Source: Planktomarina temperata RCA23
Lineage (GTDB): Bacteria; Pseudomonadota; Alphaproteobacteria; Rhodobacterales; Rhodobacteraceae
Assembly: GCF_000738435.1 (NCBI RefSeq)
Contig: NZ_CP003984.1
Span: 1,922,001-1,986,000 of the forward strand
Reading direction: 5' to 3'
DNA: 64,000 nucleotides
Positions 1 through 64,000 of this stretch are shown piece by piece. Position 1 is the first letter of the stretch. Every line of letters starts with the position of its first letter. The position numbers were made by a program, and so were the translations under genes. The notes below the pieces were generated by a model. The model had not been told where the DNA came from, did no database searches, and saw only the letters and a program-made list of their open reading frames with translations.

Positions 1-618
1 ATCCACTGCCAAATGCGGCATGGCCCCATGCCCCCCCTGCCCGGTGATATGCACTTCAAATGTGTCCACCGCGGCCATGATCGGACCTGGCGTTGTGCTC
101 AACTGCCCGGCTGGCGCGCCCGGCTCGCAGTGCAGCGCATAGACAGTTTCTATTCCAAAACGCTCAATAATCCCCTCTTGCACCATAACCTCACCCCCGC
201 CACCATTCTCCTCGGCAGGCTGAAAGATTAAGGCCACAGTGCCGGCAAAATTACGCGTTTCCGCCAAATAGCGCGCGGCCCCGAGCAACATTGTGGTATG
301 GCCATCATGGCCACAGGCGTGCATCTTACCTGGAACTTGACTGGCATAGGCGGCCCCGGTGGCCTCCTCAATTGGCAGCGCGTCCATATCGGCGCGCAGA
401 CCAATCACCGGACCGGGCGCACGGCCATGTATCAAAGCCACCAGCCCCGATTGCGCGATGCCGCTGTGAATTTCACTGATGCCAAACTCTTGCAAACGCT
501 CCATCACAAAAGCGGCAGTTTCATGGCACTCGAACCCAAGCTCTGGATTTTGATGCAAATGACGGCGCCAGGCTTTCATATCCTCGGCAAATTCAGCGAT
601 ACGGTTGACGATTGGCAT
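1..618 (-). CDS. M20-family amidohydrolase (hippurate hydrolase-like), C-terminus outside window
   Basis: Reading down from the ATG at 618, which follows AAGGAGCCAGCCC, the 206 visible codons are open to the window edge. They show the M20D metallopeptidase core: RRHLHQNPELGFE near residue 20, GLRADMDALPIEE near 75, and the metal-binding CGHDGHT motif near 105, then FQPAEENGGGG with the catalytic Glu pair. Family members hydrolyse N-acyl amino acids or amides (hippurate, indole-acetyl-amino acids, N-acetyl-diaminopimelate) using two divalent metals in the cytoplasm. The exact substrate cannot be read from this part. The C-terminal half lies left of position 1. The gene is divergent from mazG with about 50 bp between starts. 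Confidence 0.9.
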   Translation of the reverse strand, partial: MPIVNRIAEFAEDMKAWRRHLHQNPELGFECHETAAFVMERLQEFGISEIHSGIAQSGLVALIHGRAPGPVIGLRADMDALPIEEATGAAYASQVPGKMHACGHDGHTTMLLGAARYLAETRNFAGTVALIFQPAEENGGGGEVMVQEGIIERFGIETVYALHCEPGAPAGQLSTTPGPIMAAVDTFEVHITGQGGHGAMPHLAVD

Positions 619-667
619 GGGCTGGCTCCTTATGGGCCAAGAAAAGCGGAATTGAGGGAGCAAAGCA

Positions 668-1480
668 ATGGAGAATGATGATCTGCTACATGCAAAAGAT
701 GGGGGCATTGAACGGTTGCTTTATATCATGCGCCGCCTGCGTGATCCTGACACGGGCTGCCCTTGGGACATTGAGCAAAGTTTCAGCTCCATTGCCCCCT
801 ATACGATCGAAGAAGCCTATGAGGTGGCCGATGCCATTGCGCGCGGCGATATGGCCGATTTGAAGGGAGAACTGGGCGATCTTCTGCTGCAAACCGTCTA
901 CCATACAGCAATCGGAGAGGAGGAAGGGCTTTTCACCTTCCACAGTGTCGCCGATGCGATCAGCGATAAAATGGTGGCCCGTCATCCGCATGTGTTCGGC
1001 GATCAATCGCGGGATAAAACCGCAGCCCAGCAAACCATTGACTGGGAAACTATTAAGGCCGCAGAACGCGCACAGGCCGATCAAACCCGCGCTTTAGACG
1101 GGGTTGCTTTGGGCTTGCCGGCGCTGACACGGGCGGTCAAATTACAAAAGCGTGCGGCGCGGGTTGGCTTTGATTGGCCAGATGTCGAGCAAGTGCTCGA
1201 CAAGCTGCGCGAGGAAATTGATGAGCTGAAAGAGGCTAAGAGCGCCGCGCATCGTCACGAGGAATTTGGCGACTTGATGTTCGTCATGGCAAATTTGGCC
1301 CGGCATATGGGCCTTGATCCCGAGCAGGCTTTACGGGACGCAAATGGAAAATTCACACGACGTTTCAATTCTGTTGAGGCGAAACTTCAACAAGATGGCC
1401 GGACGCCTTCTCAGTCAAACCTCGCCGAAATGGACGCGCTTTGGGATGAGGTCAAACGGGAGGAGACAATATCTGAGTAA
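668..1480 (+). CDS. mazG: Nucleoside triphosphate pyrophosphohydrolase MazG
   Basis: This 270-residue protein has two MazG domains in tandem, the length usual for E. coli-type MazG. The first has GCPWD near residue 31, then EEAYEVADAI and ELGDLLLQTVYH, giving the ExxE-12-28-ExxD magnesium site. The second repeats the layout with EEIDELKEA and EEFGDLMFVMANLARH. The family hydrolyses all canonical and damaged (d)NTPs to monophosphates plus pyrophosphate and can lower ppGpp. The ATG at 668 is preceded by GGGAGCAAAGCA, a reasonable ribosome site. It is divergent from the M20 gene and followed by a promoter for the iron-binding protein, so it is probably transcribed alone. Confidence 0.95.
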   Translation: MENDDLLHAKDGGIERLLYIMRRLRDPDTGCPWDIEQSFSSIAPYTIEEAYEVADAIARGDMADLKGELGDLLLQTVYHTAIGEEEGLFTFHSVADAISDKMVARHPHVFGDQSRDKTAAQQTIDWETIKAAERAQADQTRALDGVALGLPALTRAVKLQKRAARVGFDWPDVEQVLDKLREEIDELKEAKSAAHRHEEFGDLMFVMANLARHMGLDPEQALRDANGKFTRRFNSVEAKLQQDGRTPSQSNLAEMDALWDEVKREETISE

Positions 1481-1492
1481 AACAATCAGGTA

Positions 1493-1521
1493 TTGATCTG
1501 ACAAAAAGACTCGGATATAAT
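1493..1521 (+). promoter_or_regulatory. Sigma-70 promoter for the iron-binding protein gene
   Basis: A TTGATC -35 box (1493-1498) and a perfect TATAAT -10 box (1516-1521) are separated by exactly 17 bp, and the ATG of the Fe(III)-binding protein gene lies 25 bp beyond. This is the clearest housekeeping promoter seen in the window. No obvious Fur, Irr or RirA box was recognised around it, so any iron control is an inference from the gene's role. Confidence 0.75.
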
Positions 1522-1545
1522 CTCGCCATCACACCGGAGACACTC

Positions 1546-2556
1546 ATGCCCTATTTTCGCCCCATCGCTCTCGCCCTATGCGCCTTTGCCCTTGCCGTCC
1601 CCGTGGCCGCCCAGGAGGTCAACGTCTATTCCTATCGCGAGCCGGCCTTGATCCAGCCTTTGATGGATGGGTTCACCGAACAGACCGGAATTGCGGTCAA
1701 TGTCGCCTTTCTCAACAAGGGCATGATTGAGCGTTTGCGGGCCGAGGGCAGGCGCTCGCCTGCGGATTTGGTATTCACCACAGATATTTCACGGCTTCAC
1801 AGCGTGGTCTCAGCCGGGCTGACCCAACCGGTGACAGAAGCCAAGCTCACGGACAACATCCCCGCGGCCTATCGCGATCCCGGCAATCATTGGTTTGGCC
1901 TAACCGTCCGCGCCCGCGTTATCTATGCCTCAAAAGCACGGGTCAAAAAGGGGGGAGTGACCAGCTACGAAGATCTCGCAGATCCCAAATGGCAGGGGCG
2001 TATCTGCACCCGCTCCGGCACGCATTCTTATATGCTTGCCCTCACCGCCGCCTATTTGCATCACCATGGTGAAGCAAACACATTGAATTGGCTCAAAGCG
2101 GTGAAAGCCAATCTGGCGCGCAAACCGCAAGGCAACGACCGGGCGCAGGTCAAAGCGATTTGGGCGGGTGAATGTGATATTTCCCTTGGAAACACTTACT
2201 ATATGGGCCAAATGCTGGCTGATCCCGAGCAGCAAGACTGGGCCAGCAGCGTCTCAATTGAATTTCCCGTGTTTGAGGGGGCGGGCACGCATGTGAATGT
2301 GTCGGGCATGGCGATGACCAAATTTGCGCCCAATCGGGCTGAGGCCCTGGCCCTTATGGCCTATCTTGCCGCGCCAGCTGCCCAAGAGGTTTACGCATCT
2401 GACAATTACGAATACCCGATTGCCCCTGGCACCCAGGCCGATCCTTTGGTGCAAAGCTGGGGCAGCTTTGAGGCCGACCCGGTCAATCTCAGCACGATTG
2501 CCGAGCTCCGCTCAGAGGCGCTGCTGCTCACCGAATTGGCTGATTTTGATGGCTGA
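1546..2556 (+). CDS. Fe(III) ABC transporter periplasmic substrate-binding protein (FutA/FbpA family)
   Basis: The 336-residue product starts with a Sec signal peptide (hydrophobic stretch to VPVAAQ, about residues 1-23). The mature part matches the iron-binding class of periplasmic binding proteins: NVYSYREPALIQPL at the N-terminus, ADLVFTTDISRL, and ECDISLGNTYYMGQ near residue 210, which contains the paired tyrosines that coordinate ferric iron in this family. It would capture Fe(III) in the periplasm for an ABC importer. No permease or ATPase gene is next to it, so the other components must be elsewhere. It has its own strong promoter and a terminator-like hairpin after the stop. Confidence 0.92.
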   Translation: MPYFRPIALALCAFALAVPVAAQEVNVYSYREPALIQPLMDGFTEQTGIAVNVAFLNKGMIERLRAEGRRSPADLVFTTDISRLHSVVSAGLTQPVTEAKLTDNIPAAYRDPGNHWFGLTVRARVIYASKARVKKGGVTSYEDLADPKWQGRICTRSGTHSYMLALTAAYLHHHGEANTLNWLKAVKANLARKPQGNDRAQVKAIWAGECDISLGNTYYMGQMLADPEQQDWASSVSIEFPVFEGAGTHVNVSGMAMTKFAPNRAEALALMAYLAAPAAQEVYASDNYEYPIAPGTQADPLVQSWGSFEADPVNLSTIAELRSEALLLTELADFDG

Positions 2557-2563
2557 ACATGAA

Positions 2564-2593
2564 AAAGGCGCGGGACATGTGCACCGCGCCTTT
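2564..2593. terminator. Hairpin terminator between convergent genes
   Basis: AAAGGCGCGG (2564-2573) and CCGCGCCTTT (2584-2593) form a perfect 10-bp stem with a 10-nt loop, just after the stop of the iron-binding protein gene and before the 3' end of the convergent cyclophilin gene. The U-tract is short on both sides, so termination strength is uncertain, but the site fits a bidirectional terminator. Confidence 0.6.
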
Positions 2594-2630
2594 CGCCTAT
2601 TATGGCCAAAAAATTTGAAACCACCCTTGT

Positions 2631-3179
2631 TTATTCCACCGCTGTTACCCTCTGCATGACATCGGGCTGGCCTGTGATTGCACCTGATTGCGGATGCCCG
2701 CGCTTCAGCGCATCCACCACATCCATCCCCGCGGTCACCCGTCCGACAACCGTATATTGCCCGTTGAGGAAATAGCCCGGCTCGAACATGATGAAAAACT
2801 GACTGTTGGCACTGTTTGGATTTTGCGAGCGGGCCATGCCCACCACGCCGCGATCAAAGGGCACATCTGAAAACTCGGCTGGGATATTGCCCAAATCGGA
2901 GCCCCCCATGCCGGCACGCGACATATCCTCGGGATTTTTGCCAAAGCGGACGTCGCCGGTTTGGGCCATAAAACCCTCTATGACCCGGTGAAACACCACA
3001 CCGTCATAGGCGCCCCGCTCTGCAAGTGCCGTAATCTGCGCGGCATGTAGCGGCGCCACATCCTCAAGCAGATCAATTTGAACAGTGCCGCTTACAGTCT
3101 CGCCAACGACCTCAATCTCAAGACCCCCGGCCAAAGCAGGCCCGGCCAAACACGCAAGAAAAGCTGCAAGCCTACGCAT
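2631..3179 (-). CDS. Secreted peptidyl-prolyl cis-trans isomerase (cyclophilin)
   Basis: This 182-residue cyclophilin begins with a signal peptide (MRRLAAFLACLAGPALA), so it is predicted to act in the periplasm. The catalytic core is plain: VVFHRVIEGFMAQTGD holds the active-site Arg and Phe, and NSANSQFFIMFEPGYFLNGQYTVVGRV the Gln and Phe of the proline pocket. It catalyses cis/trans isomerisation of Xaa-Pro bonds in exported proteins. The start overlaps the end of the upstream cytosolic cyclophilin by 8 bp, so both are translated from one transcript. Confidence 0.93.
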   Translation of the reverse strand: MRRLAAFLACLAGPALAGGLEIEVVGETVSGTVQIDLLEDVAPLHAAQITALAERGAYDGVVFHRVIEGFMAQTGDVRFGKNPEDMSRAGMGGSDLGNIPAEFSDVPFDRGVVGMARSQNPNSANSQFFIMFEPGYFLNGQYTVVGRVTAGMDVVDALKRGHPQSGAITGQPDVMQRVTAVE

Positions 3180-3684
3180 CTGCTGCGACCTTCATGGAAA
3201 TCATACGGTCTGGATTCGGCGCGGGCTCACCGCGGGTAATGGCATCCACATGCTCCATGCCAGATGTGACGCGGCCATAGACCGTGTACTGACCATTGAG
3301 AAAGTGATTGTCGGAAAAGTTGATGAAAAATTGGCTGTTGGCCGAATCTGGGTTTTGCGACCGGGCCGCACCGATGGTGCCGCGGTCATGGGGCAGTTTG
3401 GAAAACTCAGCCCGCAGATTAGGCAGCTTTGATCCACCTGTGCCAGCCGCGCGCAGGTTGAAGTTATCCTCCATATTGCCATGCTCCACATCGCCCGTCT
3501 GTGCCATAAAGCCATCAATCACGCGGTGAAAAGCGACGTTGTCATATTGGCCAGTCCGCACCAAATCTTTCATCCGCTCACAGTGCAACGGCGCCACATC
3601 TGGCAAAAGCTCGATGGTGACGGTCCCATCTTTCAATTCCATCAAGATTGTATTTTCGAGATCTTTGGTTTGTGTATCGGCCAT
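3172..3684 (-). CDS. Cytoplasmic peptidyl-prolyl cis-trans isomerase (cyclophilin)
   Basis: A 170-residue cyclophilin without a signal peptide, beginning MADTQTKDLENTILM. It has the same catalytic blocks as its neighbour (VAFHRVIDGFMAQTGD and NSANSQFFINFSDNHFLNGQ). The start is preceded by AAGGAGCGCCCTA. Paired cytosolic and exported cyclophilins in one operon are common in Rhodobacterales. The two proteins have clearly diverged in sequence but are likely paralogues. Confidence 0.93.
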   Translation of the reverse strand: MADTQTKDLENTILMELKDGTVTIELLPDVAPLHCERMKDLVRTGQYDNVAFHRVIDGFMAQTGDVEHGNMEDNFNLRAAGTGGSKLPNLRAEFSKLPHDRGTIGAARSQNPDSANSQFFINFSDNHFLNGQYTVYGRVTSGMEHVDAITRGEPAPNPDRMISMKVAADA

Positions 3685-3804
3685 TAGGGCGCTCCTTTTG
3701 ATTTGCTCGGCAACCTAATAAAATTTCCAGCAAAGGAAAAGGCCCAACCGGTTGACCTTGGCCCGATATCGGGTGTTAACAGAGCAACATTTAGGGAGAC
3801 GAAC

Positions 3805-4983
3805 ATGAGCTGGAAAACTTTGGATCAGATGCAACTCATGGGCAAGCGCGTGCTCACCCGTGTCGACATCAACGTGCCGGTCGAAAATGGCCGCGTCACC
3901 GATACCACGCGGATTGATCGGATCGTGCCCACGGTGCAGCATATTTTGAAATCCGGCGGCACGCCCATCCTCATCGCCCATTTTGGGCGTCCTAAGGGGC
4001 AGATCGTGGATGCACTCTCTTTAAAAGTCACGGTGCCGGCCCTGGAGGCGGCGCTCGGGGTTCCAGTGAAATTCACCAGCCTGGATAGCGCCCGCGAAAC
4101 CATCGCTTTTGCCAAAAACCAAGTGGTTTTGATTGAAAATATTCGATTCGAACCCGGCGAAGAGCGCAATGATCCGCAATTGGCCCAACGTTTGGCGGAT
4201 TTGGGAGATATTTATTGCAATGATGCCTTTTCCGCAGCCCATCGCGCCCATGCGTCAACCGAAGCGCTTGCCCGGTTGCGGCCAGCCTGTGCGGGAAGAT
4301 TGATGGCCGAAGAGCTCTCAACGCTTGAGGCGGCATTGGGCAAGCCCGAGCGCCCTGTGGTGGCGGTCGTCGGCGGGGCCAAGGTCTCTTCGAAATTGGA
4401 TCTCTTGAGCAATTTGGTGGGGCAAGTGGATCACCTGGTCATCGGTGGTGGCATGGCCAATACATTTCTCGCAGCCCAGGGGCATGCAGTGGGCAAAAGC
4501 CTCTGTGAACATGACCTGGCCGATACGGCACGGCGCATTTTGGAACAGGCGCAAGCCGCTGGCTGTGAGATTATTTTGCCGTCTGACATTGTCGTCGCCC
4601 GAGAGTTTGCCGCCCATGCGCCCCATGAAACCGTCGCCGCAGAGGCCTGCCCCGATGACGCGATGATCCTAGACGCCGGGCCTGAAACCGTGGCGCGCAT
4701 TGGCGCATGTTTTGCCCGTGCGCGCACCTTGATTTGGAACGGGCCGCTCGGCGCTTTTGAGATGCAGCCCTTTGACCGGGCCACCAATACCGCTGCGCAA
4801 TCGGCTGCAACCCTGACCAAAATGGGCAAGCTCATTTCTGTCGCCGGAGGCGGCGATACGGTGGCCGCGCTCAATCAAGCCGGCGCGGCCGATGGCTTTA
4901 GCTATATCTCCACCGCCGGCGGCGCATTCTTGGAATGGATGGAAGGCAAAGATTTGCCCGGCGTCGCGGCGCTGACCGCATAA
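3805..4983 (+). CDS. pgk: Phosphoglycerate kinase
   Basis: The 392-residue product (family norm about 390-400) converts 1,3-bisphosphoglycerate plus ADP to 3-phosphoglycerate plus ATP. Diagnostic motifs are [12 protein letters not shown] at the N-terminus, [41 protein letters not shown] and the C-terminal GGGDTVAAL nucleotide loop. The ATG at 3805 is chosen because AGGGAGACGAAC precedes it and the protein then begins right at the family N-terminus. An in-frame ATG at 3703 would add 34 residues with no family match. It is followed 107 bp later by the aldolase gene on the same strand, grouping two glycolytic steps. Confidence 0.96.
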
Positions 4984-5090
4984 ATCGTTAAGCGCGCCTA
5001 ATTTCAAACCGTTAGCGCCACCAATATTGAAGCTTTGCGCCAAGCCGCCTAAACCCCTGCTATAGGTTCAACTTTGAGTAGGTCGCCCGC

Positions 5091-5984
5091 ATGTCATATC
5101 AAGATCAACGAGACTTAATTCACGCCGGCCAAGGCTTTATTGCCGCCTTGGATCAAAGCGGTGGCTCCACTCCAAAAGCACTTGCCGCCTATGGCGTTGA
5201 CGCTGCAGCTTTCTCCTCTGATGCCGAAATGTTTGATATGATTCACGCCATGCGCAGCCGCATTGTGCATGCGCCTGACTTCACAGGGGCTAAAGTGGTG
5301 GGCGCGATTCTATTTGAAGACACGATGGACCGGGAATTTGTCGGGCAATCGGCGCCGCAATATTTGTGGCAGCAACGCGGCGTTGTGCCCTTTTTGAAGG
5401 TCGACAAGGGCCTGCAAGACACCGCCGACGACGTGCAATTGCTCAAACCTATGCCGGATCTCGACGCGCTTTTGCAGCGCGCCGCAGCATTGGGCGTTTT
5501 TGGAACCAAGATGCGCTCCGTGATTCATGGCGCTAACCCCACCGGCATCTATCAAATTGTCGCGCAGCAATTTGAGATTGGCGCGCAGATCATCGCTCAG
5601 GGCCTTATTCCCATTCTTGAGCCAGAAGTTTCCATCACGATTTCGGATAAGGCAGAGGCGGAAAATTTGCTTTGTGATGCAATCTTAAACCATCTCGACG
5701 CTTTGCCCGCGGATCAAACGGTTATGCTCAAGCTCACCCTGCCCGAAACCGCCAATCTTTACAGCCGGCTGTGCCAGCACCCGCGTGTTCTATCAGTTGT
5801 GGCGCTCTCAGGCGGCTATAGCCGCGCCGAGGCCAATGCGCGCCTGTCCCAAAACAGCAAGATGATTGCCAGCTTCTCCCGCGCCCTCACCGAAGGGCTA
5901 TCTGCACAGCAATCCGATGCACAATTCAATCAAACCTTGAGCCAAACCATCGACGAAATCTACCGCGCCTCCATCGCCGGTTAA
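5091..5984 (+). CDS. fba: Fructose-bisphosphate aldolase, class I
   Basis: A 297-residue class I (Schiff-base, metal-independent) aldolase cleaving fructose 1,6-bisphosphate. FIAALDQSGGSTPKAL at the N-terminus, FGTKMRSVIHGANP, EPEVSI and VMLKLTLPE (carrying the predicted Schiff-base lysine) match the short bacterial class I group seen in roseobacters and staphylococci. VALSGGYSRAEAN near residue 240 is the phosphate-binding end. No zinc-ligand motifs of class II aldolases are present. It lies downstream of pgk on the same strand and may share its transcript. Confidence 0.93.
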   Translation: MSYQDQRDLIHAGQGFIAALDQSGGSTPKALAAYGVDAAAFSSDAEMFDMIHAMRSRIVHAPDFTGAKVVGAILFEDTMDREFVGQSAPQYLWQQRGVVPFLKVDKGLQDTADDVQLLKPMPDLDALLQRAAALGVFGTKMRSVIHGANPTGIYQIVAQQFEIGAQIIAQGLIPILEPEVSITISDKAEAENLLCDAILNHLDALPADQTVMLKLTLPETANLYSRLCQHPRVLSVVALSGGYSRAEANARLSQNSKMIASFSRALTEGLSAQQSDAQFNQTLSQTIDEIYRASIAG

Positions 5985-6073
5985 AATCTAACAGAAAAAC
6001 GAATCAGGGGATTCACAAGGGACACCGAGCGTGCCATAATGCTTAAAAGCCCATAAGAGGCACAAGGCAGTAG

Positions 6074-6373
6074 ATGAGACAGCGCAGCATCCCTCCAATT
6101 GGCCCCCTGGCCGTGACATTTGTGTCGTTGACCCTGGCCGCCTATTTCATATTCTCCGCCATTCAAGGCGATTATGGCATTTTACGTCGGGCAGCCTATC
6201 AAGCAGAAGCCGATGGGTTGCAGCGCAAATTGAGCACATTGCAAAATTCAATTGCCCAGCTGGAAAACAAAACCCTGCGCCTTTCCGATCACTATTTAGA
6301 TCTTGATCTGTTGGATCAACAGGCGCGTGACGTACTGGGATTCATCCGTCCTGATGAAATCGTCATTCAGTAA
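6074..6373 (+). CDS. ftsB: FtsB/DivIC-type septum formation initiator protein
   Basis: A 99-residue bitopic membrane protein: a short basic N-terminus, one transmembrane helix (about residues 10-30), then a coiled coil (AEADGLQRKLSTLQNSIAQLENKTLRL) and a conserved tail, LLDQQARDVLGFIRPDEIVI. FtsB links FtsQ and FtsL in the divisome at mid-cell. Its position between glycolytic genes and pdhA is typical for alphaproteobacteria, where the initiator gene often precedes the pyruvate dehydrogenase operon. Confidence 0.85.
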   Translation: MRQRSIPPIGPLAVTFVSLTLAAYFIFSAIQGDYGILRRAAYQAEADGLQRKLSTLQNSIAQLENKTLRLSDHYLDLDLLDQQARDVLGFIRPDEIVIQ

Positions 6374-6454
6374 ATCAATCTAAATATCTATATCCAAAAC
6401 ATAAAACACCATAGAAAATAAATTGTTCACATTTGCAATCAACCTGTGATAAAG

Positions 6455-6476
6455 AATAGTTTAACGCTAAACTATT
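6455..6476. promoter_or_regulatory. Palindromic operator candidate upstream of pdhA
   Basis: AATAGTTTA (6455-6463) and TAAACTATT (6468-6476) are perfect inverted halves around a 4-bp centre, ACGC. The site sits in AT-rich DNA and ends 14 bp before the pdhA ATG. The symmetry and the ACGC centre resemble binding sites of dimeric LacI- or GntR-type regulators. As RNA it could also form a weak hairpin that would touch the ribosome site. The regulator is not known from the sequence. Confidence 0.5.
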
Positions 6477-6490
6477 TTTACGAGGTCCCG

Positions 6491-7489
6491 ATGGCGGCTA
6501 AAAAAACAAGCAAAGCAAATGTCTCAAAAGACGATTTGCTGCATTACTACCGCGAGATGCTGCTGATCCGGCGATTCGAAGAAAAAGCAGGCCAACTCTA
6601 TGGCATGGGTTTGATTGGTGGCTTTTGTCATCTCTACATCGGTCAGGAAGCCGTTGTGGTTGGCCTCGAAGCGGCCGCAGAAGAAGGCGACAAGCGCGTG
6701 ACCTCCTACCGCGATCACGGCCATATGCTGGCCTGCGGCATGGAAGCCAACGGCGTTATGGCTGAGCTGACAGGTCGCAGCGGCGGTTATTCCAAAGGCA
6801 AAGGCGGCTCGATGCATATGTTCTCGAAAGAGAAACATTTCTACGGCGGTCACGGCATTGTTGGCGCGCAGGTGCCCATCGGTGCTGGCCTCGCATTTGC
6901 TGACAAATACCTCGGCAATGGCCGGGTGACATTTGCCTATTTTGGCGATGGCGCGGCCAATCAAGGGCAGGTTTATGAAACCTTCAACATGGCGGCTCTC
7001 TGGGATCTTCCAGTTGTTTTTGTCATTGAAAACAATCAATACGCCATGGGTACATCACAGCAGCGCTCCACCTCATCGGCAGAAATTTACGAGCGCGGCC
7101 GTGCCTTTGGTATTCCGGGCGAAGCCGTTGATGGCATGGATGTTTTGGCGGTGAAAGCCGCTGGCGAGACCGCCGTTGCCCATTGCCGCGCGGGCAAAGG
7201 CCCCTACATTCTCGAAATCAAAACCTACCGCTACCGTGGCCACTCTATGTCCGATCCCGCCAAATACCGGACCCGCGAAGAGGTGCAGAAAATCCGCGAG
7301 GAAAAAGACGCCATTGAACATGTGCGCGATCTGCTTCTGACCGGCAAACATTGCAGCGAAGAAGATCTCAAGGCGATCGATAAAGACATCAAAGCCGTGG
7401 TCAACGAAAGCGCGGAATTTGCAAAACAAAGCCCAGAACCGGCTTTGGATGAACTTTGGACAGATATTTACGCACAGGCGGAGGCTTAA
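6491..7489 (+). CDS. pdhA: Pyruvate dehydrogenase E1 component, alpha subunit
   Basis: The 332-residue E1-alpha subunit binds thiamine diphosphate and decarboxylates pyruvate. GDGAANQGQVYETFNMAALW followed by VFVIENNQYAMGT is the TPP/magnesium motif (GDG ... NN). YRGHSMSDPAKYRTREEV carries the phosphorylation-loop region conserved in the family. The ATG at 6491 is preferred over an in-frame ATG at 6446: it follows ACGAGGTCCCG and gives the usual start MAAKKTSKANV. It is the first gene of pdhA-pdhB-pdhC, with only 3 bp to pdhB, and a palindrome lies just upstream. Confidence 0.97.
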   Translation: MAAKKTSKANVSKDDLLHYYREMLLIRRFEEKAGQLYGMGLIGGFCHLYIGQEAVVVGLEAAAEEGDKRVTSYRDHGHMLACGMEANGVMAELTGRSGGYSKGKGGSMHMFSKEKHFYGGHGIVGAQVPIGAGLAFADKYLGNGRVTFAYFGDGAANQGQVYETFNMAALWDLPVVFVIENNQYAMGTSQQRSTSSAEIYERGRAFGIPGEAVDGMDVLAVKAAGETAVAHCRAGKGPYILEIKTYRYRGHSMSDPAKYRTREEVQKIREEKDAIEHVRDLLLTGKHCSEEDLKAIDKDIKAVVNESAEFAKQSPEPALDELWTDIYAQAEA

Positions 7490-7492
7490 CCC

Positions 7493-8863
7493 ATGGCGAT
7501 TGAAATCTTGATGCCCGCACTGTCTCCCACCATGGAAGAAGGCACCTTGGCCAAATGGCTGGTTGCCGAAGGTGATAAAGTCAGCTCCGGCGATATTCTG
7601 GCCGAAATTGAAACCGACAAAGCCACAATGGAATTTGAGGCGGTCGATGAGGGGGTCATTGGCAAACTGTTGATCGCGGAAGGGACGGCCAATGTGACTG
7701 TAAACTCTGCCATTGCCGTTTTGCTGGACGAGGGCGAGAGCCTGTCCGATGCAGCCTCTCCTGCCCCAGCAGCGGCCCCAGCGGCCAGCGCGGCTCAGCC
7801 GGCGGCCTCAGCGCCCGCTGCATCTGCACAAGCCCCGGTTGCCGTGCAAGTCGTTGAGCCTGATTTGCCGGCTGGCACGACATTTAAAAGTCTCACCGTG
7901 CGTGAGGCCATTCGCGAGGCCATGTCCGAAGAGATGCGCTCTGATGAAACGGTCTTTCTCATGGGGGAAGAGGTGGCCGAATACCAAGGCGCCTATAAGA
8001 TCTCGCAGGGTATGCTTGATGAGTTTGGCCCAAAGCGGGTGATTGATACGCCAATTACCGAACATGGGTTTGCCGGTATTGCGGTTGGTGCCGCTTTTGG
8101 CGGGCTCAAGCCCGTGGTCGAATTCATGACGTTTAACTTCGCCATGCAGGCGATGGATCATATCATCAACTCGGCAGCCAAGACCCTCTATATGTCTGGT
8201 GGTCAAATGGGCGCGCCCATGGTGTTTCGTGGCCCCAATGGGGCCGCCGCCCGCGTTGGCGCGCAGCACAGCCAGGACTATGCGGCCTGGTATGCCCATA
8301 TTCCCGGGCTCAAAGTTGTGATGCCCTATTCGGCAGATGACGCCAAAGGCCTGCTCAAATCAGCCATTCGTGATCCAAACCCGGTGATCTTTTTGGAGAA
8401 TGAAATTCTCTATGGCCAGAGCTTCCAAGTCCCAGATTTGCCCGATTACACCGTACCTCTTGGCAAAGCGCGCATCTGGCGCGAAGGCAATGACATCACA
8501 TTGGTCAGCTTCGGCATCGGCATGAAATATGCGCTGGAAGCGGCAGATCAACTGGCCGAGATGGGCGTGAGTGCGGAAGTCATCGACCTGCGCTGTTTGC
8601 GTCCCTTGGACACAGAGACGGTCGTGAATTCTGTAAAAAAGACCAATCGCTGCGTCACAATCGAAGAGGGATTTCCAGTCTGCTCCATCGGCAGCCATAT
8701 CTCCTCAGTTCTCATGCAGGAGGCTTTTGACTACCTCGACGCCCCCGTTATGACCTGCACAGGCAAGGATGTTCCCATGCCCTATGCGGCCAATCTTGAG
8801 AAACTTGCCCTGGTCACCACCGCTGAGGTGATGACGGCGGCCAAATCTGTCCTCTACCGTTAA
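7493..8863 (+). CDS. pdhB: Pyruvate dehydrogenase E1 component, beta subunit with N-terminal lipoyl domain
   Basis: The 456-residue protein has an N-terminal lipoyl domain (residues 1-80; lipoylated Lys within [15 protein letters not shown]), an Ala/Pro-rich linker (about 85-125) and the E1-beta transketolase core ([63 protein letters not shown]). The extra lipoyl domain on E1-beta is characteristic of alphaproteobacterial complexes. Its lipoyl domain is very close to that of the next gene, pdhC, which points to an old duplication or exchange between them. Confidence 0.97.
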
Positions 8864-8873
8864 GGAGCGCCCC

Positions 8874-10154
8874 ATGGCACTTGAAATTCTTATGCCGGCC
8901 CTATCGCCCACCATGGAAGAGGGCACCCTGGCCAAATGGTTGGTTGCTGAAGGTGATCGGGTTCAATCTGGCGATCTGTTGGCTGAGATTGAAACCGACA
9001 AAGCCACAATGGAGTTTGAGGCGGTGGACGAAGGCGTCATTGGCAAGCTCCTGGTGGCCGAGGGCACGGCGAATGTGAAGGTCAACTCGGCCATTGCTAT
9101 CTTGCTTGAAGAGGGTGATGCGGCGGATGCGACCGTCTCGCCTGCTCAAAGCGCCGCTGCCGCTGCCCCTTTGACCCATGAGGCCAACGCCGTAGATGCG
9201 CCAGCCGCCACAGCGGCGCCCGCCGCCGCAATCTCAAATGACGGCACGCGCATTTTTGCCTCGCCTCTGGCGCGTCGCATTGCAGCCGATCAAGGCTTAG
9301 ATCTGGTCAAGATTACCGGATCTGGCCCCAAAGGGCGGATTGTGAAAGCCGATGTGAGTGGCGCCCCCGCCCCTGCCTCCGTTTCCGCGCCCCCGCCAAT
9401 GGCCGCCGCCCCCGCCGCCAGCTTGCCCAGCTCCGCAAGCGTGGAAGCGCTCTATCAGGGGCGCAGCTATAAAACGGTGCCTTTGGATGGGATGCGCCGG
9501 GTCATTGCCGACCGGTTGACCGAAGCCAAGCAAACCATCCCACATTTCTATCTACGCCGCGACATTCAGCTCGATACTCTGCTCAAGCTGCGCAGTGAGG
9601 TGAACGCGGGTCTCGAAGCCCGAGGTGTGAAACTCTCGGTGAATGACTTTATCATCAAAGCCTGCGCCATGGCGTTGCAAAGCGTACCGGCCGCCAATGC
9701 GGTTTGGGCCGGAGATCGCGTTTTGCAGATGGAGGCTTCCGATATCTCTGTCGCCGTCGCCATTGAAGGCGGATTATTCACCCCCGTCCTGCAAGACGCT
9801 GACAGCAAATCTTTGTCAAAATTGGCCGTTGAGATGAAAGATCTTGCCGCCCGTGCCCGCAGTCGCAAATTGGCACCCCATGAATATCAAGGCGGCAGCT
9901 TCTCAATCTCGAATCTCGGCATGATGGGCATTGATAACTTTGATGCGGTGATTAACCCCCCACAAGGGGCTATTCTCGCGGTCGGAGCTGGCAAGAAACG
10001 CCCCGTTGTGAGCGACGATGGCACGCTGAGCGTGGCGACGGTCATGTCCGTCACCATGTCAGTGGATCACCGGGTGATTGACGGGGCTTTGGGCGCCGAA
10101 TTGCTCGATGCGATTGTCAACAATCTCGAACATCCCCTGTCCATGCTGGCGTAG
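8874..10154 (+). CDS. pdhC: Dihydrolipoamide acetyltransferase (E2) of pyruvate dehydrogenase
   Basis: The 426-residue E2 core protein has a lipoyl domain (1-80, [12 protein letters not shown]), a linker, a peripheral subunit-binding domain (about 125-160, [29 protein letters not shown]) and the acetyltransferase domain (about 195-426). The catalytic block is [16 protein letters not shown] near the C-terminus, with the active-site His and Asp. It accepts the acetyl group from E1 and passes it to CoA, and it scaffolds the complex. The gene starts 10 bp after pdhB with AAGGAGCGCCCC and ends at a strong terminator. The E3 gene is not in this window. Confidence 0.97.
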
Positions 10155-10172
10155 CAGACCACCAATATGTGA

Positions 10173-10209
10173 AAAACCCGGCTCAGCCTATGCTGCAGCC
10201 GGGTTTTTT
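10173..10209. terminator. Rho-independent terminator between pdhC and cysE (bidirectional)
   Basis: A stem of AACCCGGCT against AGCCGGGTT with a 13-nt loop is followed by six T on the plus strand and preceded by five A (10172-10176) that would serve as the U-tract on the minus strand. It lies between the convergent stops of pdhC and cysE and can serve both. Confidence 0.85.
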
Positions 10210-10236
10210 GTACCTGATCTCGTGGCTATCGGCCAC

Positions 10237-11034
10237 TCACCCTAAGAGTTGGTCCATCGTGATCGATGGCTGTTCACAGCCGGCTTCTCCAACGATTTTG
10301 GCAGGAACTCCGGCTACGGTTTTACAGGGCGGCACCTCATGAAGCACCACGGAGCCTGCGGCAATGCGGCTGCAATGGCCCACTTTGATATTGCCCAGAA
10401 CCTTGGCGCCGGCTCCAATCAAAACACCATCGCCGATCTTAGGGTGGCGTTCATCATCTTGTTTGCCCGTTCCCCCCAAGGTCACCGAATGCAGCATCGA
10501 AACATTGTCGCCCACCACGGCCGTCTCACCAATCACAATAGAATGGGCGTGATCAATCATCAGCCCGCGTCCGATAACGGCTGCGGGGTGAATATCAATG
10601 CCAAAGACTTCAGAAATTCGCGATTGGAAAAAATAGGCCAGATCTTTGCGCCCATCGCGCCAGAGGGCATGGCCCACGCGATAGGCTTGAATGGCCTGGA
10701 AGCCTTTGAAGAATAACAAAGGTTGCGTAAGGTTATGGCAGGCTGGGTCGCGCTCACGCACCGCCATGAGATCCGCGCGCGAATAGGCACCGAGCTCCTC
10801 CGACCGGATGGTATGATCGGCAATTTCGCGCAGCATTTGCTCGGGCATTTCTGCTGAGGCCAGCTTGAGCGCAATGCGGTACGACAGAGCCTGCTCCAAG
10901 CTGCTGTGATGTAAAATGCTGGAGTGGATCATAGCGCCCAAAAGCGGCTCTTGCTCCAATGCGCTTTGCGCCTGCCGCACCATTTCATCCCAAACCGGGT
11001 CGATGGATTTCAAATGCGCTGCTGTCTGTGCCAT
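10237..11034 (-). CDS. cysE: Serine O-acetyltransferase
   Basis: A 265-residue CysE that makes O-acetylserine from serine and acetyl-CoA, the first committed step of cysteine synthesis. The N-terminal helical domain (residues 1-140) contains DPVWDEMV and AYRVGHALW. The C-terminal left-handed beta helix of hexapeptide repeats includes IDHAHSIVIGETAVVGDNV with the catalytic His/Asp, and GGTGKQDDERHPKIGDGV. The ATG at 11034 is chosen over one at 11094 because AGAGGATGAACCC precedes it. The gene borders the GTA remnant. Confidence 0.94.
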   Translation of the reverse strand: MAQTAAHLKSIDPVWDEMVRQAQSALEQEPLLGAMIHSSILHHSSLEQALSYRIALKLASAEMPEQMLREIADHTIRSEELGAYSRADLMAVRERDPACHNLTQPLLFFKGFQAIQAYRVGHALWRDGRKDLAYFFQSRISEVFGIDIHPAAVIGRGLMIDHAHSIVIGETAVVGDNVSMLHSVTLGGTGKQDDERHPKIGDGVLIGAGAKVLGNIKVGHCSRIAAGSVVLHEVPPCKTVAGVPAKIVGEAGCEQPSITMDQLLG

Positions 11035-11131
11035 GGGTTCATCCTCTGGTTGACGCGTTCTTTTCCTACATAAGCGGATTATCAAACTTATCAACCTATG
11101 TGCAGCCGATCAACGCAATCGTCTTGACGCG

Positions 11132-12283
11132 TCAAATCGTGAAACGAAACTTGCGGCGCAGGCCAGGACCAAAACTTTCAGAGAGCTGCGCCACTTGCAG
11201 CTCAAGCAGACCCTGCGCCCCATCAAGCGCCTGCATCGCGGCGCTATAGCGCCATTGCGCTTGATGGACCTCTTCGAGGCGTAGCAGCTGGGCACCCGAG
11301 AATATTTTTACCTGATAGCGTTCCTGCGTTTCGGACAGGGGGATCTCTGCCAAATCCCAAGATGCCCCATCCAAGCGCGCGCGCCTGATCCAGGAAAATT
11401 CTAAATCTGCGCCATCCCATTTTTGCGCCAAATGCACCGGTGCATAGGGGCGCAGCCCGTTGCCAGCAAAGGCTGCGCTGAGCTTGCGATAGCTGTAATC
11501 AGAATAGGGCCGTGCCGCGGGACCGATTTGGAAATACTGCAGGGTATTGCGCCCGGAAGCTGCCAATTCGATCTGTTCCGGCGTGCCATCAAGCAATACA
11601 AAATAGGACCCTGCAGGCCATTGCGCCGGCATCAAAGCGTCACTGCCCAATTGACCGCGCAAGCGGCCCGACAGTTCGTAGCGGCCCGGGGCCACAAGAT
11701 CGGCCGATTGAAACTGGAAGATCTCCCAATTGTCTTGGCTGCCGTCGCCAATCGCAGCCAAATTCGCCCCGGCCAAGAGCGCCTCAGAGGTCACACCCGA
11801 CAGGCTGCCGCGTGTCAGCTCCACCACAAGCGGCGCGCCGTGATCCAAAATTCCCGGCGTTGCAGCGGCCAAAGGCGCCAGTGTAACGCCCAAGACCGCC
11901 GGAGATTTTACCAAAGTGTTGAGCGTATAATCCGCATCATAGCGCGAGCTGTAAACTGCGACAGGCCCGGGCCAAGGCTCCGCGGTTGCGGCGATATATG
12001 GCGCATGTGGCAGCTCATCGCCTGTGATGAGCGGCAAATCCAGGAACAGTGGGAACACTGGCGTAATGGGTGTTGCGGCTGGCAGTTCCAGCGGGTTTTG
12101 TGCCAAGCTCGACCCCTCATAGAGGGTTTCATCGACCCGCACCGCCTGTGCCAATCCCTGATCCCCTTGCTCGAATTGATCGATCCGGTAGGAGGCCAGA
12201 CCGCCCGGCTCTGCCAGTTTGACCACATCCCCGGCCCCCAAATGCCCCAAGGATGGCGGAAGGGCGAAAGACGCGCGGTCGGA
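11132..12283 (-). pseudogene. C-terminal remnant of GTA g15 host-specificity/tail protein gene
   Basis: About 380 codons match the C-terminal end of the GTA g15 protein (rcc01698 family), starting at DRASFALPPSLGHLGAGDVV and ending LRRKFRFTI at the stop. The first ATG is missing: the open frame runs upstream only to a TGA at about 12293, and the only possible starts are TTG codons such as 12250. The upstream two thirds of g15, including its GTA TIM-barrel domain, are lost at a deletion junction with the portal gene near 12272-12283. The remaining frame has no internal stop, so the deletion may be fairly recent, or the fragment may be maintained by chance. Confidence 0.85.
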
Positions 12284-12528
12284 TGGGTATCAAACCTTTG
12301 CTCGGCCGATTGCAAAAGCAAAGGCACCGCAGAGGCCGCCTCTGAGATCAATTTGACAGCACGAAAGCCGACTGGATTGCCTTGAAATCCACTGCGTGTG
12401 ATCGAGACAGCGTCTCGCGCGGACCACACGACACGGCCCGACGAATGATAGGCGATTACCGGTCCTGCGGCAGACGCCTTGGATTCAGTCGCGGGTTTTG
12501 TGGCGGATTTGAACAGATTCAAAACCAT
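12280..12528 (-). pseudogene. N-terminal fragment of GTA portal protein gene (g3)
   Basis: The ATG at 12528 follows ATGAGGAGCCGCCCT, a strong ribosome site. It opens 83 codons matching the start of the GTA portal protein: GRVVWSARDAVSITRSGFQG and NPVGFRAVKLISEAASAVPL are characteristic. After QRFDTHP the homology stops and the frame runs into g15 sequence read in the wrong phase, to a stop at 11908. A chimeric peptide of 206 residues could be made, but its second part is out-of-frame g15. Normal portal proteins of this family are about 390-400 residues. Confidence 0.85.
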
Positions 12529-12638
12529 AGGGCGGCTCCTCATACTATGGCGCGTTCGCCGATTTGAAATCAATTTGAGGCAAATTATTTACAAAGCGGC
12601 GAACAGGGCGTGCGCCACTCTTAATTTTTAGTTAACCG

Positions 12639-14062
12639 TCACAGGCTCCTGATTTGCGGATCAAAAATGGGCTGCGCGGGCGCCAGCATAAGCTCAAAAA
12701 TCGCCCAAACCAAAGCATCCACCCGATCCGGGCTACCCGATCCGCGATATCCTTGATGGGTCATCCGGCACATTTGATCTTCGAGAGCCTGTAGACCCGC
12801 AGCATGTGTCACCCGCCCCTGCTCATAGAGAGCGGCCACAGGTTCGGCCCGCACGGCTTTGCCGCGCGCCGCATGTACCCCGGTAAAGGGAATAAGCGGG
12901 TCCAGGGTCGCAATGATCGTCTTGACCATATCGCCGCCTTGGTTGACCTCAGCCACCAAGCGATCCGCGTGAAACTCCTGCATGGCCGCAATCGCTCTGC
13001 GCGCCCAATCATTGGGAGATTTTGGCTTAAATGACAGATCAGCCAAGACAGTGGCACGCCAAGACTGCGCAGGCCCCTGGGTGCGCGCGCCCACCACCAC
13101 GATCCCGCATTCATCGGAGGATTTGGAATGGGTCACCGGAGGATCCACCGCCACGACAATACGATCAAAGCTATTGAGATCCACCTCAGCAGAGCGGGTG
13201 AAATGCGCATGTGACCAAAGCGCGCCCTCCTCCTGATCCAGCAAGACCCCATCCAACTCCTGTCGGGCGAGCCGGGTGCCGGCATATTTTGCACGCACGT
13301 CTTGCAAGAAAGATTTGGCAAATTGGCGCGATTGGCATCGGTGCTGGCGTGGGTGCTGCGGGTATTGTCGCGCGCAAGGATCTCTTTAAGCGTCGCGACA
13401 TTGCGCGGGGTGGTTGTCACCAATTGCTGCGGATTATCGCCCAAACGCAAAGAAAATTGCAGCATGTCCCAGGCCTCTTGCGGTTTTTTCCACTTGGCCA
13501 ATTCATCCACCCAAGCGCAATCAAACTGCGGTCCGCGCAGGCTTTCCGGATCGGAGGCCGAATAGATTTGCGCCACAGCCCCATTGGGCCAAGTCAATTG
13601 CCGGCGCGTGGCCGACCAATGCGGCCGGCGGTCTGGCGGGGCACAAGCCAGAATGCCGCTCTCGCCAAAGACCATCACCTCACGGGCTTGATCCAAAGTC
13701 TCGCCGACCAGCGCCACCCGCGCGCAGCGGCCCGGCATTTTGGGCCGGCTGCCCTCGACCATCTGACGGATCCATTCCGATCCGGCCCGGGTTTTGCCCG
13801 CGCCGCGCCCCCCCAAGATCACCCAGGTGCGCCAATCACCTTCCGGTGGCAATTGATGCTCCATGGCCCAAAATTCGAACATCCAAGGCAGAGCGCGCAG
13901 CTCATCCTCGGTCAGCTCCTTTAGGAAGTCTTTTTGGACCCTGGGCGCGGCGGAGGCGATCCAAGCGGCGCCCAATTGACTGCCGCATGGCGTCGAAGTC
14001 GATGTCAGTTTCGCCACGGGTTTCTTTTGATTTGGACTCTTCATAAGATAATTTGACCTCAA
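12639..14062 (-). pseudogene. GTA large terminase gene (g2), broken by a one-base frameshift
   Basis: The N-terminal part reads in one frame from about 14062 or 14044 and carries the packaging ATPase: WVILGGRGAGKTRAG (Walker A), VALVGETLDQAREVMVFG, and FDCAWVDELAKWKK (Walker B). Family identity holds through ASTDANRANL near 13322. It then continues one frame over as KSFLQDVRAKYAGTRLARQELDG into the nuclease domain (VAVDPPVTHS, DRLVAEVNQGGD, GSPDRVDALVWA) to the stop at 12639. A single base missing around 13319-13323 explains the shift. Both halves are otherwise clean, so either a recent mutation or a base-calling error is possible. The exact start inside the overlap with g1 is uncertain. Confidence 0.88.
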
Positions 14063-14258
14063 TGTTCAGCAATTGCTGGCGGGCATTGTCTAAGTCTCTG
14101 ACGCATTTCACCAATCTTGCGGTGTCGGCCTCTGTGTCGTATTTGACGGCCTGTAATATCTCGACGATTTCACTGGAGTATTCCGCAACAATCGCCCGAT
14201 ATTTATCTCGCAAAATCACGTCACGCCCGTCGATTGGGACGGGAGTTGATTTTGTCAT
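13902..14258 (-). CDS. GTA g1-like protein (putative small terminase)
   Basis: A 118-residue protein, MTKSTPVPIDGRDVILRDKY to KGADRG, starting at the ATG at 14258 behind GAGGCAGACAT. The C-terminal DFDAMRQSIGRRLDRLRRAQ resembles the end of the small protein encoded just before terL in Rhodobacterales GTA clusters (g1, rcc01682), thought to act as the small terminase subunit. The middle is helical with a heptad-like stretch (LVKCVRDLDNARQQLLNIEVKL). It overlaps the terL start. The gene looks intact, but with capsid and tail genes missing it is probably without function. Identity rests on position and the short C-terminal match. Confidence 0.6.
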   Translation of the reverse strand: MTKSTPVPIDGRDVILRDKYRAIVAEYSSEIVEILQAVKYDTEADTARLVKCVRDLDNARQQLLNIEVKLSYEESKSKETRGETDIDFDAMRQSIGRRLDRLRRAQGPKRLPKGADRG

Positions 14259-14339
14259 ATGTCTGCCTCTCTTGCGCTCGGCACGACGGGCACCGCATCG
14301 CGGCATCCGTGTTCTAAAGTGGTATGTGAGGAGTTTGAC

Positions 14340-14360
14340 CCAAAGGTGTAAAACCTTTGG
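14340..14360. repeat. Inverted repeat between mltG and the GTA remnant
   Basis: CCAAAGGT (14340-14347) and ACCTTTGG (14353-14360) form a perfect 8-bp inverted repeat with a 5-nt loop. It lies in the 133-bp gap between the mltG stop and the g1-like start, both on the minus strand. There is no T-run after it on the minus strand, so it is a weak terminator candidate. It could instead be an operator or leader hairpin in the former GTA promoter region. Confidence 0.4.
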
Positions 14361-14391
14361 AACCCAGGCGAGCGGTCACATTGACAAAGCC

Positions 14392-15543
14392 TTACGGCTG
14401 CCGGGTCGCTTCAATCTTGCGCCATGCCGCGACATTGCGATTATGGTCTTTGAGTGTCACCGCAAAGGCATGGCCGCCTGTGCCGTCAGCCACAAAGAAT
14501 ATGAAGTCCGTGGCTGCGGGTTTCAGCGCCGCCTGCAAGCTGGCCAGGCCTGGGTTGGCAATAGGCGTTGGGGGCAGACCGCGGTTTACATAGGTGTTCC
14601 ACGGGGTATCTTTGCGCAGTTCACTTTTGCGCAGACCCCGTCCCAACGGTGCCTTGCCCCCTGTCACCCCGTAAATAACAGTTGGATCCGTTTGCAGCGG
14701 CATGCCCTTTTGCAAACGATTGGCAAAAACTGAGGCCACGGTGAACCGCTCATCGGCCACACCTGTCTCTTTCTCAATAATGGAGGCAAGGATCAGCAGC
14801 TCTTCCATTGTCTTAACTGGGGTGATGTCGCTGCGCTGTGCCCAAACTTCGTCAAGGCGGCGCTCTTGCGCTTGCAGCATCCGCTCGAGCAGATCTTGGC
14901 GCAGATCGCCTGCTTTGATTTCATAACTGTCCGGGGCCAACAAACCCTCTGCTGGGACCTGTGCTATATCACCGGTCAAAAAGTCGATGGTTTTAAGGGC
15001 CTCAACCACCTGCCAACTGGTCGTGCCCTCTGCGATGGCCAGCCGAATGCGCGTATCGCCTTGCCCAATCACCCGCCGATAGGCTGCCGGTTCTGCCTCC
15101 TCAGCGGGTGTAAAACGCGCAACTTCCGCATAGCTGTTGGACACCGGATCCAATTCACGCACCAAAACGGTGCTGCGCGTCACCCCGACGCGATAAACCA
15201 CCTCAGTGCCACAGGTATTGCGCCCGCTGGTGGTGATTTGATCGGCAATGTCCGCCATAGAGGCCCCCGCCGGGATCAAGAAACTGCCCGCTTTCAGGCG
15301 CGCAGATTTCTCGGTGTAATCGGCGCCGATATTGAACAATTCTTTGCTTCGAACCGCACCCTCATCCCTCAGTTTAACCGCAACTTTCGGCATGGAACTG
15401 CCGGGCTCGACCTTGAGGCAGATCGCCTCTGTCAAGGGACCGGGTTTGTAATACTGCGCTTTGAGAAGCGTCATGACCCCACCAATCAGGAAGAGAAAGA
15501 CGACAATCAAGGTCATTGCATTGGACGCAATGTTTCGCCACAT
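14392..15543 (-). CDS. mltG: Endolytic murein transglycosylase MltG
   Basis: A 383-residue membrane protein of the YceG/MltG family, often mis-named aminodeoxychorismate lyase. One N-terminal transmembrane helix (about residues 8-27), a LysM-like region, then the catalytic YceG domain. EELLILASIIEKETGVADER contains the catalytic Glu, and LQTDPTVIYGVTG and TPWNTYVNRGLPPTPIANPG are signature blocks. It cleaves nascent glycan strands in the periplasm and sets their length. The ATG at 15543 starts one base after the fabF stop, so the two are translationally coupled. Longer in-frame starts lie inside fabF. Confidence 0.93.
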   Translation of the reverse strand: MWRNIASNAMTLIVVFLFLIGGVMTLLKAQYYKPGPLTEAICLKVEPGSSMPKVAVKLRDEGAVRSKELFNIGADYTEKSARLKAGSFLIPAGASMADIADQITTSGRNTCGTEVVYRVGVTRSTVLVRELDPVSNSYAEVARFTPAEEAEPAAYRRVIGQGDTRIRLAIAEGTTSWQVVEALKTIDFLTGDIAQVPAEGLLAPDSYEIKAGDLRQDLLERMLQAQERRLDEVWAQRSDITPVKTMEELLILASIIEKETGVADERFTVASVFANRLQKGMPLQTDPTVIYGVTGGKAPLGRGLRKSELRKDTPWNTYVNRGLPPTPIANPGLASLQAALKPAATDFIFFVADGTGGHAFAVTLKDHNRNVAAWRKIEATRQP

Positions 15544-15544
15544 G

Positions 15545-16804
15545 TTATGCAAATTTCCCGAAAACGACGCTGGCATTCGTGCCGCCAAAGCCAAATGAAT
15601 TTGACAGGGCAACATTGATCTGCCGCTCAACCTTGGCATTTGGCGCCAGATCAATCGGTGTGTCCACCGCGGGATTGTCCAGATTGATGGTCGGCGGGGC
15701 GACTTGATCACGAATGGCCAGAATGCTGAAAATCGCCTCAATCGCGCCGGCCGCGCCCAACAAATGCCCGGTGGATGATTTGGTGGATGACATGGTCACC
15801 CCAGAGGCCGCATCGCCCAATAGACGCTCCACCGCGCTCAACTCAATCGTATCGGCCATGGTCGACGTCCCATGAGCGTTAATGTAGTCAATCGCCGAGG
15901 GCTCCAGCCCCGCATTCTTGAGGGCGGCCCGCATAGACCGCTCCCCGCCCTCTCCGGTTTCGGATGGGGCGGTGATATGATAGGCATCGCCAGACATACC
16001 ATAGCCCAAAACCTCAGCGTAAATTTTCGCGCCGCGGGCTTTAGCATGCTCCAGCTCTTCGAGGACAACAACACCGGCCCCCTCTCCCATCACAAAGCCG
16101 TCTCGGTCAGCATCATAGGGGCGGCTGGCCTTGGTTGGGTCCGATTCTGACTTGGTCGACAGGGCTTTGCAGGCATTAAATCCAGCAATACCAATCTCAC
16201 AGATTGAGCTTTCAGCGCCCCCGGCCACCATAACATCCGCATCGCCAAACATGATCAAACGGCTGGCATCGCCAATCGCATGCGCCCCAGTCGAGCAGGC
16301 TGTAACAACCGCATGGTTCGGACCCTTAAAGCCATATTTGATGCTCACCTGCCCTGAGACCAAATTAATCAAGGCGCCCGGAATAAAGAATGGCGAGACC
16401 CGCCGTGGACCTCTTTTATCGATCAACACGGCCGTCTCGGCAATGGTTTGCAACCCACCAATACCCGACCCGATCATGACACCGGTACGCTCGCGATCCG
16501 CATCTGCCTGCGGCATCCATCCACTGTCCTGCACAGCTTGCTGAGCGGCGGCCATTCCGAAGAGAATGAAATCGTCGATTTTGCGCTGCTCTTTTGGCTC
16601 TAAATAGGCATCACCATTAAAGGTGCCATTCGTGCCATCGCCCAGGGGCACTTCGCAGGCGTATTTCGTAACCACATTGCTGGTGTCGAATTTCTCAATC
16701 ATCCCTGCGCCGGAGTCTCCGGCGAGCAAACGCTCCCAAGTCGCCTCAACCCCATCCGCCAAGGGGGACACCATTCCAAGCCCAGTTACCACGACACGAC
16801 GCAT
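15545..16804 (-). CDS. fabF: Beta-ketoacyl-ACP synthase II
   Basis: A 419-residue condensing enzyme that elongates acyl-ACP with malonyl-ACP. The Cys-His-His triad is visible: VTACSTGAHAIGDA (Cys), INAHGTSTMADT (His) and SSTGHLLGAAGAIEA (His). The C-terminal NSFGFGGTNASVVF is the oxyanion and gating region. The ATG at 16804 is chosen because GGAGATCAAG precedes it. It lies downstream of acpP and upstream of mltG, within the fabD-fabG-acpP-fabF series. Confidence 0.96.
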   Translation of the reverse strand: MRRVVVTGLGMVSPLADGVEATWERLLAGDSGAGMIEKFDTSNVVTKYACEVPLGDGTNGTFNGDAYLEPKEQRKIDDFILFGMAAAQQAVQDSGWMPQADADRERTGVMIGSGIGGLQTIAETAVLIDKRGPRRVSPFFIPGALINLVSGQVSIKYGFKGPNHAVVTACSTGAHAIGDASRLIMFGDADVMVAGGAESSICEIGIAGFNACKALSTKSESDPTKASRPYDADRDGFVMGEGAGVVVLEELEHAKARGAKIYAEVLGYGMSGDAYHITAPSETGEGGERSMRAALKNAGLEPSAIDYINAHGTSTMADTIELSAVERLLGDAASGVTMSSTKSSTGHLLGAAGAIEAIFSILAIRDQVAPPTINLDNPAVDTPIDLAPNAKVERQINVALSNSFGFGGTNASVVFGKFA

Positions 16805-16946
16805 CTTGATCTCCAATTTTGATCTCTAGTCAATTATGATCTAAACCAATCGATAGGTCAGCCCCCAATTTTGAAATAATTACCGGGGGTATAAACGAAA
16901 ACGGCACCCAAAGAGGATGCCGCAATCGAAATTCAAGGTGCTGAAA

Positions 16947-17180
16947 TTAAACGGCTTCAGAGATATGCTTTACAGCGTCGCCGAAGGTTTGAATCGTTTC
17001 AGCTGCATCGTCAGGAATTTCAATTCCGAACTCTTCTTCGAAAGCCATAACCAGTTCAACTGTGTCCAGGCTATCTGCGCCAAGGTCATCGATGAAAGAT
17101 GCATTCTCTACAACTTTATCTTCCTCTACACCCAGGTGCTCTACAACAATTTTCTTAACGCGGTCAGCTACATCGCTCAT
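16947..17180 (-). CDS. acpP: Acyl carrier protein
   Basis: A 77-residue acidic carrier protein. The phosphopantetheine attachment serine lies in [19 protein letters not shown] near residue 37. Length and charge are those of fatty-acid synthesis ACP. It carries acyl chains for FabD, FabF and FabG, whose genes flank it. A 218-bp gap separates it from fabG and contains a promoter candidate, so it can be expressed at a higher level than its neighbours. Confidence 0.97.
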
Positions 17181-17331
17181 ATCTCAGGTCCTTATTCGTT
17201 CCGGGGCTTGCGCCCGTGGTTCTCCGCACAACTTGCGGTCTTGATGTGCTTCAACATCGAAGCGGTGGATCCCCGTTTGCCACAGGGGGCCGATGTGAGC
17301 ACGAGAAGGTGCAAATCACGTCGTTGAGCCG

Positions 17332-17359
17332 CCTATAGCACAGGATGGCCGGGGGGCAA
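17332..17359 (-). promoter_or_regulatory. Promoter candidate for acpP
   Basis: Read on the minus strand, TTGCCC (17359-17354) and TATAGG (17337-17332) are spaced 16 bp apart and lie about 150 bp upstream of the acpP start, in the 218-bp gap after fabG. The -10 box is imperfect, so this is only a candidate. A separate promoter for acpP would be expected because ACP is very abundant. Confidence 0.4.
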
Positions 17360-17398
17360 ATGTTTTGTCACCGGCAATTCCAAATAGGCAAAAAACCC

Positions 17399-18136
17399 CT
17401 AGAGCATGGCCATGCCGCCGTTCACATGCAAAGTGGCCCCGGTCGTATAGCCCGCTTCATCACTTGCCAGATAGAGCGCTGCGGCCGCAATTTCGCCCGA
17501 GGTGCCCATGCGCCCAGCCGGCACTTGGGTCAAAATTCCCGTTTTTTGATCTTCTGTCAATTTATCTGTCATCGCGGTGGTGATGAACCCGGGCGCAATG
17601 CAATTAACCGTGATGCCCCGCGTGGCCACTTCATAGGCCAATGATTTCGACATGGCCACAACACCGGCTTTAGAGGCGGCATAATTGGCCTGCCCTGGAT
17701 TGCCAGTTGCGCCAACGATTGAAGACACATTGATGATCCGGCCCCAGCGGGCTTTCATCATGCCGCGCATTACGCCTTTGCACAGGCGCATCGTGCTGGT
17801 CAGATTGATATCGAGAACCGATGTCCATTCGTCATCCGACATGCGCATAAAGAGGTTGTCGCGTGTCACGCCGGCGTTATTGACCAAAATATCAACGCTG
17901 CCCATAGCCTCGGCGGCCTGTTTGGGCAAAGCCATCACCGCCTCAGCATCCGAAAGGTTGCACGGTAAGACGTGGGCGCGAGATCCCAGCTCATCTGCCA
18001 AAGCCTGTAGCGGCTCTACCCGGGTTCCCGAGAGCGCCACGCACGCCCCTGCCCCATGCAGCGCCTTGGCAATTTCCCCGCCGATGCCACCAGAGGCTCC
18101 CGTGATCAAAGCGTTTTTTCCATCCAAACGAAACAT
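17399..18136 (-). CDS. fabG: 3-oxoacyl-ACP reductase
   Basis: A 245-residue short-chain dehydrogenase/reductase. The NADPH-binding loop GASGGIGGEIAKAL is at residues 13-26, VNNAGVTRDNLFMRM near 87, and the catalytic Tyr and Lys in NYAASKAGV near 150. The C-terminus TLHVNGGMAML is typical of FabG. It reduces the beta-keto group during fatty acid elongation. The gene lies between fabD and acpP in the standard order. Confidence 0.96.
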   Translation of the reverse strand: MFRLDGKNALITGASGGIGGEIAKALHGAGACVALSGTRVEPLQALADELGSRAHVLPCNLSDAEAVMALPKQAAEAMGSVDILVNNAGVTRDNLFMRMSDDEWTSVLDINLTSTMRLCKGVMRGMMKARWGRIINVSSIVGATGNPGQANYAASKAGVVAMSKSLAYEVATRGITVNCIAPGFITTAMTDKLTEDQKTGILTQVPAGRMGTSGEIAAAALYLASDEAGYTTGATLHVNGGMAML

Positions 18137-18193
18137 GTGATTCTCCTAAATTCGTCTTTATTTCCAACCGGCCCAGAGACCAAAATGTGACCC

Positions 18194-19123
18194 CTACTCC
18201 CCGTGCAGCTTGGCGATATCTTCGGGGTTGCCAACGGCTTGGCAGGCAATGGCCCGCTCGATGCGGCGGATCATACCGGACAAAGCTTTGCCCGCGCCAA
18301 TTTCCCAAATTTCCGTCACACCTTCCGCGGCCAAATAGGACATAGATTCTCGCCAGCGCACCGCGCCTGTGACCTGCTCGACCAAGAGCGCGCGTATCAG
18401 CTCTGGATCCGAGAGGGCGCTGGCACGCACATTGGCCACCAGGGGCACCGATGGCGTGCTGATCTCCACCTGTGCTAAAGCCTGCGCCATGCGTTCCGCG
18501 GCCGGCTGCATCAAGGCGCAATGGAAGGGCGCGCTGACAGGCAAAAGCACAGCGCGTTTCGCACCGGCCTCCTTGGCCAGATCCAAGGCCCGTTCGACGG
18601 CCGCTTTATGACCTGAGACCACAACCTGTCCCGGATCATTGTCATTGGCCGCCTGGCACACCTCGCCCTGCGCTGCGGCCTCTGCCACGGCACTGACCGC
18701 TGCAAAATCCAAACCCAAGATCGCCGCCATAGCTCCGATACCCACAGGCACAGCCTCCTGCATAGCGGTGCCACGAATGCGCAGCAAACGGGCAGTATCG
18801 GCAATGGTCATCGCCCCGGCTGCCGCCAGAGCGGAATACTCACCCAAGGAATGCCCGGCGACAAAAGAGGCCGTGTTAAGTCCCAGCCCTTCCGACTCCA
18901 AGGCCCGCAAAGCAGCCAAAGACGTCGCCATCAATGCAGGCTGCGCATTGGCTGTGAGGGTCAATGTTTCAATATCCCCATTCCAAATCAGCCCAGATAG
19001 GTCTTGGCCCAATGCGTCATCGACTTCCTCAAATACAGCTTTCGCCGCCGGGTAGCTGGCCGCAAGATCTTGGCCCATGCCGATGGTCTGAGCCCCTTGA
19101 CCCGGAAAAACAAATGCCCGCAT
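18194..19123 (-). CDS. fabD: Malonyl-CoA:ACP transacylase
   Basis: A 309-residue FabD. FVFPGQGAQTIGMG opens the protein, the nucleophile lies in FVAGHSLGEYSALAAAG, and the catalytic His in PVSAPFHCALMQPAAERM. It loads malonate onto ACP to start elongation. It is the first gene of the minus-strand fab series, divergent from rpsF across 285 bp that must hold both promoters, although none was unambiguous. Confidence 0.96.
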   Translation of the reverse strand: MRAFVFPGQGAQTIGMGQDLAASYPAAKAVFEEVDDALGQDLSGLIWNGDIETLTLTANAQPALMATSLAALRALESEGLGLNTASFVAGHSLGEYSALAAAGAMTIADTARLLRIRGTAMQEAVPVGIGAMAAILGLDFAAVSAVAEAAAQGEVCQAANDNDPGQVVVSGHKAAVERALDLAKEAGAKRAVLLPVSAPFHCALMQPAAERMAQALAQVEISTPSVPLVANVRASALSDPELIRALLVEQVTGAVRWRESMSYLAAEGVTEIWEIGAGKALSGMIRRIERAIACQAVGNPEDIAKLHGE

Positions 19124-19408
19124 TTTGATCCTCTTTCGAAACTTCGGTTTTTCTTGGCATATCCCCTGTCACGCCGCACCGCAACGGTTTACAGCACCTA
19201 TACGGCAACTGCCCCGCGCGCGGGCTGGCTCTACCGCACAGAAAAATGCGTCTCAAATGCGGGCACGGACAGCATAAACCTTGCACCTTTCCCCCAGCTG
19301 TGGCAAAGGCAGCCATCCGCAGACAAACCTTCTCCCGTGCGGCCTCTCGTGATCAGACTGCGGTCTCAACTCTGATCTTTGAAGCGCACCTAAAAAACAG
19401 GAAAGCAC

Positions 19409-19774
19409 ATGTCATTTTATGAGCATGTCTTCATTATGCGTCAGGACCTGTCGAACACACAGGCCGAAGCATTGATCGAAGAATTTTCCAATGTCTTGAG
19501 CGCAAACGGCGGGTCCGTTGTGGAGCAGGAATATTGGGGCGTCAAAACCATGGCGTATAAAGTCAACAAAAACCGCAAGGGCCACTATGCCTTTTTGAAG
19601 ACAGATGCGCCTTCGGCCGCTGTTGCCGAAATGGAACGCCTGATGGCATTGCATGAAGATGTCATGCGCACGTTGACCATCCGCGTGAAAGGCCACGAAG
19701 AAGGCCCCTCCGTTCAAATGCAAAAACGTGACGACCGCGCCGATCGCGGTGAACGTCGCGAACGCCGGTCTTAA
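19409..19774 (+). CDS. rpsF: 30S ribosomal protein S6
   Basis: A 121-residue S6 protein (MSFYEHVFIMRQDLSNTQAE), with the conserved VEQEYWGVKTMAYKVNKNRKGHY and a charged, Arg-rich C-terminal tail (RDDRADRGERRERRS). It binds 16S rRNA with S18 in the platform of the small subunit. The start follows AGGAAAGCAC. It is the first gene of rpsF-rpsR-rplI. The 285-bp gap upstream holds no other recognisable gene. Confidence 0.98.
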   Translation: MSFYEHVFIMRQDLSNTQAEALIEEFSNVLSANGGSVVEQEYWGVKTMAYKVNKNRKGHYAFLKTDAPSAAVAEMERLMALHEDVMRTLTIRVKGHEEGPSVQMQKRDDRADRGERRERRS

Positions 19775-19787
19775 GGAGCGCTAAGTT

Positions 19788-20015
19788 ATGGGAACAAAAC
19801 CATTTTTTCGCCGCCGGAAGGTCTGCCCTTTCTCCGGTGATAATGCCCCGAAAATCGATTACAAAGACACACGTCTTTTGCAGCGCTACATCTCTGAGCG
19901 TGGCAAAATCGTGCCGTCCCGTATCACCGCAGTCTCTGCAAAGAAACAACGTGAGCTGGCCCGCGCCATCAAACGTGCACGTTTCTTGGCCTTGCTGCCC
20001 TATGCTGTGAAATAA
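19788..20015 (+). CDS. rpsR: 30S ribosomal protein S18
   Basis: A 75-residue S18 protein: [13 protein letters not shown] at the N-terminus, [50 protein letters not shown] is the full family core. It pairs with S6 on the 30S platform. The start is 13 bp after rpsF with AAGGAGCGCTAAGTT in front. Confidence 0.98.
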
Positions 20016-20027
20016 GGAGCCAAGCAC

Positions 20028-20645
20028 ATGCAAGTTATCCTTATGGAACGAGTGGCCAAATTGGGCCAAATGGGCGATGTTGTGAATGTGAAGCAGGGCT
20101 TTGCCCGCAACTTCCTGATCCCAACAGGCAAAGCCATGCGTGCCTCTGCTGCCAATATCGCAGCCTTTGACGCGCAAAAAGCACAGCTCGAAGCGCGCAA
20201 CCTGGAAACCAAAGCGGAGGCGGAAGCCTTGGCTGCCAAGCTTGACGGTCAGCAATTTATTGTGATTCGGTCAGCCTCTGACGCTGGGTCGCTTTACGGT
20301 TCGGTCACAACCCGCGATGCGGCAGAAGCGGCCTCTGAAGCCGGCTTCAGCCTCGACAAAAAGCAGGTTGCGTTGATGGCCCCAATCAAAGATCTGGGCA
20401 TCCACAATCTCTCTGTGCGCTTGCACCCTGAAGTTGAGGCGAAAATCGAGCTGAACGTGGCTCGATCCGTTGAAGAAGCGGAGCTTCAAGCGGCAGGAAA
20501 ATCAATCCAAGATCTCGCAGCAGAAGAAGAAGCAGCCGCTGAATTTGAAATTCAGGAACTGTTTGACGATATCGGCGCTGCCGGCATGGATGACTTTGGC
20601 GATGATGATGCGCCAAAGGCTTCCGCGGATGACGAAGAGGCCTAA
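20028..20645 (+). CDS. rplI: 50S ribosomal protein L9 with acidic C-terminal extension
   Basis: The N-terminal [32 protein letters not shown] is the L9 signature, followed by the long helix and the C-terminal domain (ERS-type block [15 protein letters not shown]). At 205 residues it is about 55 longer than E. coli L9. The extra tail is very acidic ([18 protein letters not shown] ... [18 protein letters not shown]), a form common in Rhodobacterales. It is the last gene of the operon before a strong terminator. Confidence 0.97.
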
Positions 20646-20670
20646 ACCCTCTCCCCATTCCAGACATTTA

Positions 20671-20705
20671 AACGCCGCTCTGTTTCAGGGCGGCGTTTTT
20701 GTTTG
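20671..20705 (+). terminator. Terminator of rpsF-rpsR-rplI
   Basis: AACGCCGCTCTG and the matching AGGGCGGCGTT form a GC-rich stem with a short TTTC loop, followed by a run of T. It lies 25 bp after the rplI stop and has the standard rho-independent form. Confidence 0.88.
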
Positions 20706-20730
20706 GCTGGGCCCACAGCGCTTAACCCAT

Positions 20731-20760
20731 AAAAAAAGCCACCCTTTCGGCAAGGGTGGC
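20731..20760 (-). terminator. Terminator downstream of tig
   Basis: On the minus strand GCCACCCTT and AAGGGTGGC form a 9-bp stem with a 5-nt loop, followed by seven T. It lies 93 bp after the tig stop and is oriented for tig. Together with the rplI terminator it separates two convergent units. Confidence 0.85.
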
Positions 20761-20853
20761 ATGATCAACCAAACTTCACGATATGATCGAAGTGACCGAT
20801 CGAAAAACCTCGCCCGCTTCATGCTTCAAAAAGCAGATGCGGGCGAGATAGGA

Positions 20854-22185
20854 TTATTCGTCGTCCATGGCTTCCACAGCTTTTTGAAGCTGGTCTTTGG
20901 AGACTTCTTTGTCGGTCACAGTTGCCAGTTCAAAGACATAATCGACAACTTTATCTTCGAATAAAGGCGCCCGCATTTGCTGCTGCATCTGTGGATTTTT
21001 TTGCACAAATTCAAAGAATTCACGCTCTTGACCTGGATATTGACGGGCTTGATTCATCATTGCCTGTGTCATCTCCGCATCCGTCACTTGGATCTCAGCT
21101 TTTTGACCCAATTCGGCCAAGAGAAGACCCAGGCGCACGCGGCGCTCGGCCAACGTATTGTGCTCATCTGTCGGCTCAATTTCAGGATGATCGTGGCCCT
21201 GCACGTCAGGGTTTTCGTCATGCCAAAGTTGATGAGCGATTTGCCCTGCTTCCGCTTCCACCAGTGACGGCGGCAGCTCGAATTTCACCATTTTATCCAA
21301 AGCATCCAGCAAGTGACGCTTTTGAACGGCGCGCGCCGCCCCAGCATATTCGGCTTCCAAACGCTCTGAAATTTGGCCTTTCAGCGCGGCTAAATCTTCT
21401 GCGCCGAATTTCGTAGCCAGTTCATCATTGATCTCAGCGGCCTTCGGCGCTTTGACTGCTTTAATTTTGCATTCAAAAACAGCGTCCTTGCCCGCCAGGT
21501 TTTCGGCGCCATATTCCGCAGGGAATGTGACATTCACCTCAACCTCTTCGCCGACCTTTACGCCGACCAATTGTGCTTCAAAGCCCGGAATGAAAGAGTT
21601 GGACCCCAAAACCAGCGGGTAATCTTCCGCAGCGCCGCCCTCAAAGGCTTCACCGTCAACCTTACCAAGAAAATCGATGGTCACCTGGTCGCCATCTTTC
21701 GACTTTGTACCTTTTTTACGATCCGCGAAATCCTGCGCGGTTTCCGCCAAATTCGCGAGGGCTTCGTCCACAGACGCCTCGTCGGCCTTGGCAATCATTT
21801 TGTCCAGCTTGATTTTCTTGAGATCAACCTCAGGGATGGTCGGCAAAGCTTCGTAGGACATCTCAACATGGATGTCGTCGCCCTCTTTCCAATCATCATT
21901 GGTCATTTTAACCGCAGGCTGCATTGCAGGACGATCGCCGCTGTCCTCAAAATGTTTGGACATGGCGCCATCAATGCTCTCTTGCATCGCTTCACCCATC
22001 AGACGCTGACCATATTGCTTTTTCAGCAATGCCATGGGGACTTTGCCCTTCCGAAAGCCCTTCATTTCAATTTCGGGCCGCGCTTCAACCAGTTTTTCGT
22101 CAACCTTTGCGGCCAACTCATCTGCTGTCACAACAATGTTGTAACCGCGCTTCAAGCCTTCGTTCAGGGTCTCAGTGACCTGCAT
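20854..22185 (-). CDS. tig: Trigger factor
   Basis: A 443-residue ribosome-associated chaperone. The N-terminal ribosome-binding domain has the [17 protein letters not shown] signature (about residues 43-60). The FKBP-like isomerase domain follows ([19 protein letters not shown], about 160-240), then the helical C-terminal chaperone arms. The ATG at 22185 is preceded by AAAAGGGATTTACT. A longer in-frame reading would run into the tRNA-Leu gene 22 bp upstream and is rejected. The tRNA is on the same strand, so it may be processed from a common transcript. Confidence 0.96.
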
Positions 22186-22206
22186 AGTAAATCCCTTTTC
22201 AAACCA

Positions 22207-22291
22207 TGGTGCGGGTAGAGGGACTTGAACCCCCACGCCTTGCGGCGCTAGAACCTAAATCTAGTGCGTCTACCAATTTCGCCATACCCGC
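22207..22291 (-). tRNA. tRNA-Leu (anticodon UAG)
   Basis: On the minus strand an 85-nt tRNA begins GCGGGTATGGCGAAATTGG and ends with an encoded CCA at 22209-22207. The acceptor stem GCGGGTA pairs with TACCCGC. The anticodon stem CTAGA/TCTAG closes the loop TTTAGGT, giving anticodon TAG (plus-strand cta at 22255-22257). GGTTCAAGTCC is the T-arm, and the long variable arm is that of class II tRNA-Leu. Confidence 0.96.
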
Positions 22292-22973
<682 letters not shown>

Positions 22974-22999
22974 TAACGCCTCTAAAGGAGAGACTATCT

Positions 23000-24403
23000 A
23001 TGAGCCAAGCTCTTTTATCTAAGATCGCCGATGAAGGCATCGAATATGTGGACATCCGCTTCACAGATCCTCGCGGAAAACTGCAGCACGTGACCGTATG
23101 CGCCGACCAGGTCGATCAGGACTTCCTTGACGAAGGCTTCATGTTCGACGGCTCGTCGATTGCCGGTTGGAAATCCATTGAAGAATCCGACATGAAATTG
23201 ATGCCGGACGTTGACTCCGCCTATGTCGACCCCTTCTATGCGGAAAAAACTATCTGCATTCACTGCACTGTGGTTGAGCCGGACACCGGCGAAAGCTATG
23301 CGCGCGACCCGCGCGGATGTGCGCAGCGCGCGGAAGCCTATCTTATCTCTTCCGGGATCGGCGATGTGGCCTATATGGGGCCAGAGGCAGAATTCTTCCT
23401 ATTCGACGACGTTCGTTTTGAGAACAAAATCAACAAAGTATCCTATGAAGTTGATGCAGTTGATGCCTCATGGAATACCGATAGTGACTACGAAGTCGGC
23501 AACATGGGCCACCGCCCCGGTGTCAAAGGCGGCTACTTCCCCGTGAACCCCATTGATGACGCGCAAGACATCCGCAGCGAAATGCTCTCCACCATGAAGC
23601 GGATGGGCATGAAGGTCGACAAACATCACCACGAGGTGGCGAGCTGTCAACACGAGCTGGGCCTGATCTTCGGATCCTTGACCCATCAAGCCGATGAGTT
23701 GCAAAAATATAAATACGTCATTCACAACGTCGCCCATGCCTACGGCAAATCCGCGACTTTCATGCCCAAGCCCATCGCAGGCGACAACGGCACAGGCATG
23801 CATGTGAATATGTCCATCTGGAAAGATGGCAAGCCGCTGTTTGCGGGCGACAAATACGCCGATCTTTCCGATGAAGCGCTTTATTTCATCGGCGGCATCT
23901 TGCAGCACGCAAAAGCCTTGAACGCCTTCACCAACCCATCAACCAACAGCTACAAGCGCTTGATCCCCGGCTTTGAAGCCCCAGTTCTGCGCGCCTATTC
24001 TGCACGCAACCGGTCTGGCTGCGTTCGGATCCCATGGGCCGAGTCGCCAAAAGCCAAGCGCGTTGAAGCGCGTTTCCCTGATCCAGCCGCGAACCCTTAC
24101 CTATGTTTTGCAGCTTTGCTGATGGCCGGTCTTGATGGCATCAAAAACAAAATTCACCCAGGTGAAGCCTCTGACAAAGATCTCTATGATCTGCCGCCAG
24201 AAGAGCTGGCCGATATCCCAACTGTTTGCGGCTCGCTGCGCGAAGCGCTGGACGAGTTGAAAGCGGATATGGGCTTCTTGACCGCCGGTGGTGTGTTCAC
24301 AGAGGATCAAATCGCCGGGTATATTGACCTGAAAATGGAAGAGGTTCTGCACTATGAGCACACACCTCACCCCGTTGAGTTTGGCATGTATTACAGCTGC
24401 TAA
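23000..24403 (+). CDS. glnA: Glutamine synthetase, type I
   Basis: A 467-residue GlnA that forms glutamine from glutamate, ammonia and [50 protein letters not shown] and the ATP-binding block [18 protein letters not shown] are present. [20 protein letters not shown] contains the tyrosine adenylylated by GlnE, so this is the regulated GSI-beta form. AAAGGAGAGACTATCT precedes the ATG, and a strong terminator follows the stop. Confidence 0.98.
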
Positions 24404-24428
24404 TCGCGGCTCATAGACTGAAAATAAA

Positions 24429-24459
24429 GAAGGCGTCCACATTTGGGCGCCTTTTTTTT
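24429..24459 (+). terminator. Terminator of glnBA
   Basis: AAGGCGTCC and GGGCGCCTT form a stem with one mismatch and a short loop, followed by a run of T (24452-24459). It lies 26 bp after the glnA stop. Confidence 0.88.
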
Positions 24460-24482
24460 GCCCGCTCGGCGGCGAGGCCCGA

Positions 24483-25217
24483 TTAGGCCGGCTTTTTGAT
24501 CAAATACGTATGAATTGCAAATAACACCGCGCCAGAGCGCGGCAGGCGTACCAGGGCTTGATGCTCCGAGCGAATATATGCGCCATGGCCGTAATCCTCA
24601 TCACCGCTTCGCGGGTCCGTTTCACTGCGTGGTTGAAACAAATCCGGCCGCACATATTCCAGCACATTGAACCGCCACATGGGGCGTCCCGGTTTTATAC
24701 CATCAAACAAGCGCTGCACCCGTTTGGCCACATCCACATCATATTCCGCCACTGGTCGATGCACGGCACTGAGCGGGCGACCTATTTTCTCGTGCAAGGT
24801 CCAGCTGGCCGGGAAACACATCACGGCCGCGGTCAAGACATGCTCCTGGCCGCGCTTTTCATGCAAACAAAGGTCTTCTTGCACCAAACGCGCCGCAACG
24901 CACAGCGGATCGCCAGACAGAGGCACGCGCACCCCATCCGGGCGCTGTACCATATTTTCCTCAACGCGATAGGACGGGCGGCGGCGCAATTGCGCTAAGA
25001 TTTCATCCAAGACCTCGCGTTTTGCCTCAACGGAGGCTCCGGCATCGGCAAAGACCTTGTCTGGTGTATCCTGCAAAAGCCGGTCGCGCTCGGCCAGTTG
25101 CGCCGCATAGGCCTCATCCTCAATCAGCCAGCCATCCTCGGCAAGCGGCAACATCCCCGGTAATTTTTTATGTTCCGACACATTATAGGGGATCTTACTT
25201 TGCAAAATTTCTGGCAT
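24483..25217 (-). CDS. DUF3445 family protein (heme-dependent oxidative N-demethylase-like)
   Basis: A 244-residue protein of the DUF3445 family, named after the alpha subunit of a dimethylamine monooxygenase (heme-dependent oxidative N-demethylase). Visible features are LPGMLPLAEDGWLIEDEAY near the N-terminus, FPASWTLHEKIGRPLSAVHRPV in the middle with the conserved His, and VRPDLFQP and HQALVRLPRSGAVLFAIHTY near the C-terminus. The ATG at 25217 gives MPEILQSKIPYN; a longer in-frame start at 25274 has no support. It is divergent from dddP with about 100 bp between starts. No partner subunit genes are adjacent, so methylamine oxidation by this copy is uncertain. Confidence 0.8.
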   Translation of the reverse strand: MPEILQSKIPYNVSEHKKLPGMLPLAEDGWLIEDEAYAAQLAERDRLLQDTPDKVFADAGASVEAKREVLDEILAQLRRRPSYRVEENMVQRPDGVRVPLSGDPLCVAARLVQEDLCLHEKRGQEHVLTAAVMCFPASWTLHEKIGRPLSAVHRPVAEYDVDVAKRVQRLFDGIKPGRPMWRFNVLEYVRPDLFQPRSETDPRSGDEDYGHGAYIRSEHQALVRLPRSGAVLFAIHTYLIKKPA

Positions 25218-25318
25218 GAAATCCGACTCGCTCGCGGGAAATGTGAAAACAGATGTCGCAAACAAACCTGACACAGCCGCGCTGCAAACGCAATCTGACG
25301 CGTAAAGGGAGCGTTTTT

Positions 25319-26665
25319 ATGACCGAACCATTCCGTGAAAACCGCAAGATTGACCCCAGCCGCGGGGCATTGACCGGCGACAATACCCCCAATGACATGG
25401 ATCGCGTCGAGATCGGCCCGACAAAACTGGCATTTGACGAATGGGCGGCCGCTGGGCTGGAGCTGCCTGATTTGCAGCAAATGCGCCTCTTTCGTCACAA
25501 TCGGTTGGTGCAGGGGGTCAATGGGCGCGACTATGGCGCTTTGGTGGTTTTTGACCCGCTGAATATCCGCTACGCCAGTGACAGCACAAATATGCAGCTG
25601 TGGAACACCCATAACCCATTTCGCGCGCTGATCGTCTGCGCCGATGGCTATATGGTGATGTGGGATTATAAAAATTCTCCGTTTCTGTCGGAGTTCAATC
25701 CGCTGGTGCGCGAACAGCGCTCCGGGGCGGACTTCTTCTATTTTGACCGCGGAGATATGGCGCATTTGGCAGCAGAGGCCTTTGCCGGTGAAGTCTATGA
25801 TTTGGTCCGTGCCCATGGCGGCGGAAACATGCGACTGGCAGTGGATAAAATCATGATGGTCGGCCTCAGAGCGCTGGAAGCCAAGGGGTTTGAAGTTTTT
25901 GAAGGTGAGGAGCTGACCGAAAAGGCCCGCGTGATCAAGGGGCCCGATGAGATCAAAGCGATGCGATGCGCCAGCCATGCCTGCGAGACCGCCGTGCGCG
26001 CCATGGAAGAGGCCGCTCGTTCTGGGGTGCCTGGCGGTCAGATGAGCGAAGATGACATCTGGGCTGTGCTACATGCTGAAAATATTCGCCGCGGCGGGGA
26101 GTGGATTGAAACACGCCTTCTCGCCTCCGGTCCGCGCACCAATCCTTGGTTTCAAGAATGCGGGCCGCGGCTGGTGCAAAACAACGAGATTGTCAGCTTT
26201 GATACTGATCTCATTGGCAGCTATGGTATTTGTGTGGATATCTCCCGCAGCTGGTGGATTGGCGATCAAGCCCCCCGCCCCGATATGATTGCCGCCATGC
26301 AACATGCCCAGGAGCATATTCAGAGCAATATGAACATGCTGGCCCCGGGCGTTTCGATGCGCAGCCTGTCGGAGAAATGTCACCGGCTTGACGACCAATA
26401 TCAAGCGCAGAAATACGGCTGTTTGATGCATGGGGTCGGCCTGTGCGATGAATGGCCCTTGATAGCCTATCCCGACCATTTGGTGGATGGTGCCTTTGAA
26501 TATGAGTTGGAAGCGGGCATGGTCCTATGTGTCGAGGCATTGGTCTCCCCCGAGGGTGGAGACTTCTCCATCAAACTGGAAGATCAAGTTTTGATTACCG
26601 AAGATGGCTTTGAAAACCTGACCAGTTACCCGTTTGATCCGGCGTTAATGGGGTATGGCGCCTAA
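25319..26665 (+). CDS. dddP: DMSP lyase DddP (M24 peptidase fold)
   Basis: The 448-residue product matches roseobacter DddP closely in the blocks I can recall: RKIDPSRGA and PNDMDRVEIGPTKLAF at the N-terminus, YASDSTNMQLWNTHNPFRA, EWIETRLLASGPRTNPWFQE and VSFDTDLIGSYGICVDISRSW. DddP cleaves dimethylsulfoniopropionate to dimethyl sulfide and acrylate. The metal ligands of the pita-bread fold are present: the Asp residues of DTDLIGSYGICVD, the His of LMHGVGL, and Glu in CVEALV and KLEDQVL. The ATG at 25319 follows AAAGGGAGCGTTTTT. No acrylate-handling genes are next to it. Confidence 0.93.
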   Translation: MTEPFRENRKIDPSRGALTGDNTPNDMDRVEIGPTKLAFDEWAAAGLELPDLQQMRLFRHNRLVQGVNGRDYGALVVFDPLNIRYASDSTNMQLWNTHNPFRALIVCADGYMVMWDYKNSPFLSEFNPLVREQRSGADFFYFDRGDMAHLAAEAFAGEVYDLVRAHGGGNMRLAVDKIMMVGLRALEAKGFEVFEGEELTEKARVIKGPDEIKAMRCASHACETAVRAMEEAARSGVPGGQMSEDDIWAVLHAENIRRGGEWIETRLLASGPRTNPWFQECGPRLVQNNEIVSFDTDLIGSYGICVDISRSWWIGDQAPRPDMIAAMQHAQEHIQSNMNMLAPGVSMRSLSEKCHRLDDQYQAQKYGCLMHGVGLCDEWPLIAYPDHLVDGAFEYELEAGMVLCVEALVSPEGGDFSIKLEDQVLITEDGFENLTSYPFDPALMGYGA

Positions 26666-26685
26666 ACCAAACCGCGCGTGCCAAA

Positions 26686-26715
26686 GAAAAAGGGCGCCGC
26701 CGCAGCCGCGCCCTT
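26686..26715 (-). terminator. Terminator between bioY and dddP
   Basis: Read on the minus strand, AAGGGCGC and GCGCCCTT form an 8-bp stem followed by TTTTCTTTGG, suited to ending bioY. On the plus strand the tail lacks a T-run, so dddP may end less sharply here. Confidence 0.6.
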
Positions 26716-26738
26716 GAAGGGTTGAACGCCAAATCCCC

Positions 26739-27338
26739 TTACTTGCGCGCGCGACCCACCAGGGTCCAAAGCGCCGGCAGCAAGAGCGCCGCGAGGGCCA
26801 GTTTCACCACATCGCCCAGCAAAAACGGCTTTAAGCCCCAAGCTAAAATCGGCGCATCGACTCCGTAAAGCACGGTCAACCAGATTAAGCCAGGCACGTA
26901 GATCAGCACATTGCCAAGCAGCATAGCCAAGGCCATTTTGCCCCGCGCCCGGTCCCAGCCCTTGCGCGCCAAAGCGCCCAAAGCCAAGACGGCGAGAACA
27001 TAGCCAACCAAATAACCCCCCGTGCCGCCCATCATATAGGGCACACCCGAGATTTCTGCGCTGGATCCGGCGAAAACGTCAAATCCCAATGCACCAATCA
27101 GCATATAGCCCAAAACCGTTGCCAGACCCAAGCGCGCGCCATAGGCCGCACCAATGCTCAAAACCGCAAAAGTGCCCATAGTCATGGGGACAGGGAACAT
27201 CGGGATCTTGATTTTCGCAGCAAGTGCCAAAGCGGCGATGCCGGCGACGACCAAAACCAATTGCTTCACCCGCAGCGCCAGGCCGGTTTGCGGAAAAAAG
27301 GCCTCTGCCAGTGTCAAAGATGGGGTCTGTGTGGTCAT
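26739..27338 (-). CDS. bioY: Biotin transporter substrate-binding component BioY
   Basis: A 199-residue integral membrane protein with six predicted helices, the S component of an ECF-type biotin importer. KIKIPMFPVPMTMGTFAVLSIGAAYG and GGTGGYLVGYVLA are the BioY signature blocks that line the biotin site. The ATG at 27338 follows AAAAGGAAATTTCAC; the longer frame is rejected. bioM (ATPase) and bioN (transmembrane) are not adjacent. Solitary BioY proteins are known to transport biotin or to share energising components. Biotin uptake would suit a marine auxotroph, but auxotrophy cannot be judged here. Confidence 0.93.
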   Translation of the reverse strand: MTTQTPSLTLAEAFFPQTGLALRVKQLVLVVAGIAALALAAKIKIPMFPVPMTMGTFAVLSIGAAYGARLGLATVLGYMLIGALGFDVFAGSSAEISGVPYMMGGTGGYLVGYVLAVLALGALARKGWDRARGKMALAMLLGNVLIYVPGLIWLTVLYGVDAPILAWGLKPFLLGDVVKLALAALLLPALWTLVGRARK

Positions 27339-27369
27339 GTGAAATTTCCTTTTGTTTCGTGGTTCAGAC

Positions 27370-27849
27370 TTAGCCTTTGTCATTGGCGCTTCGCAAGGGC
27401 TCATCTGTGCGTTTGCGATAACAAGAGTGCATATCATAGCGCTTGCGCGGCCCGCTCACCTGCCAATGCGCCGTCCAATCAGGCCAACGCGCAAAATCAT
27501 AGGCCACATGATAGTCATCCGGCTGGCAATGATGATGCGCCGTAGGGGGGCTCTGCGTCAGATCAATGTGGTGAAAAAATCTGTCGTCTTCAAAGTAGAC
27601 ATCAATCCCGCCCCCCGCGCCCGGGCGCCAGCGATAGCGCCGGCTGCTAGCAAGAGGTGGGCTATGCGCCAAAATCAGCTGCCCGTCCTCATGATACCAG
27701 CCGCTGTCAAAGTAGCACTGACCCTTGAATTGCACGGTTTGATCTTGGTGGTGGTCGCAGATCTGCCGGGTGATATCCCAGCTATGGCCCATGAAATCAT
27801 CAAGGCCGAGTGGCAGCTGTGGCAGGGGTGCGGCGCTCTTAGGTGTCAT
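27370..27849 (-). CDS. DUF6314 family protein
   Basis: A 159-residue protein with the look of the DUF6314 family: GHSWDITRQICDHHQDQTVQFKG near the N-terminus, GQLILAHSPPLASSRRYRWR in the middle, then DDRFFHHIDL, HHCQPDDYHVAYDF and WTAHWQVSGPRKRYDM. The alternating pattern suggests a small beta-barrel (lipocalin-like) fold. Function is unknown. The ATG at 27849 is preceded by AGGAGGTGGTAGAGAAGGCT; an in-frame TTG at 27882 is the alternative. It precedes bioY on the same strand with a 31-bp gap, so they may be co-transcribed. The frame read through here on the plus strand from 27352 is a shadow of the purB frame. Confidence 0.7.
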   Translation of the reverse strand: MTPKSAAPLPQLPLGLDDFMGHSWDITRQICDHHQDQTVQFKGQCYFDSGWYHEDGQLILAHSPPLASSRRYRWRPGAGGGIDVYFEDDRFFHHIDLTQSPPTAHHHCQPDDYHVAYDFARWPDWTAHWQVSGPRKRYDMHSCYRKRTDEPLRSANDKG

Positions 27850-27963
27850 AGCCTTCTCTACCACCTCCTGCCCGGCAATCAAACCCGGTGGCTGCGCTTG
27901 AACCCACGCGCCCGGCAGTCTAAGAGGCAGCCATCCGCTCCCAACTCAAAAGGCCATGATCCT

Positions 27964-29268
27964 ATGATCGAACGTTACTCCCGCCCTGAAATGGTTGATA
28001 TCTGGTCACCCAAAACGAAATTTCGCATCTGGTATGAAATCGAAGCACATGCCTGTGATGCGCAGGCCAAATTGGGCGTGATTCCGCAGGCCAATGCGGA
28101 TGCAGTGTGGACCGCGAAAGATGTCGAGTTCGATGTGGCAAAAATTGATGCCATCGAAGCGGTCACAAAACACGACGTCATCGCCTTTTTAACCCATCTT
28201 TCCGATATTATCGGCGGGGATGTGGCGCGCTTTGTCCATCAAGGCATGACCAGCTCCGACGTCTTGGACACCACTTTGAACGTACAGCTCACCCGGGCCG
28301 CAGATATCCTAATTGCTGATATCGAAGCCCTTCTGGCCGCTTTAAAGCGCCGCGCGCTGGAGCATAAAGACACCGTTCGCATCGGCCGCAGCCATGGCAT
28401 CCATGCCGAGCCTGTGACCATGGGACTAACCTTTGCGCGGTTCTATGCGGAAATGGATCGCAACCTGGCGCGCATGCGCACGGCCCGTGATGAGATTGCC
28501 ACGGGCGCGATTTCCGGCGCGGTTGGCACCTTTGCCAATATCGACCCTGCCGTTGAAGAGCATGTTTGCGCGCAATTGGGGCTGAAACCAGAACCCATCA
28601 GCACGCAAGTCATCCCGCGCGATCGACACGCAGCCTTCTTCGCCACGCTCGGCGTTGTGGCCAGCTCCATTGAGAATATCGCCATTGAAATTCGCCATAT
28701 GCAGCGCACCGAAGTGTTGGAAGCCGAAGAGTTTTTCTCCAAAGGGCAAAAGGGCAGCTCCGCCATGCCACATAAGCGCAACCCGGTTCTGACCGAAAAC
28801 CTCACCGGTTTGGCCCGGATTGTGCGGATGGCAGTGGTGCCAGCGATGGAAAACGTGGCCCTATGGCATGAGCGGGACATCTCTCACAGCTCCGTCGAGC
28901 GGGCCATCGGCCCCGATGCGACCATCACTCTTGATTTCGCCCTCGCCCGGCTGACCGGTGTGATTGATAAATTGGTGATCTATCCAGACAATATGATCGC
29001 AAATATGAACAAATTTCGTGGCTTGGTGCATTCCCAGCGGGTCTTGCTGGCGCTGACGCAAAAAGGCGTAAGCCGTGAAGACAGCTACCGCCTCGTGCAA
29101 CGCAATGCGATGCGGGTCTGGGAGCAAGGAGCAGATTTCTTGACGGAATTGAAAGCTGATCCGGAAGTGACGGCCGCCATGTCCATAGAAGAAATCGAAG
29201 ACAAATTCGATCTTGGCTATCACACCAAACATGTGGACACGATTTTCGCCCGCGTCTTCGGCGCTTGA
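27964..29268 (+). CDS. purB: Adenylosuccinate lyase
   Basis: A 434-residue fumarase/aspartase superfamily enzyme acting twice in purine synthesis (SAICAR to AICAR, adenylosuccinate to AMP). RYSRPEMVDIWSP opens the protein, TSSDVLDT and RSHGIHAEPVTMG hold catalytic His residues, and the signature KGSSAMPHKRNPVL lies near residue 262. The ATG at 27964 gives the family N-terminus (MIERYSRPEMV). The longer open frame upstream is antisense to the DUF6314 gene and is rejected. Confidence 0.96.
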   Translation: MIERYSRPEMVDIWSPKTKFRIWYEIEAHACDAQAKLGVIPQANADAVWTAKDVEFDVAKIDAIEAVTKHDVIAFLTHLSDIIGGDVARFVHQGMTSSDVLDTTLNVQLTRAADILIADIEALLAALKRRALEHKDTVRIGRSHGIHAEPVTMGLTFARFYAEMDRNLARMRTARDEIATGAISGAVGTFANIDPAVEEHVCAQLGLKPEPISTQVIPRDRHAAFFATLGVVASSIENIAIEIRHMQRTEVLEAEEFFSKGQKGSSAMPHKRNPVLTENLTGLARIVRMAVVPAMENVALWHERDISHSSVERAIGPDATITLDFALARLTGVIDKLVIYPDNMIANMNKFRGLVHSQRVLLALTQKGVSREDSYRLVQRNAMRVWEQGADFLTELKADPEVTAAMSIEEIEDKFDLGYHTKHVDTIFARVFGA

Positions 29269-29351
29269 GCCTTCTGCTCCCTGCGCCAATTTGGACGTGG
29301 GGGGCACATCGGGTGCTGGACAAAGTTTGACCACGCGCCTAGTTTCTCGGC

Positions 29352-29684
29352 ATGACAGAATTTTTTGGAAAACGCTGGCATGATATGGGCGGAGATCCTG
29401 CCGGGCCTATCACTCCAGAAGAACATGATTTCGCCCTTTGGGAAAAAAGAGTGGATGCGCTGATGGTGCTCACCTCTGCCGCCGGATTGATGACCACCGA
29501 CAGCCTGCGCCGCGTATTGGAAGATATGGGGGCAGATGCTTATGAAACCATGACATATTATGAGCGCTGGATCGCCTCCATCGCGCAAAACATGGTGGAA
29601 GCCGGTGCTGTCACCACTGAAGAATTGGGGGCAAAAATGGCCGAAGTGCGCGCCCGAGGGGCAACCTATGGCGCGGCCTCATGA
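29352..29684 (+). CDS. Nitrile hydratase beta subunit, N-terminal half (thiocyanate hydrolase beta-like)
   Basis: A 110-residue, mostly helical protein matching the N-terminal half of nitrile hydratase beta: WHDMGG near residue 9, then LWEKRVDALMVLTSAAGLMTTD, YETMTYYERWIASIAQNMVE and AGAVTTEELGAKMAEV. It lacks the SH3-like second half, which is encoded by the next gene. In thiocyanate hydrolase the beta subunit corresponds to this half. NHase activator proteins also resemble this region, so a chaperone role is possible. It starts a tight operon: 4-bp overlap with the next gene, then TAATG into the alpha subunit. The ribosome site before the ATG is weak. Confidence 0.8.
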   Translation: MTEFFGKRWHDMGGDPAGPITPEEHDFALWEKRVDALMVLTSAAGLMTTDSLRRVLEDMGADAYETMTYYERWIASIAQNMVEAGAVTTEELGAKMAEVRARGATYGAAS

Positions 29685-29938
29685 AAGTGCGCATCAAATC
29701 CCATTGGCCGCCCGGCCATATCCGCACGCCGGCCTATCTACGCGGCAAAATAGGGCAAATTGAACGGCGCATTGGGCTATTTAACAACCCCGAAGAAACC
29801 GCTTATCGCCAAACAGGTCCACAGCGAGAGCTGGTCCGCGTTCGCTTTCGTATGGCCGATATTTGGGGGGCGCGTGCCGAGCGCGGTGAGGATGTGATCG
29901 AAGCGGAAATCTATGCCCATTGGTTGGAGCCTGTCTAA
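29681..29938 (+). CDS. Nitrile hydratase beta subunit, C-terminal half (thiocyanate hydrolase alpha-like)
   Basis: An 85-residue protein matching the C-terminal SH3-like domain of nitrile hydratase beta: KSHWPPGHIRTPAYLRGKIGQIERRIG is the typical PPGHTRxPxYxRGKxG block, followed by LVRVRFRMADIWG and EAEIYAHWLEPV. Start and stop overlap both neighbours (ATGA with the upstream gene, TAATG with the downstream one), so the split is an encoded gene boundary and not a sequencing frameshift: each half has its own start and stop in a coupled order. Confidence 0.82.
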   Translation: MKVRIKSHWPPGHIRTPAYLRGKIGQIERRIGLFNNPEETAYRQTGPQRELVRVRFRMADIWGARAERGEDVIEAEIYAHWLEPV

Positions 29939-30600
29939 TGCCCCATGATCACCACGACCACGAGCATGACCACAGCCATGACGGCCTGTCCCCCTCGGGC
30001 CATCCCTATCGCGCTGATAACGACACCAACTTGAGCTATTGGCAGGCGATGGAGATTGCCCTGCGCGAATTGCTTATCGAAAAAGGGTATCTGACCGCCG
30101 CGCAAATTCATGCACAGATCAACGCGATGGACAGCCGCAGCCCGGCCAATGGCGCGCGCGTTGTGGCCCGGGCCTGGGTGGATCCTGAATTCAAAGCAGC
30201 GCTGCTCGCCGATGCGGGCGCGGCCAGCCGGGCGATGGGATTTGACATTGGCCCGATGCATTTGATTGCTCTGGAAAACACCAAAGAGGTGCATAACGTT
30301 GTGGTATGTACACTCTGCTCTTGCTACCCGCGCAATCTGCTGGGCCTGCCGCCCGACTGGTACAAATCGCGCGCCTATCGATCTCGAACCGTGATTGAAC
30401 CGCGCAAAGTCCTGTCTGAATTCGGCCTAGAGCTCCCCGAGCAGATGCAAGTGCGGGTGCACGACAGCACCGCCGATATGCGCTACATTGTGCTGCCAGC
30501 CCAACCGGAGGCAAGTCTTGGCCTGACCGAAGAGGAGCTAGCCGCCTGGGTCACGCGCGACAGTATGATCGGCATGGGTCTGCCGCAAGCGCCACAATGA
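29938..30600 (+). CDS. nthA: Cobalt-type nitrile hydratase/thiocyanate hydrolase alpha (gamma) subunit
   Basis: A 220-residue metal subunit. The claw-setting motif VVCTLCSCYPRNLLGLPPDWYKSRAYR near residue 123 has Thr between the first two Cys (VCTLCSC), the cobalt type. The N-terminus is unusually His-rich (MPHDHHDHEHDHSHDG), like the metal-carrying tails of some metallochaperones. The C-terminal part (VRVHDSTADMRYIVLPAQP) is the family end. The enzyme hydrates nitriles to amides, or, if the split beta halves point to thiocyanate hydrolase, cleaves thiocyanate to carbonyl sulfide and ammonia. The substrate cannot be fixed from sequence. An overlapping start (TAATG) couples it to the preceding gene, and its stop overlaps the EamA start. 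Confidence 0.85.
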   Translation: MPHDHHDHEHDHSHDGLSPSGHPYRADNDTNLSYWQAMEIALRELLIEKGYLTAAQIHAQINAMDSRSPANGARVVARAWVDPEFKAALLADAGAASRAMGFDIGPMHLIALENTKEVHNVVVCTLCSCYPRNLLGLPPDWYKSRAYRSRTVIEPRKVLSEFGLELPEQMQVRVHDSTADMRYIVLPAQPEASLGLTEEELAAWVTRDSMIGMGLPQAPQ

Positions 30601-31469
30601 CCCTAACCGCCGCGCAAAAAGGTGCTGCGCTCATGGTTGCAGGGGTGTTCTGCATGGCCTCAATGGATGTCATGGCCAAAAACCTAGGCCATAGCATTCC
30701 GGTGGCGCAGATTGTCTGGCTGCGCTTTGTCTCACAGGCTCTGGTTGTTGGCGCCGGATTGTTAATTGCCCGGCGCGCGCTGTTCACCAGCGCGCATACC
30801 AAACTGCATATGCTGCGCGGATTGGCCACAACATTCAGCAGCTATATGTTTTTTCTGGGTATTATCTATTTGCCGCTGGCAGATGCTACAGCCTTGATTC
30901 AACTTGGCCCTGTGATGGTGACGCTGGGTGCGGTGCTGGTCTTGGGCGAAACCATCGGCCGCCGCCGCATTCTTGGCATAGCCGCCGCCTTTCTTGGGGC
31001 GATGCTGATCATCCGGCCGGGATCGTCAGTTATGTCACCGGCCTCCGCATTTCCACTGCTTGGGGCGATTGGTTTCACGGTCTATGCCCTGGCCACGCGT
31101 TTTGTGCGCAGCGATGGCCCTTGGACCGCGTTATTCTTGCAAGGCGTCTTTGGCACGATATTCTCCTCTGTGATGGTGCCCTTCTTTTGGCAGCCCATTT
31201 CCCTCGCCGAGATCCCGATTGTGGCAGCGCTAATCGGCTTTGGCATTTTGGGACATTTGTTGATGATCCGCGCCTTTGCGGCGGCCCCTGCCGGCGATAT
31301 CGCGCCCTATGGCTACGCCGGGCTGCTTTTTGCTGTGATCTTCGGACTTGTGCTCTTTGGCGAGACACCAGATGGCTTCACACTCCTTGGCGCGGTTGTT
31401 ATTGTAACTGCTGGAATATATGTGTGGTATCGTGAGAGGCTCATCCAAGCTCAGGACGACAATGGCTAA
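30597..31469 (+). CDS. EamA/DMT-family permease
   Basis: A 290-residue integral membrane protein with ten predicted helices in two EamA repeats (GVFCMASMDVMAKNLG in the first, the second starting near residue 145). LADATALIQLGPVMVTLGAVLVLGE and APYGYAGLLFAVIFGLVLFGE are the family's repeat-end motifs. Substrates of this family range from amino acids and nucleosides to amides. It overlaps the hydratase alpha gene by 4 bp and the acyltransferase gene by 8 bp, so a link to hydratase substrate or product transport is possible but not shown. Confidence 0.88.
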   Translation: MTLTAAQKGAALMVAGVFCMASMDVMAKNLGHSIPVAQIVWLRFVSQALVVGAGLLIARRALFTSAHTKLHMLRGLATTFSSYMFFLGIIYLPLADATALIQLGPVMVTLGAVLVLGETIGRRRILGIAAAFLGAMLIIRPGSSVMSPASAFPLLGAIGFTVYALATRFVRSDGPWTALFLQGVFGTIFSSVMVPFFWQPISLAEIPIVAALIGFGILGHLLMIRAFAAAPAGDIAPYGYAGLLFAVIFGLVLFGETPDGFTLLGAVVIVTAGIYVWYRERLIQAQDDNG

Positions 31470-32361
31470 AACTGGCAAACCGCGCGGAACACTGCGCCAA
31501 AAGCTCGGACATGCGGCGATCATGGCTTTTTTTTGCGGAATGTGGCTGGTGCCTTACCGGCTGCGTAATCGCTGGGTTGGCGCCTGTCTCCGCGGTGTAT
31601 TGGGCCGCCTGCTTGGGTATCGCAAGCGGGTTATGGACAATCTGGACCTAATTTATCCCGATATGCCACAGGACCAAAAATTGAAGATTGCCGATCAGGT
31701 ACTCGACAATGCTGGACGCACCTTTACGGAAAATATGTTCCCAGCGCAGTTTCACGCACAAAATCCCGAAATCAAGCTGCACGGCGCGGGGCTTGAGGCT
31801 GTGCTAAAGGCCCATAAGGACGGCCGTCCGATCATGTTTTATTCCGGGCATTTTGGGAATCATGAAGCCTTCCGTGCCGCGCTTTTCAAACATGGGATCA
31901 AGGTTGGGGGCATGGTTCGGCGCATGGCCAATCCCTATTTTGATGTGCAATATAAGCGTATGCTCGACATCAATGGGCGCGGTGGCCCAGTCTTTGAGGC
32001 CGACAGATACGGCACGTTGGCCATGTTGAAATCCTTGAAAACCGGCGCGGCGCTTGTCTTATTGCTCGACCTGGCTGTCGGCCACGGCATTACGGTGCAT
32101 TTCATGGGGCGCCGGGTTTATTGCTCGGTGACAGCGGCAAATTTCGCACTGAAAGCAAAAGCCCTGTTTGTGCCCTATTTCTCAATGCGAAATCGGGATG
32201 GGGACAGTTTTAGCGTTGAGATCGGCGCGCCGATTGAGCACAGCGATGCCGAGACAATGACACGAGAAGCGACAAAATCCCTAGAAGAACGGGTGCATGC
32301 CGATCCGGGAAATTGGTTTTGGATCCATCGGCGCTGGAAATATCGCCCGCCTTCAGAGTAA
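31462..32361 (+). CDS. Lysophospholipid/lipid A acyltransferase (LpxL/HtrB-like)
   Basis: A 299-residue acyltransferase of the LpxL/LpxM (HtrB/MsbB) group. A membrane anchor lies near the N-terminus (AAIMAFFCGMWLVPYRL). The catalytic HX4E motif is HFGNHE in MFYSGHFGNHEAFRAALF near residue 130. LKTGAALVLLLDLAVGHGI and VHFMGRRVYCSVTAANFALKA follow. It would add a secondary acyl chain to lipid A or a related lipid at the inner membrane. The start overlaps the permease gene by 8 bp, so it closes this operon. Family members in roseobacters vary in substrate. Confidence 0.85.
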   Translation: MAKTGKPRGTLRQKLGHAAIMAFFCGMWLVPYRLRNRWVGACLRGVLGRLLGYRKRVMDNLDLIYPDMPQDQKLKIADQVLDNAGRTFTENMFPAQFHAQNPEIKLHGAGLEAVLKAHKDGRPIMFYSGHFGNHEAFRAALFKHGIKVGGMVRRMANPYFDVQYKRMLDINGRGGPVFEADRYGTLAMLKSLKTGAALVLLLDLAVGHGITVHFMGRRVYCSVTAANFALKAKALFVPYFSMRNRDGDSFSVEIGAPIEHSDAETMTREATKSLEERVHADPGNWFWIHRRWKYRPPSE

Positions 32362-32408
32362 GGCTCAAAGGGGCGCTGGCAGCCTGCTCGCCAAATTTAC
32401 CCCAGCCG

Positions 32409-33107
32409 CTAATTCACCCAATCGGCGATGATAATCTCACCATTATCTTCATATTGCACCAAAACAGCATAACGCCCTGGCCCCAATACCCCTGTCTCAA
32501 ACGTGGTGGGCCACAGGCCGTCCCAGCGGCCTAGATTGTGCCATTCGGTCACAATATTGGCATAATCTATGCGCCGCCCCGCATTCTCCCCCCGGTAAAT
32601 CTCGACAGTCTCCAAGGGTGAAACACTCACAAGATGGACATCATAGGGACCCGAATAATAAGCGTTTTGCAAAGTTATTTCATAGGACGTCCCCATCCGC
32701 CGGATGGATAGATCTGCCCCCGGTGCCAATTGCTCATATTTTTGGATAAGAGCTGCGACCTCCGCGCGTTGGCCTGCAACAGAGCTTTCGGTCCCGTTGA
32801 CGATAAATTGCGGTGTGTAAATCATCCGCTCGTTCAACGCCCGCGCATAGGCTTTTTGGCGCTCTGTAAAGGCGGGATGGGCAAAGATATCTTCCCAGCC
32901 GATATAATCCCAATAATCCACATGCCATCCCAGAGCGATAATATCTCTTTTCTGGGCGAGCTCTACCAAATATTCATCCGCCGGTGGGCAGGAAGAGCAG
33001 CCTTGGGAGGAGAACAGCTCAACCACCACCGGCGCATTCTGCCCATAGCTAAAATTGGGGACGATAAGCGTGAGGAGGCAAAGAAATTGTGCAGCAATGA
33101 GGCGCAT
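32409..33107 (-). CDS. Secreted DUF1223 thioredoxin-like protein
   Basis: A 232-residue exported protein. The signal peptide is MRLIAAQFLCLLTLIVPNFSYGQ. The mature N-terminus VVELFSSQGCSSCPPADEYL carries the CSSC motif on a thioredoxin-like fold, and LGWHVDYWDYIGWEDIFAHPAFTERQKAYA is the DUF1223 hallmark. The family is predicted to be a periplasmic oxidoreductase, with no proven substrate. The ATG at 33107 follows AGGAACCGACCCTT. It is divergent from acnA with 185 bp between starts. Confidence 0.88.
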   Translation of the reverse strand: MRLIAAQFLCLLTLIVPNFSYGQNAPVVVELFSSQGCSSCPPADEYLVELAQKRDIIALGWHVDYWDYIGWEDIFAHPAFTERQKAYARALNERMIYTPQFIVNGTESSVAGQRAEVAALIQKYEQLAPGADLSIRRMGTSYEITLQNAYYSGPYDVHLVSVSPLETVEIYRGENAGRRIDYANIVTEWHNLGRWDGLWPTTFETGVLGPGRYAVLVQYEDNGEIIIADWVN

Positions 33108-33208
33108 AAGGGTCGGTTCCTGAATCATTATCTAAGATCATAGAACATCCAAATGTAACTGGCCAATCAATCAATCGTGCGCAGATGTTACAAAAATCCC
33201 TTTTTGGT

Positions 33209-33220
33209 ATACAAATGTAT
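33209..33220. promoter_or_regulatory. Palindromic operator candidate upstream of acnA
   Basis: ATACA and TGTAT form a short perfect palindrome around AA in the 185-bp gap between the DUF1223 gene and acnA, with the acnA ATG 73 bp beyond. The wider half-sites (GTATACAAA...TGTATGC) are imperfect. GntR-family operators often look like this. The evidence is only symmetry and position. Confidence 0.3.
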
Positions 33221-33292
33221 GCGAAACCTCTTGATCCTCAAGTGCCACAGCTGATAAGAGGCCTCAACATCCTTTCAATCCTGGAGATTTTC

Positions 33293-35980
<2,688 letters not shown>

Positions 35981-36027
35981 GGTTGGAACAGCGTCTGAAT
36001 AACCCTACCGCCCCGTCAAAACATTAG

Positions 36028-36079
36028 GCCCGGTGGGAACACCGGGCAGCGCCTGCCTGCCCCACGGCAGGCGCTGCCC
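36028..36079. repeat. Two overlapping GC-rich hairpins after acnA
   Basis: GCCCGGTG (36028-36035) pairs with CACCGGGC (36040-36047) around a GGAA loop. GGGCAGCGCCTGCC (36044-36057) pairs perfectly with its complement at 36066-36079 around an 8-nt loop. The two share GGGC (36044-36047), so as RNA they compete. Neither has a T-run on either strand. The 180-bp gap between acnA and ccmG contains nothing else recognisable. It may end acnA transcription, or be a repeat element. Confidence 0.55.
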
Positions 36080-36160
36080 TCATTTCGTGTTGAACTGGCG
36101 TTAGCCAGAGGCCTTTTGTGCATTCAAGACCGCAAGACCTGTCTGCACGTTTGATTTTCC

Positions 36161-36697
36161 TTAGAATTCCAACCCTGCCTCTGCCAGCGCCGGCATCACA
36201 CGCGTTTGCAAATTGCGCGCCGTCAGCGGGCCAGTCACACGCATGATCACAGTTCCATCGGGTGCCAGAACAAAGGTCTCCGGCAAGCCATAAACCCCCC
36301 AATCCAGCGCCATCCTCGCCTGAGGATCCGCTCCGGCCAAAGCATAAGGATTGCCCAGTTCCGCCAAAAAAGCGCGTGCTTTGGCAGGGTTGTCTTTATA
36401 GTTCACGCCATACACCGGAATGCCGCGATCGGAAAAATCCATCAGTGTTGGATGCTCAGCCCGGCAGGGTGCGCACCAGCTGGCCCAGAAATTAACCAAT
36501 TTCACCCCGCCGCTGGTCAAATCCGCCTGTGCAAAGGGCACATGCCCCTCCAGGGGATCGAGCTGGACTTTCGGTGCCTGCTGGCCTGCGATGGCGCTTG
36601 GCAGGCCCTCTGGATCCTCTCGCTGCATCCCAACAAAGGCCAGCCCAGCAAATACTGCAAAGATCACAACCGGCAATGCCAACAGCAGTTTACGCAT
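36161..36697 (-). CDS. ccmG: Cytochrome c biogenesis thiol:disulfide interchange protein CcmG/DsbE
   Basis: A 178-residue membrane-anchored thioredoxin: the N-terminal helix (LLALPVVIFAVFAGLAFVGM) is followed by a periplasmic fold with the WASWCAPCRAEHP active site and the cis-Pro block GVYGLPETFVLAPDG. The GVNYKDNPAKARAFL stretch is typical of CcmG. It keeps apocytochrome c CXXCH cysteines reduced for heme attachment. The ATG at 36697 lies within the end of ccmD (8-bp overlap). Confidence 0.94.
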   Translation of the reverse strand: MRKLLLALPVVIFAVFAGLAFVGMQREDPEGLPSAIAGQQAPKVQLDPLEGHVPFAQADLTSGGVKLVNFWASWCAPCRAEHPTLMDFSDRGIPVYGVNYKDNPAKARAFLAELGNPYALAGADPQARMALDWGVYGLPETFVLAPDGTVIMRVTGPLTARNLQTRVMPALAEAGLEF

Positions 36698-36842
36698 CCT
36701 GAGCCGCCTCCTGCGCTGCCAAAGCGCGCTTTACTGCACGGCTGCGCCGCAGATAGAGCCCAGTGATTGCCGCGAGAGCCAAGAGGCTCAGCGCATAGGA
36801 ACTGTTGACTTCTAAGGCATATTTTCCCAGATCTGGCATCAT
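36690..36842 (-). CDS. ccmD: Heme exporter protein CcmD
   Basis: A 50-residue single-helix membrane protein too short for usual ORF cutoffs. It reads MMPDLGKYALEVNSSYALSL, then a hydrophobic stretch, then YLRRSRAVKRAL and a short acidic end. LGKYAxYVxxSY followed by a helix and an Arg-rich turn is the CcmD pattern. It joins the CcmABC release complex that transfers heme to CcmE. Its start overlaps the ccmC stop (ATGA at 36842-36839) and its end overlaps the ccmG start by 8 bp. The start could also be the next ATG, at 36839. Confidence 0.88.
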   Translation of the reverse strand: MMPDLGKYALEVNSSYALSLLALAAITGLYLRRSRAVKRALAAQEAAQDA

Positions 36843-37609
36843 TCCATCCGCTCCCGTGCTTGCAATACCTTCAGCCGACGCGACCGTACCTCCGTGCGCG
36901 TGCCAACCAACAACAATGTCAAAAACAACAGCCCAAACCCGGCCATCGATAGGAGCAGCGGCTGGAAAAAGACATTAGAAATATTTTCCTGTTTCGCCCC
37001 ATCGGCCACGGTTACGGTTGTGCCTTGGTGTAGCCCTTGATTCCAAAACAGCACCGCGTATCGGCTCAACATGGCAAAAACCGCTCCCACAATCGCCAAG
37101 ACCGAGGTTAAATCTGCCGCCGAGTCTTCATCCTCAATCGCCGCCCACAGGGCGATATAGCCCACATAGAATAAAAAGAGGATCAAAAAACTGGTCAACC
37201 GGGGATCCCAAACCCAATAGGTGCCCCACATCGGCTGCCCCCAAATAGCCCCGGTGGTCAGGGCGATCAGTGTCATCACCATGCCCACGGGAGCTGCCGC
37301 CTTGGCCGCGAGAACAGAGACATGCTGCCGGCGGATCAACCAGACCAGCGCCCCCACAAACATGAGCAGATACCCGTTGATCGCCATCAAAGCGGCCGGC
37401 ACATGCAGATAGATGATCTTCACAGTCGAGCCCTGCCGCATATCATCTGGCGTCAAAAAATAACCCCAAATCAATCCAGAACACAGAGATAACGCAGCCG
37501 CGGCCGCAATCCAGGGCAGGAGACGACCAGACCAGCCCATAAAGACTTTCGGATTGGCCAAACGCCAAAACCTGTCCCAAAATCTCGGCGCAATTGGTCT
37601 GTTGTTCAT
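36839..37609 (-). CDS. ccmC: Heme ABC transporter permease CcmC
   Basis: A 256-residue membrane protein with six predicted helices. The tryptophan-rich heme-handling loop is WGQPMWGTYWVWDPRLTSFLILFLFYVGYIAL. It loads heme onto CcmE at the periplasmic face. Order ccmA-ccmB-ccmC-ccmD-ccmG with short gaps or overlaps is the standard operon. The gap to ccmB is 30 bp. Confidence 0.95.
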   Translation of the reverse strand: MNNRPIAPRFWDRFWRLANPKVFMGWSGRLLPWIAAAAALSLCSGLIWGYFLTPDDMRQGSTVKIIYLHVPAALMAINGYLLMFVGALVWLIRRQHVSVLAAKAAAPVGMVMTLIALTTGAIWGQPMWGTYWVWDPRLTSFLILFLFYVGYIALWAAIEDEDSAADLTSVLAIVGAVFAMLSRYAVLFWNQGLHQGTTVTVADGAKQENISNVFFQPLLLSMAGFGLLFLTLLLVGTRTEVRSRRLKVLQARERME

Positions 37610-37639
37610 CGATTTAACCCCATTACTGTCACGCGCCCC

Positions 37640-38296
37640 TCATCTTAAGTTGATCCGCAAAGCGGCTCCAGATGCAAAGGGCAATATCGCCGCAGCCCCA
37701 AGCGAAATGGCCGATAAAAGCACCAAAGCCACATCATAGGCCAACCCCTGCCCCGCCAATCGCACCGCCTGCGCGCCAAAAATCAGACTGGGCACATAAA
37801 GCGGCAGAACCAAAAGCGAGAGCAACAGCCCTCCGCGTTTGACGCCGAGGGTCAGACTCGCGCAAAAGGCACCAATCAAGCTCAAGGCCGGAGTGCCCAA
37901 CACGAGCGACAGACACAGGACTTTACCGGTTTCAAAGTCGAGATTCAACAACACGCCCAAGACTGGTGCGGCCAGAGACAAGGGCAGGCCTGTGGTCAAC
38001 CAATGCGCTGCAGCCTTGGCGATATAGACAGCCTCAGGCGGCAAGGGCGACGTCGCGAGGAGATCGAGCGTGCCATCCTCATAATCGAGGCCAAAAATAC
38101 GATCCAATGAGAGCAGACAGGCCAAAAGCGCCCCGAGCCACAAAACGCCCGGTGCAATGATCGCCAGCCCTGCCTGATCTGGGCCAAGCGCGAAGGGGAT
38201 CAAGGTCACTACAATCAAATAGAAAATCAAGGCCAGGCCGAATCCGCCCCCAGACCTCACAGACAAGCCAACATCGCGCAAAAACAATTGGATCAT
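37640..38296 (-). CDS. ccmB: Heme exporter protein CcmB
   Basis: A 218-residue ABC permease with six helices. Motifs DRIFGLDYEDGTLDLLATSPLPPEAVYIAKAAAHWLTTGLPLSLAAPVLG are the CcmB core. It pairs with CcmA and CcmC. Its start overlaps the ccmA stop by 4 bp. Confidence 0.94.
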   Translation of the reverse strand: MIQLFLRDVGLSVRSGGGFGLALIFYLIVVTLIPFALGPDQAGLAIIAPGVLWLGALLACLLSLDRIFGLDYEDGTLDLLATSPLPPEAVYIAKAAAHWLTTGLPLSLAAPVLGVLLNLDFETGKVLCLSLVLGTPALSLIGAFCASLTLGVKRGGLLLSLLVLPLYVPSLIFGAQAVRLAGQGLAYDVALVLLSAISLGAAAILPFASGAALRINLR

Positions 38297-38907
38297 TCCA
38301 AGGCCTCCTCAAAGGCCGAACTGCCAGATAGCCCGCGCGCCTTAAAGCGGGTTAGATCCAACAGCTGCGCTGACGCAATCTCTAGGTCAATATGGGTGGT
38401 GATCACGGCGGCACCGCCGCTGTGCACATGCCGATCAAGCACCGCGCGAAACAATGCCACGTTATGCGCGTCCAGCGACACCGTCGGCTCATCCATCACC
38501 CAAAGCGCGCAGCCACTGACCTGCATACGCGCCAAACCGAGGCGGCGTTTTTGTCCAGCAGAGAGATTGGCGGCCGGCCGATCGGCCAATGCGCGCAGAT
38601 CATAGGAATCTAGCGCCACATCCGGGCTTGGCCCATGATAAATGGATGCCCAAAACGCAAGATTTTCCAGCACGGTCATTTGGCCCTTTAGACCGTCTGC
38701 ATGGCCCGAATAGGCCACTGTCTCAGGCGCGGTGATCTGCCCCTCCACCGGGTCTTGCAGCCCGGCAATACACCGCAACAGACTGGTTTTGCCAAGCCCA
38801 TTGGCCCCTCGCAGCACCAAAATCTGTCCAGCACTGAGCGAAAAATCAACCCCGCAGAGCAATGTCATCCCCCCCCGCGCCACGCTTAGGTTTGAGACTT
38901 GCAGCAT
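38293..38907 (-). CDS. ccmA: Heme ABC exporter ATP-binding protein CcmA
   Basis: A 204-residue ABC ATPase: Walker A GANGLGKTSLL near residue 35, signature LSAGQKRRLGLARM near 117, Walker B ALWVMDEPTVSLD near 135. It powers release of heme-loaded CcmE from CcmCD. The reading frame begins 3 bp after the Mth938-like gene, so the ccm genes appear to share a transcript with the sec genes upstream. Confidence 0.94.
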   Translation of the reverse strand: MLQVSNLSVARGGMTLLCGVDFSLSAGQILVLRGANGLGKTSLLRCIAGLQDPVEGQITAPETVAYSGHADGLKGQMTVLENLAFWASIYHGPSPDVALDSYDLRALADRPAANLSAGQKRRLGLARMQVSGCALWVMDEPTVSLDAHNVALFRAVLDRHVHSGGAAVITTHIDLEIASAQLLDLTRFKARGLSGSSAFEEALE

Positions 38908-38910
38908 CGT

Positions 38911-39264
38911 TTAGACCGGGATCAGGGCCAAGCCAATGCGGCGGCCCTCAGACAATAAAATATTATAGGTGCGGCAGGCTGTGGGCGAATTCATGATCTC
39001 CACCCCTATTCCGGCCCCCTCAAGTGTGGCGCGAAAATTCGGTGGAATATGGGCAATCTGCGCTCCCGTTCCCACGAAAACCACATCCAAGTCCTTGGCC
39101 GCATCGACAAAGGGGCTTGGATCATCAAACCCAGCCCAAGGGCCGCAAGACCCCGGCAGAATGGCCAATTTTCCCTCAAAGACCTCACCGGCAACGCGAA
39201 AGAAATTCGGGCCATAGCCGTCCACCGGGCGGCCAGTCTCAAAGGTGATCTCAGAGAGCTGCAT
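38911..39264 (-). CDS. Mth938-like domain protein (DUF498)
   Basis: A 117-residue protein of the Mth938/NDUFAF3 family: GPNFFRVAGEVFEGKLAILPGSC and DVVFVGTGAQIAHIPPNFRATLEGAGIGVEIMNSPTACRTYNILLSEGR are its usual blocks. The mitochondrial relative helps assemble respiratory complex I. The bacterial role is unknown. It overlaps the secF stop by one base (TAATG) and is followed 3 bp later by ccmA. The secF-Mth938-ccmA order is common in Rhodobacterales. Confidence 0.9.
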   Translation of the reverse strand: MQLSEITFETGRPVDGYGPNFFRVAGEVFEGKLAILPGSCGPWAGFDDPSPFVDAAKDLDVVFVGTGAQIAHIPPNFRATLEGAGIGVEIMNSPTACRTYNILLSEGRRIGLALIPV

Positions 39265-40232
39265 TACGCATCAATATTGGCAAATTGATTGCCATCCGTA
39301 TTGCTGGGCTTGGACCAATCGCGTTTCACGCCCAAGCGCAGCAGCGTGGAGCTGGCAACAAAGACCGAAGAATATGTCCCAACCATCACACCCCAAATCA
39401 TCGCAAAGACGAACCCGCGGATCACGTCGCCACCCAGCACAAAAAGGGATATCAGCGCCAATAGGGTCGTCACCGAGGTCATCACGGTCCGGCTAAGGGT
39501 CTCATTGATCGACAGGTTGAGCACGTCGCTCAAATCTTTCTTCTTATAGCGCCGCAGGTTTTCCCGCACCCGGTCAAACACCACCACCGTATCATTCAAC
39601 GAATAGCCGACGATGGTCAGCAAGGCCGCGATAATCGCCAGATCAAATTTGATTTGCAGGGCTGAGAAAATTCCGATGGTCAAAATCACGTCATGCACCA
39701 AAGCCCCCACGGCGCCGAGCGCAAATTGCCATTCAAAGCGCAGCCAAATGTAGATCAGCACAACGGCAATGGCGATCACCACAGCTAAGACCGCGGATTT
39801 GATCAACTCGCCAGAGACCTTCGGCCCCACCGACTCCACGGAAGGAAAACGAATATCTGGTGCAATATTGCGCAAGGAGCTTTCAAGCTGCGCCACCACG
39901 TCTGAGGCCACGGCCTCCTGCCCGTCTTGCGCTTGGATGCGGATTTGCGCCACATGCTGATCGTCACGGAAGCTGGGGTCAAACACTTCAGCAATCGACA
40001 CATCGCCCAGGGCCAGCGGCTCGATGGCTTGGCGGTATGCGGCCACATCAATCGGCGTGCTGCTCTCGGCGCGGATGGTCGTGCCGCCTTTGAAATCAAT
40101 GCCAAAATTCAGCCCTTGGGTCACGGTTGACGCAATGGACAGCACCACGAGCAACGCCGACACACCCAGCCACAATTTCCATTTTTCAAAGAAATCGAAT
40201 GCTGTTTGCTGTTTTACCAATCTTAAACGCAT
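39264..40232 (-). CDS. secF: Protein translocase subunit SecF
   Basis: A 322-residue membrane protein with six helices and one periplasmic domain. LNFGIDFKGGTTIRAESSTPID near residue 45 is the SecF entry motif, and GAVGALVHDVILTIGIFSALQIKFDLAIIAALLTIVGYSLNDTVVVFDRVRENLR is the core. With SecD it uses the proton motive force to pull proteins through SecYEG. It begins 3 bp after secD. Confidence 0.96.
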   Translation of the reverse strand: MRLRLVKQQTAFDFFEKWKLWLGVSALLVVLSIASTVTQGLNFGIDFKGGTTIRAESSTPIDVAAYRQAIEPLALGDVSIAEVFDPSFRDDQHVAQIRIQAQDGQEAVASDVVAQLESSLRNIAPDIRFPSVESVGPKVSGELIKSAVLAVVIAIAVVLIYIWLRFEWQFALGAVGALVHDVILTIGIFSALQIKFDLAIIAALLTIVGYSLNDTVVVFDRVRENLRRYKKKDLSDVLNLSINETLSRTVMTSVTTLLALISLFVLGGDVIRGFVFAMIWGVMVGTYSSVFVASSTLLRLGVKRDWSKPSNTDGNQFANIDA

Positions 40233-40235
40233 CCC

Positions 40236-41867
40236 CTACACCTCCAGTGTTTTTGGCTTGCGCCGTTCAAACCAGATCACAACCATGGCCCTTGTCACAA
40301 AGATCGCTGTGAAAACCGAGGTGATGATCCCCAGACCCAGCGTGACGGCAAAACCTTTGACCGGGCCGGCCCCCATAATGAAAAGGATGGCGGCGGTCAA
40401 AAATGTCGTAATATTGGCATCAACAATAGCTGAGAGCGCTTTTTCATAGCCCAGCTCAATAGCCCGCGCCGGGCCTTTGGCGGTTTTCAATTCCTCGCGA
40501 ATGCGTTCAAACACCAGCACATTGGCATCCACCGCCATCCCAATGGTCAGCACAATCCCCGCAATCCCCGGCAGGGTCAACGTAGCGCCGATCATCGACA
40601 AAAGCCCAAACATCAACCCTACGTTGATCAACAGCGCAATATTGGCGAAGATCCCGAAGGTGCCATAGGAGAGAAACATAAAGATCAACACGGCGGCAAA
40701 CCCAACAAGACAGGCGATTTTTCCCGCATCAATACTGTCTTGCCCCAATTCTGGCCCCACAGTGCGCTCTTCGAGAAACTCCAAGCTCGCCGGCAGTGAG
40801 CCCGCCCGCAATAATGTGGCCAGCCGCGTGCTTTCTGCTACATCAAAATTGCCCGTAATGATACCAGAGCCCCCCGTGATTGGCACCTCAATCACCGGTG
40901 CTGAGATCACCTGATCATCAAGCACAATCGCAAATGGCTCGCCCACATGGTCAGTTGTATATTGTCCGAATTTTCGCGCGCCCGAGGTGTTGAAGCGGAA
41001 GTTCACCGCCGGGCGGCCATTTCGATCAAAAGACGGCTGAGCATCGGTGAGCTCTTCACCCGTAACCACAGGGGTTCGCTCTAAAATATAATATAAGTCT
41101 GGATTATCGGCTGCGGGCAATAGCTCATTGCCGACACCAGTTGCTCCATTTGGATTGCTGGACCTGCCAACGACAGTTTGAAACGTCAAAAGCGCAGGAA
41201 CCCCAATCAGATCCTTGAGCTCTTGCGCCGAGCCAAGGCCGGGCACCTGGATCAAGATCCGGTCTTTGCCTTGGCGCTGGATGGTCGGCTCTCGCGTGCC
41301 CGCCTCATCCACCCGGCGACGAATAATCTCTAGGGATTGTGCCATGGTTCGATCATCAGTCGCCAGTTGCTCAGCCTCTGATAGGGTGACAATCAAATTA
41401 TTGCCAAGCGCCGAAACGACAATATCGTCGGTCATCCCACCGGTCAGCGAAGCCAAAGGGCGCGCCAGGGTTTGCACCACTTCTATAGCGCGATCCATTT
41501 GCTCAGGGTTGCCAATACGCACGACAAGTTCGCCGGCACCGCCTTCCTGCTGGCGGATCGCACCGATCGTCGCACGCTCGTCGCGCAGGGCATTGCGCAC
41601 TTCTGGCCAGAAGCCTTCGAGCCGAGTGGTATAGACTTCCTCGAGCTTCACCTCGCCAAGCAAATGCGCACCACCACGCAAATCAAGTCCAAGATTGACC
41701 AACCCCGACGGAAGGAAGGATGGCCAGCCTGTGGCCTCCTGCCCCGCCTCTTGGGCGTCATTATAGGATTCAACTTGGCCATAGAAGCCATTGGGCAGGG
41801 CAAAAAGCAGCCCAAGCGCGCAGGTCGCCCAAATCACGACCCGCTTCCAACCTTCGATATGCAACAT
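40236..41867 (-). CDS. secD: Protein translocase subunit SecD
   Basis: A 543-residue membrane protein. LVNLGLDLRGGAHLLGEV is the P1 entry motif, the large periplasmic domain follows (about residues 60-360), then six helices with GIAGIVLTIGMAVDANVLVFERIREELK, which contains the proton-path Asp. The start MLHIEGWKRVVIWATCALG and the upstream yajC place it in the standard yajC-secD-secF order. Confidence 0.96.
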   Translation of the reverse strand: MLHIEGWKRVVIWATCALGLLFALPNGFYGQVESYNDAQEAGQEATGWPSFLPSGLVNLGLDLRGGAHLLGEVKLEEVYTTRLEGFWPEVRNALRDERATIGAIRQQEGGAGELVVRIGNPEQMDRAIEVVQTLARPLASLTGGMTDDIVVSALGNNLIVTLSEAEQLATDDRTMAQSLEIIRRRVDEAGTREPTIQRQGKDRILIQVPGLGSAQELKDLIGVPALLTFQTVVGRSSNPNGATGVGNELLPAADNPDLYYILERTPVVTGEELTDAQPSFDRNGRPAVNFRFNTSGARKFGQYTTDHVGEPFAIVLDDQVISAPVIEVPITGGSGIITGNFDVAESTRLATLLRAGSLPASLEFLEERTVGPELGQDSIDAGKIACLVGFAAVLIFMFLSYGTFGIFANIALLINVGLMFGLLSMIGATLTLPGIAGIVLTIGMAVDANVLVFERIREELKTAKGPARAIELGYEKALSAIVDANITTFLTAAILFIMGAGPVKGFAVTLGLGIITSVFTAIFVTRAMVVIWFERRKPKTLEV

Positions 41868-41911
41868 CTTTTTGCTCCCGGCCTCAGGCCTGTCTTAACA
41901 CGCTGAAGGGT

Positions 41912-42193
41912 TTAGCTGGCAGGCTTGGGCTTGCTGCGCACGTCGGCGATGGTGGCTTGCACCACATTGACCCGAATATCTTTGGCCAGTTCAACTTCAA
42001 TTTCATTGCTGTCGGCTTTGACTTTGGTCACTTTGCCAATCAAGCCGCCGGCTGTCACGACCTCATCGCCTTTGGCCAGGTTGTTCACCATACTTTGATG
42101 TTCTTTCATCTTTTTCTGCTGTGGGCGAAAAACCAACAAATAGAAAATACCGATGATGAGCATCGGAAACATGAATGTGCTTAAAGTGTCCAT
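41912..42193 (-). CDS. yajC: Preprotein translocase subunit YajC
   Basis: A 93-residue single-pass protein. The N-terminal helix MFPMLIIGIFYLLVFRPQQKKMKEHQ is the YajC signature, followed by GDEVVTAGGLIGKVTKV. It binds SecDF. The ATG at 42193 is chosen because the family starts just before the helix. The gap to secD is 44 bp. It is divergent from serS, with 247 bp between the starts. Confidence 0.93.
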   Translation of the reverse strand: MDTLSTFMFPMLIIGIFYLLVFRPQQKKMKEHQSMVNNLAKGDEVVTAGGLIGKVTKVKADSNEIEVELAKDIRVNVVQATIADVRSKPKPAS

Positions 42194-42440
42194 AATGACC
42201 CCATAAATTTCGTCACACGGCACCGCGCCGCAAGTTCTGGCAGAACCTATGGTTTAGGGGGCCGCTTTGCAAGGGATTGCAGGCCTCCTACTCGGAAGTT
42301 TACCGTTTTTTTGCCAGAGCGGGTTCAACTGGTGTTGCAGCGCCAATCCATCCAGCAATGGGCTCTGAAAATTGCCCCGTGACCCTCCGCTCAGGTTTCG
42401 GCATAAACGGGCCAGTGATTCTTGATCTAGGAGATAAGAG

Positions 42441-43733
42441 ATGCATGACATCCGTGCGATCCGCGAAAACCCCGCTGCCTTTGATGCCGCCCTTGCGCGC
42501 CGTGGCAAAGCGCCGGTCTCGTCTCAGATCTTAGCTCTAGATTCAGAGCGCCGGGCCTGCATCCAAGAGGCAGAAGCCGCTCAAGCAGACATCAACAGCG
42601 CCAGCAAACAGGTTGGCGCGGCCAAGGCCAAAGGTGATGAGGCCGAATTTGAGCGTCTGCGCGGCTTGGTCAGTGAGAAAAAGGCACAGGTGGCCAATCT
42701 GACCGAGCAAGCCAAAGTCAAGGATGAGGCGCTGACCGATGTGTTGATGGGCATCGACAACCTGCCCTATGACGACACGCCCCATGGGGCTGATGAGGCC
42801 GATAACGTCGAAATTCGCCGCTGGGGCACACCGGCGACCTTTGAGTTTGCGCCGAAAGAACACTTTGAGCTACCCGCCACGCAAGACGGGTTAGACTTTG
42901 AAACCGCCGGCAAAATTTCCGGCAGCCGCTTTGTAATCCTCTCAGGCGCCATCGCCCGTATGCACAGAGCATTGGCGCAGTTCATGCTCGACACCCATGT
43001 GAATGAAAATGGTTTGACCGAAACCAACACCCCCGTCTTGGTGCGCGACGAGGCCATGCGCGGCACGGGGCAATTGCCGAAATTTGCCGAGGATAGCTAT
43101 CAAACCACCAATGGCTGGTGGCTGATCCCAACCTCTGAGGTGACTTTGACCAATATCGTCTCCGGCCTCACCCTGGACGAAACCCAGTTGCCACGTCGCT
43201 ACACGGCCCATTCCCTGTGTTTTCGTTCGGAAGCGGGCAGCGCGGGGCGCGACACCGCCGGGATGCTGCGCCAGCATCAGTTTGAAAAGGTGGAGATGGT
43301 CTCTGTCACCCATCCCGATCACTCCCGCACCGAGCTTGACCGCATGACCAAATGTGCCGAGGGAATTTTGGAGCGTTTGGAGTTGCCCTATCGCACCGTG
43401 GCGCTTTGTGTCGGGGATATGGGGTTTGGCGCCCGTCGCACCCATGACATCGAAGTCTGGTTGCCCGGGCAGAATGCTTATCGCGAAATCAGCTCTTGCT
43501 CTGTTTGTGGCGACTTCCAAGCCCGCCGTATGAACGCGCGGTTCCGCCCCGCAGGCGGCGGAAAGCCAGAGTTTGTCCATACATTGAACGGCTCAGGCCT
43601 TGCGGTGGGCCGGTGTTTGATTGCTGTGCTCGAAAATGGCCAGCAGGCCGATGGCTCAGTCGAGATCCCAAAAGTGTTACGCCCCTATATGGGCAATGCC
43701 AGTAAGATCTCCGCAGACGGAAGCCTCGCCTAG
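42441..43733 (+). CDS. serS: Seryl-tRNA synthetase
   Basis: A 430-residue class II synthetase. The N-terminal coiled-coil arm that clasps tRNA-Ser (residues about 25-110) is followed by the catalytic domain: motif 2 [28 protein letters not shown] near residue 253, and motif 3 [19 protein letters not shown] near 380. The ATG follows TAGGAGATAAGAG. Downstream lies the foreign islet. Confidence 0.97.
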
Positions 43734-43752
43734 TGAAGATCTAAACACTCAA

Positions 43753-43772
43753 GTCGATCCGGTAAGATCTGG
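43753..43772 (+). repeat. Left copy of a 20-bp direct repeat bounding the islet
   Basis: GTCGATCCGGTAAGATCTGG occurs here, 20 bp after the serS stop, and again at 45254-45273, 10 bp before the der stop. The two copies are in the same orientation and identical over all 20 bp. This copy lies at the 3' end of an IS481 transposase fragment on the minus strand. Confidence 0.85.
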
Positions 43773-43993
43773 TAAGAATTTTTCTTGAGCAGCTCTGGTT
43801 TGAGTTTGTATCAGTCTTTCACGGCCAGTAAGGGCGTTTTGCCGCCCAAAACTGGTTGTGGCAGCTGTTGGTTGTAAAGCCATAGATGACGCGTGAGTGT
43901 CTGTTTGAGATCTTCGCCTGATTTCAACGGGTGCCCTTGCAGGACACCCTCGATGCGTCCGGTGAACCACTCGGCCCTGCCCTTGGCGCGCGC
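43753..43993 (-). pseudogene. IS481-family transposase, C-terminal fragment
   Basis: On the minus strand, RAKGRAEWFTGRIEGVLQGH, LKSGEDLKQTLTRHLWLYN and QLPQPVLGGKTPLLAVKD match the end of the DDE integrase domain of IS481 transposases (RFNGRI, SGEDLxQTL, YNHQLPQxALGxKTP). After AVKD the frame hits TGA where the family has a Trp codon (KDW), then goes on YKLKPELLKKN, again family-like. So the remnant is both truncated (no N-terminal two thirds) and has a nonsense change. It is inactive. Confidence 0.82.
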
Positions 43994-44134
43994 GCTAAAA
44001 TACAAAATCATTTGATTTAACAGAAAGCTATGGCGCTGCTGCCTCATAAGCTCAATCTGCGGCGCGAGTCCTTTGGGTGTTGACCGGTGAAGATGTAATT
44101 TGTACGTAAATAGGTATATGGAGGTTGATTTAAA
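43994..44134. other. AT-rich spacer between IS remnant and hydrolase gene
   Basis: About 140 bp with no recognisable gene. The whole serS stop to hydrolase start stretch is 401 bp; apart from the IS481 fragment and the repeat it holds only this leader, which contains the ribosome site ATATGGAGGTTGATTTAAA of the hydrolase gene. No convincing promoter was identified. Confidence 0.5.
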
Positions 44135-45229
44135 ATGAAAAAATTTATTATTCAAACTATATTGCTTGGTTTATTCATGGTCTTTTCGCAAAGTTCGGCC
44201 GTTTACGCACAAAGCTGTCAAATGCCTGACGGAACGCAGAAAGAAATAAGCTGCAATGTTTACTTGGACCAACTTTATTCAGCATGCGCAGCTCCAGACG
44301 AAATCGCAGACGCGCAAAGCGGAAAATGTGTGCCAATTGTTGCTTTTAAACGACCGCTCATGGGGTGTTTTGAAGATCAATGTGACATTGCCACGTCCTA
44401 TCCAGGCTATAGTCCACTGGCGCTTACAAGTGATTTGGCTTCATTCAAGTTAGAAGGATATCTGAACGCAGAAACTGTTGTAATATTTTTGCAAGGGGGG
44501 CCAGATGACAGTGTCTCGGATGATTATGTCCAATTTTTAGAGGAAGATGCGCTCGTAGCCTATGTGCTTCAGACCAATGTGGCTAAGATGGGAATAGTAA
44601 AAGCCTCTGACATGACTGTCGAAGACGCGCGGCTGGAACAGCAGGAAAATTTACGTCTCATCCATACGGCATATACCGCGATACGGGCCCAATTTCCTGA
44701 AAAGCGCATCGTGCTTGCGGGGCATTCGATGGGCGCTTTCCTCTCATTGGGGTATTTGGCTGAGTATGGAAATAACTTTGACAAGGTTGTGGTGATGGCT
44801 GGGCGTGTGGACCTGCCACTTGATTTCGTGCGTCGTTTTGCGATTGGTCAAAATTTCATTTTTGATCACGTGGGCGATGTCAGCAGGTACGAAGAAACTA
44901 GGGAAGTACGAGGGGTGCACAAGTTTAGTCCGTATCTACGGACTGCTTACAGTCCGAATGCAGAAAGCACCTTACTTGCTGCAGTTGGCCTGCCCAGATA
45001 TTCGAAGCTTTTGGAAAACACGGATTTATCAAACATGCTTTATCTATATTCAGCAAGAGATGAGCAGGTCGGTGGATTGAATTCACAGGAGATCGGCTTG
45101 TTGGAAGACTAAGGAGCGATCGTTGAAGAGGCCGGATGGCATCCCGATATTTTAGGTCATTCAATAATGTTAGTGGATCCAAAACATTTACAAAGAATTC
45201 GCGAATTCGTTCTTGATGCTTCTAAATAA
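44135..45229 (+). pseudogene. Secreted alpha/beta-hydrolase interrupted by an in-frame stop
   Basis: The frame starts MKKFIIQTILLGLFMVFSQS with a signal peptide, and encodes an alpha/beta-hydrolase with the nucleophile elbow LAGHSMGAFLSLGY near residue 190 and a likely acid in LYSARDEQVGG. A TAA at 45110-45112 ends the frame after LLED. In the same frame 38 more codons follow, AIVEEAGWHPDILGHSIMLV to the stop at 45227-45229, and include the expected catalytic His (LGHS). A single TAT/TAC to TAA change would explain this. The 325-residue product would lack that His. The gene is visibly AT-rich against its neighbours and lies inside the repeat-bounded islet, so it was probably acquired. Substrate unknown. 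Confidence 0.75.
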
Positions 45230-45253
45230 TAGGCAGCACGCTTATAAATATCG

Positions 45254-45273
45254 GTCGATCCGGTAAGATCTGG
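45254..45273 (+). repeat. Right copy of the 20-bp direct repeat
   Basis: GTCGATCCGGTAAGATCTGG, identical to 43753-43772 and in the same orientation. It lies between the broken hydrolase and the end of der. No transposase sequence follows it, because der begins 10 bp further on, so if it is an IS481 end the rest of that copy is gone. Confidence 0.85.
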
Positions 45274-45274
45274 C

Positions 45275-45300
45275 AAAAAGCTCTACTTATAGGGCTTTTT
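45275..45300 (-). terminator. Possible terminator at the end of der
   Basis: AAAAAGC (45275-45281) and GCTTTTT (45294-45300) form a 7-bp AT-rich stem with a 12-nt loop. The stem begins inside the last codons of der and its distal T-run follows the stop. The stem is weak. Confidence 0.4.
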
Positions 45301-46740
45301 GTCCAAATGCTTTCGCAGGCGCGATGGGGTGGATTTCTTTTTGTTCTTATAGGGGTTCTGATCCCCCTGCCCGCGCATCCACAACCGGATTGGCGTGCCC
45401 GGCATGTCGAAATCTTCACGCAGCCCGTTCACGAGATAGCGCGAATAGCTTTCTGCGATTTTATCGGGATAAGAACACATCACCACAAAGCCCGGTGGCC
45501 GGGTCTTTGCTTGGGTCATATACCGCAGCTTGATCCGCCGCCCGCCAGGTGCGGGGGGGGGATGCGCCTCAACCATACCGGCCAACCAGCGGTTGAGATG
45601 GCTTGTGGGAATACGGCGGTTCCACACCTCATGAGCCCGTATCACCGCCTGTTGTAGCCGGTCAAGCCCTTTGCCAGTCTTAGCAGAGACCGTCACCAAA
45701 GGCGCGCCCCGCAATTGCGGCAAAAGCCGCTCAAAAGATTCGCGCAATGTCCGAAGTTTGGCCTGTTTTTCAGGTTCAAGATCCCATTTGTTGACAGCCA
45801 AAACCACCGCACGCCCCTCGCGTTCGGCCAGATCCGAAATCCGAAGATCTTGCTGCTCAAAAGGAATATCCGCATCGAGCAAAACCACCACAACCTCGGC
45901 AAATTTCACCGCGCGCAGCCCGTCACTGACCGATAATTTCTCTAATTTGGCCTGCACCTTGGCTTTTTTGCGCATTCCGGCGGTGTCAAAAATCCGCGTC
46001 GGCACGCCGCCCCAATCCAAAGTCAAGGAAATCGCATCCCGTGTGATCCCCGCCTCAGGTCCGGTCAGCAGGCGATCTTCGCCTAATATCTTATTAATCA
46101 GAGTGGATTTTCCGGCATTCGGCCGACCAATGACCGCGACTTGCAACGGTTTTTGCACGGTGGGCAGGCGGTAGGCCTCCTGCTCATCGCCCTCAGGCAG
46201 GTCAATATCAACCTCTGGAGCCTCTTCCTTGGCCTTCTCCTCGGCCGCATCAATCAGCGGGGCCAGCATCATCGCCAGCTCACCCATGCCTTCGCCATGC
46301 TCTGCCGACAAGCGTAAAGGCTCGCCCAGTCCCAAAGAATAGGCCTCGATAACCCCGCCATCTGCCGCGCGTCCCTCGCCCTTATTGGCCGCGAGAAAGA
46401 CATGCGCATTTTTCTTGCGCAGAATATCGGCAAATACCTCATCGGTGGCCGTGACACCGGCGCGGGCATCAATCATAAACAAGCACGCATCGGCCATGCC
46501 AACTGCCCGCTCTGTCAAACGGCGCATGCGCCCTTGCAGGCTTTCATCTGTGGCCTCTTCCAATCCGGCTGTATCAATTACAGTGAATTTCAAATGCCCC
46601 AAACGCGCTTCGCCTTCGCGCAGATCGCGAGTCACCCCTGGCTGATCATCCACCAAAGCGAGCTTTCGCCCCACCAAGCGGTTGAACAGCGTGGATTTTC
46701 CAACATTTGGACGGCCAACAATAGCCAGAGTAAAGGACAT
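45283..46740 (-). CDS. der: Ribosome biogenesis GTPase Der (EngA)
   Basis: A 485-residue protein with two tandem GTPase domains: [18 protein letters not shown] at residue 7 and [18 protein letters not shown] near 208, each with a DTAG switch II block. The second has NKWD, while the first has NKGE at the base-recognition position. A C-terminal KH-like domain follows, with [24 protein letters not shown]. Der is needed for 50S subunit maturation. It sits at the end of yfgM-bamB-der, as in many proteobacteria. Confidence 0.96.
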
Positions 46741-46789
46741 AGGGGCCCACTTTCGGTTGATTAGAGGCGACCGTTACACCAAGTTTTGC

Positions 46790-48103
46790 TTAACGGAAAG
46801 CCAGTAGATCACCTTTGGTGCTCAAAACGTAGAGCGTGCCATTCACCACAATTGGAGCACTGGCCGCACCGCTCGGCAAGTCAACAGTCGTGATTAACGT
46901 GCCATCTGCCGGGTTGAACTGCCGGATCAGCCCATCAGATGATGCTAAGATCAACCGCCCCCCGGCCAAGATTGGGCCGTAATGAGCATGGATTTTCGCA
47001 CGAGATTTAACGCTCTTCTTCGTGAACTTTGGCAAGGGTGTCGACCAGATCAACGCACCATCATCTTTGGACAGGCGGATCAAATTGCCGGCATCGCTAA
47101 CCGCAAAAACAGCGCCGCCAGCAACGAGGATATGCCCTTGGCTCCCCTGCTTGGCCGTCCAAATCCGCATGCCAGTGTTCAAATCGACCGCCGCCATACG
47201 GCCCGCGGAACTGGCCAGATAGACAGATGAACCCTCAATGACCGGCTGTCCTGTCAGATCGCGCACCTGAGTTGAGGCCAGGCCCAAGCGCGCGCCCGAA
47301 AGACCCGAGCTCCAGGACCGCAAACCGCCCTTTCGGAAGGAGGCCAATACATCGCCCGTGCCGAAGGGAAAAACCGCATATTTGTCAGACACGGCTGGTC
47401 CAGGCCCGCCGGTGTGACTGGCCGCAACCGTGGGACCGGCGACTTGCCATTTTATTCGACCATTGGAGGTGTCAATGGCCCAGGCCGCGCCATCGCGGGC
47501 CGCTATATAAAGTAAATCATCATAGACCGTCGGAGAGGCGCCGCCATAGCTTGCCAGATCCTGCGTCCAAAGCTCAGCACCGGAGGCGGTGTCTAAAGCC
47601 ACAACCGTCCCAAAGCCTGTGGTCACAAACAGCTGCGTGCCGCCTACGGCCAGCCCGCCACCGGAGGCATCTTTTAAGGCATCAGATAATTTTCCAAGTT
47701 CGCTCTGCCACAAAATAGTGCCGGTCTCATCAATCGCTGTGACCATAGATTGGCTGTCAAGTGTGTAAACTTGACCGCCCTGCGCGACGGGCGCGGCGGA
47801 AATTTGATGTCTTTTGCCGTCTCCCGCACCAATCCGGCGCGACCAGCTCAATGTCAACTCTGAGGGAAGCTCTGCATGTGCGGCGATGTGCTGGGCGTTG
47901 CCGCCTTGATGGGTCCAAGCCGGCACAGGCTGTGGGCTCGGCAATCGCAGATCGGGCAAATCTTCCGCCAAAAAGCGCGCGTCGGTTTCCACAAAAACCG
48001 TGCCATCAAGCAATTCACGCTCCCCTTGCAAACGCGGATCGCTATTGGAACACCCTACGCCCAAACCCAAAAGTCCGATATAGAGCACCGCTTTTAGTCC
48101 CAT
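46790..48103 (-). CDS. bamB: Outer membrane assembly lipoprotein BamB
   Basis: A 437-residue lipoprotein: the signal peptide ends in the lipobox GLGVGC at residue 18. The mature part is a PQQ-type beta propeller with repeated AxDxxTGxxxW strands, such as VTAIDETGTILWQSELG, VVALDTASGAELWTQDL and AIDTSNGRIKWQVAG. BamB is part of the BAM complex that inserts outer-membrane barrels. It lies between the YfgM-like gene and der. Confidence 0.93.
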   Translation of the reverse strand: MGLKAVLYIGLLGLGVGCSNSDPRLQGERELLDGTVFVETDARFLAEDLPDLRLPSPQPVPAWTHQGGNAQHIAAHAELPSELTLSWSRRIGAGDGKRHQISAAPVAQGGQVYTLDSQSMVTAIDETGTILWQSELGKLSDALKDASGGGLAVGGTQLFVTTGFGTVVALDTASGAELWTQDLASYGGASPTVYDDLLYIAARDGAAWAIDTSNGRIKWQVAGPTVAASHTGGPGPAVSDKYAVFPFGTGDVLASFRKGGLRSWSSGLSGARLGLASTQVRDLTGQPVIEGSSVYLASSAGRMAAVDLNTGMRIWTAKQGSQGHILVAGGAVFAVSDAGNLIRLSKDDGALIWSTPLPKFTKKSVKSRAKIHAHYGPILAGGRLILASSDGLIRQFNPADGTLITTVDLPSGAASAPIVVNGTLYVLSTKGDLLAFR

Positions 48104-48168
48104 GCGTGCCTCCTGCTCTGTATTTGCCTAATTCTGCTTTTTAATTATTTTAAATTAACAGAATAAGT

Positions 48169-48807
48169 TTAATTTGCCAACTCCGGACTCGCCCCTAATG
48201 CCACGATTAATTCTCCCATCCGCTGAATTTGCTCCGAGCTGGCTTCAGCGTCTTTAATATGGGCCTGCAAAAGCTCAAGCGCGGCCTGTGTCTCTCCGCG
48301 TTGCAGATGCATCGCCACCAAAAGTTCGGTCGCCACATTGCGATAAACCCCACCGGGCTCCGACAGCTCCGCGAGGATTGCGGCGGCCTCATCTAACGTG
48401 AGTACACCAGCCGTGCTGGCCATTTTCAACCGCGCGAGATCACGGATATACTTGGGCTGGGTGTCATCAGCGGCAACAGATCTAAGAAGATCGGCCGCCT
48501 GATCCGCCTCAACGCCAGCCGCCAGCAATTTGGCCACAAGCGCATCCTCGTCTTCCCGGGCAATTGCGCTCAAAGCGGCCGCTTGCTCGGCCTCATCTTC
48601 AAGCTCCAAAGCGTCCAGCAAGGCATCGCCGCGCGCCTGTGCCACTTGCGCCACCTGCGCTTTGGACCACTCATTATAGGCCGTGCCGCCAACAAGGGCG
48701 AAAATAATGACCGCGGGAATCCAGCCGTAGCGACGAAAATAGCCGAACAGGCGATCCCGGCGCACTTCCTCTGTGACTTCATCAATAAAACTGTCGGTAT
48801 CGGACAT
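48169..48807 (-). CDS. YfgM-like membrane-anchored TPR protein
   Basis: A 212-residue protein beginning MSDTDSFIDEVTEEVRRDRL, with one membrane helix (YGWIPAVIIFALVGGTAYNEW, about residues 27-47). A helical, TPR-like periplasmic domain rich in Ala and Glu follows. E. coli YfgM sits in the same place before bamB and der and works with the periplasmic chaperone network near SecYEG. Family assignment rests on layout and gene order. It is divergent from the RND adaptor gene across 228 bp, in which nothing else was recognised. Confidence 0.85.
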   Translation of the reverse strand: MSDTDSFIDEVTEEVRRDRLFGYFRRYGWIPAVIIFALVGGTAYNEWSKAQVAQVAQARGDALLDALELEDEAEQAAALSAIAREDEDALVAKLLAAGVEADQAADLLRSVAADDTQPKYIRDLARLKMASTAGVLTLDEAAAILAELSEPGGVYRNVATELLVAMHLQRGETQAALELLQAHIKDAEASSEQIQRMGELIVALGASPELAN

Positions 48808-49035
48808 CTGCCAGCCTCTATATATTTCTCAAGGTGTATAGGCAAAATCATTCATATCCCACAAGCCTTTTGAAGGCTAAGAAATGTTAAACATGAGAAA
48901 AATTCAACTATATGCCCGCCATTTCGCTGATTTTCGCCGTATATTTCACGCCGGCTCCCTTGTGCCTCAGTAAAATAGGAATAGATATCCGCGTTGAATG
49001 GATCCACTTTTGGATTTCCGGCATGAGAGGCACCT

Positions 49036-50271
49036 ATGCGCATTTTTCCAATTTTGACAGCCATTCTGGTAGCCGCTGTCATCTATTTGTTCGTTTTTCA
49101 AAGAGATGTTCTGTTGAGCTTTGGCACAGATGAAAGCGAGATGCCCCAAATGGCCGCCCAACCTGCGCCCGCGGCGGCACCTGATCAAAACAGCGCGCCC
49201 ATGGTTTCTGTCGCGGTCCTTCCTTCGACAGCGCAGAATGTGGACAGCGCTGTCACCGTGCGCGGAGAAACGCGCGCGACGCGTCAAGTTGATTTGCGGG
49301 CGGAAACCAATGGCCGCGTGATTTCTCAACCTCTGCGCAAGGGGGCCACCGTGCGGGCCGATCAACCTATGTGTGAAATTGACCCCGGAACCCGCGGCAT
49401 GTCTTTGGCAGAAGCCGAAGCGCGCTTGGCCGAATCGCGCGCGCGCGTGCCCGAAGCAGAGGCGCGTGTGATCGAGGCAAAAGCCCGTTTGGACGAGGCA
49501 TTGATCAATGATCGCGCAGCAGAGAAGCTGTCGCGGGATGGCTTTGCCTCTGAGGCCCGCGTGGCGAGCACCACAGCGGCCACGCAAACCGCCCGCGCCG
49601 GCGTCGCTGCCGCGCAATCAGGCTTGCAGTCGACGCTTGCCGGCATTCAATCGGCCGAAGCAGCGGTCGCTTTGGCCGAAAAAGAGATTTCCCGGCTGAT
49701 CATACATGCATCTTTCGATGGCATCTTAGAAACCGACACCGCCGAATTGGGTAGTCTTTTGCAGCCTGGCGGTCTTTGCGCCACCGTTTTGCAATTGGAT
49801 CCCATTAAGCTTGTGGGATTCGTGCCGGAGATGGCGGTGCAGCATGTCAAATTCGGCGCCGCTGCCGAGGCGCGATTGGTGGATGGTCGCCGAATTCTTG
49901 GCGAGGTGAGCTTCATTTCACGCTCCGCCGATAAGGTCACCCGCACCTTCCAAATCGAAGTCACCGTCCCCAATGAAGACCTAAGCATCAGCGCCGGGCA
50001 AACGGCTGATATCACAATTTCCGCCCAAGGCACACTTGCGCATCTTTTGCCGGGATCCGCGTTGACCCTAAATGACAGTGGCACTTTGGGACTGCGGGTA
50101 TTGGGCGCTGAGAATACCGTGCGCTTCGTCCCGGTAACCTTGATCCGCGACACGGTAAAAGGGGTTTGGGTGGCCGGACTGCCGCGGGAGGCAGATGTGA
50201 TTGTTGTCGGGCAAGAATTTGTGACAGATGGGGTGATCGTCAATCCGACCTATACGGAGGCGGCACAATGA
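49036..50271 (+). CDS. RND efflux periplasmic adaptor (membrane fusion protein)
   Basis: A 411-residue adaptor with an N-terminal membrane anchor (IFPILTAILVAAVIYLFVF). The split lipoyl/barrel-sandwich halves are RAETNGRVISQPLRKGATV and IIHASFDGILETDTAELGSLLQPG, with a coiled-coil hairpin between (about residues 110-215), then a beta-barrel domain. It would link the inner-membrane pump to an outer-membrane channel. Its stop overlaps the pump gene start (ATGA). No outer-membrane factor gene is adjacent. Confidence 0.93.
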   Translation: MRIFPILTAILVAAVIYLFVFQRDVLLSFGTDESEMPQMAAQPAPAAAPDQNSAPMVSVAVLPSTAQNVDSAVTVRGETRATRQVDLRAETNGRVISQPLRKGATVRADQPMCEIDPGTRGMSLAEAEARLAESRARVPEAEARVIEAKARLDEALINDRAAEKLSRDGFASEARVASTTAATQTARAGVAAAQSGLQSTLAGIQSAEAAVALAEKEISRLIIHASFDGILETDTAELGSLLQPGGLCATVLQLDPIKLVGFVPEMAVQHVKFGAAAEARLVDGRRILGEVSFISRSADKVTRTFQIEVTVPNEDLSISAGQTADITISAQGTLAHLLPGSALTLNDSGTLGLRVLGAENTVRFVPVTLIRDTVKGVWVAGLPREADVIVVGQEFVTDGVIVNPTYTEAAQ

Positions 50272-53200
50272 CCGGTTTGGTCGATTGGGCCTTAGCCCGA
50301 GCTCGAATGGTTTTGGCCTTTATTATACTGTCTTTGGCCGTGGGTACATTTGCCTATGCGGTTCTACCCAAAGAGGGCGAGCCGGATATTGAAATCCCGG
50401 CCATTATCATTTCCATGCCATTCCAAGGTATTTCAGCTGAAGACAGTGAAAAGCTTCTCATCAAGCCAATGGAAACGGAACTGTCGGATTTGGACGGGCT
50501 CAAAAAGCTGACCGCAACAGCCGTGGATGGCTATGCCAATGTGGTTTTAGAGTTTGAATTTGGTTGGGATAAGACCAAAATCATTGCCGATGTACGCGAT
50601 CGCATGGGCAATGCGCAAACAAAATTTCCCAAGGGCGGCGACACGTATTCGATCAGCGAGTTCAACTTCTCTGAATTTCCGATCATCATCATTTCCCTGT
50701 CTGGGTCCGTGCCAGAGCGCACGCTATTGAAGGTTGCGCAGGATCTTCAGGATCGGATTGAAGGTCTCGAACCGGTTTTGAGCGCCGGATTGACCGGGCA
50801 CCGCGAAGAGATGTTGGAAGTGCTCATCGATCCGTTGAAGCTGGAATCTTATAATGTGACGGCCGGCGAGTTGATCGGTGTCGTGGTCAACAACAACCAA
50901 CTGATCCCAGCGGGCTCTGTTGACACGGAAAATTCCAACTTTTCGGTCAAGATCCCCTCCTCCTTTAATGCGCCTGTCGACGTTTTCAATCTGCCGGTCA
51001 AAACCAATGGCGACCGGGTTGTGACCCTCGGCGATATCGCCGATATTCGCCTGACCTTCGCAGATCGCACCGGTACGGCCCGCTTTAATGGTGAAACCAC
51101 CGTCGCCATTCAGGTTGTTAAACGCAAAGGGTTCAACTTGATCGACACGACCAATTTGGTGCGCGAGGAAGTGGCAAAACAAACCGCACTTTGGCCCGTT
51201 GAGCTGCAAAATGCCATTGAAGTAAACACCTCCAACGATCAATCGCGAAATGTGGACAGTATGGTCAAACAGTTGGAAGGCTCAGTCCTCACCGCCATCG
51301 CTTTGGTGATGATTGTGGTTCTGGCGGCGCTGGGATCGCGCCCTGCCTTTTTGGTCGGGTTTGCCATTCCCACATCATTTTTGCTCTGCTTTGCGTTTCT
51401 CGCAGTCATGGGCATTTCGATTTCAAACATCGTCATGTTTGGGCTAATTTTGGCCGTTGGCATGTTGGTCGATGGGGCCATTGTGGTGGTGGAATATGCA
51501 GATAAGCGCATTTCTGAGGGCGCAGGGCCGATGCAAGCCTATGGCGATGCGGCCAAACGCATGTTCTGGCCCATTGTCTCCTCCACGGCCACAACCCTCT
51601 GCGCCTTCCTGCCCATGCTCTTTTGGCCGGGCGTGCCAGGGCAGTTTATGGGCATGCTGCCCGTCACATTGATCTTCGTACTGTCTGCCTCGCTGGTAGT
51701 CGCTCTGATTTACCTGCCAGTTTTGGGCGGCGTCTCAGGCGCCTTGAGCCAGAAATTCGGCGCGGCCTCTAACACTCTGCGCCGCCTGCCCCTTGTGGTT
51801 CGGGCGGTTATGGTGCCCATCGCCCTCTATGGGTTGTTTGTCGGCGCGATGCAGCTGCTCAACCCGGGCTACCTCTTTGGCGGGCAAGCGCCAGAAGGTA
51901 TTGGCGGGACAGCACTGGGTATCCTATTGTTTTTAGTTGGAGCCGTTGTGGCTTCTATCATCATGGGCGCTGTTGAATTTCGAAAAAACCAAGCACGGAT
52001 TAAAGGCGGGCATCAGCGCACAGCCTTTGGCTACTTCATCAAATTCATCACCGGCAATCCGGTCATGCCCGTCGTCTCTTTGGTTGCAGTCGTTTTCTTT
52101 GTCATCACAACTTTCCAATATTTTGGTGAAAATAACAAAGGCGTCGAGTTTTTTGTCGCCACAGAGCCGGAGCAAGCCATTGTTTACATTCAGGCGCGCG
52201 GCAATCTATCGGTGCAGGAAAAAGATGCTCTGCTGAAACAGGCGGAAGCCATCATCATCAACACGCCCGGCGTGCAAAGCACTTTCGCCTTTGCCGGTGA
52301 AGGCGGGCTGAACGCAAATACGGGCGGGGCGGGTGCACCGCTGGACACCATCGGGCAAGCGCAGATCGAATTGATCCCCTGGGAAGATCGCCCCTCAAAG
52401 CAAATAAACAGCAGGATTTTCGGTTTCATCCCCTGGACCTCCTCCGAGATGGAGGAAGGATATGGTGGAAATTTGGTACTGAACAATTTGCAAGAGCAAC
52501 TCAATGGCATAGCCGGCGTGCGCAGTCAGATCATCAACCTCGCCATGGGTCCCGCATCGGCCAAACCCGTGCATCTACGCCTAAAGGGTGATGATTGGGA
52601 CACGCTTTTACAGGCCACAGCCCTGGCGCGGAAAAAATTTGAGCAAACAGAGGGATTGATTGCCGTCGAAGACACCCTGCCCCTGCCGGGCATCGACTGG
52701 CAAATTGACGTAGATGTGCAGGAGGCCGGACGCTATGGTGCCGATGTGGCGACGGTCGGCGCCATGGTGCAATTGGTCACGCGCGGCATTTTGCTCGACA
52801 CAATGCGGGTTGAGAGCTCCGATGAAGAAATCGACATCCGCGTGCGTTTGCCCGAAGTTGACCGAGTTCTGTCCACACTTGATACGCTGAAAGTCCGGAC
52901 ACCCAATGGGTTAATCCCGCTGTCCAACTTTATTTCCCGCAAACCTGTTGCCAAATTGGGGCAAATCACCCGCGTGGATCAACAGCGCTATTTCGATGTG
53001 AAGGCCGGTGTGCGCAGCGATGCTATGAAGACGGTGACAAATGAGGACGGCGCGACCCGCGAGGTCAAAATGACCCCAGCAGAACGGATCGAAGAGATTA
53101 CCGCGTGGCTCGACAGCGCGCCGTTGCCGGCTGGTATAGAATGGGAATGGACCGGTGATCAGGAAGATGAGGCCGAAAGTGGTGCCTTTCTGAAAAATGC

Positions 53201-53867
53201 CTTTTTGGGCGCTTTGGGGCTGATGTTTATCATCCTGCTGGCACAATTTAATTCCATCTATAACTCGGTCCTGGTTTTGCTGGCGGTGGTCTTATCTACC
53301 ACGGGGGTGCTGATCGGAATGCTTGTCATGGATCAAGCCTTCTCAATCATCATGACCGGTACCGGTATTGTCGCTTTGGCGGGGATTGTGGTGAACAACA
53401 ACATTGTCTTGATTGATACCTATCAAGAATATAGCGCCTATATGCCGCGACTGGAGGCGATCACACGCACGGCAGAGGCGCGTATTCGTCCGGTTTTGCT
53501 GACCACCATCACCACGATGGCTGGCCTCACGCCTATGATGTTTGGCCTCAGCCTCGATTTCATCGGCGGCGGTTATACCATCGATGCGCCCACGGCTCTG
53601 TGGTGGAAACAACTGGCCACAGCTGTTGTCTTTGGGCTAGGGATTGCGACCTTGCTGACCTTGGTCTTCACCCCGGCAATGCTGGCGCTGCGGATCTGGA
53701 TGGTCTCGGGGGCTTATGGGGCGGCGATGGCGCTCCGGGCAGGCGGATGGACGGCCGAGGGACGGCGCATTCGGGAGGATTTCCGATTGAACCGCTCAGC
53801 CAGAAAACTTCGCGGGCGCGAAATTGCTTGGGAAGATGCCGATCTGACCGACAGCAGCGCGCCGTAG
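50268..53867 (+). CDS. RND efflux pump permease
   Basis: A 1199-residue HAE-family pump. Features are an N-terminal helix MTGLVDWALARARMVLAFII, PEDSEK-type porter loop GISAEDSEKLLIKPMETELS, the helix 4 proton-relay segment VGMLVDGAIVVVEYADKRI near residue 400, and helix 10 VVNNNIVLIDTYQEY near 1045. It exports hydrophobic compounds by proton antiport. It is longer than AcrB-type pumps by roughly 150 residues, with an extended linker in the middle (about 480-600). The ATG at 50268 is used because it gives the family start and overlaps the adaptor stop. Substrate unknown. Confidence 0.93.
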   Translation: MTGLVDWALARARMVLAFIILSLAVGTFAYAVLPKEGEPDIEIPAIIISMPFQGISAEDSEKLLIKPMETELSDLDGLKKLTATAVDGYANVVLEFEFGWDKTKIIADVRDRMGNAQTKFPKGGDTYSISEFNFSEFPIIIISLSGSVPERTLLKVAQDLQDRIEGLEPVLSAGLTGHREEMLEVLIDPLKLESYNVTAGELIGVVVNNNQLIPAGSVDTENSNFSVKIPSSFNAPVDVFNLPVKTNGDRVVTLGDIADIRLTFADRTGTARFNGETTVAIQVVKRKGFNLIDTTNLVREEVAKQTALWPVELQNAIEVNTSNDQSRNVDSMVKQLEGSVLTAIALVMIVVLAALGSRPAFLVGFAIPTSFLLCFAFLAVMGISISNIVMFGLILAVGMLVDGAIVVVEYADKRISEGAGPMQAYGDAAKRMFWPIVSSTATTLCAFLPMLFWPGVPGQFMGMLPVTLIFVLSASLVVALIYLPVLGGVSGALSQKFGAASNTLRRLPLVVRAVMVPIALYGLFVGAMQLLNPGYLFGGQAPEGIGGTALGILLFLVGAVVASIIMGAVEFRKNQARIKGGHQRTAFGYFIKFITGNPVMPVVSLVAVVFFVITTFQYFGENNKGVEFFVATEPEQAIVYIQARGNLSVQEKDALLKQAEAIIINTPGVQSTFAFAGEGGLNANTGGAGAPLDTIGQAQIELIPWEDRPSKQINSRIFGFIPWTSSEMEEGYGGNLVLNNLQEQLNGIAGVRSQIINLAMGPASAKPVHLRLKGDDWDTLLQATALARKKFEQTEGLIAVEDTLPLPGIDWQIDVDVQEAGRYGADVATVGAMVQLVTRGILLDTMRVESSDEEIDIRVRLPEVDRVLSTLDTLKVRTPNGLIPLSNFISRKPVAKLGQITRVDQQRYFDVKAGVRSDAMKTVTNEDGATREVKMTPAERIEEITAWLDSAPLPAGIEWEWTGDQEDEAESGAFLKNAFLGALGLMFIILLAQFNSIYNSVLVLLAVVLSTTGVLIGMLVMDQAFSIIMTGTGIVALAGIVVNNNIVLIDTYQEYSAYMPRLEAITRTAEARIRPVLLTTITTMAGLTPMMFGLSLDFIGGGYTIDAPTALWWKQLATAVVFGLGIATLLTLVFTPAMLALRIWMVSGAYGAAMALRAGGWTAEGRRIREDFRLNRSARKLRGREIAWEDADLTDSSAP

Positions 53868-53884
53868 TAGACCGCCATTGGGAC

Positions 53885-55696
53885 TCACGCCCCCTCCTCT
53901 GACAGCTGCAGGTGCCACAGATGGGCATAGCGCCCCTCTTGCGCCAACAGCGCCTCATGGTTGCCTGATTCCACGATTTGCCCCTGCTCGAGCACGACGA
54001 TGCAATCGGCATGGACGACGGTGGACAGGCGATGAGCGATGATCATCACCGTCCGCCCCTGCCCCATTTGGATCAAACTTTCCTGGATTTCATGCTCGGT
54101 CTGCGTGTCCAGCGCTGACGTCGCCTCATCCAAAAGCAAAATAGGCGGATTTTTCAACAGGCTGCGGGCAATGCCCACCCGTTGCTTTTCACCACCAGAG
54201 AGCTTGAGCCCCCGTTCGCCGACCGTCGTGTCGTAACCTTTGGGCAGGCTTTGCACGAAGTCATGAATTTGCGCCGCTTTTGCGGCCTGCTCAATCTGAG
54301 CGCGCGTCGCCTCATCGCGGCCATATGCGATGTTGTAATAGATGGTATCGTTAAACAAGACCGTGTCCTGCGGAACAACACCAATGGCCTTGTGAAGGCT
54401 GCCTTGGGTCACATCCCGGATATCTTGCCCGTCGATCAAAACCGCGCCAAAGCTGGCGTCATAAAAGCGGAATAGCAAGCGGCCAATGGTAGATTTTCCC
54501 GAACCCGATGGCCCCACAATGGCCAGCGTTTGCCCCGGCTCCACGGTAAGGTCGACGCCCTTGAGAATGGCCCGTTCAGGATCATAGGAGAAATGCACAT
54601 CACGAAACTCAATCCGTCCGCCATCCACACGCAAAGGCGGGGCTTCTGGCTTGTCTTGCACCTCGGGCGGTTGCTCCAACAGGCCGAACATTTCTGACAT
54701 ATCCACCAGCGCTTGTCGAATTTCCCGGTAAACAAACCCCAAGAAATTCAGCGGCATCATCACCTGCATGATATAGGCATTCACCGCGACAAAGCCGCCA
54801 ACACTGATCGTGCCCGCCGCAACCCCTTGCACAGACATCAGCATAACGATCACCATGGCGGTGTTGATGATCAGAGCTTGCCCGATGTTGATCACCCCAA
54901 GCGAATAGGAGGTCTTCAACGCCGCTGTTTCATAGCCCTGCATCGCAGCATCGTAACGCGCCGCCTCTCGGGATTCTGCGCCGAAATATTTCACTGTCTC
55001 GAAATTCAGAAGAGAATCAATCGCCTTTTGATTGGCGTCATTGTCTTGATCATTCATCTGTTTGCGAATTTTGACCCGCCATTCGGTGACAACGGCCGTG
55101 AACCACACATAGGTGACAATCGCCACAGCAATCACAATCAAATAACGCAGATCGAAAAAAGCGGCCAAGGCGCCGGAAATCAGCACCAATTGCAAGACCA
55201 AGGGACCAATCGAAAACAATAAAAAACGCAGCAAAAACGCAACGCCTTTGACCCCGCGCTCCATCACCCGGCTCAGCCCCCCCGTTTTACGACTGAGGTG
55301 ATAGCGCAGAGACATATTGTGAATATGCTGAAAGGTCTCAAGCCCGACGCGCCGCAAAGCGCGCTGCCCCACTTTGGCGAAGACCACATCCCGTAGCTGT
55401 TGAAAGCCGCTGTCCAGGACACGTGACAGCCCGTAAGCGATGGTCAGGCCGCCGGCGCCGAGCACAAACAAAGACTGTCCGGCATCCTCCCCCGACAAGC
55501 GATCGACCGCAGCTCCCAGAATCATAGGCGTGGCCACAGCCACAAGCTTGGCCAGGATCAAACTGGCCACAGCGATCACAACGCGCCATTTAACCCATGC
55601 CTGCCCTTTCGGCCAAAGATAGGGCAGCACCCGCCTCACAACGCCAATCTCTACCCGGCGCCCCTGGGCTTCCTCTGAGGTGCCAAGACTTTTCAC
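53885..55696 (-). CDS. Atm1-type ABC exporter (fused permease and ATPase)
   Basis: A 603-residue half-transporter: six helices in the N-terminal part, with the Atm1/HMT1 hallmark YHLSRKTGGLSRVMERGVKG near residue 135 and NDQDNDANQKAIDSLLNFETVKYFGAE near 220. The C-terminal ATPase has Walker A GPSGSGKST, signature LSGGEKQRVGIARS and Walker B ILLLDEATSALD. Relatives export glutathione-linked sulfur or metal compounds. It is convergent with the RND pump gene (18-bp gap). Confidence 0.92.
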   Translation of the reverse strand: MKSLGTSEEAQGRRVEIGVVRRVLPYLWPKGQAWVKWRVVIAVASLILAKLVAVATPMILGAAVDRLSGEDAGQSLFVLGAGGLTIAYGLSRVLDSGFQQLRDVVFAKVGQRALRRVGLETFQHIHNMSLRYHLSRKTGGLSRVMERGVKGVAFLLRFLLFSIGPLVLQLVLISGALAAFFDLRYLIVIAVAIVTYVWFTAVVTEWRVKIRKQMNDQDNDANQKAIDSLLNFETVKYFGAESREAARYDAAMQGYETAALKTSYSLGVINIGQALIINTAMVIVMLMSVQGVAAGTISVGGFVAVNAYIMQVMMPLNFLGFVYREIRQALVDMSEMFGLLEQPPEVQDKPEAPPLRVDGGRIEFRDVHFSYDPERAILKGVDLTVEPGQTLAIVGPSGSGKSTIGRLLFRFYDASFGAVLIDGQDIRDVTQGSLHKAIGVVPQDTVLFNDTIYYNIAYGRDEATRAQIEQAAKAAQIHDFVQSLPKGYDTTVGERGLKLSGGEKQRVGIARSLLKNPPILLLDEATSALDTQTEHEIQESLIQMGQGRTVMIIAHRLSTVVHADCIVVLEQGQIVESGNHEALLAQEGRYAHLWHLQLSEEGA

Positions 55697-55741
55697 AAGA
55701 TTACAATTCCTTACTCTTGAATTTCAGCGCTTCGATTGCTC

Positions 55742-57340
55742 TTAGTCTGGAATTTCGAACACCTGGCCGGGATAAATCAAATCCGGGTCACGGATACGTT
55801 CTTTATTGGCCTCAAAGACCTTGAAATACTCAATACCTGCACCGTAGCTTTCTTTGGCAATGGCCCAGAGCGTGGATCCTGGTTGCACGGTTCGCACCCG
55901 GAATTTCTTGGATGGTGTGCGCAAGACTGATGCGGTATCGGCAGGCTGTCCCTCGACCGCCAGACTTCCCCCATCTGAGCTTTGCTCACCCTGTGGATTC
56001 AGCTCAGCCACTTCAGCCTGAACATTAACCTCTTCTTGTGTCACAACCTCTTCGGGTTGCGGGTCATCGGCAGCTTCGGGCTCCACAGAGGCCAGCGCCT
56101 CCGCATCCACCACTTGGGTTTCGGCTGCACTCTCTGACGGCCCCTCGGCGCTCGGTTCCTCGGTCTCGGTGCCCGCCGCCATCAACTCGGCCAATTCTTC
56201 AGCAGCCTCACGTTTGAACGGCGTTTCAGCGCGCGACACCACATCGCCAGCTGCGTTCAACTCATCAACCCGAAGCGTGTAAATACCAGGTTCAATATCG
56301 CTAAGCTCCAAAGCCCAATAGCCATCGGCGGCAATTTTACTTGTGGCAAGAAATTGATTGTCCAGATAAATTCGAACGAAATTGCCGGCTTGACCACGCC
56401 CGCCTAATATCACGTCCCCGTTTGAGCTATAGGAAATTGTGTCGATTGTGACCGCAGGTTTGGCCGCACTGGGCGCGCCATCTTGCAACACCCGTACGCC
56501 ATCTTCATCAGCGAGAATGACCGTTGCTGGAGCTTTATCCGCTTTAGCCTCTGGTGTTGCCACATCCGTGGAAGCGGTTTCAGTTCCAGTTTCAGTTTCC
56601 GTATCAGTTTCAGTTTCCGTGTCAGTTTCAGCCGCGGTTTCAGGGCTCTCCGAGACAGTGACCTCCTCCTGGACAAGCGCAGCAGTGCTGTCTGTAGCAG
56701 CGGCGGCAGCTGTCGCAGGGGCGACGAAAACGGTTTGAGCGGAGACAACGGGACCGGATCCATCCTCCGCATAAAGATGTAGCTTCAGGCTCTGCTGATC
56801 ACCTGTAGACGGGAGAAAGGCGAAAATGACAAATTGCCCGGTGCCGCTCAAATCTGCGCGCGCCTCAGCCTGTTCAACCCCATCCACGCTTAAAATCACA
56901 TGACCGCGACCGTCTGCTTGGCCCGCAATGAGCGCGGAGCCGTCATCCTCAATGCGTACAACGTCAAACCTTGGAGCCGACAGCTGACTGCTCAACGGTT
57001 CAGCGGGCGTATCAGTGGCGGCCTCCGCGCTTGAACTTTCACTTGCCGTCTCTTCGGGCGCGGCCTCAGCGGTGGCAGCGTCCGGCGCGGCGGCCGTGTC
57101 CTGCGCGGGCGGTTTTGCAGTATCTGTCTCTCCATCGGCCGCGGCCTCTGGCTCAGCATCGCTCTGCGCGGGCGCGGGCGCCGCTGGGTCTTGGGCGGAA
57201 GGAACCTCGCGCACAGGATCCAGAGCGGCGCGAATTTGTGGATAAAACCACCACAGACAAATCAGACCTATCACCCCAGCCACAAGTGCCGCAGTATTGC
57301 GCGATTTTGCGGTCACGTTTTTCTTATCGATCGAACTCAT
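55742..57340 (-). CDS. LysM domain protein with acidic low-complexity region
   Basis: A 532-residue cell-envelope protein. One helix near residues 16-33 (AALVAGVIGLICLWWFYP) anchors it, then a long Ala/Glu/Thr/Pro-rich region with repeated TETD units. Two Ig-like stretches follow (FDVVRIEDDGSALIAGQADGRG, IDTISYSSNGDVILGGRGQ). The C-terminal LysM is VQPGSTLWAIAKESYGAGIEYFKVFEANKERIRDPDLIYPGQVFEI. LysM binds peptidoglycan. Proteins with this layout are widespread in Rhodobacteraceae, with unknown function. The gene is divergent from the LOG-family gene. Confidence 0.9.
   Translation of the reverse strand: MSSIDKKNVTAKSRNTAALVAGVIGLICLWWFYPQIRAALDPVREVPSAQDPAAPAPAQSDAEPEAAADGETDTAKPPAQDTAAAPDAATAEAAPEETASESSSAEAATDTPAEPLSSQLSAPRFDVVRIEDDGSALIAGQADGRGHVILSVDGVEQAEARADLSGTGQFVIFAFLPSTGDQQSLKLHLYAEDGSGPVVSAQTVFVAPATAAAAATDSTAALVQEEVTVSESPETAAETDTETETDTETETGTETASTDVATPEAKADKAPATVILADEDGVRVLQDGAPSAAKPAVTIDTISYSSNGDVILGGRGQAGNFVRIYLDNQFLATSKIAADGYWALELSDIEPGIYTLRVDELNAAGDVVSRAETPFKREAAEELAELMAAGTETEEPSAEGPSESAAETQVVDAEALASVEPEAADDPQPEEVVTQEEVNVQAEVAELNPQGEQSSDGGSLAVEGQPADTASVLRTPSKKFRVRTVQPGSTLWAIAKESYGAGIEYFKVFEANKERIRDPDLIYPGQVFEIPD
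56577..56634. repeat. In-gene tandem repeat coding Thr-Glu/Thr-Asp units
   Basis: About ten near-identical 6-bp units (variants of CAGTTT and CCGTAT/CCGTGT) occur in tandem, with a longer 18-bp period visible as AGTTTCAGTTTCCGTGTC. They encode ETDTETETDTETETGTETAS inside the low-complexity region of the LysM protein. Slippage here would change linker length by whole codons without shifting the frame. Confidence 0.7.
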
Positions 57341-57420
57341 TTACCTGCATTCCCCCAGTCACTATCCTATGCTATCAGTCACAACTAACCTGTCCAGCAA
57401 GAACTAAGGAATTCCTTAAT

Positions 57421-57981
57421 ATGTCGAAATCAATTTGTGTTTTTTGTGGTGCGCGCATGGGAAATAATCCTGCTTTTGAGCAGGCGGCAAGAGATTTAGG
57501 TAACGTCTTGGCAAAAAATACCTGGCGCCTCGTCTATGGTGCAGGCGATATCGGCTTAATGGGTGCAGTGGCCAATGGCGCGCAGGCCGCTGGCGCTGCC
57601 ACTTTTGGCGTAATGCCAGAGCACCTGATGCAAACGGAAATTGGCAAGCGCGATGTGGATCGTTTCATTATCACGGACGATATGCACAGCCGCAAAAAAT
57701 TGATGTTCATCAACAGCGATGCAGTGGTGCTGCTACCGGGTGGGGCGGGCTCATTGGATGAATTTTTTGAAGTCCTGACCTGGGCGCAATTGGGCTTGCA
57801 CAGCAGGCCGATCATCGTTGCCAATATCGAGGGCTATTGGCAACCCATGCTTGATATGGTGGATCACGTGATTGCCTCGGGCTTCGCCGATGCCAGTTTG
57901 CGGAGCTTATTTTGTGTGACTCAAACCGTGGATGAGATCGAGGCCGTTTTGCGCTCGGCCCTAAACACAGCCAGCCAATAA
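57421..57981 (+). CDS. LOG-family nucleotide 5'-monophosphate phosphoribohydrolase
   Basis: A 186-residue LOG (Lonely Guy) protein. VFCGARMGNNPAFEQAARDLG opens the Rossmann fold, and PGGAGSLDEFFEVLTWAQLGLH is the PGGxGTxxE signature with Ser in place of Thr. Members release the base from nucleoside monophosphates, including cytokinin ribosides and purine or pyrimidine nucleotides. The ATG at 57421 follows AAGGAATTCCTTAAT. The longer upstream reading crosses the LysM gene on the other strand and is rejected. Its last 61 bp overlap the convergent rarD. Confidence 0.93.
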   Translation: MSKSICVFCGARMGNNPAFEQAARDLGNVLAKNTWRLVYGAGDIGLMGAVANGAQAAGAATFGVMPEHLMQTEIGKRDVDRFIITDDMHSRKKLMFINSDAVVLLPGGAGSLDEFFEVLTWAQLGLHSRPIIVANIEGYWQPMLDMVDHVIASGFADASLRSLFCVTQTVDEIEAVLRSALNTASQ

Positions 57982-58799
57982 AAGACCAAAGCTATCCAGA
58001 TCAGGGCAATGGCAATGACATGCCAGCCCGTGATCAGCTCACCCAAAATCACAATCGCGCAGAAGTATTGCAAGATCGGATTGAGATATTGCACCAATCC
58101 GACAGTCGCCATCGGAACCCGCTGCGTTGCATAGGTCATGAGCACAAGAGGTCCGGCGGTAATCAGCCCCGAAAACATGAGCGCGAAAAGCGTTTTCGGG
58201 TCTGGAAGATCAGAAAACCAATACAAATACCCCAAAGAAAACGGCAGCAATAACACCACCTCGAGCGTGACCGAGACCACCGAATCCACTTTAATGATCC
58301 GTTTGAGCAGGCCATAAATTCCGAAGCTAAAAGAGATCATCAAAGCCAACCAGGGCGCCGCACCCAGGCCAATGGTCAAAACCAGCACAGCCACGCAGGC
58401 CAAAGCAATCGCGACCCATTGCAACGCCGATAGGGTTTCACGAAAGGCCACAAATCCCAACAAGACCATGACGAGCGGAAAGATGTAATAGCCCAAAGAA
58501 GATTCCGTGACCCGCCCCACGCTGACAGAAAAGATGAACACATACCAATTGATGGCAATCATCACGCCGGCCAAGAGAATAAGGCCCATGGTTCTGGGCT
58601 GCCTGACAACATGCAAAGCCTGCCTGGTTCGTCCCGACAGAACAAGCAATGTGACAAAGGTCACAACCGACCACAGCGTGCGATGGGCCAAGATCTCCGC
58701 AGGATCGATGGCTTGGAACAGCGCGTAATATAGCGGTGACAGGCCCCAGGCGAGACAGGCCACAACCATCGCAAGCGTGCCTTTTGCGAATTGTGTCAT
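57921..58799 (-). CDS. rarD: RarD protein, EamA-family permease
   Basis: A 292-residue permease with ten predicted helices. MTQFAKGTLAMVVACLAWGLSPLYYALFQAIDPAEILAHRTLWSVV is the RarD N-terminus, and SVGRVTESSLGYYIFPLVMVLLGFVAFRETLS and YLNPILQYFCAIVILGELIT are family blocks. Its substrate is unknown. The 3' end overlaps the convergent LOG gene by 61 bp. Confidence 0.93.
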   Translation of the reverse strand: MTQFAKGTLAMVVACLAWGLSPLYYALFQAIDPAEILAHRTLWSVVTFVTLLVLSGRTRQALHVVRQPRTMGLILLAGVMIAINWYVFIFSVSVGRVTESSLGYYIFPLVMVLLGFVAFRETLSALQWVAIALACVAVLVLTIGLGAAPWLALMISFSFGIYGLLKRIIKVDSVVSVTLEVVLLLPFSLGYLYWFSDLPDPKTLFALMFSGLITAGPLVLMTYATQRVPMATVGLVQYLNPILQYFCAIVILGELITGWHVIAIALIWIALVFYWLAVFRAERKTASISSTV

Positions 58800-58837
58800 G
58801 CCGCCCTACCCCTATGTGCGGATGTCATCCGCCTCGC

Positions 58838-58876
58838 AAAAAAAATGGCCTGCTTTAGAAACTTCAGCAGGCCATT
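58838..58876 (-). terminator. Terminator downstream of sodB
   Basis: On the minus strand AATGGCCTGCT and AGCAGGCCATT form a perfect 11-bp stem with an 11-nt loop, followed by eight T. It lies 24 bp after the sodB stop and separates sodB from rarD. Confidence 0.9.
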
Positions 58877-58900
58877 CTCATTCATACTGTCGCCGGGGTC

Positions 58901-59500
58901 TTACATACGGCCTGCGACATTTTCCCAGTTGACCAAATTGTCGAGGAAGTTTGACAGATAACCTGGGCGTTTGTTGCGGAAATCAATGTAATAGGAATGC
59001 TCCCACACATCACATCCGAGCAGCGCAGTTTGACCAAAGCACAATGGGTTCACGCCGTTTTCCGTCTTCGTTACCGCCAAAGACCCATCGGCGTTTTTCA
59101 CGAGCCAGCACCAGCCTGAGCCGAATTGACCGGCACCAGCCGCTGAGAAGGCGGATTTGAAATCTGCCACAGAGCCGAAGTTTTCGACCAACGCAGACTC
59201 CAATTCGCCGGGCATTTTGCTTTCGCCCGGGCCCATCATTTCCCAAAACTGGTTGTGATTCCACAATTGGCTGATGTTGTTGAAAATGCCGTTTTGAGCC
59301 ACAGAGGAGGCATCATATGTGCCGACGATGATCTCTTCGAGCGACTTGCCCTCCCACTCAGTGCCAGCGATGGCGGCGTTGCCATTCGTGACATAGGCGT
59401 TGTGGTGCAGGTCATGGTGGAATTCCAATGTCTCAGCGGACATGCCTTTAGAAGCCAAAGCGTCGTGTGCATAGGGAAGATCAGGTAGTGTGAAAGCCAT
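58901..59500 (-). CDS. sodB: Superoxide dismutase (Fe type)
   Basis: A 199-residue Fe/Mn-family dismutase with no signal peptide, hence cytoplasmic. Metal ligands are His in FHHDLHHNAYV, His in WNHNQFW, and Asp and His in DVWEHSYYIDFRNKRPGYL. GAGAGQFGSGWCWLV is typical of the iron type. It converts superoxide to oxygen and hydrogen peroxide. The start follows AAAGGATCGCTGAT. It has its own terminator, so it is a single-gene unit. Confidence 0.95.
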   Translation of the reverse strand: MAFTLPDLPYAHDALASKGMSAETLEFHHDLHHNAYVTNGNAAIAGTEWEGKSLEEIIVGTYDASSVAQNGIFNNISQLWNHNQFWEMMGPGESKMPGELESALVENFGSVADFKSAFSAAGAGQFGSGWCWLVKNADGSLAVTKTENGVNPLCFGQTALLGCDVWEHSYYIDFRNKRPGYLSNFLDNLVNWENVAGRM

Positions 59501-59603
59501 ATCAGCGATCCTTTCAATGATGAATTGGTCTGTGCTGCCACAGGCTATATAAGCAATTTGTGCAGAACAAAATGCTATTTGAGCCAGATTGGCAAAAATA
59601 GGC

Positions 59604-60152
59604 TTAGCTCTGTGCGCTCACTTCCGACCCTGGCTTGGCAGCGCCGCACAAAAGCGCGAACACATAATCTTGCACAGATCGGAAACAAATTAGGCTCAAA
59701 CGGTCCTCTTGCTCCACGAAAATCGCACCAGTGACTTGGGCAAAGCGGGTGCGGGCAAAACTGCCCACGCCAAACTGCGCCGCTGAGACATCCATGGGCG
59801 CCAATTTGGCCACCACTTCGCGGGCCGAACCGCCTTCGATGGTGAAGCGCGACCGGGCATCGGAGACATCCGCGAGCAGATAATGCAGCCCGTCCAAAGC
59901 CTGCTCCAAAGCGGCAAACGCCGCGCCGCCCGCATCTTTTGGCACCATGATCAGCAGCTCATCGGGCGACATCCAGGCCAGAAGCGTCTCACCGGTCTGT
60001 GCATAGGTTCCGCGTTTTGGGACCGCAACATTCAGGCAGGTTTTCAATACTGCCTTCACCTTGCTAGAGGCCAGACTGGCCCGCAGGGTGAACATGCTGT
60101 GATCGCTCTGCTGGCGAATGGTGACATAGCCTTGAAATTCACGCTCAGACAT
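59604..60152 (-). CDS. soxG: Sarcosine oxidase gamma subunit
   Basis: A 182-residue SoxG with SEREFQGYVTIRQQSDHSMFTLRA at the N-terminus, LLAWMSPDELLIMVPKDAG, LADVSDARSRFTIEGGSAREVVAKLAPMD and the C-terminal VQDYVFALLCGAAKPGSEV. It is the smallest folate-fold-like subunit of the heterotetramer. The ATG at 60152 overlaps the soxA stop by 8 bp, so translation is coupled. Confidence 0.93.
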   Translation of the reverse strand: MSEREFQGYVTIRQQSDHSMFTLRASLASSKVKAVLKTCLNVAVPKRGTYAQTGETLLAWMSPDELLIMVPKDAGGAAFAALEQALDGLHYLLADVSDARSRFTIEGGSAREVVAKLAPMDVSAAQFGVGSFARTRFAQVTGAIFVEQEDRLSLICFRSVQDYVFALLCGAAKPGSEVSAQS

Positions 60153-63100
60153 TGGCTTTCTCCCCTTCTGGGTCATAAAACACTGGGCTTACTATTTTTG
60201 CCTGCACGGGGCTGGCGCCAATTTTTGTAAAGGAAATCACCTCTCCCATCCGCTCCGGCCCTTTGTGAACCAGCCCCATGGCAATGCCCTTGCCGAGGGT
60301 TGGGGAATAATAGGTTGAGGTGACACGGCCTTGGGTATTGCCTTGCCCATTCGCATTGCTGCCCTGTGCAATTGCGTAGGCGCCATCTTCGAGCACCGAG
60401 CCGTCCAAAGTCTCCAAACCGACCAATTGCCAACGATCTGGATTGTCCATGAAACTGCGCTGTTGCGCGCGTTTGCCGAGGAAATCATCTTTCTTCTTGG
60501 AAATCGCCCAGCTCAGCCCCAAGTCTTGTGGGATCACAGTGCCGTCGGTTTCATCGCCAATCATGATAAAGCCCTTCTCAGCCCGCATGATGTGCAAACA
60601 TTCCGTGCCATAGGGCATTGCGCCAAACTCGGCACCCGCCTCCATGAGCATTTCCCAGAACGCCATGCCTTGATTGGCCGGCACCGCAATTTCATAGGAC
60701 AGCTCGCCCGAGAAAGAGATGCGATAAGCGCGGCAGTCGATCCCGCCAATCGTGCCGTCGGCCCAGGCCATAAAGGGCAAGCGCTCCGCCGAAACATCCA
60801 TGCCGCCCAGTTTTTCCAAAAGTTTCCGAGCATTGGGGCCGACAACTGCAACCTGAGCCAATTGCTCGGTCACATTGACGACCCAAACCTTCCAGTCCCA
60901 CCATTCGGTTTGCAGCCATTCTTCCATATGGGCGTGAATGCGATCTGCGCCGCCCGAGGTGGTGTGGCACAGCCAGGTTTGCTCATCAATCCGTGCCACC
61001 ACACCATCATCGGACAAAAAGCCGTTTTCCGAACACATGAGCCCATAGCGGCAGCGCCCCGGCTTTAGGTTCGACATCATATTTGTATACATCATGTCGA
61101 GGAATTTTCCCGCATCCGGGCCTTTGACAATGATTTTGCCAAGGGTAGAGGCATCCAAAAGTCCCAGTTTCTCACGGGTATTGATCACTTCTCGCTGAAC
61201 CGCCTGTGCGACAGTTTCAGAGCCCCGCAGATAGGCATAGGGCCGGCGCCAGCCGCCCACAGGTTCCCAATCCGCCCCATGGCTGTCATGCCAAGCATGC
61301 ATCGGCGTTTTGCGCACCGGCTGAAACAACTCACCCCGCGCTTCGCCCGCAAGCGAGGCCATAGAAATTGGCGTGTAAGGGGGGCGAAAGGTGGTGGTAC
61401 CCACATCTGGAATTGGCGCGTTGAGCGATCTAGACAGGATCGCAAGGCCATTAATATTGCTTAATTTTCCCTGATCTGTCGCCATGCCAAGCGTGGTGTA
61501 TCGTTTGGCATGTTCAACGCTTTCAAACCCTTCTTGGGCGGCCAATTGCACATCGCTGACCTTCACATCGTTTTGGAAATCAAGCCAAGCCTTCGAGCGG
61601 AGTGCATAGCTGGCTCCTTGCGGCATCAGCCAGACCGGCGAAAGCGCCACCTCTTCAGCATCCTCAGCCGCAGGCACAGCCGCTTTTTGGGCCTTGCCAG
61701 CAGCGGCGCGCCCGGCCGCCCGGCCCTGTTCGGCGGCATCCTCAAGCACCGGCGCGCTGCGCAAATGCCCATTGGCCAGACCTGCCACTTTGACAAAACC
61801 GGCCCCATCTGCCCCCAAGGGCGGTTGATCAGGATCGGGGCGGAACATGGCTTGATCGGCGTCCCAAATCAGCTTGCCACCGCAATGGGACCACAGATGC
61901 ACCACGGGCGACCAGCCACCAGACATGGCCACCACATCACAAGCGACCTCTTCGAGCACGGAGCCTTCACCGGCTTGCGCGCAAATCTGCACCCCGGTGA
62001 CCCGCTTGCCGCCTTTAACTTTCGCAATGCCACGGCCGAGGGCCACGCGAATGCCAGCAGCCTGCACAGCCTCCATCAAGGCCCCGCCCCCTTCGGGCCG
62101 TGCATCGACGATCAGCGGCACCTCAAGGCCTGCCTCTAACAGGCAAAGCGCAGTTCGATAAGCGTCATCATTGTTGGTGACAATCACCGTGCGATCTCCC
62201 GGCGACACCGCGAAATTTACAACATAGTCGCGCACAGCAGAGGCCAGCATGACGCCGGGAATATCATTGCCCGCAAAAGAGAGCGGCCGTTCGATAGCGC
62301 CTGTGGCGGTGACAATCTGTTTGCAGCGCACCCGCCACAACCGGTGGCGCGGCCGCCCGTCCCCGGGTGTGTGATCGGCGATGCGCTCATAGGCCAAAGC
62401 ATATCCGTGGTCATAAACCCCAGAGCCTTGGGTGCGATTGCGGATCACAACATTGTCGCAAGCGGCCAGCTCTGCCAAAGTTTGCGCCACCCAATCTTCC
62501 GCCGCCAGACCATCAATGGTCACCCCATCCACCGGCGCGCGTCCGCCCCAATGCGCGGTTTGCTCGACCAGCAAAACCCGAACACCGGTTGCAGCCGCCG
62601 AACGCGCCGCTTGCAGCCCGGCAATTCCGCCGCCCACCACCATCACCTCGCAATGATGATAGTAATGCTCATAGCTGTCCTGATCACGCGCTTTAGGCGC
62701 TTTGCCCAGACCTGCGGAATGACGAATGATCGGCTCATAAATATGTTTCCAAAAGGAGCGCGGGTGAATGAACATCTTGTAATAAAAGCCAGCCGGCAGG
62801 AAACGCGACAGCTTCGAATTGATTGCACCCACGTCAAATTCCAACGAGGGAAAATGATTTTGTGACGCGGCTGTCAAACCTGAAAATGTCTCAGTGGTTG
62901 TGGCGCGCGCATTGGGTTCAAATCCGCTTTCAACGCCCAGGTTGATCAAGGCATTGGGCTCTTCGCCACCTGACGCCAAAACGCCGCGCGGACGGTGATA
63001 TTTGAACGATCGGCCCATCAGCATTTGATCATTGGCCAAAAGAGAGGCCGCCAAAGTATCGCCCTCAAAGCCGGACATAACCTTGCCATTGAAGGTGAAG

Positions 63101-63156
63101 GAAAGCGCTTTGGCGCGGTTGATTAACCGGCCATGGCTGGCAAGACGGGTGCTCAT
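60145..63156 (-). CDS. soxA: Sarcosine oxidase alpha subunit
   Basis: A 1003-residue alpha subunit. The N-terminal part has a ferredoxin-like segment (FTFNGKVMSGFEGDTLAASLLANDQMLMGRSFKYHRPRG) and the NAD-binding site VVGGGIAGLQAARSAAATGVRVLLVEQ near residue 170. The C-terminal half is an aminomethyltransferase-like folate domain (SGELSYEIAVPANQGMAFWE, KGFIMIGDETDGTVIPQDLGL). The enzyme oxidises sarcosine to glycine, with formaldehyde passed to tetrahydrofolate. Order soxB-soxD-soxA-soxG is standard. Confidence 0.96.
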   Translation of the reverse strand: MSTRLASHGRLINRAKALSFTFNGKVMSGFEGDTLAASLLANDQMLMGRSFKYHRPRGVLASGGEEPNALINLGVESGFEPNARATTTETFSGLTAASQNHFPSLEFDVGAINSKLSRFLPAGFYYKMFIHPRSFWKHIYEPIIRHSAGLGKAPKARDQDSYEHYYHHCEVMVVGGGIAGLQAARSAAATGVRVLLVEQTAHWGGRAPVDGVTIDGLAAEDWVAQTLAELAACDNVVIRNRTQGSGVYDHGYALAYERIADHTPGDGRPRHRLWRVRCKQIVTATGAIERPLSFAGNDIPGVMLASAVRDYVVNFAVSPGDRTVIVTNNDDAYRTALCLLEAGLEVPLIVDARPEGGGALMEAVQAAGIRVALGRGIAKVKGGKRVTGVQICAQAGEGSVLEEVACDVVAMSGGWSPVVHLWSHCGGKLIWDADQAMFRPDPDQPPLGADGAGFVKVAGLANGHLRSAPVLEDAAEQGRAAGRAAAGKAQKAAVPAAEDAEEVALSPVWLMPQGASYALRSKAWLDFQNDVKVSDVQLAAQEGFESVEHAKRYTTLGMATDQGKLSNINGLAILSRSLNAPIPDVGTTTFRPPYTPISMASLAGEARGELFQPVRKTPMHAWHDSHGADWEPVGGWRRPYAYLRGSETVAQAVQREVINTREKLGLLDASTLGKIIVKGPDAGKFLDMMYTNMMSNLKPGRCRYGLMCSENGFLSDDGVVARIDEQTWLCHTTSGGADRIHAHMEEWLQTEWWDWKVWVVNVTEQLAQVAVVGPNARKLLEKLGGMDVSAERLPFMAWADGTIGGIDCRAYRISFSGELSYEIAVPANQGMAFWEMLMEAGAEFGAMPYGTECLHIMRAEKGFIMIGDETDGTVIPQDLGLSWAISKKKDDFLGKRAQQRSFMDNPDRWQLVGLETLDGSVLEDGAYAIAQGSNANGQGNTQGRVTSTYYSPTLGKGIAMGLVHKGPERMGEVISFTKIGASPVQAKIVSPVFYDPEGEKANV

Positions 63157-63223
63157 TGGGCAGCTCCATTTTTGCGGAAATTATGCCGGCTTCTCGCAGG
63201 CGTATAGAGTGAAGAGACACCCA

Positions 63224-63553
63224 TCATGAGAAATCCCTCCAAGTCCAACCGGGCCGTTTGGCACTGATCGCATCTTTAATGGCTTGAGGCGGCTCAAGGG
63301 TCTGGGCCTTATAGGTGCCAAAAACCTCTAGCGTTGCCGTGCAGCGGGCGGCGTGAAACCATTTTCCGCAGCCAGAGGCACAGCGCCAGCGCTCGAAATG
63401 CACCCCTTTGGGGTTTACCCGGCCAAATAAATAGCCCTCAAACTCTGCGTCAGAGGCGCCAGGTCCAAAGCGCTTCAAATGCGCCTCGCCGCCAGCAGAC
63501 AGTTCCGTTTCATCTTTGTCGCAGCCGCAATAGGGGCAATTTAGGATGAGCAT
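63224..63553 (-). CDS. soxD: Sarcosine oxidase delta subunit
   Basis: A 109-residue SoxD. The zinc-binding N-terminus is LNCPYCGCDKDETEL, with GVHFERWRCASGCGKWFHAARCTATLE as the second block. It completes the tetrameric sarcosine oxidase. It lies 64 bp after the soxB stop and 67 bp before soxA. Confidence 0.94.
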   Translation of the reverse strand: MLILNCPYCGCDKDETELSAGGEAHLKRFGPGASDAEFEGYLFGRVNPKGVHFERWRCASGCGKWFHAARCTATLEVFGTYKAQTLEPPQAIKDAISAKRPGWTWRDFS

Positions 63554-63617
63554 GGCAAGGCTCCCTTTGTCGAGTTAAGAACGATAGCGCGGGGGAGGAT
63601 ATCTGTGTGACAGGCCA

Positions 63618-64000
63618 TCAGTGCGCCACCCCTGCCGCAACGCTTTCATCAATAAACCGCCCAGCGCGAAAGCGATCGAGACCAAATTGTTCCGTAAGCG
63701 GGCTTTCCCCCTTGGCCATAAGCTCCGCAAAGCCCCAGCCAGATCCCGGAATAGCTTTGAACCCGCCTGTGCCCCAACCGCAGTTGATAAAGGTGTTGCC
63801 CAACGGGGTTTTGCTCAAAATGGGTGAGCGGTCCCCTGTAACATCGACAATACCGCCCCAATGCCGCAGCATCTTCAAGCGCGACACCATGGGGAAGGTT
63901 TCAATCAACGCCCGGACAGTCTCTTCTAGATGATGAAATGAGCCGCGTTGTGTATAGGCATTATAAGCATCTGTGCCACCGCCAATCACCATCTCGCCCT
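63618..64000 (-). CDS. soxB: Sarcosine oxidase beta subunit, N-terminus outside window
   Basis: The last 127 codons of soxB are present; the start lies right of position 64000. GGGTDAYNAYTQRGSFHHLEETVRALIETFPMVS and HWGGIVDVTGDRSPILSKTP and LFINCGWGTGGFKAIPGSG-type block INCGWGTGGFKAIPGSGWGF are typical of the FAD/FMN-binding beta subunit. The protein ends AGRFIDESVAAGVAH. With soxD, soxA and soxG it makes the heterotetramer. Confidence 0.94.
   Translation of the reverse strand, partial: GEMVIGGGTDAYNAYTQRGSFHHLEETVRALIETFPMVSRLKMLRHWGGIVDVTGDRSPILSKTPLGNTFINCGWGTGGFKAIPGSGWGFAELMAKGESPLTEQFGLDRFRAGRFIDESVAAGVAH

Follow-up and report, generated by a model that had tools for sequence, protein, structure and literature searches.

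Whether bacteria retain or shed gene transfer agents (GTAs), and for what reasons, is an open question, and the genome of Planktomarina temperata RCA23 raises it at a single locus. In the window (the whole 64,000-nucleotide stretch of DNA that was analysed), pieces from the two ends of a GTA cluster lie between mltG and cysE. What is this locus, when and how often were such clusters lost, and does the same kind of loss recur elsewhere in the family? The loss of the GTA in P. temperata is in itself not new, because it has already been published. According to the passages available to us, RCA23 carries no complete GTA, nor did any RCA genome or MAG yield one (PMC10675870), P. temperata is among the roseobacters without RcGTA-like genes (PMC5896138), and GTA systems have been pseudogenised and lost in several alphaproteobacterial lineages, for which the authors suggest recent non-producer lineages (PMC10883770). 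The genome studied here (G000; a single contig of 3,288,122 bases) shares the absence of a complete GTA with the first two accounts and the loss with the third. However, the passages of the first two describe no remnant, join or decay series, and those of the third no loci, joins or timing. In the literature searched, which consisted of listings and selected passages, we found no account of the anatomy of the remnant or of TerL–g15 fusions.

A GTA cluster reduced to its ends

In the parts of PMC9552610 seen here, the Rhodobacter capsulatus order is yceG, g1 ... g15, g16, cysE1. The G000 locus resembles this RcGTA (g1–g15, rcc01682–rcc01698) in having yceG upstream of g1 and cysE downstream of g15, with the same order of end genes; in R. 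capsulatus g16 lies between g15 and cysE1. In contrast to RcGTA, G000 has lost everything from portal codon 84 to about g15 residue 920, and its terL is frameshifted. The features, in their order on the minus strand, are as follows.

14392..15741, minus strand: mltG/yceG, the left flank (PF02618, E = 2e-76); homologues begin about 65 codons inside this ORF
13902..14258, minus strand: open g1-like ORF at the RcGTA small-terminase position (tblastn matches at the corresponding site in G011 and G012)
13319..14062, minus strand: N-terminal part of terL with Walker A and B motifs (PF03237, E = 1.3e-25; G013 TerL 19–245, 61%)
12639..13307, minus strand: C-terminal part of terL, in another frame (PF17289, E = 8.8e-19; G013 TerL 229–463, 61%)
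12280..12528, minus strand: 5′ fragment of the portal gene, 83 codons from the ATG at 12528 (tblastn, three intact congeners, 67–72%)
12271..12283, minus strand: portal/g15 deletion join, out of frame
11132..12271, minus strand: 3′ fragment of g15, with an open frame at 11132–12250 (PF23666, E = 4.6e-35)
10237..11034, minus strand: cysE, the right flank (SATase_N and Hexapep)

This order of a g1-like gene, terL, an 83-codon portal piece and the g15 end between mltG and cysE had been proposed in the original prediction, and ORFs, Pfam, PHROG and the comparison with congeners all bear it out. The TerL domains matched are Terminase_6N and Terminase_6C. The g15 fragment matches Rcc01698_C and positions 928–1306 of the 1309 in PHROG 4271, and it is 48–54% identical to the g15 C-termini of six other genomes in which the region is whole. 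Neither Pfam nor PHROG gave a match for the g1-like and portal pieces, whose identities rest on comparison with relatives. For the g1-like ORF, tblastn finds counterparts in G011 (31% identity, E = 3e-13) and G012 (29%, E = 3e-12), and its first 15 codons are kept in G004, the sister of G000.

Alignment with complete related clusters had been suggested as a check, and tblastn against the intact congeneric cluster of G013 (locus L026) returns the pieces and the join: TerL 19–245 and 229–463 in two frames, portal 4–109 (with some overrun beyond the join) and g15 924–1296. We place the join at 12271–12283 because portal homology stops there at ...THP and g15 homology begins with RASFALPPS; these homology limits agree with the 12272–12283 given earlier, and the frames on the two sides differ. 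TerL had been listed as retained. It is present, but not as one reading frame: it is divided between ORFs at 13133–14062 and 12639–13307, with a previously missed frameshift at about 13307–13361. The interval between mltG and cysE is 3348 bp in G000 vs 14128, 14265 and 14183 bp in G011, G013 and G019, respectively, and therefore 10.8–10.9 kb are missing. Hence, the prediction of a single large deletion holds as to the one join, while its size of 11–12 kb was too large. One internal deletion of ~10.8 kb explains the single join; stepwise loss is also possible.

Searches across the one-contig genome covered capsid, portal, TerL and g15, and the other head and tail genes, including tape-measure and minor tail genes, were searched for at the locus. 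No capsid gene (PF05065) was found in the genome, the portal model (PF04860) gave two sub-threshold matches, one of which is the window fragment, and for TerL and g15 there was nothing beyond the window pieces. These searches are in line with the predicted loss of the GTA, and for the four genes searched they speak against a second intact cluster, the finding that had been named as its refutation. Among the features of a functional GTA, G000 has the site between mltG/yceG and cysE and the activator GafA (DUF6456). A single-frame GTA-type TerL is absent, as are portal, protease, capsid, head–tail and tail genes at the locus. G000 should thus be unable to make an RcGTA-type GTA, given the join, the terL frameshift and the lack of capsid, portal, TerL and g15 elsewhere.

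Homologous remnants with disrupting changes at the ancestral site, as found here, are what defines a pseudogenised cluster, and a dead GTA cluster such as the window locus is nothing unusual. We give a probability of roughly 0.9 to the reading that it is an RcGTA-type pseudogene remnant, recently and mostly independently inactivated and eroding inward between host genes. In this scenario, the cluster would have been functional until recently in the G000 lineage, would then have been inactivated independently of most relatives, and would now be undergoing erasure from within the space between two indispensable host genes. The two cluster ends would persist longest, because erasure runs inward between host genes that must stay.

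Decay within the genus and the timing of loss

The GTDB genus sample comprises 20 genomes, G000 included; mltG was found in 17 and cysE likewise in 17, with G003, G008 and G015 outside the assessment and MAG incompleteness affecting several congeners. A tree of nine flanking genes (2903 columns) has a clade of 13 that includes G000 (support 100) and a clade of four (support 86). Three of these four (G011, G013 and G019) carry full-length clusters of ~14.1–14.3 kb at the site, and in the fourth, G012, contig ends fall inside the GTA cluster. All 13 assessable genomes of G000's clade are broken or empty at the site, with mltG–cysE gaps (counted up to the first cysE residue in the alignment) of 3348, 1024, 677, 458, 394, 1018, 305, 306, 434, 259, 97, 64 and 64 bp. 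With an intact cluster as the query, GTA pieces were detected in G000, G004, G001, G002 and G007, and with G000's own g15 also in G006; these six are the genomes of the 13 in which the g15 3′ end is detectable. The other seven have no detectable GTA sequence in gaps of 64–434 bp. G001 still holds portal 181–302, which is missing from G000, so that the G000 deletion must postdate the split from G001 unless genes were regained. In G004, g1 codon 15 is joined to about residue 1067 of g15, a state that might reflect a subsequent, more extensive deletion superimposed on that in G000. A collapse of its own is also seen in another genus, in the single-contig genome G022 (L034, G022:C1:1262000-1281500), where TerL 25–373 and g15 286–1301 remain; this genome has a second g15-like gene elsewhere (1316 aa, 32% identity).

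The DUF6456 domain, which we take to be a marker of GafA/GafZ, matched one of 14 control genomes, that of Caulobacter, and is present in nine of the 20 genus genomes. The gafA gene is open in G000, G004, G011, G012, G013 and G019, has a stop in G006, and is in fragments in G001 and G007. In G000 it is an orphan, open ORF at G000:C1:1684567 (L054 2468-3490). Roughly, gafA decay follows cluster decay. Within the genus, the GH108 endolysin family occurs only in G011, G012, G013, G019 and G002; in the last the endolysin gene is open (L063 5705-6298), and the GTA cluster amounts to about the last 45–50 codons of g15.

From these remnants we infer INDEPENDENCE and timing of losses. As a whole, the G000 remnant shows no rate acceleration: G000 accounts for 0.151 of tree length over 872 GTA columns vs 0.166 for cysE in the same six taxa. 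Piece by piece, the share is 0.133 for TerL, 0.162 for g15 and 0.191 for portal, a short piece (77 columns) that takes a slightly larger share than cysE. For the g15 piece, dN/dS between G000 and G004 is 0.24 (0.00–0.21 for the nine flanking genes), with 17.5 nonsynonymous changes against neutral expectations of 29.5, 27.7 and 26.7 under three transition weights (P under 0.001). Of the 16 amino-acid differences between the two copies, two are derived on the G000 side, nine (one of them a stop) on the G004 side and five are ambiguous; taken alone, the contrast of two and nine polarised replacements, with its small counts, does not decide the matter. It is the G004 copy that carries the observed indels. 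Collectively, the rates, the dN/dS and the mutually incompatible remnants suggest recent, partly independent losses, as read from one remnant long enough to measure and from small counts. The data would fit a cluster still working in the G000 lineage after G000 and G004 had separated, in which case the clade would have undergone at least six losses.

Alternatively, the cluster might have been lost once, early, in the ancestor of the whole clade, and slow erosion might have left different pieces in each descendant. We regard this as unlikely, although it accounts for the broken or empty state of all 13 members, and frameshifts and differing deletions are what erosion would give. It also agrees with gafA, where 18 of the 30 changes between G000 and G004 are nonsynonymous (20.5–22.6 expected, P = 0.045–0.2), which is no clear constraint; an unconstrained gafA would be compatible with GTA control having been lost earlier. 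However, the TerL and g15 pieces of G000 do not exceed cysE in rate and still contain long open frames, and dN/dS for the g15 fragment is well below 1.

Recent, mostly independent inactivation also has to be weighed against selection on the remnant itself, that is, on g1, the g15 end or the DNA (e.g., a cysE promoter inside the g15 end). The detectable g15 3′ end in six of the 13 broken genomes would agree with such a function, as would the R. capsulatus cysE1, which has its own transcript according to the passages of PMC9552610 seen. Nevertheless, this alternative is improbable: the g15 ORF of G000 lies in a different frame from the portal start, the sister copy has acquired a stop and indels, and the g15 end is dispensable in three relatives, since only 64–97 bp separate mltG and cysE there. 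That the join and frameshift are sequencing or assembly errors in a strain with an intact cluster is very improbable indeed, as the genome is one contig in which capsid, portal and another TerL were not found, and G004 (98% and 97% protein identity in mltG and cysE) is collapsed too, with a different join. A single genus holds, at one site, a gradation of states from 14-kb clusters over fresh remnants to 64-bp scars, and with the activator decaying in parallel, loss can be dated and counted.

A recurrent TerL–g15 chimera in other genera

In a family sample of 295 genomes, nearly one per genus, g15 was found in 268. Among the best 80 named mltG loci of a longer list, 41 have TerL followed by portal, and in nine TerL is joined at about residue 185 to g15 at about 644. 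The others are five different collapses, four loci with mltG adjoining cysE, three with TerL but no portal in range, ten with nothing within about 6 kb and eight with too little sequence. A full-length match to the chimera occurs in at least 13 of 395 family genomes, plus G089 and G173. In total, the chimera replaces the GTA cluster between mltG and cysE in 23 distinct genomes (L119 and G171 are the same record and count once), with loci as follows.

L076:7621-10137, L081, L091, L104, L109, L114, L131, L142, L148-L161 and L166: TerL–g15 chimera

As in G000, the site is the same, the ends are kept and the middle is deleted. In the chimera, however, TerL to about residue 184–185 continues, in frame, into g15 from about 643–644 (the last ~655 residues), whereas in G000 portal codon 83 meets g15 at about 920, out of frame. 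The join reads W-x-D-E at the end of the TerL part, one codon, then G-C at the start of the g15 part, a pattern (in-frame TerL ..DE / g15 x-GC..) that the G000 join lacks. Of 21 loci examined, with the decayed L109 and L131 left out, the join codon is identical in all 20 that are readable; L159 is not readable in pattern and has the same spacing. The frame is open over 827–904 codons in 16 of the 23 chimeras, broken in six and off the contig end in one, and all 16 open ORFs have Walker A and B motifs. The two chimeras scanned have Terminase_6N (to position 105 of 215), GTA_TIM (204–299 of 299), Phage-tail_3 and Rcc01698_C. The predicted fold is of too low a confidence to be interpreted (mean pLDDT 44). 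Among nine collapses with other joins that were checked for frame, two are open and in frame, the remaining seven being interrupted or out of frame. The in-frame fusions with their own joins are L168 (G053:C2), TerL71/g15 801, and L169 (G244:C1), portal243/g15 993. At L173 (G105:C9:829500-848500), the collapse is confined to the tail end: g13, g14 and most of g15 are missing, and the cluster is kept from the head genes through the early tail genes into part of g12.

The exact recurrence of this fusion is the surprising part, and it lies outside the window. The chimeras are polyphyletic and mostly open. On a tree of TerL plus g15 (19 fused and 10 intact rows), seven state changes are required, five of them forced by well-supported branches, and on an mltG tree (83 rows, 22 fused) 16, of which 12 are forced; these counts are blind to gain vs loss of the fusion. 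Fused and intact loci are sisters on the mltG tree in pairs such as L076/L164, L142/L134 and L091/L136. The fused rows are mildly clustered there (19 of 500 shuffles gave a value as low), and part of the fusion is therefore inherited. Relative to mltG, the g15 part has a pace of 1.38 in fused and 1.42 in intact proteins, and the TerL part 0.72 and 0.79 (15 fused, 8 intact in both comparisons); this equal pace fits either a recent origin or a function.

A tentative reading, which we hold at somewhat less than even odds, is that the family's GTA clusters have repeatedly been turned into an in-frame chimera by the same codon-precise deletion, through site-specific excision or a selected function. 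The causes may be, in order, site-specific excision, selection for the chimera, and the spread of one allele. As to the last, a single fused allele may have spread by recombination, but the sequence around the join shows no clear tract in common: in the 12 adjoining bases, fused loci have an identity of 0.833 to their best intact relative and intact controls one of 0.875, and over the next 27 bases the two are equal (0.827 and 0.828). An AGG codon is more frequent among fused loci (5 of 20 vs 2 of 57; P = 0.011, uncorrected). The join codons match the nearest intact relative's g15 in L076 (with L164) and L161 (with L163), and the relative's TerL in L150 (with L162).

Several other candidates were rejected. 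A short-repeat hotspot does not explain the join, which scores 4–8.5 against 14.5–18.5 for the best repeat in the seven readable of ten intact loci; moreover, 535 to 31,795 of about 0.55–0.62 million in-frame codon pairs in the ten intact loci match equally well or better. The idea that GTA particles themselves spread the deletion alleles was dropped because cells with a defective GTA cluster produce no particles, according to the passages of PMC6209664 considered. As a mobile gene, the fusion is covered to 80% by no plasmid record and by one phage record, at 32% identity. A search of viral contigs for the reciprocal junction gave two chance matches, in an unrelated ORF, and none for the fusion pattern. 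Finally, gafA fails as a marker of a working fusion: all 15 fused genomes have it, but so do all 11 other genomes with partial g15 matches and 4 of 14 without detected g15. An apparent gafA truncation in G348 is a contig end.

GTA-cluster collapse is thus widespread beyond the window, and one join recurs. The recurrent TerL–g15 fusion, of which the literature searched yielded no description in the parts seen, points to a recombinational or selective process. If the tentative reading of repeated, codon-precise deletion is true, either an excision process acts on GTA clusters in this family, or the chimera has a function that selection keeps recovering.
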